Shown: in pieces, positions 1-64,000 of the stretch | How the letters are laid out: each line of letters opens with the position of its first letter | Position numbering within the stretch: position 1 is the stretch's first letter | Assembly (NCBI GenBank): GCA_949361645.1 | Contig: OX442416.1 | Coordinates: 12,397,350-12,461,349 of the forward strand | From: Spongilla lacustris | Taxonomy: Eukaryota; Porifera; Demospongiae; Spongillida; Spongillidae | Length of the DNA: 64,000 nucleotides | Direction: 5' to 3' | Notes under the pieces: generated by a model | What the model was told of the DNA's origin: nothing | Seen by the model: only the letters and a program-made list of their open reading frames with translations | Database searches by the model: none | Made by a program: the position numbers and the translations under genes

Positions 1-387
1 ATTGTGTACCTAAATAACTTTAGAACATTAATGTTTCGATGAATGAGCTTTATTGTACTCCCAAGTTACTTTCTTAGCTTTCTCTAGATGCTGTTTATTT
101 GGCTCGAATTTCTCGCAAGGATCATCAACGCCTACAGTAGTTTCACTTGAATAATTGAAGGGAGAGTTCCATCAAGTCCAAGGCTGGGGCGGAATGGTGT
201 CTTGTTTTTTCGAACCATGCTAAAAATCCCTTCCTCTGATGCATTGGAATGAGGAATTCATTCAACATTTATGCGCATGCGTAAAAATTAAAATGCTGGA
301 GATTTTAGCAAGTGTGCGTGTGAGCTGGAGAATAAGAGCAAATGCGTGTGTCTCCAGCCTAATGCGTGAGACTTGGCAGCTCTGATA

Positions 388-2582
388 GAGGGTTCTCAGA
401 AATGGTACGTGACCATGGTAACCACAATAGCCGCCATCTTGACAGAGTGGTTTATTTGGCGATCTATGGAGTGCCAGCGTTCGGTAACATCGATTCACAG
501 TATTTCGACCCCGGAATCAAAGAAAAGATATCGAACTAAGCTTTCTTGTTATCCTGTATAGGTTTTGTGGATCTGTATGCTGATTTTGGGGTCAATGATA
601 CGGCTGTGATGCAGCCGGTAGAGCCGCTACTACTAGTACTTCTGGCTGTGAACTATCCGTATACCGTCAAATATTTATTATTTACTCCAGTGCGTATACG
701 TCGGAATACAAGAGCCTACAAACATACAATGAAGGCTGGGTGCGTATTGTTCTGACGGTTGATGGAAACGAACAATTAATCTTCGAGTTGTCAATGGATA
801 AATAATTATAAATGCAGTCATATATATTGAGCTTGTATTGTTAACGTTATGTTACAGGTTTATCGCTCACGAAAGCACAAAACCTTGGATAATTGCTCAA
901 CATGATAGTCTCAGCCCTTTATGACTGGAGAGGATTGTACCTATGTTGCTGTCCTGCTCTTTTGGGTTGAAGTCTGTGCATGCATGTCAATGTATACGTG
1001 CATGTATCAATGCCATGTGAACGTGAACATACTTGTCTAATCCAATGGTACGAGAGAAGGACATAGTTAAGGCACAGCACACATGTACAATCTTGTCCAA
1101 CGTAGCTTGCATGGTCTTTCACTAAAAGGTCAAGAGAAGCTATGACTCTTAGAATTGTATAATCCAAACATTGGAAATCCTTCAGTTTGTGACAATTGTT
1201 GCTTTCCTTTATTAAATGAAGGCACTACAATACTATATAGCACCCACACTTCCAACACAATCAGTAACATTAAGCCCTCTATCAGCCATTATGCAACCAC
1301 CTGCATGGTAGGAGCTTATTAAGTAGCCCACATGCAGTGCTCTGTAACAAATTTATCACTGGCACTTCCACCATATCCTTGTGAAATGAAACTGATAGAA
1401 CCTTGTGGACTGTGCATTATTTTGGTGTTTATACGTGCTCCAGATCAGTGCTCTGGCTCTAAGACTTTAAGATCTTTCTATAAAATCTCAAAATAATCTA
1501 TATTGTAGTTCCATAATTTGCTCTGAACACATTGGTGTGGTTCCCTGTAATTGCTCACGATCAGGCCAATACACCAAAGGTGACAACTTAATACATAGTG
1601 TGTCTGTATTAACGAGATGATCGATGAATGCCAAATTGATCTGATAGGTCTTGCAGTGTAACATTCAGCCTCATGATACACAAAATCACTGAGTTACTAA
1701 GATGAGGATATCCTGTCCAAGCATTTTATGAAGTCCTAGCAGTGTGATATGCATGGTTTGGCAATCTAGTATAGTATATATGGTAGATCACTCTTTTCAT
1801 CATCTCCATCAAAGAACTGCTGAGTAACTATTCTTTTTTTCCAAAGCCATCTTCAACTCCTTGATAGTATAACTTCATGCTTTCTCACTTATTCTCAAGT
1901 TCCATGCCTGTTAGATCATGCTTTGCTGAGAAATCTGTCTGGCATGAAACACTATCCATTGAGCATCGAGTTTGACAAAAGTATCCCTTACAATGTCAGC
2001 TGCAATGAAGTCAGTATTATTTGCATTACTATTATAATCAGTACCTGAAAACAACAACATTCCATCTATATCTGGGTTCGTCAGTTTCATTACAGCTGTC
2101 ATCATGCATACATGTACTTTTATTGGCAGTTTGAAGCCTATCCTATATCCGCAATACATGTCTCGAACTGTAACTTCAGAATGACCCATGTTAACTCTGA
2201 GTTGGCACTCAGCCAAGAATCAGAATTTAATTCATCATAGAGCTTTGCAGGCCCACCTGCAAGTGTATGGTATGTAAAACTAATTAAGAGGCTAACCTTT
2301 GATAAAATGATCACCGCATACAAGCAACGTAGACTTGGTTTTGTGCAACTGCTTAGGTGGTAACTGGTAAGGTCTTAGCGATTAATGCTAGCGAGCCATC
2401 GTGCACTTCATTAAATCACGCATCCTACTGTTTAAATGTTCCAATATAGCAAGTAGTTTATAAAATATAACCTGCTTTCCCGTACCGTTATTATTAGAAC
2501 CCCACACCACAAAGGAATACTACTCTGTCAAGATGGCGGCTGTTAAAATTCATCGTTTTGTGACGTCACTGTGAGAACCCTC
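388..2582. mobile_element. TA-flanked inverted-repeat DNA element, 2.2 kb
   Basis: The ends are inverted copies beginning GAGGGTTCTCA, flanked on both sides by TA (386-387 and 2583-2584). The left end block (about 388-450) and the right end (about 2518-2582) also share an inner stretch, GCCGCCATCTTGACAGAG, in inverted orientation. This gives terminal repeats of roughly 60 bp with a diverged middle. TA duplication fits Tc1/mariner-like or related cut-and-paste elements. No transposase is recognisable inside. The minus strand at 1911-2216 is open for 101 codons but unlike anything I know. The element is probably non-autonomous or decayed. Confidence 0.6.
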
Positions 2583-2929
2583 TAATTGCTCCCGGTATAT
2601 CGACCAGTCGTTCTTTGCACATTCTCACTAATATATGCCGTGCATGGGCAACATGCTGCAATCAGTGGTATGTTCTGCTTTTCGATTTCCACAAATTAAA
2701 AAGAGCCATAGAGAACAATTGAATCCTCAAGTGTCGATCACCCGCTTTGTGCAAAGGGTAAATTTAAAATGCATTACTCAGTCCAGAATTTATATGCAAT
2801 GTGACATGAAACACATAATATTGCATCTGCGTATAAGTGGTTTCTGTTTTGTGTAAGTGGTTGCATCAACGTTTAGTCTCTTCAGTCATAGCCAAGTAGA
2901 CATGCCATCTAACCTTATACGATATCAAT

Positions 2930-4470
2930 TTCGATTCTTTCCTACTACATCCCAGGAAGGCGGGAAAGGTCAGAAGAGGCACGATCAATGCATGGAATCC
3001 TAACTGAAACATAGTCACCCGCAGTAAATGACACAATACTTTTCTGCTTATTGTAATGGAGAATCATCTTTTCGGCACATTTCAGATACCTTCTGTCACC
3101 TTTTACACGTAACTGCATGAACAAATACGCATGCATGCAAGACAAAGTGAATGTCATTATATACGTATATTTGCATCACAGCCATTATAGTATGAAGAAT
3201 GTACTTTCTTATGCTTTTCCATTATTGCCAACTGTGCTTCCCTCTTATCTGTTTCAATGCTAGCTATGATCATGTTTACTTCTTCACTTTCTGTTACTTT
3301 GTCATTGTATTTCTCAGCATTGATTTCCTTATGTACATGCACTGAGAGTTTTCCTACATCAGTTAAGTAATTTCTTTCCACAACTGGCTTCAACTGCAGT
3401 GCCTCATTTATCTCCCCTGAGCCCTGCTGTAGTGGTTCATTTACTGAGTCTGAAGTACTATTGCAGATCCCATTATCAGTCAGTGACTCCCTCTATGATG
3501 ATTCCAGATTATTTTCCACAACACTGACCTAGGTTTCTGGCCAAATACTAACTCATATGGGCTTATTCCCACTGCTTCATGAGTCTGTGTGTTCATAGCA
3601 TCTATAGAAGTAAGTTTTTCGTGCCTCCCAGGCAAATATATTCAAACAGCATTAAAGTAACAAATTTGGATGCCATTCACTCCATGGTGGTGTCGTCCAC
3701 TTGCTCTTCATTATCTCTCCTCCTGATTTCTTTTCAAGTGATTGGTGCGCACGTTCCACTAACCCCTTGTTCTGTGGATGACAAAGTCGACCACTCAATA
3801 GTTGTATTTCTGTGTGCCACATTGCCTATAAACCTTCAATCACATGATTTAAAAATTGTCTAAGTGAAGTATGCGAGGTACACCAAAATAGGGAAAAATC
3901 TGCATGTTTAATACATTTGCAACTGTTTTGCTTTCAATGCATGGCATAACAAAAACCAATGATCTACACAATGAAGGACCCATGCACTTCATTTCGCCAA
4001 TGTGGCAAGTGCCTCATGTCTATATAAGATCAATCTGGGAAATAAATGCCGGTGCACATTTGTAATGATCACAAATTTTAACTTATCAATAAAATACGAT
4101 TTATTTTTTACGTTAACACTAGCATATATACATGTACTGCAGAATGCTTGGAACTTTATGTACCAATACTGCATTGCATGTGCACATGTTTTAGTAGGAA
4201 CAACCATTCCTTCACTCACTTGGAGTGTGGTAAGGAAACCATTTGCAATTATTGGATTTAATGGTGCTGTAAACGTTTGACGGTTGCGAAACTGGCAAGT
4301 GGGACACATCAAATGCTGACAAATTTCTCCACCATACTCCTTGGAATGCCTCAATGGATACTTTGGAACTGAATGTAACAAAACATGCATGCAGTGTGGT
4401 TTGTAACATCTTACACAGGGCATGTTGTATGCTTTAAATATGTCAACAAAGAAATTATTGGCATGCAACT
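2930..4470 (-). pseudogene. integrase relic, KRBA2-like / retroelement-derived
   Basis: In broken frames of the minus strand one can read, in order, a zinc-binding remnant with CPTCQ (about 4300), the start of an integrase core ending in a run like FPYFGVPRILHLDN (about 3890), then GISPYELVFG (about 3560), and a tail with CAEKM and RIPCIDRA (about 2960-3060). This order matches the HHCC, catalytic core and C-terminal parts of integrases in animal KRAB-A-domain-2-like and Ty3-type elements. Stops and frame changes interrupt every block, so it is not functional. No long terminal repeats were found around it. Confidence 0.6.
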
Positions 4471-5223
4471 AACCTTTTAAAACGTTTTCTTGTACAGAAA
4501 TTCATTGGTATGGACCTCATTCGTTGTTGAGTAGAATTGCTTCATGCACATAAACATTTTTTTCTGTACTGGCTCAAAAGAGAGTTATCTTCTGCATGTA
4601 TCCTACTAAGAAGTTAGTATCCAAGTGATATCCGAATGGAGTTGGCTGCGTATAACGTTGTCTTTTGTCGTATTCTTTCTTTCCATACGTTGTGCCTTGA
4701 TGTAAATTGTAGTGAAATTCCCTAACGTTGTGAAAAAACCACACATTGTGAAAGTACAATTTTTGTTGTGTTTTATTATAAGCGAACACAACGTTATATA
4801 CCACCTGATTCCCTCGGTTTGACAATAAAAACGCATTACTTATTCCACGTTGTGAAATAATTATTTTCCCTGTGAAGTGCGTGTATTTATGCCAGAAAAC
4901 GTTGATAAAATTTGTAGTCTATGCTGTTCATTTTAAGTAATTCTACATATCTATAATTATAATTATATATATAATAATTATATAGCTTTTATTTAAGCAT
5001 TGCACTTCATATTCCAGGGAGATATTGTATGCATGCTTATGCCGCGCTGCCATATAACCATATACAGTTGTTACGCAAGTTAATACGCGGGTCACGTTTT
5101 TCATATACAAATCATAGTAACGTAACTCTCGATATACGATTCACAATGACGTAAGGGCGGCTGAATCTCGTCATGATTTTTTTTTACAAAGTGCCTGTGG
5201 ATACAATTGATGATACTAAAGAT
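4471..5223. other. AT-rich intergenic DNA without recognised gene
   Basis: No coding block or splice-bounded exon was recognised. The stretch 4660-4860 repeats short motifs such as AACGTTGTG and CACATTGTG on both strands, which suggests an old unclassified element. The short open frames here look random. Confidence 0.4.
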
Positions 5224-5442
5224 GGGTTTACAATGTGACGCTCGCGATCGCTGAATATTGCGTCGATCAGCGTCAGCGTCTGCAATTCGTGACGCCGACG
5301 CTGGAATAGACCTGACGTCTGTTCCAGCGTCACGTCACGTCACATCACATCACGTCAGCTATTTACAATTATGGATATGACGTTTCAGCGACGCTGATGC
5401 TGACGCTGACGCAACATTCAGCGAGCGTCACATTGTAAACCC
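5224..5442. mobile_element. 219-bp MITE with GGGTTTACAATGTGACGCTC ends
   Basis: Near-perfect terminal inverted repeats start GGGTTTACAATG at 5224 and end CATTGTAAACCC at 5442. The interior is packed with GACGCTGACG-like words that also pair across the element, so the whole unit can fold back. A similar end (CATTGTAAATCC, about 55977-55988) lies just outside the Harbinger-like transposase relic near 55 kb, so a PIF/Harbinger source is plausible. The target duplication is unclear because the palindrome continues into the flanking ATG/CAT. Confidence 0.6.
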
Positions 5443-6899
5443 ATGCAGCTTAACATCGCAAAGAACTTTGTTAATGCCCACAACTGGTATCCATTTGAAT
5501 TGGTCACGCTCAATTGATTCATCATATCCAGTTCTTCCAATTCATGCATCAATCACAATGGCAATCCACACATTTACAACAGGGGACTAACATTCGATGA
5601 TAGCCTGCAAGTTGAGGGGTTGGGTGGATATGGTAAATTAAATGGCACGTGCATGTAGACAATACAGTGTCACCTTTCATGTACATTGTCAGTGGCATGG
5701 GTAACATACCACTATACCAGTGTCACATACTCAGATGCATATACACACATACACACACAAACACACAAATTGATACTGTTCAATGTCAATGTCCCTTCTC
5801 TAACCTTCAGTGCTACAACTAATTATAACAGCTCTTCCACGATTTAAGTTCTACCAAATGATCCTTGGACACATTTGATGACATGAGAGCCTCAAAATGT
5901 GTGGAATTAATAGATTGTGACCTTCAAATGTATTTTTTGATTGTGGGTACGTGGGTCTGTATATGCACCTTCCTGCCTTGATACCATCTTGCATCAGTGT
6001 TTTCCAAAACACCGAATATCCAAACTGTACTATCATAAAGGGTGGCTGTGAATTATAACCTCATCTGATGGTTAAGTGACTTTAAATTGCTCATTCGGGA
6101 GCATTCACAAATTATGTCAGCTAGGCTGAAAGTGGAGAGGGGTGCCAACAAACACAATGATGTACACATTAGTACATGCATTATAATATGGGACAATGTT
6201 TGATGCATGGATGGGCCTAGGGGGGGGGGGGGGGAGGGGGGGGAGGGAGAGCTACATGCAGGGGCTTACAACATGTTGGAGGGGGACATTAGATATATGT
6301 TGCCTGCAGAGGACATATAGCTTCTCATGATCACCCAAGTACATGTATGTTTAACTGTGGCCAAAACTGAGAGGCATTGAGGTTGATCCCCTAAAGTGAC
6401 CTATATGTAATACCAAGGGATTTAAACAGTCAGTAGTAGTAGTGCATCTCTGTTTATAACCACTATGTATGGACACCTGTGAAATGCAGATGTGACACCT
6501 CTTAGGTCATGAATGGAATAGAATAACATTGCATGCAGGATATATACAACAATACTCACAGGGAAATGTGTGGCTAAAGGGGTGATCTCATAGGGTCGTG
6601 CACCCTATAAGGCTATATTCATCCCCATCCTTTCAGAGCTAGCTTGACCCCAAGCTCTATAGCCTCTGTGCCTGATGCCTGATCCTTGTAGGGTATCTAG
6701 CTGCAAAGCATTCGCCTGCAGGTCTATAGAGCAAGGGGTCAGGTTCAGCAAGGCATCCAGGCATGGGGTTAGGTTCTTCTGGCACTTCAACCCCAGGGTC
6801 TTCTGGTGTAGGGGTGGATGCTCAACATGTACAGGGGGTGTTACCCTCCACCGAGATATGATCTGTTTGGGGTGCTTGCCAATACTGCATGCTTTTACT

Positions 6900-7650
6900 G
6901 GTATTCATTTAGTGACTTCCTCCTGGTAACTTAACCTGTTCACATGAACTACCCAGGTAGTTCTTGTACCATCTGTTACCTCTACTGTGACTGGGGATTT
7001 GGTTGCTATAGCTTTCCTTTTTGCTTCCAAGCATTCATCTATTTTACCAGGCAGTTGGTATGGACAGCCAGACCATGCACTCTCTTTGACATGTGCTTGT
7101 TGTATTCCACTCTCTGGCTTTCTGCAACCATCATTATCTTGACCTCCACAAAGTCCCTCAGCTCTGATCAGTACATCAACAAAATAGGAGATAACAAAAT
7201 GCAGCCCTCAAGAGATTTTGTCCATTAGCCTCTGAGAAGAGCTTGGTGCCCCACACAGTCCAAAATGCATCCTTGTAACCGAACTCAAATGAACCCATAC
7301 CTGGCCCTGGAGAGAAAGCTGCTTTGTTCTCTGTCTTTGACATCCACTGGGAGCTGCATGCCAATATCCACTCTATAGATCCAGCTTGCTGAGTATTGCA
7401 TCTCCTTCATGCCAGCCTGTCTTAATTATGCATTCTTGATGATGAGTTTGCTTAGCTCATGATAAATCCATGTATTTTTAGCCTTATCTCATATCACTGC
7501 AAGGGCCAACTGGGGACTGCATGCTGCTAATCCTCTATAATCTCTTTATGCAACATTCGTTCAATCTATGCTTCCACCTCATCACATAAATGGTGCTCAT
7601 TCCCCAAAATATATATGGTGGCCTGGAAATATTGAAATTTTGGCAATTCA
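6900..7650 (-). pseudogene. Ty3/gypsy-type pol relic
   Basis: Minus-strand fragments read as a decayed reverse transcriptase. There is a segment like EVEAMLHKEIIED (about 7570), a segment like QLPVDVKDRE (about 7330) where gypsy elements have the Q-V-x-P-x-D-R-E-K-T region, and a YLDD-neighbour remnant DVLIRAEG (about 7180). These run directly into VEVTDGTRTTWVVHVNRL (about 6940-6990), which resembles the end of a gypsy integrase. The middle of pol is therefore deleted. Stops occur throughout. No LTRs were recognised. Confidence 0.5.
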
Positions 7651-8343
7651 CGGAAATGAGAACATCTCAATAAGGTAGCTATAATACATGCATCCTTCCA
7701 CTACTCTTTCTAATATACCACTTCCAGTGTAGCCTATATAGCTATAGGAAGTCAATCATTTATCCTTCCGCCTGGCCATGCACTTAGAACTTTGGTGGTA
7801 AGCAAGCTGGCCCACCAAAACATCATACTCACTGAGCTCCTGCATGCAAATTAAAGGAGACCACATCCACAGGTGCTCTCTTTGTCAGACAAGGTTGGTT
7901 AACCCCGCACACTCCTGGAGAGTTCACTTCACAACACATGTACAGGGCACTTTTTTGGCCCGCTCATGCAGGTTGTTGTAACTGCACACACTCCAACTGT
8001 CCAGCGTATAGTATACATGTACAGGCCAGGCTACCTGTTTTCAGTTGTCGGCGTATATAACATGCCTGCAAGGCTCACTTTGCATGTCAGTTTATAGTTT
8101 GCTTCCATGCATACAAAGCGAACCACGCCTACTGAGCACTTTATGTAAAGGTTAATTGTGTCACACAGTCCAACGTGGTATGCTAGCTCTACAGAGCTCT
8201 ATTTAGTCGGCTCACGTTATATAGTACACGACACATAAAGGGCTCTTAAATAGTTGATTCGATGAAATATTGCGATACAATTCAGTCAGTATATCCCTCA
8301 TATTGTGATATAGAGGTGAGGAATAAGTACATGTTCGTCGCAG

Positions 8344-8371
8344 AAGACATAGGTCTGCAGACCTATGTCTT
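8344..8371. repeat. perfect 28-bp palindrome inside a larger hairpin
   Basis: The sequence 8344-8371 equals its own reverse complement. Arms GTTCGTCGCAG (8333-8343) and CTGCGACGAAC (8378-8388) extend the stem around a 6-nt asymmetric bulge. The paralogous copy near 28050 lacks it, so it arose or inserted after the duplication. Confidence 0.7.
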
Positions 8372-8915
8372 CTCGATCTGCGACGAACTTTGCACGGCTT
8401 GCGCAACGAAAATAGCCGAAGTTATAGACACTACACTTAGTACATTACAACAGGCATACGTAGCATAGCGTAGCATAGCCTTTAAAAGTACTACTGCATG
8501 CATGAAATCAGTATAGCAGCAGGGTTCAATTACAGACAATAGTGTTATGGGCTAGCTATACAATCCATGCATGGCCAAGTTCACTCTCACGGATGTATAC
8601 TTAACACGTCCTCCCGGACTCCGCTGAGTTCACAATCCCTAACAACATGTAGAAGGGCTATATGCTACGTGGTGCTCACACCATGCATACATTCATTAAT
8701 CAAGTTGACAAAAACTTGACAAAAAAAAAAACACTTCGATCTCCATCAATACCGCCCTTCAGTGCGATTCAATGGTACACATGATATCAGACAAAACAGT
8801 TATACTGTTAAATCAGTAATGGTCTTACTAAAATAATACGTATTTCAAGTTTGTTCATGCTAGCGGCACATGGTAGAGTAACACGTTCGGCCGAGACACT
8901 TAGTGACGAGTGAGG

Positions 8916-9580
8916 TATGTTTTATACGACTGGCGAAAATAGGTGCATGGAATTTCGTGGCGAAATTCTGTCGCTGCCAATCGGATGCAGGCAGTCATGT
9001 GACACTCCCACAGCCATGCAATGTGGCTCATATTAAATTAGCTAAATGCATATGGTATATACATTCCAAATAACTGGCAGTGGAAAGCCAATCCTTCCAG
9101 CAGTGTTGCCGCGGCCAGCCGTGGCCGTCCGGTAACCGTCAAAAATTGCCGATTTTTGTGCTGATTGCCAGTGATCGTGAACCGCCAACAAGCCTGGCCG
9201 TCTGAGCCGGGAAGTACGGTGGCCGTCATATATTTGGCGACTGACCGTCAAAAATATGAGCCGGTCTTTGACGGTCACGATTAATTAATTCTTAATAAAA
9301 CTGCAATTATAACAGACATAATCATTATAAGATTATACTTTGCCAGTTACATAAACCCATGTGTAACACTGCTATATCCCATAAAGTGTTTTGAATAGAG
9401 GACGCTTTCGTGTGTGATTGGAGTTTTGAAATACAGAGATTTGACCGTCGCGTATATGTAGTATAGCGTGCTGTATTATGGCCGACACGACGATCGTAAA
9501 GAACCCGATTCTAATTAGGAGGAAGAAAACTGATCCATCTGCCAACTCCCCCAGTTTTCCCAGATTTCCCACATTCCCAC
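8916..9580. other. non-coding stretch with GCCGTC-rich repeat
   Basis: No gene was recognised. At 9080-9290 the words GGCCGTC, GACCGTCAAAAAT and their complements recur on both strands, and a related word cluster returns at 9850-9910. A faint similarity to 28785-28830 (CTGGCARTGGRAAG...CCTTCYAGAG) suggests an old dispersed repeat. Confidence 0.4.
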
Positions 9581-9584
9581 AATT

Positions 9585-9720
9585 TCCCCACAGTCTCTAA
9601 AATGGCACTGAAGTATCTGGCTATTCCAGCATCAGGTACACCATCAGAGCGAGCTAAACTAATACAATGTACTTGAACGCAAGACATGGAGAATGGACTC
9701 TGCCCGGCTAGAAAGAGTTT
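9585..9720 (+). pseudogene. hAT transposase C-terminal fragment
   Basis: One short plus-strand frame reads FPTVSKMALKYLAIPASGTP followed by SER. This is the hallmark of the hAT dimerisation domain (F-P-x-L-x-x-x-A-x-x-x-L-x-I-P-A-S-S-x-x-S-E-R). A stop follows at about 9675 and a weak LERVLLL-like continuation lies in another frame. Only this scrap of the element is recognisable, and no terminal repeats or 8-bp duplication were found. Confidence 0.5.
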
Positions 9721-9884
9721 TGCTGTTATGTTGTATTTAAACTTTAAACATATACCCTTCCAGGTGTTTATACCTATAATTAAGCTGTTCAGCATACTTT
9801 TTCTGACTACGCGTACATGTACATGTAAGCTTGTACAGGTAATTAATTCCCCGCCCTTGACGGTTGACCTTCGACCGTGACCGC

Positions 9885-10622
9885 CAAACTCTTCGTAGGT
9901 TGACGGCAAAATGTCTATGTGTGGCAATAAAGACAAAGGCTGCAGATTTCTTTAGTCCTTATCAGTATGGTGTTGCGTGCTCCTTTGGAGCTGAGAAAAT
10001 TGCACACAGTGTAAGATCTTGTGTTGAGAAGCATTGGATGGACGAGGATTTTGGAGTCCTCAAAGTTGATATGAGGAATGCTTTTAACCTAGCTTCTCGT
10101 CAAATTCTCATATCCGAGTGTGAAAAGCATTTTCCGGAGTTGCTTCCATGGGTAAGTTGGTGCTACAGTAAGCACCCATTGTTGTGGCATTCTATGGGAT
10201 CTCTCACATCAGAGTCTGGAGTCCAGCAAGGCGATCCTCTGGGTCCACTCCTTTTTTCCCTTGTTCTGAACATCCTAGTGCTTAAAATAGCTAAGGACAT
10301 TGATTGCTCGAGCCTTTTGCTCCATGCATGGTACTTAGATGATGGGGTCCTAGCTGGTCCAAGGTCTGCTTTGCTGAGGGTTATATCACTGCTCCAACAG
10401 GATGGACCCTCTTTAGGGCTTTTCATCAATGTTGGAAAGTGTGAGATCTACAGTCGTAACCACCTTGAGGGATTTCCTGAGCAGATTGTTAAGTCAAACA
10501 AAGCATGTTTTGTAATTCTAGGAATCCCTATTGGTGATGCAGAGTTCCATATGGAGAAATCAACGGACACGAAAGTTGCGGTTTGTAAATTTTTGGATTT
10601 CATTCCGCGGTACGTTCCATAG
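9885..10622 (+). pseudogene. reverse transcriptase part of a restriction-endonuclease-type LINE
   Basis: A 5'-truncated but open reading frame contains consecutive RT motifs: QTLRRLTAKCL at the start, VDMRNAFNLASR (motif A), SGVQQGDPLGPLLFSLVLN (motif B) and AWYLDDGVLAG (motif C, catalytic DD), then GKCEIYS and ILGIPIGDAEF. After that point the sequence leaves the family and stops at 10620. The missing C-terminal part of this LINE family (zinc knuckle plus PD-(D/E)XK-like nuclease) is seen 7 kb downstream at 17707, beginning at about the same place in the protein. This may be one element split by later insertions, or two separately truncated copies. Confidence 0.7.
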
Positions 10623-11286
10623 AGAATGTATGGCGTTTTTACTAACTTGATTATTATTTACTTAACTAACAGACCTGCAACTTTTGCCACCCTCTAATAC
10701 TACTCTAAATGATGTTTAAATGTAGGCAATTTCAAATTTTATACCTTGTATCGTCCAAAATTCTGGGACCATTTCTGAAAATATGATATTCCATAGACTT
10801 GTACAGAAAATGGAAAAAAATCATGCTAATTAAGATATTCCATTAGTTATAACTAATGAACAGAGGGGGGTTAGAACTTTTGCCACCCTCTGAAACAATT
10901 CTACAACTATCCAAATAATATAATATATGAAAAAAAGTGGATGTTGTCGTGAAGAATTTGGGGACCATTTTTAAAAATAGTAAATCAGTTTTGGTGCAAT
11001 AAGGCGCCATTTTTAAATGGCGTTTCTATGTGTTGCCATAGATATTTAGTAAAATCAAGGATATTCCACAGTTAATAAAATGAGACTAGCCAGCATTTTG
11101 CAAAGCTGGAGTCGAGCAGAGGGCGTGGTGGGCCAGGTGCCGACTAGTACATGCCATGGAATACTAAAAGCTTCGAGTCTGTGTTTTCTACAAGACAGAT
11201 CGATGTATTGAAATGATGTTAGGCTGCTTACCTCGACCGGCTGCTCAGACAAGAGATGTAGGCCTACACGTAGCTGTAGCTGGATC
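10623..11286. other. AT-rich non-coding DNA with a partial tandem duplication
   Basis: The word ACTTTTGCCACCCTCT occurs at about 10680 and again at about 10875, each followed by related AT-rich sequence ending in GGGACCATTT. This indicates a diverged duplication of roughly 195 bp. No gene was recognised. Confidence 0.45.
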
Positions 11287-11312
11287 TGAGCTATCCGAGT
11301 GCATCCTGAGGT
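11287..11312 (+). repeat. 26-bp direct repeat, copy 1
   Basis: Positions 11287-11312 (starting TGAGCTATCCGAGTGCATCC) recur exactly at 13310-13335 in the same orientation. The pair brackets the Gag relic, a minisatellite and an inverted RNase H relic. This copy sits just upstream of the Gag reading frame, so it may be part of a retroelement leader or LTR edge. Confidence 0.6.
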
Positions 11313-11329
11313 CTACAGGGCGACGAGGG

Positions 11330-12150
11330 TGCATGGGATAGCTAAGAAGGATGGCAGGGGAGTGTGACGCGTCAACGGAAGACTGGTTGAGTTAATACGT
11401 CGAGCGGCTAGAACATTTCTTCCTGGCAAATAAAGTGGAAGCCGAACAGAAAAAGGACGCTTTCCTCGCCTGTATACATTTGGCCTGCTCCGAGCGCTCG
11501 TAGCACCCCAGAAATTGAAAGACCGAACGTACGAGCAACTGGTCGCAGCCTTAACGACACACGTAGCGCCTAAACCTCTAGTCATCGCAGAACGTACGGT
11601 TCCACAAACGGGACAAAAGGAGGGATATGTGGTATGCAGCAAGTTTGCAGAACTGTGCGTTTGGTGCGACGTTATCAGAGACGCTGAGAGACAGGGTGTT
11701 CTTTGGTATGAGGGACGAGGGGGTACAGAAGAGACTCCTCACAAAGGCAGACCTCACTTTTGCCAAGGTGCTGGAGACAGCGGAAATAGCGGAAAGGGAG
11801 ACTAAAGACGCGCAGAACAGTTGCAGAGTGTCACAAAACAGGAACAAGACTGAAGTACATCAAGTGGCAGCACCACCAAGAAGGGGGAGACCGTCAGGCC
11901 TAGGGGCTTGCAACAGGTGTGGAGGAGCGCATGATACTCAACAGTGCAAATTCAGAAACAAAGTTTGCAGGAAATGGGGGCAAATTGAGAGGGCGTGTTG
12001 TGCAAAGAAAAGGGCAGAAGGAACAGGTGTTGGAAAGGGTGTAACCACTAGAGACCACTCTGTGAAGGAACTAAAGGGGGACGATGAAACCAATGAAGAA
12101 TGGGACAGACTGAAATGGGGATCACTACATGGCCTAGCAAAAGACAAGAG
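11330..12150 (+). pseudogene. Ty3/gypsy-type Gag relic with zinc knuckle
   Basis: The frame changes at about 11630. The readable parts are a capsid-like stretch (KLKDRTYEQLVAALTTHVAP near 11510; LRDRVFFGMRDEGVQKRLL near 11680) and a C-terminal nucleocapsid motif CNRCGGAHDTQQC (about 11910) followed by a second degenerate cysteine cluster. Capsid followed by a CX2CX4HX4C knuckle is the standard Gag layout of gypsy-like LTR elements. The frame shift and the lack of a downstream pol on the same strand mean it is dead. Matching pol remains (RNase H) lie on the opposite strand at 12850-13235. Confidence 0.6.
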
Positions 12151-12249
12151 ATATGGAATGAAACAGAGGACAATGGGTAAACCTATATGTATGTGGAGTT
12201 CATCATGAATGAACAACTGCTATGTATCAATACAATTGGTTGTACCCCA

Positions 12250-12790
12250 AATTGTACAGGCCTGTACAATTTTATAGGCCTGTACCACTGTACAGGCCAC
12301 TACCCCTCCCTGTACACGCCATTACCCTTGTGCAGGCCTGCACCCCTGTACAAGCCTGTACCCTTGTACAGTCCTGTACACCCCCCCCCCCCCCCCCCCC
12401 CAAGTACAGGCCTTTACCCCTGTCCAGGCCACTACCCCTCCCTGTACACGCCATTACCCTTGTACAGGCCTGCACCCCTGTACAAGCCTGTACCCTTGTA
12501 CAGTCCTGTACCCCCCACCCACCCCAGTACAGGCCTGTACCCCTGTCCAGGCTTGTACCCCTCCCTGCATGTACACGCCTTTACCCCTGTACAAGCCTGT
12601 ACCCACTGTACAGTCCTGTAAACCCCCCCCCCCCCCCCCCCCGCCAGTACAGGCCTGTACCCCTGTCCAGGCTTGTATCCCTGTACCCCTCCTTGAACAT
12701 GCCTGTATCCCTGAGCAGGCCTGTACCCCTCCGTGAACAGTGGTACAGGCCTATACCTCTCCCTGTACCCTTTCACAGGATTGTACTGCT
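12250..12790. repeat. CCTGTACCCCTGTACAGG-type minisatellite
   Basis: Degenerate tandem units of about 18-24 bp are built from GTACAGGCC, GTACCCCTGTACAAGCC and long C runs (12370-12400 and 12618-12642). All frames are open on both strands, so the open frames here are not genes. The unit is rich in the self-complementary word TGTACA. Confidence 0.8.
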
Positions 12791-12849
12791 GTACATGTAT
12801 AGTTCATGTCTCTACTCAAAGCATGGCTTTATAACCGGACCTCTTCTGT

Positions 12850-13235
12850 AGTTTTGGGTGGCCATCACTCCTGAATAGACTGAAACACCCTTGCTAACAC
12901 CAGGTCCCTTAATTGTTGTTGTTCTTCGTAATTCTGCCACCTCGACCAGGAGGGTTTGTTAGTTGGGAATGTCCCTCCTTCCTCCTCGTCCATTTGTGCC
13001 ATCTGCATGTCGGCCACCACTGGGAGACGTGAAAGTGCATCAGCATTTGTGTGCTGAGTGGTACTCTTGTACCTGATATCAAGACAGGGCTAGCCTACCG
13101 CATATACCAATGCAACCGTGCTGCTGTCACTGCTGGTAATCCCTTTTCAGGGTTGAGAATGGACAACAAGGGATGGTGGTCTGTCACCAGTGTGAAATGG
13201 GGAGGAACTGTGATGTCCGGAAACATTCAGTGATT
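12850..13235 (-). pseudogene. gypsy-type RNase H / connection relic
   Basis: The minus strand reads HFTLVTDHHPLLSILNPEKG (13150-13205), then PAVTAARL, then a decayed YHSAHKCDALSRLPVV region (about 13030). This is the typical end of the Ty3/gypsy RNase H domain (TDHxPLxxI ... H-x-N-A-D-A-L-S-R). Stops and frame changes interrupt it. It lies antisense to the Gag relic on the other side of the minisatellite, implying an inversion or two separate insertions. Confidence 0.6.
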
Positions 13236-13309
13236 AGAGATATATAGGATGTGTGTGCATGTGATTACGTGTATGATTCAGTATAATGAATGAATGGTTG
13301 TTGATGTTG

Positions 13310-13335
13310 TGAGCTATCCGAGTGCATCCTGAGGT
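13310..13335 (+). repeat. 26-bp direct repeat, copy 2
   Basis: Exact second copy of 11287-11312. It lies about 75 bp beyond the RNase H relic and closes the block of gypsy fragments. Confidence 0.6.
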
Positions 13336-13339
13336 ATCG

Positions 13340-14137
13340 AGTGTCTGAGAAACAAACCAGCCTAGGACGCCATTGCATGTGGTTGAATATTTTGAAACAT
13401 GATCACATGTACATGTACAACAGTGCTTTGTTGTGACACCTGCAGTTAAATTAACACAACAGTAACGCTACATTACATCCATAGTGACATCCATGCACAT
13501 GCACTGTTCCTTCTGATTGTTCCTGCAGCTAGTGAGCGTTGTATGTAAAAAATCAATTTAAGCTGACACTTGAACTCCCTGAAATAAAAATGTAGTGATT
13601 ACTAGAATACACCTGAACACACATATTGCATACTGTAGAAGAGAACAGGTTAACTTATGTCCTTTTCTTCAACCCAATATAAGTGTCTTCTTAAAACCAC
13701 TTTACAACACTGGAAAGCATGGTATTATTCAGTTTTATTTTGTTTTTTTAAAACAAACCCAGCTAGCTTACCTTTTTCCTTTCATACACAATCCTTTCAG
13801 TCTGATAGTACTTCATTTGACATGCGCTATAAGATGAGAGCCAGGGCCAGCGGGGTGAATGGAGATAAGGGGAGGAAAGGAGAGAGGAGGAGAAAGTATT
13901 ATTTGGTTTTTTTTGTACAGGTTGTGGTGGCAGTTTGCATATGCCAAAACATTGAGTGTCTGACTGGCTAAATACAATTGAGGGATTCATGAAAGTTTGT
14001 GTTATGATGTTCTACTTCCATTGCTGCAGTATTATTGTAGGAAGTCTTCCCTTCATATGTACAGTTAAATGGCATGTTTGTGAACCTGTGTACACCAGGG
14101 GGTAGGTACGGTAAATCCCTGGTATTATAGGAAGTAC
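13340..14137. other. no confident gene; possible 3' part of a minus-strand gene
   Basis: No domain was recognised. The minus strand between 13968 and 14130 is open in two frames and could hold further exons of the candidate gene at 14138-17436, but splice sites there are ambiguous. Confidence 0.3.
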
Positions 14138-14254
14138 TTGCATGTAATGGTGTGCTTCTTGTACACGTAACATCTGTAGCAAATGCATGACTGGAAACCG
14201 TAAGTGATACTGGCAGATGTTGCCTATTCCTGCCTCCTCCTCCCCCACGTTCAG
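14138..14254 (-). CDS. candidate exon of an unrecognised gene
   Basis: This is a 117-nt minus-strand stretch with an acceptor (CATCAG) fed by the neighbouring CA repeat and a GTACTT donor. It is open in phase 0 at both ends and encodes 39 residues (begins LNVGEEEAGIGNICQYHLRF). Its composition (amphipathic, Cys/His, few low-complexity residues) looks coding, unlike the surroundings. I do not recognise the family. A second candidate exon with matching 0-0 phase lies at 15892-16002, and a possible first exon lies at 17345-17436. They could belong to one gene, but intermediate exons were not resolved. Confidence 0.3.
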
Positions 14255-14256
14255 CT

Positions 14257-14257
14257 G

Positions 14258-14340
<83 letters not shown>
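14257..14340. repeat. (TG)n microsatellite
   Basis: About 40 TG units with one CATG interruption. On the minus strand it forms the pyrimidine/CA tract directly upstream of the candidate exon acceptor at 14254. Confidence 0.9.
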
Positions 14341-14341
<1 letters not shown>

Positions 14342-14383
14342 ACATGTATGTGTGTGTGTACATAAACACCTGCTGATCCTATC

Positions 14384-14792
14384 TTATTTCGATGTTTGTA
14401 CAAAGTAACAAAGGCCCAATGTTATGAATTTTGTTGTGTGGCCAGACTGTGCTGATAAAAGGTCTAGGTCTGTACAAGTACATACAGTGAATAATCTCAT
14501 GCACAATGCCATGCATCTTTGTGCAAATACAACCCCTAGGCCTGGTTTTGCTGGTTGTCCTAGGGAAAAGCTGTGTCCTGGAAGTTCATAGTATGTTAAC
14601 AGATGTGCAGCACTACTACTTGTGTCCATACATGTACATGTATGTACATTTTTGATGAGCCCCAGGGTTATTCTATTGCCTGTCTACTTGTTGCCAGCTA
14701 GGCTTGGAGTACTACAGTTGAGAGCCTTACTGTTGACAGTAATGAGAGCAAGGTACTACATGTAATGCCGTGCATACTAAAAATGAAAACCT
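14384..14792. other. intergenic or intronic DNA, one weak exon-like stretch
   Basis: The minus strand around 14560-14625 reads SSAAHLLTYYELPGHSFSLG between a possible AAG acceptor and uncertain donors. It may be another exon of the candidate minus-strand gene, but no splice phase could be confirmed. Confidence 0.2.
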
Positions 14793-14865
14793 TTAGGGAA
14801 GGCCAACAATATAGGGAGAAGGCCAACTGTATAGGGAGAAGGCCAACTGACCAACAGTATAGTAT
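14793..14865. repeat. outlying units of the 20-bp GTATAGGGAGAAGGCCAACA repeat
   Basis: Three units of AGGGAGAAGGCCAAC-type sequence stand alone here, 1.6 kb from the main array at 16425-17285. Confidence 0.8.
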
Positions 14866-15891
14866 ACATGTATAACATGTACATGTACATGTAAGTTGTC
14901 AAGGGAGGTGTGTCCATATATGTATGTACGAAGTGGGCCCATAAGGTTATTCTATTTGTGATAACTAATGCAAACACTAAATGGGCATGGGCCAACCTAC
15001 ATGTATGAAGCTTTGGCATAGCCCCAGAAGCATTATCCCTTGTTAGGCCAGTAGGGGCCAAAACCAGCTTAAGGCTGGCTTGTGGTTTCCTTGTCCACAC
15101 AATGGATGTGGTTGCTTTGCAAAACTTAGGTAACCACTAAAATCACTACCTATCTTTGAAGTACCACTGCATGTACATGTAGTGACCTACAGCCAAAAAA
15201 GTTGCATGAAGGGCATACGATGACTTGGCTACATACATGTATAGAAGGGTTAAGGTTACCACACGTACATGTAGGTAACATGTTGCATGCAACTCAAATG
15301 AATATAGCGCATGGTAGCCTTTTAAAGCACAGCCTCATATGCAAATGTAGTAATATTAAATTTACCAGAACTTTTGTGTAGGTAGTCAGGGTTAGGGTTT
15401 ATACCTGTATCTGGTAGCCACCAGATGAGACCATTTTTGAAATTAGTCCTGGGTACATATACTAGGTACAGGATTATGTAACAGTAGATGGTGTCTATAA
15501 AGATAGACAATAGTACATGTAACAAAGAGTACATGTACAAGTTAATGTACCTCTCCAGGCCCTTAAACAGAAGTACTTTAACATGCATGTTCAAAGACTT
15601 CTGATGGAGCCGTCACCCAAGTGATGCATTGTATGTGTACAAAGGATACCTCCCCCCTTTCTGGGGGATTTGGAGAGGTGATCCAATGACACCACCAACA
15701 CCCCTCCAGGGGAGTGAGGAAGTGTTCTCAACACCAATGCATGCAAAGAAAAATTAGCATGTCCAAAAATACCATGCGTACTCTAGTGCATGTAACCACC
15801 ATCACAATAGCCCCCAAACAGCCATTCACACACCTGTTATCTGTCGTCACTGTGTTCAAAGGACTGGGGAAGTAGCCAGACCAGTAAATAC
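14866..15891. other. non-coding DNA rich in ACATGTACATGT words
   Basis: No gene was recognised. Many copies of ACATGTACATG occur. The minus strand at 15010-15100 is open (KPQASLKLVLAPTGLT) without convincing splice sites. Confidence 0.35.
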
Positions 15892-16001
15892 TTTGGTTTG
15901 TAGTACTGCAGTTAGTAGGTCTTCATTGATCCTCTGCTCCTCCAGTAGTATGGTAGCTCTCTCCTGGTAGATTGTTGTGTCTTGTTGTGGTTGTACAGCA
16001 A

Positions 16002-16002
<1 letters not shown>
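15892..16002 (-). CDS. candidate 37-codon exon of an unrecognised gene
   Basis: Exactly 111 nt, with the acceptor CACACAG formed by the CA repeat at 16003-16062 and a GTATTT donor. It is phase 0 on both sides. The translation begins IAVQPQQDTTIYQERATILL and continues as a charged amphipathic helix (EEQRINEDLLTAVLQTK). The lack of stops and the helical pattern are the only support; no family was recognised. It may be joined to 14138-14254, which has the same phase. Confidence 0.35.

Positions 16003-16003
<1 letters not shown>

Positions 16004-16062
<59 letters not shown>
16004..16062. repeat. (GT)n microsatellite
   Basis: About 29 GT units. Read on the minus strand it supplies the CA-rich tract and the AG of the acceptor of the candidate exon at 15892-16002. 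Confidence 0.9.
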
Positions 16063-16064
<2 letters not shown>

Positions 16065-16424
16065 GTGCTTGTGTCCAAATTATTATTATTTATATCTGAT
16101 GTATATGGATGTACATGTAAGTACCACTGTGTACAGGTATATGTGTGGACATCATTGGTGTGTGTGCCCATGTTTGAAGCACACAATACACAGCTCTACA
16201 ACAGCGTGTGTAGTGTGCACATGATGGAGACACTTGTGAATATGTGCATCGCCACCAGTAGAGCTACTACATTGAGTGTCCACACTGTAACTGAGCGTGC
16301 GTGACTTGCTGGAAGTGTCCATGCACGTGTGTGGTGTGTGTGTCCCACAGGTCAGCTATACACATGGTAAACAAAGGGACAGAGATGCTACACAAATGGA
16401 CAATGCTCAGTGGTTCATATAGGG

Positions 16425-17285
16425 AGAAAGCCAATAGTATAGGGAGAAGGCCAACTGTATAGGAAATAGTATAGGGATAAGGCCGACAGTACACATGTAG
16501 GTAGAAAGTCAACAGTATAGGGAGAAAGCCAACAGCATAGGGAGACGGCCAGCTGTATAGGGATAAGGTCAACCATATAGAGAGAAGGGTCAACAGTATA
16601 GGGAGAAGGCCAAGAGTATATAGGAAGCAGGCCAACAGTATAGGGAGAAGGCCAACAGTATAGGGAGAAGGCCAACAGTATAGAGAGAAGGCCAACAGTA
16701 TAGGGAGAAGGCCAACAGTATAGGGAGAAGGCCAACAGTATAGAGAGAAGGCCAACAGTATAGGGAGAAGGCCAACAGTATAGAGAGAAGGCCACCAGCA
16801 TAGGAAGAAGGCCAACAGTACAGGGAGAAGGCCAACAGTATAGGGAGAAGGCCAACAGTATAGGGAGAAGGCCAAGAGTATATAGGGAGAAGGCTAACAG
16901 TATAGGGAGAAGGCCAATGTATAGGGAGAAGGCTAACAGTATAGGGAGAAGGCCAATGTATAGGGAGAAGGCCAATGTATAGGGAGAAGGACCAACAGTA
17001 TAGGGAGAAGGCCAACTGTATATAGGGAGAAGGCCAACTGTATAGGGAGCAGGCCAACAGTATAGGGAGAAGGCCAACAGTATAGGGAGAAGGCCAACTG
17101 TATAGCGAGAAGGCCAACAGTATAGGGAGAAGGCCAACAGTATAGCGAGAAGGCCACCAGTCTAACACTACAGGAAGAAGACCAACAGTATAAGGAGACG
17201 GGCAATTAACGGTCCGGGAGAAGGCCAACAGTACAGGGAGAATTCCATACAGTACTAGTATAGGGAGAAGGCCATATCTCCTCCC
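16425..17285. repeat. 20-bp minisatellite, about 40 copies
   Basis: Tandem GTATAGGGAGAAGGCCAACA units with point variants and a few 18- or 22-bp lengths fill 860 bp. Because 20 is not a multiple of 3, one unit set reads through all three minus frames without stops (PYTVGLLPILLAFSLY-like). The long open frames here are therefore artefacts. Confidence 0.95.
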
Positions 17286-17344
17286 CTTCACTGCATCGAA
17301 TATATGCCTGTTCTGCACATACTAAATTCACACAGTATACTCAC

Positions 17345-17436
17345 CAAAACACTTGAATCTCAGAAGTTGAAATCATGCAGGGCAATCCGTTTATTGCTGC
17401 CTCCACATCTCCAAAGCTACGATTGTGTATTATCAT
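17345..17436 (-). CDS. candidate first coding exon of an unrecognised gene
   Basis: An ATG at 17436 opens 30 codons on the minus strand (MIIHNRSFGDVEAAINGLPC, then MISTSEIQVF) ending at a canonical GTGAGT donor at 17344, in phase 2. A start codon, a clean frame and a consensus donor together suggest a real 5' exon. The next exon with matching phase was not found. The 20-bp minisatellite lies immediately downstream in the intron. No family was recognised. Confidence 0.4.
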
Positions 17437-17689
17437 TAATAATTCATCTGCAATTAACAGTTAACTAGTTGCAACGTACGCAATAACTGTAACATAATCC
17501 CAGATGACGCAAGGTATTACGTTATGACATATTGTTTATGAATAAATTATGCGCGGTAGAAATTAATTTTTTGTCTTGATTTTACTACACGAATGGTTCA
17601 TTTCATAATTATATAAAACACAGATTCACAATCAGACCGATTTATACTAAATTATAAATGTGTTTAAAATTCAATTTAAAAATAAAAGC

Positions 17690-19092
17690 ATGATGACCGC
17701 CTATGTATGGGCCATTTCTCCATCTGCTGTGCCTTGTTTATTTCTTCAAAGCGTGTTGAATCCAAATTCCTTCTAGATAAACTTGAGGAAGTTGGTGCAA
17801 TTGACCCTCATGTGGCATTTATTCTAATTCGCCTTTGTGGTGGTTTTTGTCGCCTAAATCACATTGCTCGCGCTACCCCCCCATCCTTTTCGTTTAAGGC
17901 TTTGCAATTGTTTGATGAGGATGTTCGCCGGTGTTTCTCATCATCCACAGGCATTGATGCATCGGACGCTGCCTGGCAACAGGCCCAACTTAGCTTGAGC
18001 AGGGGTGGCCTGGGTTTAAGGTCCCTTGCCCATCATGCAAGTGCTGCCTTCATTTCTTCTTTGTCTTCCTCAGGATTAGCCCCAAACTCTTCCCAACATT
18101 TGTCTGATGCAGTGGGCATGTTTAATCAGTTAGTCCCTGCTGAGGACAGCATTAAGTTTGAGGACTTCCTGTCATCTGCTATCTCTCAGGGCAAGTTATC
18201 AGAGAAGCTCGATAACCAACTTCTCAGTTCCCTCATGGAAGCTTCTACAGTTGCAAACAAGGCTCGTTTGCTGTCCGTCTCATCACCTCATGCAGCCTCC
18301 TGGTTATCAATGCCACCATGTGAGCGCCAGGGGCTCCACCTTGAACCATCACAATTTCAAGTTGCTGTCAAGTGGTGGCTAGGTTTAGACACTTCCGGTG
18401 ATGCCCAATGTGCACTGTGTCCTGAAAAAAGTCTCGATCCTCTTGGCCATCATGCCACAACATGCAAGCGTGGTGGGGATGTTGTCTATCGCCATAACAG
18501 GCTTCGGGACATTGTGGTCGAGTCCTGCCGCCGTGCCCATCTTAGTGTCCATTTAGAAGTAGGCCATAACCTTACTCCCGACCACAGCAACACACGCCCA
18601 GCAGACATCCTCATCCCTCACTGGTGCATGGGCAAGCCTGTGGCTCTGGACCTATCCGTTACTTCTCCGCTTAACCCACTTACCCTTCTGGAAGCGGGAG
18701 TGACGGCTGGCGCAGCAGCTAAGGCTACCGAGGAGAGAAAGCTTAAAGCCAACACGGGCAAGTGTGCTGATTTGGGTTGGGTATGTGTCCCGGTTGTTGC
18801 GGAGTCTTATGGGGCATGGGGTTTGATGGCTAGGGATTTCTTTTCTACACTTGGGTCCCGTTTGGCTACATCATTGGGAAAGTCAAAGTCAGTGGTAATC
18901 CATGAGCTATACGGGAGGTTGAGCATGAATCTTGTCAGGGCCAATGCCACCGCGATCCTGTCCAGGTCCATACCTCCTCCTGAGCTTCAGTAGGCTAGCA
19001 ACTTGTTTTGTGCATATCATGTGTCTGTGTCATGTTTGTACTGTATCAATTCAATTATATAAAATAATAATAAAATAATAATAATAATAATC
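17690..19092 (+). mobile_element. 3' part of a restriction-endonuclease LINE with (AAT)n tail
   Basis: The 428-codon frame (17707-18993) starts inside the RT thumb region (LCGGFCRLNHIARATPP near 17840). It continues through GGLGLRSLAHHA to a CX2C...H...C zinc cluster (CALCPEKSLDPLGHHATTC, about 18410) and a nuclease-like block with RPADILIP followed by ALDLSVTSPL (about 18595-18665). That block fits the RxAD...D core of PD-(D/E)XK endonucleases in R2/R4/NeSL-type LINEs. The frame is intact to its stop at 18991. A short 3' UTR ends in an (AAT)n tract at 19061-19092. The amino-terminal RT is absent here; a matching RT half lies at 9885-10622. Confidence 0.75.
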
Positions 19093-19367
19093 ATACCCAT
19101 GGCAGTAGAAACATTTGGTGGATGGGGGTTGGAGAGCAGACCAGTTTTTGCCACTCTTGCGGACAGAATTTCGGGTCGCACTGGCCAGGCAAAATCGTGT
19201 GTTATCAATCAGCTGTACCAAAGATTGGCCATCACTTTGCAGAGGCAACATGCCTGTGCAATGATTGCCAGGCAGCCATTGTAAATAAGAACTTGAACAT
19301 CAACTTTTCTTTTTAAAATGTATTACGTATTCTGTATGCTCATAATAATAATAATAATAATAATAAT
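19093..19367 (+). mobile_element. second, strongly 5'-truncated copy of the same LINE
   Basis: This starts directly after the (AAT)n tail of the previous copy and encodes only the last 61 codons (ETFGGWGLESRPVFATLADR ... MIARQPL). They align with ESYGAWGLMARDFFSTLGSR at the end of the upstream copy. It ends in its own (ATA)n tract at 19342-19367. Head-to-tail insertion into the tail of a relative is typical of target-primed retrotransposition. Confidence 0.75.
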
Positions 19368-19369
19368 TC

Positions 19370-20703
19370 TCAAGGCATTGTACAGATAATGCACTGTAAG
19401 AGGCAAGTAATGGCATGAGTAAATGCACTTATATACTTCCTATTTAAATGGATACAGTTTACAAAAGGGAGATAGATCTACAGTTTGGAGGTGAGACATG
19501 AAGGTGATGATATTCTTTGCAGATACAACATGTTGTGGCAAAGAATTCCAAATAGGAACAACCCTAGATGTAAAAACGTATAGCCGAAAATCGTGACGAG
19601 GTATGGTGATCGACTGGAGCCTGTATGAATTTCCTCGAGTGGAATGAACGTTTGAACCGCTGACCGTAAACATCTCAGATGCATCAATATCCAAAAGCTT
19701 ATTCACAATTTTGTAACACATTGTAAGGTCAAAATAAACACGACGATATTCTAATGATGACAAATTAAGATTTGCTAACCTGGACGCATAATCCATGTGA
19801 GGAAGCCTTGCACGTTTACAAATTTCTCGTGTGAAGTAACGCTGAACTCCTTCTATATGCTCAATATCTTTAAACAGCCAAGGATTCCAGACTGGAGTGT
19901 TAAATTCTAAAAGTGGCCTGACGTAGGTTTTAAATACACGTAATAGAATGCTGACATCACTAGTATTGAATCCTTTTAGAAGTAGAGAACATCTAGAATA
20001 CGCTTTGGCCGCTATGGATGAGCAATGAATTCCAGGTTTAAAATCTGATGAAACATAAACACCAAGATCACGAAGATGAGATACTTGCTCTAAGGTTACC
20101 CCACATAATGAGTATGATGTATCAGATATTTGCTTTCCAAAGGAGATAACATTGCATTTTTGCAAAGCAATGCTGAGCTGCCAATTAGATGCCCAATCAC
20201 AAAATGCAGATAATGAGCTTACAAAGGGAGATGTATCCCCAGTAGAATGATGAAAATAAATTTTAGTATCATCAGCGAAGATTTTAGCTTTAACAGGTGA
20301 TGACAAACAATCCGGTAGATCGTTTATGTATAAGAGAAAAAGAAGCGGACCTAAGACAGAACCCGGAGGAACGCCACTAATGACAGGTAGTGGTGTCGAC
20401 AATTTTGAACCTATGTAGACACGTTGATATCGATTACTGAGAAACGACTTTATCCAAGCAAGCAGATGAGAATGGAAACCATAAGATTCTAACTTTAGTA
20501 GAAGCTTTTGATGCGAGACGGAATCAAATGCTTTAGCAAAATCTATATAAACTACATCAACCTGCATCTTAGCATCGGATAGCAATGATATTTCATTTAA
20601 CAGACCATTAACCCTGAGGAAATGAATCATTGATTCAGAAATAATAGATTCCATCACTTTGCAACATATACTGGTCATAGAAACTGGGCGATAGTATTCA
20701 ATC
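19370..20703 (-). pseudogene. CR1/Jockey-type LINE reverse transcriptase, 3' segment
   Basis: The minus frame of about 412 codons starts at YYRPVSMTSICCK. It contains VDVVYIDFAKAFDSVSH (motif A), ISGVPPGSVLGPLLFLLYIN (motif B) and KIFADDTKIY (motif C, catalytic FADD), then a C-terminal domain ending near 19440. The 3' end continues to the (ATT)n tail at 19342-19367, which it shares with the opposing LINE. A conserved gap occurs after NEISLLSDAKMQ, where the usual FRKGRSC...T-region is shortened. The rest of the protein lies inverted at 20703-21340. Confidence 0.8.
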
Positions 20704-21340
20704 TCTGAGTTTGTACCCCTTTCTCATATTCATCCTAGGAAATCTTCTGTTCCGAAGCACATTCGTTCCTTACTTCTAAAGAAAAAATACTGGTACCCCA
20801 AGAATAAGCTGATATATCGACAGTATGCTAAACAATACGATGAAGCAGTCAAATCTTATTACTCTTTAAGGGAGCTTGATATTGCTAAAAGCAAGAACAT
20901 ATCTAGATTTTATGCCTATGCTAACTCCAAACTTAATAGTAGTGTGGGTATAGCACCTCTATTGAGTGATGATGGTACTTTGGCTATTGAAGATTGTGAC
21001 AAATGTGAACTTCTCAATAAATACTTAAATTGTTTCTGTTTTTACTAAAGACAATGGCAAACACCAACATTTTCCTCTTCGTATACAAAGCACAAAATCT
21101 CTAAATATCATCAGTTTTACTTATGACAAAGTGTTGAGATCTCTTAGGAACCTACCAAACAAATGCTCCTAAAACTCCTGATGGTTTTCCTGCATTTTTT
21201 TTTGAAGTCTATTACTCCTGCAATAGCATTCCCTCTAAGTTGTCTGTTTACTATGTCTATGGAAAGCGGTATCCTACCTGCTGTTTGGAAAGTCGCTTAT
21301 GTGTGTCCAATGTTTAAAAAGGGTGCTCGTCATACATATA
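20703..21340 (+). pseudogene. inverted 5' segment of the same CR1/Jockey-type LINE
   Basis: The plus strand encodes the region that normally precedes the minus-strand segment. It has HPRKSSVPKHIRSLLLKKKY, RFYAYANSKLNSS (linker between endonuclease and RT), then a frameshifted part, then TPDGFPAFFFKSI and GILPAVWKVAYVCPMFKKGA, which stops exactly where YYRPVSMTS begins on the other strand. The two halves are joined start to start at 20703. This geometry is produced by twin-primed integration with 5' inversion. Several frameshifts show that it is dead. Confidence 0.75.
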
Positions 21341-21647
21341 TAAAGGGAGCTGTGCTACTACTGCATGAGGCTAAGCCAAATTCCAATGGTTATTTAATTG
21401 CGCATGCACTTTGTGCACGGCGCCATTTTGGCGCGTGCATTATTCCAATGTGCCGGCTATTTTCGCGAGACGAGACAAGCCGTGTATAGCATTTACGTTA
21501 TATATGAAGTGTCGTGAATCAAATACAAGAAGCCAAATAAATGCAATATTCCGCATCGTTTTGTCAGTGCAGTCGTATATTAGTCCAAGTTCAGTCCCAT
21601 AAGCATCATACACCACTTGCACTTGTAGACGGAGTGGTAATTTGTGC

Positions 21648-22582
21648 TCAATTCATTGCTGCAATGTGTTTAAAAAAAAAAAAAAAAAAACAGCTAGCTC
21701 ACAATAATTCATCTATACGCATTCTGCACCATACCATATGCATGCATGCATACTACAAGTATATCACTGTTAGTGATGAATCTACTTACAGCAGAGTGAA
21801 CTATAGCATTCCGTCCACATTGCAGGACACATGGAACAGGGAGTACCCTTCGTATAGGGTGCCTCTCCAACGTAATTTCCTCTGTCATTAAAGCAAAAAA
21901 ATGTACTATAATTCATGCACGCGTGCTGCAATATACTGTACGCCACTAACCCTGGCGCGTAGTCGCAAACGATAATAGTTCCAGGGCCGAATCCAGCTAC
22001 TGATTGGCAGTAGCTACTGCCGCATCCGACTAGGTAACTTTGAGCCCATACAATCTGGCCATATGTGCATATATACCGTATAATGCTGAATTGTGCAAAT
22101 ATCTCTATATTGCTTACCTGTGTGTAATGGCCACACTGGCCACTGCCGCAGTCACCAGTTGCGAAATTATAGTTGGATTTCTCGGCATACCAATTCTGTA
22201 TAGCGCTAGCAATAAGACCATCCGACTCACCGGCCGAGGTCACGTATAGGTTCTCCCCGACGTAGGATGCGACAGTGTTTGGGGCAGCCGCCGCCGTGTA
22301 TTGCGATGAGCGATAGGCGTTGTGACCGAAGATACACTGCTCAGCGTACGCCTGGGCAACGCCTGCGAGGACTGGATCCCATGCCTTTTATACATTAAAA
22401 GATTATTATACCCCGGTATATAGGACAGGGTATAACTGTACCATTTGCAACATATTGGACGCTCCCTCCATGGACCGATCCTGGTTGTGAGTATCGACGG
22501 CCAGTTGCTGATCGGCAGTCGAAAGGGTCGCTTGTGATGAACATACAAGTGCTAAGAAAATCGCGAGTACGAAGGGAAGCAT
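21648..22582 (-). CDS. secreted CAP/SCP-domain protein, copy 1 (truncated)
   Basis: Exons: 22442-22582, 22118-22384, 21951-22054, 21790-21881 and 21648-21658. All introns are GT-AG and 57-131 bp, and the phases are consistent. The product (about 204 aa) begins with a signal peptide (MLPFVLAIFLALVCSSQA). It contains the CAP-domain marks: FGHN, GENLYV, CGHYTQ joined across a splice to IVWAQSYLVGCG, and CDYAPGGNYVGE, followed by a Cys-rich end (CSMCPAMWTECYSSLC). CAP proteins (CRISP, GLIPR, venom-allergen-like) are usually extracellular sterol/lipid-binding or immune-related proteins; the ligand is unknown here. Compared with copy 2 at 28254-30385, the last exon has TCA changed to TGA, so the Ser/Thr stalk and C-terminal hydrophobic tail are lost. 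It may encode a soluble form or be a recent pseudogene. Confidence 0.85.
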
Positions 22583-22635
22583 GCTTGCGCAGATCTACTC
22601 GCTTTGATTTGAACCTAAGTGTAGGTAGCACACGC

Positions 22636-22642
22636 ATATATA
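22636..22642 (-). promoter_or_regulatory. putative TATA box of CAP gene copy 1
   Basis: A TATATA word lies about 55-60 bp before the start codon on the minus strand. It is followed by a block (GTTCAAATCAAAGCGAGTAG) that is conserved upstream of copy 2. Position and conservation are the only evidence. Confidence 0.4.
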
Positions 22643-22659
22643 CACTACAATATCCCATA

Positions 22660-22950
22660 AGCAGGGTTGCCGAAGGCCAGCCCGGCCTGTCAGGCCGACC
22701 TTTCAGGCCAGTCCTTCCGGCCGGCCTTTCATGCAGGCCAGACGCCGGCCTGAAAGGCCGGGACACACCCTTTAGATGCACATGATTATATACGTGCATT
22801 GTGCAGAAGTGAGACGTAACTAAATTAAAATCTCATACATTGTGCTTTAGCACTAGTGCATTAGGCATGCCCCCAAGGCTGCCAAAGGCCAGCCCACCTG
22901 ATAGGCCAGAGGCCATGCCACACCGCGCCCCCTCATTCTACCGATACGTG
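22660..22950. repeat. GC-rich GGCCGGCCT dispersed repeat
   Basis: At 22662-22765 the sequence repeats AGGCCGGCCTTTCAGGCC on both strands, with a weaker copy at 22875-22925 (GGCTGCCAAAGGCCAGCCC). It is unclassified and not coding. Confidence 0.5.
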
Positions 22951-23043
22951 CATGCATGCAGTATACATGACTACCTTATTTGAAAATGTACAAACAAAGC
23001 TCTCTTCTTGTTCAGAATTCAACTATTAAAGTAACTTAAAGGT

Positions 23044-23421
23044 TCAACAGTACAAGATAGCAACATGCATGCACGCACTGTATAGCAGTATGTGTATTAT
23101 AGTTGTTAAGCATCTGGTGCGGCAATTAACCAATGCAATTAATACTTGATAAGTAGTGGTATCTTGAAGGAAGGAGATGCATGCAACAAATTCACTGAAG
23201 GTTATACTGTTAGCAAGAGCATGCGCTAAGAAGAGTTTCACTGATGGCTTCGTCATGCTCAACTTTTGTGCGAGAGATGGGATTTGTGATGTGAGATACA
23301 GCTCGAGCTGCGATTTCTTGGCTGTTAAAATGGTCGTTTCTACTTTAGCACTGAGACTTCTGCATTTTTCATTTGATTCTTGTGAAGCCGCGCGTTCACT
23401 AGTACACATACTATAATACAA
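23044..23421 (-). CDS. hypothetical ORF, uncertain
   Basis: A 125-codon minus-strand frame. Residues 7-75 (ERAASQESNEKCRSLSAKVE and onward through SLAQKLSMTKPSVKLFLAHA) look like an ordinary charged helical protein; the rest resembles random sequence. It lies upstream of CAP copy 1 on the same strand. No family was recognised. It could be an exon fragment or chance. Confidence 0.2.
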   Translation of the reverse strand: MYYSMCTSERAASQESNEKCRSLSAKVETTILTAKKSQLELYLTSQIPSLAQKLSMTKPSVKLFLAHALANSITFSEFVACISFLQDTTTYQVLIALVNCRTRCLTTIIHILLYSACMHVAILYC

Positions 23422-24711
23422 AGTGGCTGTGAAATATACTGCACCTCAGCTGATGATTAAGTGACTTTAATGTGCGGCTGAACTGAAATGGAGAGGGGTG
23501 CCAGCAAACACAATGATGTACACATTAGTACATGCATTATAATATGGGACAATGTTTGATGCATAGGGGGGGGGGGGGGGGGGGGGAGCGAGCAATTGTT
23601 GTTGGAGGGGGACATTAGATATGTGCATAGCCTAGCTGCATGCAGAGGACATATAGCCTCTCATGATCACCCTAGCATGTATTAGCTGTGGCCAATACTG
23701 AGAGGCATTATGGGGGTTGATCCCCTAAAGTAGCCTAATATCAAGTGATTTAAACAAGTAGTGCGTGCATGCATGGTGTTTGCATGTATTTTTATTTATA
23801 ACCCCTGTGCATGCATGGACACTTACATGTATGATATACATGAATGGAATAGAATAGCATTACATTCACAACACTGCAGATATATACAACACTAGTCACA
23901 GGTATCATAACGTTCACTGCATGGGAAATGTGGGCATGGCTAGCGCTAACACCAGGGAGTGATCTCATAGGTCATGCATCCTATATATTGCCTACATTCA
24001 TCCCCTGACCATCCTTTCACACATTAGTACATGTGAGGTGATCTCAAAGGTCATGCACCCTATATTGCCCCCATCCTTTCACACATTACCACTATATGGG
24101 ACAATGTGTGATGGTTGGGGGACTGTGGCGGGGGGGGGGGGGGGGGGGGGCGGGGGGGCTTACAATAGCTTGGAGACCAACATTTAAAATGGAGAGGACA
24201 TACATGTACAACCTCCCAAGCATGTATTAACTGTGGCCACTGCAGATCGAGAGGCGGGTTGATCCCCAAAAAGGACCTGATACCATGCAAGTGTTGTACA
24301 AGTGCATAGTACTGCTGGTGTGCGGATTTTGCATATATTTCTATTCATAACCCCGGCCTGTGTATGGTCACGTGGTCTATGGAATGCAGATCGACATCTG
24401 CTCATTCCCCGAAATATATGGTGGCCCAGAAATATTGGAATTTCATTACTGCACTGAAATGTGCCTTTCCTATAATACAGGGTCTTCAGGAAAGAATGCA
24501 ATGGTTTTGAATGAACATAATTTTTAATTATTTCAATTGTCACGGAAATTTTGGTCCGCCGAAAATTTTGGTCCCATGCAGGAACAAAATTTTCAGGTAA
24601 ATTCGGTCCGCCGAGACCTAATTTTCTGAAAATTTATACTCGGGTCTGAAAATTCTAGCCTTTGCTAGCACCTGCGTTTGCTCCACACGTGTCCAATCAA
24701 GGTGTTATAGG

Positions 24712-26545
24712 ATGAACGGATCTTCGGATGTTGAGGGGGATCTGGTTGGAGAAGTTTACGAGTATCTTGTCAGTGGCAAATATTGCAATGGAGCGTCAAG
24801 GAAAAGATAAGGGAGAAAGCTCTGAATTTTTCCGTGTCGGATAAAGGAGAGCTATTCTATAGGCAAAAAAGGAAGGGCAAGGCAAGTTACCAAGTACCTT
24901 TTGCAGCGGTCCGTCGCGTATAGACATCAAACAAAACGTTATGCATGCATGCATGTACATCGATATCTATACAGCTATATGTGAACTCACTAACTAATCA
25001 GTTATGATGCGCTTACATTAATTCATATACACATGCGTATTACTTTTTTCTATACGTAGAAGTTTTACTTCGATACATTCAGAGTGCCAAAGAGCAACGG
25101 AAAATTGCACTTTCCTATCACATTGACCCCACATCTGGCCACATGCATGGGGAAAAGTAGAACTCTTTTCAGAATTAAAGTGCGCTTTATGTGGCATGGA
25201 ATATGGTTAACACAGTGCCAAAGAGTAGTTTTTCAGCTATGTATAATGCGTGTATACTGCTTGTATACACGCGTTTTATGTGATTCTTAACATGCTGCTT
25301 ACACCTGACATCCGATCGGGTGTAATTTTGGTGGATAGCACTATGTACACACCTGCGTATGATGCGAGGATAACAAGAGAAAACGCGCATATAACGAGTG
25401 TATAACAAGCCTTTTTTTGGTACAGCCTATACTCAACCAGTATAACTCCGTATAATGCTTGAGCACAGTTTTTAATGCATGCCTTCCGGCATATTGTCCC
25501 ATAGCCATTATTAATATTGCAAGTTATCTTCAATCTTGTGTGATAATTATAAAAATAAATACAGTATACAGATGAAATCAGGTATAACAGATGAAAGTTC
25601 TCGGTCTTTTCCAGCTCAGTCGAAGTGCCTGCATGAGCATTGCCAAATGTGTCTTCTTTCCCCCCCCCCCCCCCCCCCCCCCCCCCTTTTTTTTTTCTTT
25701 CTGTGCTCCTCTTTGTGCACGCGTGGCTTCTCGCTTCCTGCATGTTTGCCTTTGCCTCTTGTGCTGTTCGAATATGCTCCCCGGCCAGAGATGCCAGATG
25801 AGAGAATAGATATTAACGAAGCTGCCTACAACTAAATCTTGCCCTACCATGTTGATTTGCTGTTTTGTCCGTCCTCTTTAATTTGCTGAGAGCGGATTGT
25901 GAATGCTGCTGCATGGGGCAGGTTGTTTAACTTTACTCTGTAAGCGACTTACCGTTTACTGTTTAAACCTTCTGCAGCATGTGATATAGCAGGCCGTTTT
26001 GAGTGAAATCCACCAAAAAATTTTTGCTGTGTATATTCACACCTGTAAGGCTGTATGCGTACACTCGTTTTCCGCTTAATGTTATACAATCGTTGTGTAT
26101 GACAAGCATATGCAGAATGTAAACTCACGTTATACACGATGTGTATCGTGCGTTATACAGCTATTGTGTATAACAAGAGTACCAGAGTGGATACGCTCGT
26201 TATGCATTTGAAGTATACACCGCGTATCCTCCACTACAGTAAAACACGTGTACACCGGGTGAATACACCCTGTGGATAATTTTGATTTGGCACTGTGTAA
26301 AGATGTCAATAATCTGGTTGGTTTTTATCCTCATCCGGTTTATGCATATGTAACATAATGTTCACTTTAAACATCAAAGTGTGATGTGTGTCAGCAGATG
26401 AATTGCAAGCTAACAACTGGAGTACGGCAACTACATCCAATATCAGTCAAAGCTCCTTGGTACATGAACGGCATAGACTTTATTGGCCCTGTAAGCCCTG
26501 AAGCTGAGGATGGCAGCAATTACATCTTTATTTTTGTGAGGATAG
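24712..26545 (+). pseudogene. intron-containing integrase gene, broken
   Basis: Reading blocks in order: MNGSSDVEGDLVGEVYEYLV; after a one-base frame change, KIREKALNFSVSDKGELFYR up to a GTATAG donor (24917); after an acceptor at 25082, SAKEQRKIALSYHIDPTSGH with the paired His residues of an HHCC zinc finger; MWHGIW; then, beyond the nested insertion, LKDVNNLV; and, after a second intron, CDVCQQMNCKLTTGV and WYMNGIDFIGP, the start of the catalytic core with its first Asp. The core then ends and the rest is lost. This is the zinc-finger and core layout of retroviral-type and GINGER-type integrases. A stop after GEK, the frame change and the insertion make it non-functional. Confidence 0.65.
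25211..26297. mobile_element. 1,087-bp nested TIR element with TAA target duplication
   Basis: The ends CACAGTGCCAAA (25211) and TTTGGCACTGTG (26297) are inverted, and TAA is duplicated at 25208-25210 and 26298-26300. Removing the element and one TAA restores the host integrase reading (WHGIW then LKDVNNLV), so the insertion is precise. A 3-bp TAA duplication fits PIF/Harbinger-like elements. The interior has no transposase and is built from degenerate TGTATAAC / GTTATACA words plus a C26/T10 tract at 25661-25695. Confidence 0.8.
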
Positions 26546-28253
26546 AAATCTTCATTATACTGATTGATCATAAAAAATCGTATGGGATTGGGGACCAAAA
26601 TTTCCAGTGGGGACCATTGTTTTGGATAAAAATGGTCTGGGGGGACCAAAATAAAAAATTGGTCCTCAGGACCAAAATTTCTGAGACCAAAATTCCAGTG
26701 ACAGGATTATCAATCTAGATCAAATTATGAACACACAATAACCATGATTAGGTAAATACCAAACACATCATTAAGATTCAATTATCTTTTACAGTTCAAA
26801 TACCTTGCAATTAATTAATTTGACACAGAAATGTACGATAACTTTTAATCAATTACAAGATTTATAATCTAAAGAATAGCCATGAAAAAAAGTATGAAAT
26901 TTATTCGCGTTTTACTTGTTCATATTCAAAACAACAAATCAAACTTGAATATGCTAAAGGCACTACAATTGTAATTAACTTTGAGTTATAGTAACTCACC
27001 ATTACATGATCTAATACACAATCAAATTTTTTTTTACTTCATTTAATCATGGAGTAATTAGTGATGGTTATTAAAATTAGTTACCCCATAACAGCTACAA
27101 TCTTAATAACTTTAAAGCAAATTACGGTTTTAAATGTTTAACTCACTATTGAACTCAGTAACTGGAAATCAGTGCTGTTCCACTGCATACTCAGATTGTG
27201 CGCTACTTATTAGTAGTTATTAAAATCAATTATCTCTAACCGTAATCTTGAATAATGTTGAAAATAGAGGGCTTTGAATATTTTGATTTATGAGGCTATT
27301 GATACAATTACTTAACCGCTTAAATATTTGGATTGTTAGTATTTGCCTAACTTCTGCAACATAGATTAAAGAAATCAAGCAGTTAATTAATTTCAATCCT
27401 AAGTTATAGTGATGTAAAAGTGTTGCGTTCTTTCATGGAGACCCTGTATACCATTTCCAGTATAAATCTGCACGGCCATGCACTTAGAACTTTGGAGTTA
27501 GGATGGTGAGCAAGCTGACCGCCAAAACATTATACCCACACGAGCTCCTGTATGCAAAGTAGACCACACCCACAGGCCGGGCTCTAGCTCGATGTCAGCT
27601 GGGGTTGGTTAACCCCACACACTCGTGGAGAGTTCACATCCAACAACAGGGCACTTTTTGGTCTGCTCAGGTTATTGTAACCATACCAACTCAAGCTGGC
27701 CAGCATATAGTACACTGCAACTATTGGCCGGGCTACATGTAGCTGTTTTTGTCGGCTATGATTGGTTAGCCCCACACACAATAGTACAACATACATGCAT
27801 GCCTGCAGGGCTCTCTTTGTCAGCTTAGGATGCTTAACTCCATGCATATACACTCTTTCAAAGCAAACCACACCACTCACACACTCTAGCATGTTATACA
27901 CTAGCTCTACAGGGCTCTGCTTAATCGGCTTTAGCCTACACACTCCTACATAGTCATAAAGGGCTCAAATGCATGTAGTTTATCATGGAAATATCGCAAT
28001 ATGGTATCCCTGATCATATATATGTATATTGCAATCGCCATATAGAGGTGTGGAATAAAAACGGGGCTGCGTGCTATGTGGTGTTCACCATGCATAAATT
28101 GATTGATCAAGTTGACACCTTAAAAATCACTTCTGTCTCAATCAATATACCGCCAGCTTCAGCATGTTTCAACGGTACAACAGATATCAGTCAAAACAGT
28201 CAAATCAGTAAGTTTATTCATGCTAGAATTGTAATGTAACATGTTTAGCCCAG

Positions 28254-30385
28254 TCACTTGGTGACGAGTAAGATACTGAAGGTGATGATGACAAAATGTA
28301 GGGCTTGATGTGTCACCTGCTGCACACTTGCACTTGTGGATGGATTGGATGAATTGCTGGCACCACTAGCACTAGTGGATGGATTGGACGAACTGCTGGC
28401 ACGACTTGTACTTGTGGATGGAGTACTAGTGGTAATTTGTGTTGAATTCATTGCTGCAAAGTCACAGTGGGAAGAAAGAATCGAATTTATACATGCATGT
28501 ATGATCAGCCGGCAATTCATCAAGACGAACCTACAGTTGAGTTATATCAGGATTTATGTAACAGTTGTACTACCCCATGTAGCTATGCAAGATGGATATG
28601 AGTAAAGGATCGATCAATAAACATTTAAATTGTAAGGCAATTAACATGTTGTTGTGCATTACGTAACTGTTACGCCATGACGTATATAAAACTGAAACAG
28701 CTAAAGCGAGCCGGCGCTGTTTTTTAAAAAGCTTGGATACCCAGTTACTAATTACTAGTTTTGTAAAAAGGGCCGGGCCCGACGTCTTCTAACTGGCAAT
28801 GGGAAGTCAGTCCTTCTAGAGCTGTTGTGACTTACCATGGCTAATCGTGGAAACGTGCGTGGAGTTCGATCCCATGCATCCTACCAATGTACTTAAGCTT
28901 ACTTTTATGTAGTTCTACGAAAGCAGCGCGCGCGATTATAAGTTGCATGGCTAATTGATCTTCGGTTATTTTGGAAACCACTGTTTCACCTCACAAACTT
29001 ATTCATAAAAGGAGCTGCTACTGCTGCTTAATTAATTCCATTTAAAGAACTGAGGCTTACATCCAACGACAATACTGTCAATAGAAGTAAGATTTGCTCA
29101 CGCACACGAGTCACGAGCATGCATATCAAACCAGTTGCGATCATAAACCATGCATGCACTTCGCTATTAGGGATAGTACCTCGGCGTGTTGTTGCAATCA
29201 ACTTCGCTAATGCTTGCGCCGTCGTATGCATGTAAATTCTATTAAAATACATGCATGCGTGAAAAATTTGAATCCACTGCACTGCGAAAACGCTAATTTT
29301 TAGCGGGCTTAGAAACGAAAAGTGTGAACGCTTTTATACATGCACGTCTGGGTACGAAACCAGTTGTGCATAGCATTTAATATATAAAGTATCGTGAATC
29401 AAATACATGAAGCCAAATAATTTAGGTGTAGGTGGCATCAGTATTACACTCTATACTATTAATTTATAGGCTCAGTTCCATAAGCATCACTGATATAACC
29501 ATTGTTGAAAAAAAACCTCCATATATAGGTATACATCATGCACATCATACCACATCACTGTTGTATGGTATAATGAATCAACTTACAGCAGAGTGAATTA
29601 TAGCATTTCGTCCACATTGCAGGACACATGGAACAAGAAGTACCCTTCGTATAGGGTGCCTGTCCAACGTAATTTCCTCTGTCATACAGCAAAGGATGCA
29701 TGTGTCATTCACGTGTGCTGCATTACAGCATGCACGCCACTAACCCTGGTGCGTAGTCGCAAACAATAATAGTTCCAGGGCCGAATCCAGCTACTGATTG
29801 GCAGTAGCTACTGCCGCATCCGACTAGGTAACTTTGAGCCCATACAATCTGGCCATGGGCCGGGGGCACATGCAAACATGTAATGATTAATTTGTGCATA
29901 CTTCATAATAATGTCAGATACCTGTGTGTAATGGCCACACTGGCCACTGCCGCAGACACCAGTTGCGAAATTATAGTTGGATTTCTCGGCATACCAATTC
30001 TGTATAGCGCTGGCAATAAGACCAGCCGACTCGCCGGCCGAGGTCACGTATAGGTTCTCCCCGACGTAGGATGCGACAGTGTTTGGGGCAGCCGCCGCCG
30101 TGTATTGCGATGAGCGATAGGCGTTGTGACCGAAGACACACTGCCCGGCGTACGCCTGGGCAACGCCTGCGAGGACTGGATCCCATGCCTTTTATCCAAT
30201 ACATTATAGGACAGGGTAATTCAAATAATAAATAATAACTGTACCATTTGCAACATATTGGACGCTCCCTCCATGGACCGATCCTGGTTGTGAGTATCGA
30301 CGGCCAGCTGCTTGTCGGCAGTCGAAAGGGTCGCTTGTGATGAACATACAAGCGCTAAGAAAATCGCTAGTACGATGGGAAGCAT
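28254..30385 (-). CDS. CAP/SCP-domain protein, copy 2, with Ser/Thr stalk and probable GPI signal
   Basis: Exons: 30245-30385, 29922-30188, 29745-29848, 29587-29678 and 28254-28453. All introns are GT-AG, and intron 4 is 1.13 kb. The product is 267 aa: a signal peptide (MLPIVLAIFLALVCSSQA), then the CAP domain with FGHN, GENLYV, CGHYTQ, VWAQSYLVGCG and CDYAPGGNYVGQ, then Cys-rich CSMCPAMWTKCYNSLC. The last exon adds a Ser/Thr/Asn-rich stalk with duplicated SSNPSTSASGASN-like units and ends in a hydrophobic tail (ALHFVIITFSILLVTK) typical of GPI-anchor signals or a short membrane segment. Exons 1-4 are almost identical to copy 1, so the duplication is recent. A surface-anchored, possibly mucin-like CAP protein is the likely product. 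Confidence 0.88.
28454..29586 (-). other. intron 4 of CAP copy 2
   Basis: A long intron relative to the 131-bp intron 4 of copy 1. The part 29000-29490 resembles 21340-21600, which in copy 1 lies beyond the exon-5 remnant rather than before it, so the two loci are rearranged relative to each other. No exon was recognised inside. Confidence 0.5.
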
Positions 30386-30443
30386 GCTTGCACCGATCGC
30401 GATCTAATATAGCTACTCGCTTTAATTTGAACTGACGCGTAGG

Positions 30444-30453
30444 CATATATATT
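30444..30453 (-). promoter_or_regulatory. putative TATA box of CAP gene copy 2
   Basis: TAATATATATG precedes the start codon by about 60 bp on the minus strand, and the conserved AGTTCAAATTAAAGCGAGTAG-like block lies between. This is parallel to copy 1. Confidence 0.4.
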
Positions 30454-31826
30454 AGTATAACCCAAATTAAGTTGCAGGAAATATTTGTGGTGAGGTGATT
30501 AATACCTAACATCTATCCCAATACACTGTTTTATTGTACATGCATATGTACGACAATAGGCGTCTATCATAGTCTCAGTTTCAAAGTTTTATTTGACAAG
30601 CATAATGAACTGTGGTATTCACTGGCCGTGTAGTTATAACAATAGATCACATGCAAGTAGTTGTACCCAGCTGCAGAACAGACAGGCCAATGCAAGTTAT
30701 GGCCATAGGAGCTACGGACCTACACCAATTGAAAGCCTTATTTAAAAAAGTCCAATTTATGCCCATTGAAGCTGACAAGCTGGGTCTGGGTACGAACCTA
30801 ATGCCATCGTCGAGGCAATATAATTGATATTTAACCGTGAATTGGTATTTTTTTTTAATGTTTATGCTATAATAACAATAAATTAAAGTTACAGCACAAA
30901 GTTCAATACATATATAACTACACTACATCTAATACATGATACATCTTTGATACATCTTGATACATCTTTGATTCGGCGAGCCAAATCACGTAGTATTGCA
31001 GAGGCATCTGGGCCAAAGCCAAAGACACCTGATGCATGTCTCGATAGCAATGGGACAGAATACATGTAGTTTTTTTCGAGCTATGAATTTGATGTTTATT
31101 TTAATTTTATAGACATGAAAAGATACAAAATTTTAACAACACTGGAAACAACCTCAATACAAGTACACATATATTAAAATACTAAATTGTCCTTGGTGAG
31201 TAAACATCGATCTACGTGTACCATATGCATGGCAATGGCTCGTGTATATATTTGTACTTCAGTCAGGGGTTCACATACGCCATTTGTGGCGGCTCATGAT
31301 GATCCCAGCGGAACTTCATAAGGCTGATAAGCGTTGAAGAATTTGATGATACGTAGGTAAATCTGTAACTTAAGGGTAAAAACTTTTATATGAAGAATCC
31401 TAGGCCCGCGCCAAAAGATGAACCAAAGCCTCTTGTAATTTTATAGTATCACCTGGTTGGTTACAGTAGAAAAATATCGCTTGGGAAATGGGATTATCAA
31501 CTGCTGGCCATGGACTTGAGTTGAAAACACATTAGTAAAGTACAATCAATGCCCCCTGTAACTTTTCTAAATCCTTACTAATAAATAAATATTTTTACTG
31601 CATTGATGTGAAGGTTGATTGACATATACTGTGCATTAATTTTTTCATGTAATCATCTAACCATTTACATCACTCCCCAGTGTGATATGTAAGTTTGACG
31701 TCTTTAAGTGCATCCAATTGCCAAAGTCTATTAATCTAAATATACAGTTGAGGTAAGTTACATGTACATGTACCTTACATACTAATTATTGATCACGTGC
31801 TAGAATTAGTTAAAATTGACAAAAAA
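30454..31826. other. intergenic region between CAP copy 2 and RIC1
   Basis: No coding block was recognised. It is AT-rich with scattered ACATGTACATG words. A CACGTG E-box lies at 31794-31799, about 30 bp before the RIC1 start codon. The two genes are divergent, so this 1.4 kb presumably holds both promoters. No clear TATA box was found for RIC1. Confidence 0.4.
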
Positions 31827-34783
31827 ATGTTTTTTCCAATAGGATGGCCGAAGGTGCTTCATTCAGCAGGTGCCACGTGTGGTGGGCCCATCAAGGTCCT
31901 TCGTCACCGCACCAGGGACCTGGTCATTGAGCTGAGAACCAGCTCCGTGGCGATATGGCACGCGAGGGTGAGTAAACCACAATGGCTTGCATTTCTCCAA
32001 CTGGAGTGCATCATGGCGTGGGGTCCCCAAACACTAGTCTATGGCGCCCTTTCTCGTTTCCTATTGGCAGCTCAACGTCCTGCTTGTGTCGTACAGTCGC
32101 TCGCAACAGTCGCTGGATATGCACGGTGCCAATACCAACGTAGCCATGAAGCCAGACGGCGCTGTACTTTTGATATCAGTATGTTCATGTACATGCGTGA
32201 AAGCTGGCAGCTATGTTATTAGTGCATATGCGTGTGTGTGTATGTGTGTGTGTGCATGTGTGCGTGTGCATGTGTCTGTGTGTGCGTGTTTGCATGTGTG
32301 TGTGCATGTGTGTGTGTGCATGTGTGTGTGTGCATGTGTGTGTGTGCATGTGTGTGTGTATGTGTGTGTGTGTGTGCATGTGTGTGCATGTGTGTGTGTG
32401 CATGTGTGTGTGTGCATGTGTGTGTGTGCATGTGTGTGTACACGTGTGAGTGCATATGTGTGCATGTGCGTGCGTGCATGTGTGCATGTGTTGCTTATAC
32501 ACATGTATGCTTGTGTTTGTATAAATGCATATTTGGTGGAACATGCAGGTGTGCTCATGTGTGCAAGTCATACACGTATGTACATGTATGTGTGTATGCA
32601 TGTGTGCTTGTATGCATGTGTGCATGTGCATGTGTGCATGTGTATGCGTACATGTGATTGTGTGCGCATATTTGTGCGTATTATGTACATGTACATGTAC
32701 ATGTACATGTATGTTTGCACATTTTTTTGGATGTGCGTATGTGTGATAAAAAATTTAAAATGTCCCCATCACTAAGACTGCAAAGGGCTTCCTGTTGATT
32801 CTGAAAGTGAATTATGAAAAGCCAAGGTCCACAACAGATCAGTTATATGCCACCAAGGAACATGGAATGTGAGATATGTACATGTACAAGTATATTAGTG
32901 TGTGTTGTGTGTGTTATTTGTATATCCATGGTGTACATGTGTGTGTGTATAGTCTCGGTTCCCAGACCCACTAATTGGAAATTAGGTTTGGCACTCCTGG
33001 TAGAGTGGAAGTCTTGCGTGCTTAAGTACATGTACCCCTTCCTTGGAGTTGTCAAAAAGGGTGTGGCTTAGTACATGTATTAGTTTAGTTACATGTTGTA
33101 ACCAATGAATGCTTTGCTGTTATCCATGCGTTATCACCAAATGAAGCGCGATAATCCTCTAGATAATCGAATTCCCATTCCTGTAAAAAAGTTGAAGCAA
33201 TCAGCGATCTTTAGCTATTCAGGCTCGTAGCCAGGGGGGATCGGGTGGGGGGGTTTGATCCCCCTCCCCCTCCCCCCCCCCCCCCCCCCTGTTTGATGTA
33301 TGAGTTCCATCCCCTCTAGTAATCGTACAAAAAAAGGGTATCAAGCAGCACCCGTATCATATATACATGTACATGTACATGGTATTTGGTCAATTGTGAG
33401 GGGATCCACCCTCCCCGCTTTTGCATTAATATTCATAAGATCCCCCCACCCCCCCCCCCCCCCCCCCCCCCACCGCATTCCACCCCTGCCTTGGAGATGT
33501 CCTCATTCCTTATAATGTAGTGTCTAGTGTGTGTACAGTATGTGGATCAAGTTATACTGCATCTGTGTACTCACTGGGCAACCACCTCATGTGTACATGT
33601 ATGTACATGTACATGTATACGTGTACTGTAGCATATGTTTTTACGATTACTGTGTGCTCTGCCAGCATGGTACCTGGCACCTATGATGTGGAGGTCGCCG
33701 GTGAGGGCACATGTCCCGATGTCATCACCCTCAAGCTGGCCAACGAGTCCTACATCGCCAGTGATGTGAACAGGTGAGCTTGGCAACCCCACATATACAC
33801 GTGAACATATACATGTACATACATGCCTGTACATGTATATATGTACATGTACATGTACAGTGTACATGTGTATATAGTATTGTTGGGGTTAAAGGAAAAA
33901 CAATGGGGAAAAGGGACCTTATAGTGATGGACATGTTCTGGTGGTAATTCTTTTTTTTTTTCCTACCTTTTTCCCCTCGGCTTGGCAGTTTGCTTTGTGT
34001 AGGGAACCAGCTGGTAGTGTGCACGCAGGGAGGATGTCTGCACAGGATTGGTTGGGACGGGAGAATCGAGAAGTCTTCTGTGTTCAACCTGTTTGACGTG
34101 CCGATTGCTAACGACATGTTGCCCGAATCAAGAGGTACATGTAAAGTACAGCAGGGTACTGTTGTGTACTGTATGCATGTACATGTTGTATGTAAACGCA
34201 AGAGGAAGTGTGGCCATGTTGGATTATACACATATTTAAAATCGTTCTATAATCACGACAGTGCTTGCGCCCCTTTGTACATGTACTTGTGTACATGTAC
34301 ATGTGCATCCCCATGCATGTACACTGTACATGTATGGGGATGGATTTAGTTCTCCTGAACTAAATTGTTTACATGTAACTTCACAAAATAACTATATTAC
34401 ATGTATTATGCATGTGTGTGGGTATGTGCCGTGTACATTATGTACATGTACATGTATTCTAAAAGGGTCCTTCATGTGTACATGTACATTATACACGCTA
34501 AACTTCATACATGTACATGTATTTGCAATAGTACAAGTTGCACGGCCATACATGTGATTTGGGCTGATGTCTGCCCGTTATTTTGACCACTGTTTGTGTA
34601 CTACATGTATGTAGACATGTACATGTAGATAAAGTGAATTTCATACATGTACATGTATTTTTAATGTTTGTTTGTGCTTGTACACATTTTATATTTAGGA
34701 CAGTACATGTATATGTACATGTAACAATAGCAGACATGTACATGTATGTACATGTACTGTAACATGGCACATGTACCATTTGT

Positions 34784-34816
<33 letters not shown>

Positions 34817-36733
34817 GGCGTACCAATAGGCCCCAGCTCCCTCCAGTGTGTGGCTGCAGTGTACAGTGTAGAGCTGCAAGGGTTTGCTGTGGTGTTGTCT
34901 GATGGAAGGTCCATCTTCATCAGAGGGAACTCTGCCAAGCTGGATGCTCAGGTGTGTAGTGTGTTTGTGTGTGCCTGTGTTTGTGTGTGTGCCTGTGTTT
35001 GTGTGTGTGTGTGCCTGTGTTTACTGTATGTGCATCTATGTTTGTGTGTGCCTGTGATTGTGTGTAAGCATGTGTATGTACATGTACATACACGTATGGG
35101 CTGTACATATACATGTACATGTGTGTCTGTGTTTTTTTTTGTGCTGGAGATTATCATCGTATCACCTCACAGCCTCTTCAGGGGGTGTGGTTCAAGGAGC
35201 TGAATGATGCTGTTTGCGTTGCAGTCAACCCCAAATACAGGCTGATCTCATTTGGCAGGCAAAAGTGTGTAATGTACACATGTTATGCCTACTTGCGTTT
35301 GTTTTGGGTACAAGTTTGAACATGTACATGTACATATACTTTTTCATTAATTGTACATGTACAAACAAACACATACATGTGTGTTTGTTCATATGTGAAC
35401 TGATGTACATGTACATGTTGCATATGTGGCGTGAAGGGTGTGGTTTTTTTATGTATACATTCTCCCCCCCCCCCCCTCCCCCCCCCCCCCCTTACCTACC
35501 CCCTGCTGGTCTGATACATGTGTGTACATGAATCTCCTCCTACATATACATGTACATACATGTATACTACCTTCACTGCTTTACTCTACCACCTTCCACC
35601 CCCACTCCCTCCCACCACTTCTCTACCCATGCCTCCCCCCCTGCCCCTCTCGTACCATTACTTCAGTGGTGCTGTGGACATTTATACGATGGATGAAACC
35701 AATGAAACGTACACATGGAGTCTTCTCCAAACATTTCAACTGACCAAAAGGCAATTCCCAGGTACACACGTACATGTACATGTACATGACATGTACACTG
35801 TAAATGTAAATATAAATATATCTACATGTACTATGCATGTGTGTACATGCCTACCGTTAATATAATGTCACACAACTGTACGCATGTCCACACAATGCCT
35901 ACAGAAACTGGGTTCAGGCTCGGACCTGTGCAGAGCATGGACTGGAGTGCTGGGGATGGGATGGTTATCGCCCTGTCCTGGAAGAATGGTGGCTTGTCCG
36001 TGTGGAGTGTCTTTGGCTCCCTGCTCATGTGCTCACTGGGAGATCAGCCAGGGTGAGGCATGTACATGTATATGTATGCATGTGCGGGTGTACGTATGTA
36101 GCTACAGTATGTGTACAGTTATCTACAGTACAGTGTATGTGTACAGACTACTACTGTTAGCTACAGTACAAGGTTTATCATTGCTGTACTACGAGTTTGT
36201 TACATTTACATGTGTTAACATATACATGCATGTACACTGTACATGTACATTGCATACATGTATGTGTTTAACTATTATTGAACTTGCATGTACACATGTA
36301 CATGTACATGTACACCACTGGTACATGTATAATGTACATGTACACCACTGGTACATGTACATGTACGTGCATACAGTGTGTATTGTAGTACCATCCTTTA
36401 GATGTGTTACTGTTTATTTCCCACCAGGACACCTTCTCCCCTCAACCCCCACTGCATTGTGCTGGAGTCCTTGGTGAGTGCAGCTGCATATGCACTGTAT
36501 GTGGGGCCATTTGCACTGTATGTGGGGCCATTTGCACTGTATGTGGGGCCATTTGCACTGTATGTGGGGCCATTTGCACTGTATGTGGGGCCGTTTGCAC
36601 TGTATGTGGGGCCATTTGCACTGTATGTGGGGCCATTTGCACTATATGTGGGGCCATTTGCACTGTATGTGGGGCCATATGCACTGTGCTCCCATCTGCC
36701 AACAAGGGACTTCCCCCTGGTCAACATGTTGTG

Positions 36734-36779
<46 letters not shown>

Positions 36780-37945
36780 CAGTCTAGCACACACACACAC
36801 ACACACACACACAGATAATATTGTGCACAACAATGGGCTTTTGGCATCTACATTGTAATGGACAGAATTTCTGACCACTTTGCACTAAATTAATACCACT
36901 GTTGTATAACTGGAATGGTTCCAGGTAAGGGAAAGTATGCATGCAATGAAAACATAATATACCCACCCCCCCTCCCCCACCTTAACAATACCTGTACATG
37001 TATATCAATCAGACGCTGACTGCAGAATAAGGTATCAGCTCTGCATATGAAGTACATGTTGTGCATAACCATTTTCAGTAGTATCAACATGTAAGGGATC
37101 ATCTCCACATGTACAATGTAAGTGTTAATTCCAACACCCCTCAACTCAGGAAGTAAATGTGACACATTCACCACCTCCCCCACCATATTATCCCCAGCTG
37201 TAAATTGGCACATTGCTATGGTGTGTAATATTGTTGCTGTACATGTACATGTCCTGTAATGGTGGTGTTCTGCAGTGTTGGTCTGGTGATGGCTACCACC
37301 TGTGGATGCTTCCGGAGGACCAGAACAGCCCACCTGGTGGTGGTGAGCATGCCGAGGGTTCTCCTGGCGTCGTCGGCAACGCAGGGACTGATATCCTGGT
37401 GATGAGATTTGTGAAGAACTCGATTGTTAACAATCCCACCATAGTGAGTTACATGTGAGTTACATGTACATGTACATGTACATGTACTGTAGCACCATGG
37501 GATGTGTACATGTACATGTACATTTTGTACATACATGTGTAGGAGTTTGCTAGATGTACAGTTGCAATGTATATCTGTCTACGTACATGTACGTGTACAT
37601 GTACTTGTACACGTGTACATCTGTACATGTACATATACATGTACATGTACATGTAGTTACCAGTTAGCTGATTCAATTTACTTGCTATTGTGTTTACGCA
37701 TGTACACATTTACATGTACATCTTCAGTACAGTTGTGTCTTGTGCAGTGTCCTTTACAGTATGTTTCTGGTCCCCAGGCTAACCACCACCACATCCTCCT
37801 CCAAGGGGCGGACAGGCTGCTCCTCAACACAGCAGAAGGCGTGGTCTGTGCAGCAGTACCGCCTAATGGTCCCGGGTCCCAGCAGAGTGGTGGGATGTAC
37901 ACGTCTGCCAATGAGATGGCATCGTCACCCCAGTGGAGAGTGATT

Positions 37946-37986
<41 letters not shown>

Positions 37987-37995
37987 ATGTGTGTG

Positions 37996-38042
<47 letters not shown>

Positions 38043-38051
38043 ATGTGTGTG

Positions 38052-38090
<39 letters not shown>

Positions 38091-41000
38091 CATGAGTATG
38101 TACATGTATTTATGTGTGTACATGGTGGTCCGGAAAATCATTTATAAATTATCCACAAACAGTTAATTACATGTAACTGGAATTGCTCTAATAATGTGGG
38201 GCTGTCCGCTGATATACATGTACATGTGCATATCCGTGTAAACAAACTAAATATTTAATCATTAAAACGAATAAATACATGTATGTCCTGACGCATACAC
38301 ATTCAAAAGCTCCAATATGTTAATAAATTACAAATCACTAAATTAAACAGCTCGTTTGAAGTTAATGATATTAATGTTAATAAATGTAGGGTGGATAGAT
38401 TAGTTAAAACTGTCTTATTATCTACTTCCGTTTAGGAAATTGAAATGTTGAAGTTTTGATTTTCGCAATTAAGATGATATTAATTTTGTTTTACCAGCAT
38501 GTGTAAGTACTTTTAACAACAATTGTCCGTTAACTGCTTGTGGTTAATTGGTACATGTGTGTGTGCTTGTTGTGTGTGTATGCATGTACAGTATGTGTGT
38601 GCTGGTGTGTGTGTATGCATGTACAGTATGTGTGTGCTGGTGTGTGTGTATGCATGTACAGTATGTGTGTGCTGGTGTGTTTTGTGCTTTTGATGTGCAT
38701 TATTGTACATAACAGTACTAACACATACATGTACATGTACATACATGTCTTTGCCATGAGGCTTGAGCTTCCATCTTCTCTTGACAGCTTCCCCTCAGCT
38801 ATCTCATCCTCAACTGGCCAGTCAAGGTGCTTGCCACTATATTGTGTATAGGGCCTTTATGTGTGCTCATGTGCATGCATGCAGGCATTTGTGGAGGCTT
38901 TAAATGGCCAGTAATTTGCCTCCAATAATGTCGTGTAATGATATAATGTGTACATACATGTAGCATAGAGGGGATGAATTCATGAGCTACTCGCAGTACA
39001 TGTACACTGTACAGTGTGTATATTATTGTGTATGTACAGTAGATGTAAATGAAATGTACACGTTTGTACATGTGTACATGTAGTTTTAGATTTCACATGT
39101 ACATGTTTGGTTCTTGCAGTATGTTGCGATGGACTCCACAGCTACTAATATAGCTGTTGCCGGGAAGTGTGGTTTTGCCCTCTATTCTGGGGCCAAAAGA
39201 AAATGGAAGCTGTTTGGAAATGAGCTGCAGGTGGGGTTTGTACAGGTACAGGGACCTGCTTCCACTTACTCTTCCTCCTCTTCCGTATCTGCTTCACTGT
39301 TGTGGCTTCCTGCAGGAACAAAGCCTGGTGTGTCGTGGAGGGTTGGCTTGGTTCCAGGAGGTAGTGGTATTTCCATGTCAAATACAGGATGGCTCAGATG
39401 AGGTGATGTCGCGAGGACGTGTGTTGTGTGATCAGGCAGTGTAGTGACAAGCCATGGGTTTAAAAAAAAAAAAAACCAGGTCAAGGCAACAATGTTTTCC
39501 CTACTTTACTTCATCAAGGATAAAGTGTAGGAGCAATATGAAAGAATATCAGCATGACCTTTTCCCCTAGGGGTAAGGGGTAAGGGGTAAGGGGGAGGGG
39601 TCACCCGGTTGGCCTAGTAGATTAGGCAGTGTTGTGATGGGCAGAGGCTGTGGGTTCAACCCCAGGTCAAGGCTAGAGAATTTTACTTAGCCTCATTTGC
39701 AATTAGGCATGTCTTCTGGAGCCAGCATTGTACAGTGTAGTTGCTGGATGCCTAGTATCATCTGATTAATGTAATGTGTGCCCGATGCTACAGGTATGTG
39801 TGTGTGTACTTGTACATGTACCTTACATACATGTACATGTATGCGACAATTTTTATGAAAATTGTAGTGTTTTACCACTTGATTAAATTTAGATTAAAGT
39901 CCTGACCTATTTTTTTTCTTTAGTATCGGTGTGAGGACCAAAGCATACTCCAGTTTGTATTTGTCCTCACACCGATTAAATTGTACATGTATATGTTATT
40001 GGATGCCTGCATTGACTGTATTGGGACATTTCTCTGTCACAGGTTCAGTTCTACTCTCTCCAGTCCAACCTTGATTTCTCTCAGCGGCTGCTGTCACTCA
40101 AACTTGCATCTCCTGTCGTTTCATTAAATCTCCACGGCAATCACCTTGTCCTGGCATCTCGTGACTGCCACTTGATCATCTATGAACTCAGCTTGAATGC
40201 AACTGCACAAGGTTATTGGCGTTCATTTGTCTTGCTTGGTCCCTGTCTGAATGCTTCCATACATGTACATATAAATGTACACATGTATATAGCATACATT
40301 GTACATGTAGTACCATATACTATGGTGGCCCCGAAGGTCGCATAGTTGCGCAGTGCACTATTTGAGATTTACACCCAGCACTAGTCTAGATTTGCACAGT
40401 TTGGCACGTGAGGACTGTGTGAATTGTTTGGTTACATCATGTAATATGATAGAAGTGATGTAACCAAACCATGTATACATGTACATGTACATGTACGTGT
40501 GATATTGTCACTTACAGTGTAAATGTACATGTATGTACATGTACATGTACATGTATGTACATGTATGTACAAAATGTACATTTACATGTACATGTGATAT
40601 TGTCACTTGCAGTGTAAATGTACGTGATTTACAGCAGTTCTGTACATGTATGTACATGTAGAACTGCTGTAAATCCAACTGACCTGTACACGTTAATGTG
40701 CATATACAGACATGTACATGTACTTGTACATGCACACCTGTACATACATTCAGTAAGTGTACATTATACATGTACATTTATTGATTCTGTTTCTGTGTTC
40801 TATAGGGGAGATTTTAAGTGCAGACCTTGTGTTTGAGACCTCCATGGTCAGGTATCTAACTTACCCGTGGGCCAGTACTCTTGTCTCTGTTGCTCCCTCC
40901 AACATCTCCACTGAACCAGGTCAGGCCAGTGTACATATATGTACATTTGCAAGTTTACTGTACATTTGTGCATGTGTAAATCGGTGAGTGTTCACAAATT

Positions 41001-44000
41001 ATGTCATGCTTTCTATTGGCCATTATGAACCCCCTCCGTCGTTAAGCATTACATTTATGTACATTGATGTACATTATGCATCATCATGCTTATTGCCACC
41101 CCCTTTCCCTAAGGAATGCTACATGTTATTATGATCATAACACTATTATATTTTACATGTACACATGTACATACATGTATATACATGTACATGCATGTGC
41201 ATATGTAGAATTGTGCACACAGTAACATTTATATACATACATGTACATGTAAATGTACATGTATATACATACATGTACATGTATGTATGTACATGTACAT
41301 GTATGTATATTTATGGGACAGTGTCCATCAAAATCGGGCTTGTGTGGTTATAATTTTATCACTATAAAAATTGCACGTTGTACTAAACAAAACCTCTTCG
41401 CGACGGTACTACGTTTTCCTTTCAAATTTCGTACACTTGTTCCCACACCATTTCTCTGTGTGAAAATCGATTTTTGTGATTTGCACATTTTCCGTGCCGT
41501 GGATACAACAATCGTTAACTCCGCGGGTTAGAAATCCACATTTCTCCATGTGCAAGTGTTGATAACGCGTCAAATTCGGGTTGCACATAGAGGAGTCCTG
41601 TAGCTATTGATTCGTTCTGTTCGTTAATTTTTATATCATCCGTTACGGAGATACAATTGAACAAAGTACATCCACTTTTCCCGCTCGATTCGCGCCAATG
41701 ATTTTGGCAAATCGCGTCCCGCTCAGTGAATGGGAAGGCGATGATTATATCATTGGCGCGAATCAAGCGGGAAAATGTGCCTGTAGTTTGCTCAACTGTA
41801 TCTCCGTAACGGATGATTAATAAACTAACGAACAGAACAAATCAATAGCTACAGGACTCCTCTATGCACACTCCAAATTTGACGCGTTTTCAACACTTGT
41901 ACGTGGGGAAATGTGGATTTCTAACCCGCGGGGTTAACGATTGTTGTATCCATGGCACGGAAAAGGTGTAGATCACAAAAATCGATTTTCACACAGAGAA
42001 ATGGTGTGGGAACAAGTGTACGAAATTTGATAGGAATATGTACACATGTAGTACCGTCGCGAAGATGTGTTGTTTAGTACAACGTGCAATTTTTATAGTG
42101 ATAAAATTATAACCCCACAAGCCCGATTTTGCTGGACACTGTCCCATATGTAGATACATGTACATGTATGTATATACATGTACTGTATGCAATGTTTTTT
42201 TTTTTCATCTTTGCCCCAGTTGCGGCTCATAGTGGCAGGGATGGGGCACACATCAACTCTGTCTTCTTCAACGTCAGCGGGAAGCTGCTGATGGTACAGC
42301 AGGACCAGCCTCACTACCCTTACAAGGTGGCCCCACAGGACCACACCAGCAGCACAGTGGATAAGCATGTATGAGGGGAGGGGACAGAGAGGGGAGGGGA
42401 CAGTGTGAGGGGAGGGGACAGTGTGAGGGGAGGGGACAGTGTGAGGGGAGGGGACAGTGTGAGGGGAGAGGACAGTGTGAGGGGAGGGGACAGTGAGGGG
42501 AGGGGACAGTGTGCGGGGAGGGGACAGTGTGAGGGGAGGGGACAGTGTGAGGGGAGGGGACAGTGTGAGGGGAGGGGACAGTGTGAGGGGAGGGGACAGT
42601 GAGGGGAGGGGACAGTGAGGGGAGGGGACAGTGTGAGAGGAGGGGACAGTGTGAGGGGAGAGGACAGTGAGGGGAGAGGACAGTGTGACACAGGGTACAT
42701 TATGATGCATCGTTGTTTCAGTTGTGGTCATTTGGTGCACCGGTGATAGTGGCTTCGGCGGTGGAGGCTGTTTGGATCCCTCACACCTCCGGTACTGCCG
42801 ATGTGCAGGAGGATTACCTCATGGAGTCTTTGTGGCTCTCTTGTGGGGCAGAAGGTGTCAAGGTACACTGTACATGTACATGTCTGCAGCTGGTAATACA
42901 TTGTATGAAGGGAGTATGTAATGTAATATGTACATGTAAGGGTTGGGGTTTGGGCAGTAGGTGTGCAAGTGTACACGTGCATGTAGGTAAATGTACATTG
43001 TACTGTATACCCAGTCCTAGTCAATGTACATGTACATGTACTTTACAACCTATTATAAAATCCTAAAAATTCAGTAAACACATTGAAGTCTCATTTGTTT
43101 ACGCACACATACATTGTACATGTACATGCTAAGTGCACCCTAGAAGATTGGGATGGGGTACGTGTACATACATGTACATATACATGTTATTGTACAAGGG
43201 ACACACACATGGCACATGTGCATGATGTACATATAGATGTACATGTCATGTACATGTATAGGGCTAAAAATTAAAATAATACAGCAATGTACATGTACAT
43301 GCATGTACATGTGCGTGTACATGTACATGCCTTGGATTGAACAATGTACATGTACATGTGCATGTCCATGTTGTAATACATGTACATGTACATGTATGTT
43401 GTAATACATGTACATGTACATGGTGCATCTGTGTATACATGTACATGTACATGCTTTACTGTAGTTTGACCTGCTGTGCCACAGGTATGGTTACCACTCT
43501 ACCCACGCAATTTGGAGCAGTTGTCATTTTTGTCTAAGCGTGTCATGCTAACTCTGCCCTTGGACATGTATCCACAAGGTGAGTACACATCATACACATG
43601 TACATGTAGATGTACATTAATGTATGTTAACTAGGGAGTGTTTCGTACAAGCATAAACAGTGGTTTACTTGTGTCCAATGTACATGTACATGTACATGTA
43701 CATGTATATTTTACATGTATGTACATGTATTGGCATTATCTTGTTTGTGATTTGTTTTTGTAACTTCAACAGTGCAAGCTACTGTAGCATTGAAATGTGT
43801 GGCTAACTCTAGATAACATTTTGTGGACAAGTTAACTCTAAATACTATTTTGGCGACTCCTTGTTGGAGTTACAATATACATGTACATGTCATATAAGAA
43901 CCATTTTATAGAGGATAATTGTTACATGTACACATGTACATGTACATGTACATGTAGCTCTACTAAAATAATGCAGCACATCCTTTTCCAGATTACTTTG

Positions 44001-44722
44001 TCTGCTGTGTGAGATAAATGTTATATTGCTTCATAGCCTTGGTAATTCTATATGAAATGTACCTGGTTAGTAACAAAAGAAAACATACACATGTATGTAG
44101 GCCACTCTACACTGTACATGTACACGTAAGTTGTCTGGGTAACCAGCCCACATTCTTTCACACCTGATCACTTTGGTTATTAATTGTTGTTATTATTGAC
44201 ATGTCACATCCTTATTTTAAAAAATCACACCCTCAATCAGCTAGTTATGAAAATGTGGCTTAACCAAAATTATTATTACTCGGTTTTACATGTGTACATT
44301 GTACATGTAATGTCATACATGTATTGCAGAGTTGAGAGATCGATATCATTAATGAAATAAATTACATTGTAAGCACTCCTTGGTAAACAAAACTAGTGAA
44401 TGTGACGAGGGGGGCATGAAATTGGATGATGGGATCCATACAGTTTTTCCTGCCCCCCCCCCCCCCCCCCTCCCCCTTGGTATGCCATGCACATTCTGCA
44501 TGATTGTACTACATGTAACTGATTCATCATTCACTCCATTTCTGTTCCTTTTTTTGTTATAAACCCAGCGGTCTTGTTTAAAGATGCAATTTTGTTTGGT
44601 TTGTCGCACGAGACTTCTGGCAACGATTCTTCTAACTCCTCCCACTCATTTCCGTATGCTACTGTGGAAAGATCCACCCATATCTTTCTCCACCACATTT
44701 TGAGGCTTCTTCTTAGAAGAAA
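31827..44722 (+). CDS. RIC1: RIC1 exons 1-21 (beta-propeller half)
   Basis: Exons: 31827-31967, 32071-32178, 32777-32868, 33666-33773, 33989-34134, 34818-34951, 35182-35264, 35667-35761, 35905-36052, 36428-36473, 37276-37443, 37778-37948, 38788-38826, 39120-39230, 39316-39402, 40043-40211, 40806-40919, 42220-42368, 42722-42862, 43485-43578 and 44569-44722. This part forms the WD40-like propeller region of RIC1 and the start of the conserved RIC1 C-terminal domain. Exon 3 has a weak acceptor (CTAAG) and its start is the least certain. For exon 7 an earlier AG at 35149 would add residues resembling RITSQPLQ, but it breaks phase, so 35182 is preferred. Exons 10 (46 bp) and 13 (39 bp) are very short. 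Confidence 0.9.
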
Positions 44723-47700
44723 GTAAGTTCTTGAAATGTGCATGCATCTTCATGCTCATGTGTAAATGTACATGTACATTGAGATACCTATACATGTACA
44801 TGTATATTACATGTATACTGTATAAGTGCATTTGTATACCGGGTGCGTGTATGGGGTACCCGGTACATGACGATGTAGTCTTCAATTTTATTGCATGTAC
44901 AGGTGATATATAAATAAATAGAATCCCTTCTTTTTACTCAAATGCTGTCTGTGTTTTAGTGTCATGTTTAGCCTTATTGTGTCTGGGAGCACCGTACATG
45001 TATCTGTGTACATGTGGGTGGGGCTAGATAGGTGGGGGTGTGCCTGTTTACACGTACTCTCCGAAGAAGCGCTTCAGTGGTTTCCCCATTGCCACATGTT
45101 TCTGGCTTCTAAATCGGTTGTCTATTACAAATAATTACCAAACAAATTCGTAGGTCCTTTGCTTAACTGCTAACATCATGCTTTAGTCGTGACGAAGACC
45201 TCTTTAATTTCCGAGCTAATCTTATCTTAGCAGATCCAGAAGAATAAGCAGAAAGGAGAAACTTTACAGGCTCGAGCTTAGGAATGAGTGAACGCTATCT
45301 CTGTTGTCTGTGCTTTCTAAGCTTTGGCAGCTTCACTGCATTGGTGGGTGCATGTATTCAATGGCTCTCACGCTCCAATGGTGTTTTTCTAATTGTATTC
45401 ACGACACTTATACATAGAACCCACTCCGTTCACACTACAGAACGGTTCCACGGAACGCTTCGGGAACCCGTTCACACTGCTCAACAGCGAGTCCTCGTGT
45501 GGCAATATGAAGTAATTATGGTTCACGTGACACATTACAAAAACGATGGGTGGTTCCTCTTTACTTTACCTAATTATAGCAGCTTATTAACATATACAAC
45601 CGTAGGTACTGCTGAACCTAAGCTAAACTAAGCCCAGCTAGTTGGGCGTACCCTAAACTAAGCCCAGCTAGACGGGGGAACAATCGCTCCAGCTAGACCC
45701 GGATGTAAATTCGGATGGGCGATGGGTCTAGCTGGATTTGTTAGCGGGTCAGCGACTGTTCCCCTGTCTAGCTGGGCTTAATTTAGGGTACACCCATCTA
45801 GCTGGGCTTAGTTTAGCTTAGGTTCAGCAGTATGTACGGTTGTATATGTTAATAAGTTGCTATATAAGTTGCTATTATTGGGATGGGGGGGGGGGGGAGG
45901 AACCCTATAGCTTACTTCTTACGATGATAGTGAGTATTTTGGGCATTCTGCGAATAACAACGAGACGCTCAAGTTCAGTGAACTTGAGCGTCTCTGTGTG
46001 TCCTCCCCACACCGCTAAAATTAATATATATTAATTAATATTCATATCAAATTATTAATTGTTATAGACTTATAAGAACGGTTCCAGCACGGTTGTTGTT
46101 CACACTGGCAGGAGAATCGTTCCGGAGCGTTTTCGGACCAGCTCTATTTGTGGTAGGCGTTCACACTATATCGAAGAACGGTTCCAGACAGGCCAGAACC
46201 GTTCTAGCGTGGTAGTGTGAACAGGGTGTAAGTTGTAACATACTATAGTATGTGTAGGTTCCGATAAGAGTCCAGACAGGCCAGAACCGTTCTAGCGTGG
46301 TAGTGTGAACGGGGTGTAAGTTGTAACATACTATAGTATGTGTAGGTTCCGATAAGAGTCCAGACGGCTTGTTTACTGCCATGGGCATGACAATATACAT
46401 GTACATACATACAGTACATGCGTTCGTCATACATGTACAACGTTGCGTATCGTCGTATTACGTGACGATGTGTATTTATAGTTAAGCCGATATCGGCAAG
46501 TGCGCTGACGTAAGTCACTACGCGCTGATGCGCTGACGTAGAACGTAAGTCGTGTGCGCAAACTCCCCTTTTTTGAAATTATACGTGTAAGTGCACGCGG
46601 CGGTAGAATATGACGCATCGAAGGGTTTCCAAGTCATCGTCTTCGTCCAAATCGATTGGTAAATCGTACTCGCTCTCAGTACTGTGTATTAACGGTCTTG
46701 CGCAGTTAGGGATGGAAAGGGCGTCCGTATTGGAACTATCGCCTCAATTGGTAAGAGCGCTCACACTGTAGATGAATATTTTACGCGTATGCAATCCAGA
46801 TACGAAAGAAGAGTTAACGGGTAACCCTGTTTACGAAAAAGAGCGTGTGAACGACGAAAGCAATGGGAAAGGAGCAGCAGCAGGGAGTGTAGAGAGAACA
46901 GCTGGAGAGCATATGGAGAGAACAGCTGAAGAGGGTAGGGATGGAGTGACTGCAGGAAATATGCATGTAAAGGAAGGAGAGACAGCAGCTGGAGAGAGTA
47001 TCAATGGAAGAAATGTTGTGAACCGCAAAAGGCATAAGTCAATCTCTGATCCCATGACTCAAGAGACCACAACAATAACAGCAAAACAAAATGAGAAAGG
47101 TTACATATATTATTAAGAAGTGATAGAATCAATTAACAAAGCATGCAATTGTAGATGATCCATTACTACATATTGGCTGTGAGGCAGAAATACACAGTTC
47201 TTCCACCAAGTGTCAATACGATACAGCTAGAGGAGAGGTACTGTGGAGGTGTGCACATGTAAATGCATTCAATCATCCCTGTACCTTGTTTCATAGGCTC
47301 TTTTACAAGCTAAATATTTAGAAGCTCTTCCTGAATTAGTGCCCTCAGCTAAGAAGAAGGTATGGTACCAATTAATGTACCTGTATTATGCATAGATCTC
47401 ATTTATTTATGTTATTCTCACAGAGAGGATGTGTGTCATTGGATATGTATGGAGTGATGCCTGTAGATGAACTTGGTGTTGATGATCCAGTGGACAATGG
47501 TAAGAGTGGCTGAGATGGTATCAAGTGGTAATGTGCTCTGTATCCATTTAGTGTCAATAGGACATGTGGACATCAAGCAACTTCTTCGTTCTCTGCAGGC
47601 TAGTCAAGATGCCACCAGTCAGCTGTTGAGTTCGATAACAAGGACGCAACGTATCCAACAGGAAACTTTAAACAGCATTTGTCACCGTCTTGATATTCTG

Positions 47701-50700
47701 GAGAAAAGAACGACCCCTTCTTCTGGCTTTCCCTACAGTTTTCCTTCCACCAATATTAATCCAACCCAGCACAAGCTATCATCAACTCCAGCTTTCCCAT
47801 CAGTACACAATCATTCCACTCCAGCAGCGCAACAGCCTCTTCAGTCCCCAGTACAGTACCAGCAGCAACTTCAGTCGACCCAGCCATCACCAGCACAGTA
47901 CCAGCAGCAACTTCAGTTGACCCAGCCATCACCAGCACAGTACCAGCAGCAACTTCAGTTGACCCAGCCATCACCAGCACAGTACCAGCAGCAACTTCAG
48001 TCGACCCAGCCATCACCAGCACAGTACCAGCAGCAACTTCAATCGACCCAGCCATCACCAGCACAGTACCAGCAGCAACTTCAGTCGACCCAGCCATCAC
48101 CAGCACAGTACCAGCAGCAACTTCAGTCGACCCAACCATCACCAGCACAGTACCAGCAGCAACTTCAGTCGACCCAGCCATCACCAGCACATTACCAGCA
48201 GCAACTTCAGTCGACCCAGCCATCACCAGCACATTACCAGCAGCAACTTCAGTCGACCCAGCCATCACCAGCACATTACCAGCAGCAACTTCAGTCGACC
48301 CAGCCATCACCAGCACAGTACCAGCAGCAACTTCAGTCGACCCAGCCATCAACCAGCAGCAACTTCAGTCGACCCACCCATCACCAGTACAGTACCAGCA
48401 GCAACTTCAGTCGACCCAGCCATCACCAGCACAGTACCAGCAGCAACTTCAGTCGACCCACCCATCACCAGTACAGTACCAGCAGCAACTTCAGTCGACC
48501 CGGCCATCTACGTCATCTAGACTTCCATCTATTCCTCATCATTCTTCTCTCTCAGTGCCTCAATCTTCTTTTCATCACCCGCTGTCTTCAGGCCAGCCTG
48601 AACAGGCATCTCTATCATCTGACAACAATGTCCATACAACTACTGACATTCATTCATGTACACCTGAACCAGTCAAATCAACTGGGTGCTCAAGTCCACT
48701 GCCGGTGAAGCATTTTGGCACAAGTAACTATACATGTCTCGCTTCTAGTGAAATTCAAAAAGAGGGACTGAGTGCTCCCAATATTGTCGTATATTTGAAC
48801 TCAAAGTTACTGATTCGGGGTAAGGCTTCAACCCTTGCTGTTAAGTTGGCCAGAGAGGCATTTTTTGGAGAGGATGTGCTTAAAAAATGCACGGTTTCTG
48901 GAGAAAGGGGTTTTCCTGGTTTACCTCTCCAGGAACTTCAAGATCTGAAGAACTTTTTATTCAAGCAGTTTGCGGTGACACCAATGGAATTTGAGTCAGT
49001 GTGGAAGAGCTGCTGTACATCAATAGGCCAAGCATGTAAGAGACTAAGAGAGAAAAAGATGTGCGCACCTGTACAACCTGGGGTAGAGCCTCATGTTTTT
49101 GTGTAATTAAAAAAAGTTCGACAACATTCCACCGCATTGCAGTGATACGCTTGTCACATGTGTTCTTTTCAGTACTCCGTGATTTTACAGCGCCCATAGT
49201 ACCCTCATTTGCATGGTATTTGGCACATCTTATGACACCTTAATTGAAGTCCCATGGTGTTCATTGTTCAGTATGCCTATATACTCTTAAGTATTGCGAA
49301 CTCAAGACTGAAAGAAAATGATACTCAGGGGTGTTAAGGCAGCCTACGCGTGTCTCGTACCCAGACCGTACATATTTAACCTTTCACAAAGTGTAAAAGC
49401 CATATAACATGTTGCATTGCCGTCAAACTTGGCTTAAGAATGCTATATATATATATCCACCTAATAGTGTTGTTCGATTGTTCAGGTTTACTTGCAAGCG
49501 TACGTATTGGTAACAATTAGCCATCGTGGCGGTGACAAAGCAATGCACGGATCAAGCAATAAATGCCATATTATGTTAGAACCCTACACGCTGGACAAAG
49601 TTACGCTTAGGTTGTGTAAGATGTACTTCAGCCTTCGTAGCAATCCTGCGTAGTATTTTTTCAAAATGGCGGCGTATTTACATAAACACGACTATATTTA
49701 GCGAACCAAGTACAGTTGTACGTTCCAATCACATCCTAAGCGTATATGAGCAATAGAAACATCGTGTAACATACCAGGCACAAAAGTCCTCTTATCCGCC
49801 CTCGTCTTCATCAGCGCCGTTTTGCTTTTCACAAACGACCCTCTTAAGGCGATAAAATATGACGTAACTGAACTTTCCCGCTCGACAGCTGCAACTTTTA
49901 TATTGTCAAGCCAAAACTTCTATGCGTCATATACGAAATCTAAGCGCTAGAATACCCTAGCACGACAATAGGTATGAATGCTTTACAAAAATATCTTCCG
50001 TACGATCGCAATACTTGAATAAACAGTGATTTGCACTATGTCATAATGATGTAATCATGAACATACTTGTCGACATATTGTCAACATCATGTAAATATGT
50101 TTTCTTGTGTAGGCTGCCTTAACATCCCTGAGTACCTATATTTGGTATGAACATTAACTTCATCCTTCTGTCCAACAGTTTGTCAATTACAAGAATTCCA
50201 TCGAAAACCATCGTGAAGTAATGTCTTAATAGCGCTTTGGCGTCAATTTGTATGTCTTGTAGCAAGGATCTTCTATTCTTCTATCTGCTTCATTAGAGTG
50301 TGAACGTGAAGCGAACACATCAGTAAACATCCCTCCAAAGTCTAACTTCATGTGACCTTACCATACAGAAAGGTGTCAGTTTAGTGAATTCATCATGGGC
50401 GTCCCCGGGGGGGGGGGGGCCTGCCCCTTCCCCCCTCCCCCCTGTTACATACATATGTACCCCCATCGGCTGAATTGGCTGAAAGCGGACAGCACCCTCC
50501 CCCCACTTATTGAATCGGCCAAAACTAAACGCACACCTCACTGATTGAATCAGCCAAAAGCGGACAGCACCCCCCCCCCCCCATCCCCCCCCCCTCCACT
50601 GGTTGAATCAGCTGAAAGCGGACAGCACCCCTCCCCACTGGTTGAATCGGCCGAAAGCAGACACCCCCCCACTGGCTGAATCGGCCAAAAGCAGACAACA

Positions 50701-53700
50701 TACTCGCAGCTGTCAAATGGTGCCCCCTTGCCCTATCCTGGCCCCCCCCCCCCCCCCTCCCTCCAGAAAAGCTGGGGCCACTCATGTTCATGGAAGGCAG
50801 GGACTTCTTTCAGCGCACATGGACCTTGTGAGTTGTAGTAATTATAGTGACCCTCTGGAACTTCCATGGTCTACAACACATTGTTTTCTGTGTACTTATG
50901 CTTGCTTTTAGCCAGCACATGCGGTTACAAATTTTTCTCAAGCAGTGTTCAAATGGTCTAAAAATAGCCATTTCGTTGGTTATTTGATCCAAGTGATGTC
51001 TATCCATTTTTGCTGCAGCTATCAAGTGTACTGGTATGGGTATGCTCTCACACAGTGCACACAAAATGTAGTAAGGATATAAAAAGCATTTCCGATGTGT
51101 ACTACAGCTCAGGAAGATAGAAGACGACTGTAGGGAATATACATTTGTCATCAAATGTTATAGTAGATCTAATGTTGAATCCGACTGTTGGAATAGCACT
51201 AGCTCCTGAGAAGAATTGGAGCACTTGCGGCAATGATGCATCAGTCATACGGTGGTTTGCTGGTTGGAGATGTACATGTACATACACAAAGTGAGAACTA
51301 AACTATAATTTCACTCCCTTTTGTGGAGGTTTGATAGCAGTGTATGCTAAGCCAAGTTGTGTGAGCTTTGCATGAATAGATTGAGCCCCTTGTTTGCCAT
51401 GGGGGTCAAATCCAACATGGTATAACTTTGCCCACGGAGTAGCATGATCTTCCAATATGTGCATTTTGATGGGGACTGTTGCCTGGGGGAAGTAGTCTGA
51501 ACTGGAGTCTTGCTCCCTGTCCCTCCTGTAGCCAGTTGTACTAGGGCAGGTGGAAATGGCCCTCGTCAGCAATCCAGCTGCTGCCTTTCCCGCACAGGCA
51601 GTAAGATATAGTGTGAACTCATTAACAACCAGCCTCTTCATCTCTGTGGCATGCCACACACTGGACCAGTACATCCTTTAGCAACAGTTGAATTAGGTTG
51701 GATGCTGGACAGATCTTTGTGGGTACCAAGCCATCATCCAGCAAGCAACAAGGGCACACTTGACTGCATGATCAAGACTTGTTATAGTTGCTTCAAGCAA
51801 GCGAGTATTGTGCACATTTTAAAGTAGTAATCTTGTTCCATTGCATAACCCTTACTTGGGGTTAACGTTTGTTAAAAAAAATTCCTTGTGGCATCCCAAT
51901 TTTAGGCAGAGTTGATGTGGTGGCATGCCAGCAGAGTTACGTTTAGATATTCATTTGGCACAGTGATGGCCTCATTAGTGGCAACCTAAGTTACCTTGCT
52001 GTCTGCACTACTACTAAGGTGCTTGGATATCAGTATCCATTAAACCCCCAATTCTAGGTATGGTCCAAGGAGTTGGTGCTCAGACCCCAGGGTGTGTGAA
52101 TTACAGCATTGGCATGGACCACGCTCATTTTCTGTCACTGATCTTTGAACGTTATGGAACGTGTGTTGGCATTATTCATGTTTTAAAAGCAAGCAACGCA
52201 TGTTTTTTCCGATAGGTAGTGTGCCACACGATCAAGATGAAAAAGAGAGGTGGAGCGGAAAACATGCTGCAAACACCTTAAATACTTGTTTGGCCTCAGC
52301 AAAAGGTTACAGATTACGGTCAGAGTACAAAAGTTCATCAAATAACCATACGCATGTTTTAACATACAACTAAATATAAAAAATTACTCTGCATTGAAAG
52401 ATGACAGCACTTACCAGAGTGTATCAGTAGAGGGGTTGATTTTAACAGCTTTTTCCTGCAAATCCTGTGCTCATTAGTGCTCTACTTTTCCTAGCTTCTT
52501 TCCACACACTGTCATGCAGCGGCAGTTGTTTCAACCATTTTGATATACAGGCATAGCCACAACAGGGATTGATTATTTATTTTGGAAGTTGTGAGCTTAG
52601 GCATCTTTAATGAGGAGTTTCTCCGCTATCTATTAGATACATGTAGGTGCTGTGACATCTTGAATATTGTTGTTCTTTATGCACACCAGGAATTGTCTGT
52701 GGTTCATGGCTATCGTCAAGTTGGTAGTTAGCATTGCCAGAGTGAGCTAGTTTTCATTCATTACTTTTTTCAACTGCACTGTACTTAAACCTGGGTATCG
52801 CCTCTCCCATGACGATCAAGGTGCATCAGAAATATTTGGATGAGCCTGGGAACCACATTGCAATTCAAAATGCTTTTTGTGTTGCTGCCTCTGAGGGCAA
52901 CCAAGTTGTACTGGATGCATCCTTGGTTTAAAGTATATGTAACAAAACCTTTAATGCATTAAGATAGAATTACTCCAGTTGGCTTTTTTAGTCATCTTGT
53001 ACATTGTATTTCACTGTCAAAACAAAAATTATTAATGTACATGGTAGTGTTTAGAATGATAAATGTATCGCAGAAGCGTAATCACACAATTACTCAGCTT
53101 ACAGAAACAGCATTAACTACTACAGCTATGTGCTGTTATTTGCAAAACTTGCTTGCATATATAATCATGACTGTTGTCTCATTCTTGGTTGGATCGGTAG
53201 ATGTGGGTGTGGTTACCGTAATCGCAGACGTCGACTGCGATTAGGTGATTCTGATGCTGGATGTGTCCTCGGATTCTGAATGGTTTTGGGTAGAGCTCCT
53301 ACCACGAAGCAATGTTGATTCCCAGGTTCATCCAAATATAAAGGGATTAACCTTTTAACACCTATAGAGCTCTATACAAAATATTACAATGGCACTTCCG
53401 ATATCTTCTCCATATAGGCATGAAGTCACTGGGAATGACAATCCCTCACAGACATACTCATCACCTCCACGGTCAAGGCAGCTTGCCACCACCGCCGGAT
53501 GGTCAATCACTTGCTGATTCACATTAAACTCTGCTCGTTGCCATTTTTCTTGAAAGAGTAGCTCTCCAAATGCGTAAAGAGCTGCTGGCTCACCTGTCAC
53601 ACCACTCTTGGCTCCTCTTGCATCTGTCGCATGCCTTGTAGGAGCATGGCTATCGTGTCACCACACATTGGATGTTTATTTTATATAGAAATGAGACATC

Positions 53701-56700
53701 ACAACTAGTGGCATTGACTGTGTCTCTTGTTCCTGAAACCTGACTCCTGAATAACTTGACAACTTTAATCAGAAGAGGGTCGTGCTGCAGTTTTTTTTTT
53801 AACACCAAAATATATGTAGTTTGATTTGAATAAGCTTTTGTGGGTACCTATTCGTGGTTACTGAGCATGTTGAAAGTATGAGTAAGCAAAGATTTATTAC
53901 ATGTTTTTCTCAAGAATACATTAAGTTGACTGTACATCTGTACCTCTCTTTAAAGTGGAGTCAAAGCTAAGAAGGCAATAATAGAATGAACTATAGCAAT
54001 GGTGATCTAAGGTCTGTGATACATGCCATGTCACCTCTGGATGCTATTATAGTAATATTAATTAGTAACTAAATAGGTAGATATCAAAACATGAAATACA
54101 TACAATTAGATACGAAATCATAAAGAGAAATTCCATTAATGTAAATGATGCCCCAGCCCACTTCTCCATTTGATGAGGGACCCTCTAAGACAGAGTGCCA
54201 GGCTCACTGAAATATTGATCTATGTCTTGAATGCATCTCTAATATCAGCAGCTGATCTGGAATATCTGGGGTTACACAATGACATGCATAAATAATGCTT
54301 AAAAGTGATATGATCTATTCCTGTTACTACCAATATGAGACAGAGGAATCAATCCAGTAGGCCCTTCTTCCTCCCTCCAACTACCTTCAACAATGTTGCC
54401 AGCACCGTCCTCTCCATCGATAAATCCAGGTGGAAAATATAGAGATGATTCAGTTGTTTGCAAGTAATTGTGCAATGCAATTGCAGCTTTTGCAAATACT
54501 TCAACCCTCTCTGGTTCAGCAATAATAGTACGTCTAAAGATTCGCCATCTTGTAGCCAGAATTCCAAAATCATTTTCAATGATACGCCTAGCTTTGCTTA
54601 ATCTGTAATTGAATACAGCTTGGTCTTCTGTATAAATTGTGTGCAATGTTAAAGCACATAACACAAAAAATGGTTCGTACCAGGTAAATAGTTTCCTTAA
54701 TAGGGGCGTAATATGTTCTTTTTGAGAGGAAAGTGTTCATCACCAACAAGCACATAAGGGTAATCAGATGCAGTGGTGCCTGCCAGTGGGGTACGATTTG
54801 GGATAGAAAGTGAATCATTCTCCAATGCCTCTCCGAATGCTGAGTTTGACTAAACCCCCTTGTGGTAACGTGGTAGCTATTGGCACACGCGGCTGCATGT
54901 GGCTGGGCGCAGCCACAGGAATGGCTAGCAGGCAGTCTCCAGCCAGGGGCAAACAACTCATGACACACATTTTCACATACAAACTTATAGCATATGCACA
55001 TAAACTTCCCGAACAATCGACAGCCGCCTCGGGCTGTCTTTCACCCCAGCCCGGCGCACCCAGACAAAGGGACCGCCTCATTGTCTGACATTAATACACC
55101 CCCGCATCACTTTGACGACCAGCATCTCCAAATTCAACAATTATGAACCTGTTACAATATATGCACATGGTAAAGTAACAACATAAGTGATTCTTGGCTA
55201 AGAGAACAATTGAGTGTGATCCTATATACATTGTATTATACCTATACAATGTGGGAAATTCCATAATGGCTCAAACTGTTTGCTAATATCCCTCCAATCA
55301 TTTTCACTGCTGGGTGCTTTTACATATTCTGGCAATATAACCTCGCATGTTTCCTTTACTATTTGACACACTATACATGTACATCTTCCAATACGGTAGT
55401 TGAAATCTATAAATATTCTTCATAATGAATCTATTACCATACTGTGCGAGTTTTTCGCTTACCTGTGAATTTCCAGTAGCCAGATACCTTAATGTCACTG
55501 CTAGCCTCTCTGCTGGACTGATCTCAGCACTCATATTACTGCTGTGCTGACAGCGCATCACTGAAGGTCCAACCTACACACCCAGCAGTGTCATTAAATT
55601 CTTTTCACTTCAGCAGCAACAAACATGTACCACCAACCTATTACGTTTGACAGAAGTAAGTAAAATCTTTCCCTGGACATTTTCTTAAATATCTAAAATA
55701 TGACTCTGCATCTGATACACTCAATTCCTGCAACAGGTTGTGATACTCTCCTTGCTCCCTCCTCCTCTGAAAAATTGGACGCATCCACATCTCTCTTGTG
55801 TGTCTTCATCGTCTTTAGCAATGTAATAAACCAAGAATGATAGCATGTTTATGGGCGTAGTTTCTGTTCATTAAATCTTTAATGCTAATTGTTGCACTAC
55901 ATTTCTATTCAGATAATTGTAAACGGTACTTAATGCCGTTTCCTTGATGCTGATGCACACGTAGACGTGACGCTGACTGAATGTACATTGTAAATCCAGC
56001 TTAATATCACAATTCAATACATGTAAATGTTGGCCATTTTGTTATTGCACTAGCATTAATGAAGTATGAACATACATGTACACTCGTTTAAACAAGCTTA
56101 TGGTAATGTAGCATTGGAACAGTGCTTGGTGTAGAGTACATGTATTTTCAGACATACATGTACATGTACATGTATGAGAAAGAGTGTTTGGATACATCTG
56201 GATGGCATTGAGCTACATTTACATGTATACGCCTGTATGCTGTTTAGTTTAGTTGTTTGTACATGTGTGTATGTATTAAGCTTAGTTTGGAGCTCAAAAC
56301 ATTACTGAACCTATGCATTTGTACCTTGTGCGCCTACATGTACGTGTATATAAAAACTTTTTCTATGCACATGCAAGTCTTGGCAGTCATGCTTTCCAGA
56401 TAGCGCGAAGCTGTTTGCACCTGCCCTACTTCTACCATGTGCTGGAGCTCATGCTGCATGAAGTGCTCGAGGAGGAAGCTCCTAGAACCATGCCAATGCC
56501 TGGTATGTTATCTGAGGTGATGGTACCCTCCTGACAGGTGACCCCTCTGATTGCTTTGATACGACATATTTTTGGGTACATGTACATGTATGTACACATA
56601 CATGTACATATATCTACATTGTATTGGCAATTAAATGTCCGATTGCATTTTGTGGACAGAACGGTTTAATTCATTGTTCTCCTCTATCCAAGATGCTCTT

Positions 56701-59700
56701 CTTCCGAGAGTGGTGGAGTTCATAAAACAGTTCCCTCAATTCCTCGAGACTGTAGGGTCATGTGCCAGAAAGACAGAGGTGGCCCTCTGGCAGTATCTGT
56801 TTGCAGCTGTGGGTAATCCTCGAGACCTGTTTGAGGTACTTGTGTGTATGAAAGGTGGCACAATGATCTGTTTTGTTACAGTGTACATCACATGCACGTG
56901 TGTGTTTATTGTATGTTATACATGTATATAATTCAAATGTCCAAATGACATGTACATGTAGCAATTGAGCGAATCAGAATATGCATGCTTTTTAAATTGT
57001 ACAAGTACATTTGTACATTCGACACGATGGGAGCATGAAATAGAGCTCTCCCTTTTTACATGAATTCTACCTCATTTACATGTATTAGCTCTGCCTTTCT
57101 GATGGACGGCTCAAGACTGCAGCTTGTTATCTCATCATCATCCAAAATCTAGAGTCTTCTGCTGTGAGCAGGCAGGTGAGTTGTGGTACTAATTGTCCTT
57201 AGAAGTGTACCTGTGGATAGGATTGATTTGAGAGCAACATTTTTTGTTTTGTTTTAAGGTTAGTACAATTGTAATGTACATTTGGTACTGAAATGACTTG
57301 AATCAAATAATTAATTTCAACCTGTTGATTGAATTGTTTTGTACAAAGCAGTATGATTTATCATGTTAAACTGTTCTGTCCACAGCTAGCCACTCGACTG
57401 CTGGATGCTGCACTAGATAGTAATGAATGGGAGGTACATGTGCATGTATGTGTGTTCCTTGTTATCTGTTACATGTACATGTACACTTTTTAGTAATTAC
57501 GTGAATATGTACATATACATGTTGTATGCAGTAAAGTATTCTATTTTGTAGGTGGGTACAATACAATGGTGTACAGTTTAGTGTGTTTCTCAATGAAGGA
57601 AATTACAGTTAATCAACTTATAATTGTTAAAGTTATAATACATGTACAGTATGCGTCAATATAAAGTTAACGCCACGCAGTGCGCTTCGAGGTAGCGCAC
57701 TACCTTATATAGGTAGAAATGTGCGGAAGTTAGACATGTGCAATATAAACGTAGAAAAATGCTCTACCTTATGGCCAACATGTAACATAAAAACATGTTT
57801 ACAACAAGTGTTCGATTCTGCAGCTGCTACAACTACCCGCGCTCTGCTAGGCTTTGCTTGAACAGCTGCACGATTTTATATCGCAGACGCTACCAGACTG
57901 AACGACGCTAAGGTCGCTTGATCTAGAGTGCCACCTGCCCAAATTCATGCGAGTCGAGTGAGTCGTATTCGATCACGATAAGCAAGCGCGCGAGTCCTCT
58001 TACGAGTGCATATTGCGAGCGTCACTCAACAACCGAACTACATGTAAATGAACGGCCCAGCCCGCTTTACAAAAGTTGGCGCGCTGATGTGTACTTTCAA
58101 TCGATCGCACCAAGGACACTTAATTATTACAATTAAGTGTCCTTGATCGCACGTACGATGAAAACAGTTCTAACTGTTATAATCAGATTCAGATTATTAT
58201 CTGTAATCATACTTTTGCGTGCGCTTTGATTAACTGGATAGATGCCATAATTGTATGTCTACTATAATGGATCCTGGGTGTGGCCCTTACATGGAGGCGG
58301 AACAGGGTTAAAACACTTGAAGGGCCTTGGGTGTGGTCTATCACAAAAGGCAGAATGGGGTTAATAGACTTGGGTGTGGCCAATCTTTGGAGGCAGAATG
58401 GGGTTAAGGGGCTTACGAGCCAGAAGGGTCCTGGGTGTGGGCAGAATTTAAGCGACTTAGCCGCCAAAAGGGTCCTGGGGTTTGGGCAGAATGGGGTTAA
58501 TGGACATGAGCCGTTAGAAGGATCATGGGTGTGGCCTATCTCTGAAGGCAGAATGGGTTTAACCCCAAAGCATCTCCCTCACTGACCACACCCATGAAAC
58601 CTATGTGCCACAGAGTTCATTAACCCCAAAGCATCTCACTCACTGACCACACCCATGGGACCTCTGTGCCGCAGCAGTCATTAACCCCAAAGCATCTCAC
58701 TCACTGACCACACCCATGGGACCTCTGTGCCGCAGCAGTCATTAACCCCAAAGCATCTCATTCACTGACCACACCCATGGGACCTCTGTGCCGCAGCAGT
58801 CATTAACCCCAAAGCATCTCATTCACTGACCACACCCATGGGACCTCTGTGCCGCAGAGGTCATTAACCCCAAAGCATCTCCCTCACTGACCACACCCAT
58901 GAAACCTATGTGCCACAGAGTTCATTAACCCCAAAGCATCTCACTCACTGACCACATCCATGGGACCTCTGTGCCGCAGCAGTCATTAACCCCAAAGCAT
59001 CTCACTCACTTACCACACCCATGGGACCTCTGTGCCGCAGAGGTCATTAACCCCAAAGCATCTCATTCACTGACCACACCCATGGGACCTCTGTGCCGTA
59101 GAGGTCATTAACCCCAAAGCATCTCACTCACTGACCACACCCATGGAACCTCATTCACTAACCACACCCATGGGACCTCTGTGCCGCAGAGGTCATTAAC
59201 CCCAAAGCATCTCACTCACTGACCACACCCATGGGACCTCGGTGCCGCAGAGGTCATTAACCCCAAAGCATCTCATTCACTGACCACACCCATGGGACCT
59301 CTGTGCCGCAGAGGTCATTAACCCCAAAGCATCTTATTCACTTACCACACCCATGGGACCTCTGTGCCGCAGAGGTCATTAACCCCAAAGCATCTCACTC
59401 ACTGACCACACCCATGGGACCTCTGTGCCGCAGCAGTCATTAACCCCAAAGCATCTCACTCACTGACCACACCCATGGAACCTCATTCACTAACCACACC
59501 CATGGGACCTCTGTGCCGCAGAGGTCATTAACCCCAAAGCATCTCACTCACTGACCACACCCATGGGACCTCTGTGCCACAGAGGTCATTAACCCCAAAG
59601 CATCTCACTCACTGACCACACCCATGGGACCTCTGTGCCGCAGAGGTCATTAACCCCAAAGCATCTCACTCACTGACCACACCCATGGGACCTCTGTGCC

Positions 59701-62700
59701 GCAGCAGTCATTAACCCCAAAGCATCTCACTCACTGACCACACCCATGGAACCTCATTCACTAACCACACCCATGGGACCTCTGTGCCGCAGAGGTCATT
59801 AACCCCAAAGCATCTCACTCACTGACCACACCCATGGGACCTCTGTGCCGCAGAGGTCATTAACCCCAAAGCATCTCACTCACTGACCACACCCATGGGA
59901 CCTCTGTGCCGCAGAGGTCATTAACCCCAAAGCATCTTATTCACTGACCACACCCATGGGACCTCTGTGCCGCAGAGGTCATTAACCCCAAAGCATCTCA
60001 CTTACTGACCACACCCATGGGACCTCTGTGCCGCAGAGGTCATTAACCACAAAGCATCTTATTCACTGACCACACCCATGGGACCTCAGTGCTGCAGAGG
60101 TCATTAACCCCAAAGCATCTCACCCAGCAAAGAGTGCATTAATTCCTAACTGATTGACTTGTACTGCTCTGAGGTAGATGGAGTGGTGATAGTAATGGTG
60201 AGTAGACAAGGATGAATATGAATATGAATATCTATGTCTATAGGGTGAAAATGTCCCTAGTGGGATCAGGTCAGTGGCTAATTCTGGCTGTGGGTCAGTG
60301 GCTGGTGCTGTGACTGTTGCTGTGGCTGGTGTTGTGACTGTTGCTGTGACTGTTGCTGTGACTGGTACTGGTGCTGTGCCTGGTGCTGTGACTGGTGCTG
60401 TGACTGGTGCTGTGACTGTTGCTATGGCTGTTGCTATGGCTGTTGCTGTGACTGTTGCTGTGACTGGTGCTGTGACTGGTGCTGTGACTGTTGCTGTGGC
60501 TGGTGCTGTGACTGGTGCTGTGACTGTTGCTATGGCTGTTGCTATGGCTGTTGCTGTGGCTGGTGCTGTGACTGGTGCTGTGACTGTTGCTGTGGCTGGT
60601 GCTGTGACTGGTGCTGTGACTGTTGCTATGGCTGGTGTTGTGACTGTTGCTGTGGCTGGTGCTGTGACTGGTGCTGTGACTGGTGCTGTGATTGGTGTTG
60701 TGGCTGGTGCTGTGACTGTTGCTGTGGCTGTTGCTATGGCTGTTGCTGTGACTGTTGCTGTGACTGTTGCTGTGACTGTTGCTGTGACTGTTGCTGTGAC
60801 TGTTGCTGTGACTAGTGCTGTGACTGATGCTGTGACTGGTGCTGTGACTGTTGCTATGGCTGTTGCTATGACTGTTGCTGTGACTGGTGCTGTGACTGGT
60901 GCTGTGACTGGTGCTGTGACTGTTGCTATGGCTGTTGCTGTGACTGTTGCTGTGACTGGTGCTGTGACTGGTGCTGTGGCTGGTGCTGTGGCTGGTGCTG
61001 TGTCAGTCCCAGCTGTTTCCATAGTTGTTGCTGCAGGATGGTTGAATTATACACCCAGTAGCGCTATCAATTCAGAAAACGCTTACGTTGTTCTATTGTG
61101 GCAATTTCAACAGCTGTTGCCACTGAATCAGCTCCCCCTTGTAGGAACTCTTTTTCGAGACACTCCATATCACTCTTGCCCCTAATGGTAATCATTGAAT
61201 CTGGATCGATTGGTTTGTGGTAAATATAATTTAGTTTACCTGAACCCACAATCTCTCCATAGTACAGTGTCTTCGCCCACTTCACAGTGCAATCCACCCC
61301 ACCCCCGCTGTTGACGGATACGGCTCTGCCAGGCACCACAAAGTAGAGTTCTAGTGTCATCACGCGGGTCATTAAACTAAATCTAATATCGAACCTGTCT
61401 CTTTGAGCGCCGTTCTTAAAGACATAGCTCAACTCTTGGGCTAAATTGTACGCTATATGCACTGCTCGCGGATCGGCTGCATTATATACGAGCGATTGCT
61501 TTAAGCACATGCGCATTCGATGAATGTTAGGCGCGCTTAGATATGATTGGTTAACGGTGTTGAAGAAACGCGGGACTCGTACAATATGGAATGCATACGC
61601 ACATGCATCAAAACACATGTTTACATACATGAACATAATGTTCAAGTTACCCTACATAAAGGTAGTACCCTTATTAGGTAAAAATTACCCCCTAGCGCAA
61701 ATTAATTTTCTACGTAGGTAGAGCACTGCGTAGATAGCGCACTGCGTGGCGTTAACTTTATATTGACGCATACTGTAACATGCTAGTGGTATAAAATTAA
61801 TTTAAAGGTTACATGTAAATCAAACAATAACTCCTACATTTAAGTAATTGCTTAACTGTAGTTTGCAGCAATCTACGTGCTTATCATTTATTATCTTGAA
61901 ATGAAGGGGCATTGTATCATGATTTAGTAGTTCAAATTTGTTTATAAATTAATAAGTTGAAATTAATAAAATTCTAACAGTGTTGGTGCTTCACATGTGT
62001 ATTCGCTATTAGGTATTTACATGGATTATTATTTCATTTCAGTTTGTTTGATTTTAGTTACATGTATTAACAATGAAATATCTTTATATCAGCATGTTAT
62101 CACAAATGGGTATAATGTATTCCATGAATTAAAATACTATTGATTGCTATATGCACATGTATATGTACACTTCATCTTGTATACATGTATACATATTTAA
62201 TTTATATGTGAATCTTTTTTAACATCTTTGCTACTTTTGCTACCTTTTTGTCAAGGTGGTTGTGGACCTTGTCCGGTTTTTAAGAGCAATAGGTATGTTG
62301 TAGTATTGATGCAGCACATGTACATGTATATGCACACCATGTAAATGTATATGCCGAGAAGACAAGAATATTGGGAGGGACTGGTCATTTATTTGTATGC
62401 ATTATGCCTGTGTGCATGTGTACGGATGTGTAAAATAACATATTTGTCCTGTTTTGAATGTTTTCTGATCATATTACATGTACGTGTATGATCTACATGT
62501 AAATCCAGGGCCCGGGGATGCAATGGATAGTCCTGCTCACTCCATGACCTCACCCATCTCTCCTGGCAATGTAACTCCCAAGCTGTCGAGAAACAGAGGA
62601 TCCTTCACCTCACACATTGGTCGTGGTACTTCCCCATTTACCGCTCCACCTGATCTAGACAGGTCTGCCAGGGACCACCTGCCTGGCGGGCCTGTGTCCA

Positions 62701-63980
62701 TAAGTGCAAACTACAAAGATTCATCTGGACGAATTATAAAGAGGTGAATGTGTTCACCTGTACAATTATAAAGAGGTGAATGTGTTCACCTGTACAGTGC
62801 ACATGTACATGTATGCATACACATAACTAAGTTACTAATCGTATAACCTTTTAGGCAAGTTTTTTTTCAATGGCAATATTTACGTGAACATGTATATGCT
62901 ATTTGTTGAGTGATCAGTACTACTCATAAGTGTGTGATCTCCATGATGTGACAATGATTTTATCATTTCTATACATCACTACCGGGTACATGTACATGTA
63001 GGTACATTGTATATTACACGTGCTAGCGCTCTTGAATTGATAATCTCTTCATATGAGCATGACATATCGGCATACATTGTACATGTATATATGTATACAT
63101 GTATGTACTGTGTCATTTTCATAATCCCTACAAGTTAGTAAATACTTCTGCAAGATCTGATGACGGAGTATGAACACACCCATTACTGCGGCAATTGTTC
63201 CAGATCACCAAAATGTCTACATGGACATGTACATTAACACACTAAAGTGTAGGCTTTTGCAAAATGTTGCCTGAAGCTTGAATCTAATTTCTGCAGCTGT
63301 AAATCCCTTAGTCCCAGGAGACCTCTGTCCGAGATATGATAATCAGTAACTGATCTACTTATTATTTGGGGTATTACATTACCAGAAATACACTCAAGTG
63401 CTGTGGTTGTTAAGAAATGTTTGGTCTGCATACACATAAACTAAAACTTTAGCTTGTTTGTCGTTTTACAACAAATCATATTATTTGTACATGCTGACTC
63501 TAAAAATGAAAAAAAAATTGCAATTTTAGAATCAGCATGTACATGTATTTCTGCATCACATGTACATGTACATGTGTATGAAAACAACATCAAATAGTCT
63601 GAAATAGGAATAGATTATTGTATTGTTGAGATACAAGTATTTAATTTTCTATTCCCTTTGTGTCAAGCACTTGTGGAGTGTACATGTATGTACATGCATG
63701 TGTATGTTTGTCCTATGCAATTGAACCTAATTGAACTTTTAGAACCACACACACACATGTACATGTATTGTGCACAATCAATCGTTATATTCTAACAATA
63801 TTTGCTTCATGATGTTAGGCCACAATTCGTGGTGGATGTGGACACCAAAGAGGAGTACTTTATCGAGATGATCCTAAGTCGTCATGCAAGGAAGCTGTTA
63901 TTGGCAAGATGTATGAAAGACCTTGGGAAGTTTGTGGCATATTTGAACTTTGATCTTCAGGGCTGGATGGCCAGAGAAAG
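31827..63980 (+). CDS. RIC1: RIC1, Rab6 GEF complex subunit (3' end beyond window)
   Basis: 28 coding exons (about 3.37 kb, 1,120 codons) were reconstructed with matching phases. The start ATG at 31827 gives MFFPIGWPK, aligning with the conserved start of animal RIC1. RIC1 binds RGP1 and activates RAB6A at the Golgi by nucleotide exchange, serving retrograde endosome-to-Golgi traffic and, in vertebrates, collagen secretion. Diagnostic conserved blocks, in order: [114 protein letters not shown] and RHARKLL...KDLG. The gene continues past 63980, where a GTGAGA donor follows. Introns are 80 bp to 11.7 kb. Nested elements and one nested gene lie in introns 17, 21 and 25. Confidence 0.95.
32226..32470. 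repeat. (TGTGTGCATG)n array in RIC1 intron 2
   Basis: GT-rich array with regular CATG interruptions, beginning about 47 nt after the exon 2 donor. It is open in all frames on both strands, so no gene is implied. Confidence 0.9.
34785..34814 (+). repeat. 30-nt poly-C tract forming the exon 6 acceptor
   Basis: Thirty consecutive C residues followed by AAG constitute the 3' splice site of RIC1 exon 6 (exon begins 34818). Confidence 0.85.
36487..36695 (+). repeat. 21-bp minisatellite next to exon 10 donor
   Basis: About nine copies of GCACTGTATGTGGGGCCATTT begin 14 nt after the donor of RIC1 exon 10. The 21-bp length keeps reading frames open; these are not exons. Confidence 0.9.
36735..36813. 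repeat. inverted (TG)n / (AC)n pair
   Basis: A (TG) run (36735-36777) is followed, after GGCAGTCTAGC, by an (AC) run (36788-36812). In RNA this would form a long GU/AC stem with a 10-nt loop. Confidence 0.85.
37949..38088 (+). repeat. (GT)n array starting at exon 12 donor
   Basis: The donor GT of RIC1 exon 12 is the first unit of a 140-bp GT/CATG microsatellite, so the 5' splice site consensus is provided by the repeat. Confidence 0.85.
39925..39976. repeat. hairpin in RIC1 intron 15
   Basis: Perfect 14-bp arms ATCGGTGTGAGGAC (39925-39938) and GTCCTCACACCGAT (39963-39976) enclose a 24-nt loop. The purpose is unknown; it could be a tiny MITE or an RNA hairpin. Confidence 0.7.
40426..40469. 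repeat. hairpin in RIC1 intron 16
   Basis: Perfect 14-bp arms GTTTGGTTACATCA (40426-40439) and its complement (40456-40469) enclose a 16-nt loop. Confidence 0.7.
40626..40675. repeat. hairpin around TACATG repeats in RIC1 intron 16
   Basis: Perfect 16-bp arms GATTTACAGCAGTTCT (40626-40641) and AGAACTGCTGTAAATC (40660-40675). The loop is itself the palindromic repeat GTACATGTATGTACATGT. Confidence 0.75.
41312..42148. mobile_element. 837-bp foldback element in RIC1 intron 17
   Basis: The left half (41312 to about 41710) and right half (about 41735 to 42148) are inverted copies along almost their whole length, from TATGGGACAGTGTCC at the edge to ATTCGCGCCAATGAT near the centre. Divergence between the arms is modest. 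There is no coding content and no clear target duplication because the flanks are TACATG repeats. The transcript of this intron would form a duplex of nearly 400 bp. Confidence 0.85.
42369..42690 (+). repeat. G-rich 18-19-bp minisatellite next to exon 18 donor
   Basis: About 17 units of GTGTGAGGGGAGGGGACA (some lacking GT) start within a few bases of the RIC1 exon 18 donor and fill most of intron 18. Each unit carries two G4 runs, so G-quadruplex formation on the coding strand is possible. Confidence 0.9.
45577..45861. repeat. 285-bp palindromic (foldback) insert
   Basis: Arms of about 110 bp run from CTTATTAACATATACAACCG through AAGCTAAACTAAGCCCAGCT and back as the complement, with a central GGATGTAAATTCGGATGGGC region. 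Each arm holds an internal direct repeat of CTAAACTAAGCCCAGCTAG. Confidence 0.75.
45962..45994. repeat. perfect 33-bp hairpin
   Basis: Sixteen-base arms GAGACGCTCAAGTTCA and TGAACTTGAGCGTCTC with a single-base centre. Confidence 0.8.
46184..46359. repeat. 88-bp tandem duplication
   Basis: Two nearly identical 88-bp units (46184-46271 and 46272-46359) begin CCAGACAGGCCAGAACCGTT, with the start of a third unit after them. They contain the terminal word of the MITE above. Confidence 0.85.
46772..49106 (+). CDS. BEN-domain protein gene nested in RIC1 intron 21 (frameshifted)
   Basis: Exons: 46772-47099, 47155-47237, 47297-47359, 47424-47499 and 47552-49106, separated by GT-AG introns of 52-64 bp with consistent phases. 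An upstream open segment (46610-46750, [20 protein letters not shown]) may be a further 5' exon, but its junction is unclear. The N-terminal part is acidic and low in complexity. The last exon starts with a helix ([20 protein letters not shown]), then about 15 tandem 14-residue units ([14 protein letters not shown]), then a Ser-rich linker and a BEN domain at the C terminus ([20 protein letters not shown] ... [20 protein letters not shown]). BEN domains bind DNA or protein in chromatin regulators. A 10-bp loss at about 48348 shifts the frame between the repeats and the BEN part; an assembly slip is equally possible. Confidence 0.75.
47850..48500 (+). repeat. 42-bp coding minisatellite in the BEN gene
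   Basis: Roughly 15 copies of a 42-bp unit (CAGTACCAGCAGCAACTTCA at its core). The array reads in frame 1 up to 48348 and in frame 2 bases earlier after a shortened 32-bp unit. The opposite strand is also open but is a shadow. Confidence 0.9.
49324..50132. mobile_element. 809-bp TA-flanked MITE behind the BEN gene
   Basis: Terminal repeats CTCAGGGGTGTTAAGGCAGC (49324) and its complement at 50132 differ at one position in 24 and are flanked by TA on each side (49322-49323 and 50133-50134). No coding region inside. Non-autonomous Tc1/mariner-like or similar. Confidence 0.8.
50455..50725. repeat. degenerate 45-60-bp tandem repeat
   Basis: About six units of CTGAATCGGCCRAAAGCGGACAG-type sequence are separated by poly-C tracts of different length (50571-50597 and others). 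Confidence 0.75.
51000..51680 (-). pseudogene. transposon-like coding relic, family uncertain
   Basis: Minus frame 51303-51674 contains [20 protein letters not shown] followed by [15 protein letters not shown]. Phrases of the type K-x-H-x-L-E-D-H and E/Q-G-A-E-S-I-H occur in repeated, transposon-linked proteins of marine invertebrates. The frame 51102-51287 ([16 protein letters not shown], then [11 protein letters not shown]) resembles the end of a HECT-type ubiquitin ligase domain, but the match is weak. The two frames may belong to different relics. Confidence 0.35.
51681..54298. other. intron 21 DNA without recognised gene
   Basis: No domain could be assigned. A minus-strand open stretch at 53355-53600 ([20 protein letters not shown]) looks protein-like but was not recognised. 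The rest appears AT-rich and non-coding. Confidence 0.35.
54299..55561 (-). pseudogene. PIF/Harbinger-type transposase, broken
   Basis: Blocks in order on the minus strand: [20 protein letters not shown] ending at a donor (55463); exon 55242-55406 with [19 protein letters not shown] and NFPHCIG; a scrap [25 protein letters not shown] (second catalytic Asp region); then, beyond a 240-bp insertion, [20 protein letters not shown] and [20 protein letters not shown]; and [27 protein letters not shown] (third acidic residue region) to the stop at 54299. The segment with the first catalytic Asp (the IDGKH region) is missing, a stop replaces the residue after ILRPY, and the core carries the insertion. 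It is therefore dead. Confidence 0.8.
54853..55089. mobile_element. about 240-bp insertion in the Harbinger transposase
   Basis: The sequence between MSD (55090) and NSAFGEALE (54850) has no counterpart in the family. Edges show GTCAGACAA and GTCAAA, a possible imperfect target duplication. The interior is GC-rich with a short hairpin (GACAGCCGCCTCGGGCTGTC). No internal coding sequence; a SINE or MITE is possible. Confidence 0.5.
55562..56377. other. end of Harbinger-like element and remaining intron 21
   Basis: At 55960-55990 the words GTGACGCTGACTGAATGTAC and CATTGTAAATCC match the end of the MITE at 5224-5442 and probably mark the 5' boundary of the Harbinger element. The rest is TACATG-repeat intron DNA leading to exon 22. 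Confidence 0.45.
56378..63980 (+). CDS. RIC1: RIC1 exons 22-28 (conserved C-terminal domain)
   Basis: Exons: 56378-56502, 56660-56835, 57089-57175, 57386-57433, 62256-62292, 62509-62743 and 63819-63980, with phases 1/0/0/0/1/2/2 at their ends. Exon 22 joins across the 11.7 kb intron 21 to restore [19 protein letters not shown]. Exons 22-26 hold the helical RIC1-family domain that follows the propeller. Exon 27 encodes a Ser/Pro-rich linker ([20 protein letters not shown]), the variable, probably phosphorylated part of the family. Exon 28 resumes conserved sequence ([20 protein letters not shown]). The donor region of exon 27 is tandemly duplicated. Confidence 0.92.
58262..58556. repeat. degenerate GGGTGTGG-type repeat
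   Basis: Four to five diverged units of about 60-70 bp share GGTCCTGGGTGTGG, GGCAGAATGGGGTTAA and related words. Inverted words (GGGTTAA against TTAACCCC, CCCATG) link it to the neighbouring 61-bp array. Confidence 0.7.
58557..60123. repeat. 61-bp satellite-like tandem array, about 25 units
   Basis: The unit begins CATTAACCCCAAAGCATCTC and ends near TGTGCCGCAGAGGT. Exact 61-bp spacing is seen at 58618, 58679 and 58740. At about 59145, 59478 and 59748 an extra 27-bp piece (GGAACCTCATTCACTAACCA...) is inserted, giving a higher-order pattern. Copies differ at few positions (CTCACT/CTCATT/CTTATT, GAGG/CAGC). Confidence 0.95.
60296..61008. repeat. 12-bp GTGCTGTGACTG array, roughly 60 units
   Basis: Units vary between GTGCTGTGACTG, TTGCTGTGACTG and TTGCTATGGCTG and are arranged in mixed blocks. 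Because 12 is a multiple of 3, both strands stay open for about 300 codons (Ala-Val-Thr-rich). Coding use is unproven. Confidence 0.9.
61067..61645 (-). CDS. unrecognised 192-codon ORF inside the 4.1-kb TIR element
   Basis: A complete minus-strand frame with non-repetitive, balanced composition. Examples: [20 protein letters not shown] (about residues 57-76), [20 protein letters not shown] (about 84-103), [18 protein letters not shown], and a Glu-rich end [20 protein letters not shown]. Predicted alpha/beta mixture, no signal peptide after the first 20 residues, no catalytic motif I can name. A possible 39-nt intron (GTAAAC to CCAG, about 61200-61238) lies in frame. It could be a captured host gene fragment or the accessory protein of the transposon. 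There is no close relation to known Tc1/mariner DDE motifs. Confidence 0.45.
   Translation of the reverse strand: MNIMFMYVNMCFDACAYAFHIVRVPRFFNTVNQSYLSAPNIHRMRMCLKQSLVYNAADPRAVHIAYNLAQELSYVFKNGAQRDRFDIRFSLMTRVMTLELYFVVPGRAVSVNSGGGVDCTVKWAKTLYYGEIVGSGKLNYIYHKPIDPDSMITIRGKSDMECLEKEFLQGGADSVATAVEIATIEQRKRFLN
61778..62255. other. remaining RIC1 intron 25
   Basis: AT-rich intron DNA between the TIR element and exon 26. No further features except TACATG words. Confidence 0.5.
62732..62795 (+). repeat. RIC1: 32-bp tandem duplication across the exon 27 donor
   Basis: Positions 62732-62763 are repeated exactly at 62764-62795. Each copy contains the exon end AATTATAAAGAG and the donor GTGAAT, so the intron starts with a second copy of its own splice site. 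Confidence 0.9.
63488..63542. repeat. hairpin in RIC1 intron 27
   Basis: Arms GTACATGCTGACTCTAAAA and TTTTAGAATCAGCATGTAC pair with one mismatch around an A-rich loop. Confidence 0.65.
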
Positions 63981-64000
63981 GTGAGAATGTTTGAGAAAAC

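Follow-up and report, generated by a model that had tools for sequence, protein, structure and literature searches.

The element at 57647..61775 of the window, the 64,000-nucleotide stretch of Spongilla lacustris DNA that was analysed, is very probably an internally deleted, amplified descendant of a Tc1-like (DD34E) transposon that had two genes. This parent would have consisted of a terminal inverted repeat (TIR), a transposase, a tandem-repeat spacer and a second, convergent gene reading inwards from the opposite TIR. Such a layout is seen in locus L027, which has the same ends, and in the relatives L053, L054+L059 and L049+L056. The parent's second gene would have encoded a Tudor-like domain in the first exon, a linker of repeats and, at the C-terminus, a BEN domain. 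Nearly all of the transposase appears to be missing from the window copy, as does the BEN end, whereas both TIRs, the 61-bp spacer array, the 12-bp linker array and the first exon were retained. Because its alignment to L027 and L030 ends at 60150, near the end of the 61-bp array, and because such arrays lie behind BEN in L035 (beginning 82 nt behind the BEN ORF) and in L027 (2.4 units of the 61-bp type), the losses seem to flank the array, with the transposase missing on one side and the BEN end on the other. We infer that the element was moved by a transposase of the same lineage acting in trans; slippage, unequal exchange or aborted gap repair may account for the deletions and array changes.

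The two inverted arms (57645-57686 and 61736-61777; 42 nt each, or 40 nt without the flanking TA) are 100% complementary, in agreement with the perfect 40-bp ends reported in the first-pass annotation. The TA target-site copies, which carry no strand, occupy 57645..57646 and 61776..61777, and TA is likewise found at the ends of the listed copies. The 40-nt TIRs lie at 57647..57686 (plus strand) and 61736..61775 (minus strand), both being recognized by arm complementarity and by the genome-wide end pattern, and the left one also by sister alignment. On the transposase side, the alignable end (57645..57918, plus strand) is common to L045 (88%) and partly to L027 (90%); in both, the sequence continues from the left-end match into a Tc1-like transposase, whereas in the window element it does not, and no transposase match was found within the 64-kb window. 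It is followed by filler (57919..58267, no strand), across which the sister copies align. The next segment (58268..58560, minus strand) seems to consist of degenerate, inverted units of the 61-bp repeat, a probable assignment based on two short motifs, GGGTGTGG (five times) and TGGGGTTAA (three times), in opposite orientation to the 61-bp array; its alignment score against the whole 61-bp unit (15) is not above shuffles (maximum 17.5).

The 61-bp array itself (58559..60123, plus strand; Tandem Repeats Finder, TRF, and core count) contains 27 occurrences of a 32-nt core at at least 25/32 matches. Its higher-order periods measure 210, 271 and 332 bp, a partial unit of 27 bp recurs within it, and in the two-gene layout its counterpart is the spacer that follows the BEN end of the second gene. 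Beyond the array lie a remnant of the second gene (60150..60297, minus strand; aligned to L027 and L030) and the 12-bp array (60298..61002, minus strand; 59 copies by TRF), whose minus-strand reading is open and gives an Ala/Thr/Val/Pro repeat as in the linker of the second gene. Then comes a 194-codon ORF (61067..61651, minus strand), identified from the ORF list and by homology as the first-exon, putatively Tudor-like part of the second gene. Both arrays, the higher-order variant and the single ORF had been described before, and all are recovered here. The window as a whole holds 95 TRF rows, and an Rfam search of it returned no match. It also contains, at 48735-49055, a BEN match of the second-gene kind without a transposase nearby.

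The window element is a real, amplified and mobile non-autonomous TA-site element, as had been proposed from its sequence. A 27-nt end pattern (up to three mismatches) occurs at 56 sites in the 248.6-Mb genome, which comprises 51 contigs, and the reversed control occurs at none; this excludes a chance origin of the ends. Forty stretches with such ends or with ORF matches were taken, 18 of which have both ends, resulting in 19 full-length copies including that of the window. These occupy about 16 distinct TA sites; flanks are common within L014-16 and within L023-24. Array length varies among them: 17 of the 19 copies contain 4-39 occurrences of the 61-bp core, L027 contains one and L028 none. 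Eighteen copies measure 2.6-4.7 kb, and L027 measures 7.8 kb. TRF found the 12-bp array in 18 of 19 copies (exception L019), and the first exon is likewise found in 18 (exception L020). Thus, full-length copies with the same cargo at different TA sites, which the first-pass annotation had expected of a mobile unit, do exist. Outside the arrays, 15 sisters, all but L019, L027 and L028, were compared with the window copy. Their identity to it is 91-99% on the left side; on the right side it is 94-99%, apart from L020 (53%) and L021 (85%). The nearest sister is L012 (99%).

The TA duplication, already noted in the first-pass annotation, is directly demonstrated for one sister insertion. The insertion of L014-16 interrupts a retroelement frame, and its flanks, when joined with one TA, read ...MELDTGAA.... 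The uninterrupted 202-nt junction with a single TA is present at four loci at 99-100% identity, and two further loci match it at 98% over 19-202 and 93% over 6-202. The site of L025 was also considered as an empty site and was set aside, since all four paralogs aligned differ by 10 bp beside the TA.

What links these copies to a transposase are L045 and L027, in which pieces of a Tc1-like transposase in broken frames adjoin an end of the window's type; the piece in L045 matches DDE_3 (1.6e-17) and Sleeping Beauty SB100X (2.9e-22). An autonomous partner with the same ends had been suggested as worth looking for. A transposase with such ends is indeed present, but it is broken in both copies, and the genome transposase search found no intact one with the window's exact ends. 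L027 (7.8 kb) carries, within the window's ends, the broken transposase, the 61-bp core, BEN, 12-bp arrays and the first exon. That both same-end transposases are broken and that L027 keeps about two array units count against derivation from a two-gene parent. The next transposase relatives are at most 79% identical among the matches listed, and those examined (L049-51) have related ends (TACAGTATAGGTCAATAAAAAGTTA in L050). The spacing from D to E is 34 residues in six of six transposases from relatives (DD34E), and HTH_Tnp_Tc3_2 matches those of L052 and L053 at 1e-4 and 2.9e-4, below the cut-off. L053 is complete, with both genes inside exact 42-nt TIRs 3.65 kb apart. Both genes are also enclosed by matching ends 6.4 kb apart in L054+L059 and in the 5.0 kb of L049+L056, where one end has a short deletion; each of these two was joined from neighbouring stretches.

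The association of the two genes was examined genome-wide, with the convergent second ORF of L027 as the probe for the accessory gene. Of 141 transposase rows, the best 46 entered the co-location test, and of 66 accessory rows 59, after seven secondary pieces had been dropped. For 30 of the 46 transposase matches, an accessory match lies within 10 kb in tail-to-tail order, while one pair has another order and 15 have none; random placement gave a mean of 0.2 and a maximum of 3 in 2000 runs. The number of independent pairs is lower than 30, as two share one accessory match and nine with near-equal scores may be one recent set. The 15 partnerless matches and the pair in another order count against a two-gene origin of the window element. 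It could be argued from the former, and from BEN matches that stand alone, such as the one at 48735-49055, that the second gene is a host BEN family that came to lie near Tc1 elements by nested insertion or common target preference. We consider this extremely improbable, given that the tail-to-tail order is fixed in 30 of 31 close pairs, that matching TIRs enclose both genes in L053, L054+L059, L049+L056 and L027, and that distances between DDE exons and between BEN exons rank the subfamilies alike (by eye, without a tree). L053 largely refutes the idea of a mere host neighbour. The BEN exon of the second gene is under purifying selection. The accessory protein presumably aids its own element by binding DNA or chromatin.

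The C-terminal domain of the second gene is, as modelled, a BEN fold. The best eight Foldseek rows and the best 12 VIA rows for the model (pLDDT 92) are all BEN domains. The Foldseek E-values are weak, however, at 0.34 at best for BEN and, in the search with the first-exon domain, 0.07 for Tudor, and we count this against the two-gene derivation. With the BEN profile PF10523, nine of the 18 relatives reach E 0.1 or lower, the best value being 2.3e-5; L053 scores 17.1 bits against a cut-off of 23.2, Pfam returned no BEN match for the pieces of this domain cut from L027, L049 and L050, and one of 19 homologs (P0018) carries a precomputed BEN annotation. BANP, BEND3, Insensitive, Bsg25A and NACC1 share the fold of this domain and a partial Pfam match with it. 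However, identity to known BEN proteins is 11-24% in the alignments obtained, and here the BEN domain is combined with a Tudor-like exon and a linker of repeats, all within a transposon. Searching PDB sequences with profile A1 yielded SidK as the sole match (E 0.4-0.5); it aligned for the most part outside BEN and was rejected. None of 48 pattern matches in IMG/VR viral contigs was confirmed as a BEN relative.

For the Tudor-like domain in the first exon, the evidence is weaker than for BEN. The window ORF is homologous to the first exon of the second gene, with z of 13.7, 7.7 and 15.3 over shuffles; it has no Pfam, PHROG or PDB match, and its six database relatives are without a domain. About 12 residues are missing from it compared with most sister copies aligned, in addition to the losses described above, so that a working protein from the window copy is unlikely. 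No spliced protein is claimed, because the obvious GT-AG splice shifts the frame, a further point against the two-gene derivation.

The first-pass annotation had explained the cargo as captured satellite DNA and a captured gene fragment. In this scenario, a MITE-like element would have taken up a genomic satellite together with a piece of a host gene and would now be spreading both. The ends do recur in the genome, at the 56 sites given above. Arrays lying outside the element, which the first-pass annotation had named as an observation that would refute its reading, are present in part: 61-bp-like units of about 85% identity also lie outside the detected elements, with one set just beyond the end of L024. 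These outside units suit capture and count against a two-gene parent, and the lone BEN gene of the same kind in the window also suits capture. However, the two-gene L027 has the 61-bp array, the linker array and the ORF in the same order, L030 and L035 show part of this arrangement, relatives with other ends share the two-gene layout, and the two genes are co-located in 30 of 46 cases. These observations make capture very improbable, and on sequence comparison the cargo was most likely inherited from a two-gene parent.

Among 11 BEN-carrying loci, an array lies 3' of BEN in eight (L027, L030, L035, L049, L050, L051, L053 and L054); L041 and L052 showed none in this position, and the BEN piece of L028 abuts the element end. 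The units behind BEN measure 60-61, 26, 62, 53 and 38 bp, and several look unrelated. The likeliest reading is that the arrays are a weakly constrained spacer in which repeats have been renewed. It would be tempting to regard them instead as functional, that is, as clusters of putative binding sites for the element's own BEN protein. Their position in 8 of 11 loci would fit this, as would the resemblance of the 61-bp unit to the 62-bp unit (score equalled by 4 of 300 shuffles; CCACACCCA is common to both) and, on the opposite strand, to the 38-bp unit (by 0 of 300). However, the 53-bp unit showed no likeness to other array units in the shuffle comparison, three loci are without a detected array, and the units are short, biased in composition and were compared post hoc. 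Likeness among the arrays of different subfamilies is unproven. Moreover, with 95 TRF rows in the window alone, neutral growth suffices to explain them. Thus, although conceivable, a binding function of the arrays is unlikely. Bolder still, and to be taken as quite doubtful, is the idea of a Tc1 lineage in which a Tudor-BEN protein and an array of its putative binding sites co-evolve, the protein binding its own element and thereby steering repair, targeting or escape from silencing, and crippled copies spreading BEN-binding satellites through the genome.

More widely, the finding looks to be a Tc1-like transposon lineage with two genes, one of them for a Tudor-like/BEN protein, and with resident tandem arrays. 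Like Tc1 (DD34E) elements of the IS630-Tc1-mariner group, such as Sleeping Beauty, the elements described here have a TA duplication and CAGT ends, the relatives share the DDE_3 domain and the DD34E spacing, and the L045 piece shares the sequence match to SB100X. They differ in that the complete relatives (3.65-6.4 kb) have a second, BEN-encoding gene and tandem arrays, and in that the window copy is without a transposase. Excerpts of PMC12242761 describe Tc1/mariner elements as typically encoding a transposase only, a pattern that is not strictly defining and from which L053 and L027 depart by a second gene inside their TIRs. According to the same excerpts, the TBE elements of Oxytricha, ciliate Tc1/mariner elements, also encode accessory proteins besides the transposase; however, one of these is a zinc-finger/kinase protein and the other, of 22 kDa, has no known domain, neither being a Tudor/BEN protein, and the excerpts do not mention a tandem-array spacer. 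No BEN-carrying Tc1/mariner element was found in the literature searched, where the whole word BEN is absent from the main text of PMC10027918; an unlisted paper or database entry is possible. A diversified Tc1 lineage that keeps a BEN gene under purifying selection would alter the transposase-only picture, and its existence suggests that BEN genes have a mobile source. Such a lineage would also offer a route from transposon parts to satellite arrays, with a coding linker and an intergenic spacer becoming long and length-variable in defective copies. Tetris of Drosophila virilis, as described in part of PMC4079207, is also non-autonomous and has internal tandem repeats that are present as satellite as well. 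It is, however, a foldback element with 220-bp repeats in its TIRs, whereas the arrays here are internal and appear to come from a coding linker and an intergenic spacer.

Matches to the accessory gene, which joins a Tudor-like first exon to a C-terminal BEN domain, are paired with transposase matches at all nine of a set of loci lying on contigs C1 (20.24M), C3 (2.61M, 5.30M, 5.82M, 7.27M and 11.28M), C5 (3.87M) and C17 (3.01M and 3.03M), and the transposase scores at these loci are almost equal (187.6–191.3 bits). The nine loci perhaps represent a two-gene family that has been active recently. No tandem spacer was found in L052, the single locus inspected among the nine.

A second gene of the accessory kind was identified in the window itself (46696–49103, + strand) by sequence matches to the first exon and BEN domain and by a TRF array. 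Its first exon is partial (57% across 23 residues) and contains an in-frame stop, a coding array with a 42-bp unit lies at 47848–48508, and its BEN domain (48735–49055) shows 57% identity to that of L053, a relative in the two-gene lineage. No transposase match was obtained at E 0.01 anywhere in the 64-kb window. It could be a relic standing alone, or it could belong to the host and be a relative of the gene carried by the transposon.

In L030 (2321–3250), a 26-bp array of ~35 copies immediately follows the BEN ORF, occupying the place of the 61-bp array in sister copies; in L039 (4580–7574), the first exon of the copy continues directly into a long simple tandem array, so that both strands are open, one for 500 codons and the other for 882.

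Flanks are common to copies within L014–L016, L017–L018 and L023–L024, some copies being in inverted order, which points to either segmental duplications or assembly artefacts. Counts of the 61-bp core differ slightly within L014–L016 (16, 15 and 15), and array counts are slightly unequal between L023 and L024.

The 7.8-kb copy in L027 is flanked (8346–8500) by a 62-bp-type repeat of the related L049–L051 family, and therefore seems to have inserted into the array of another element. Within the filler of the window element, a near-perfect short palindrome, CAAGGACACTTAATTATTACAATTAAGTGTCCTTG (58111–58145), is perhaps a tiny nested insertion.
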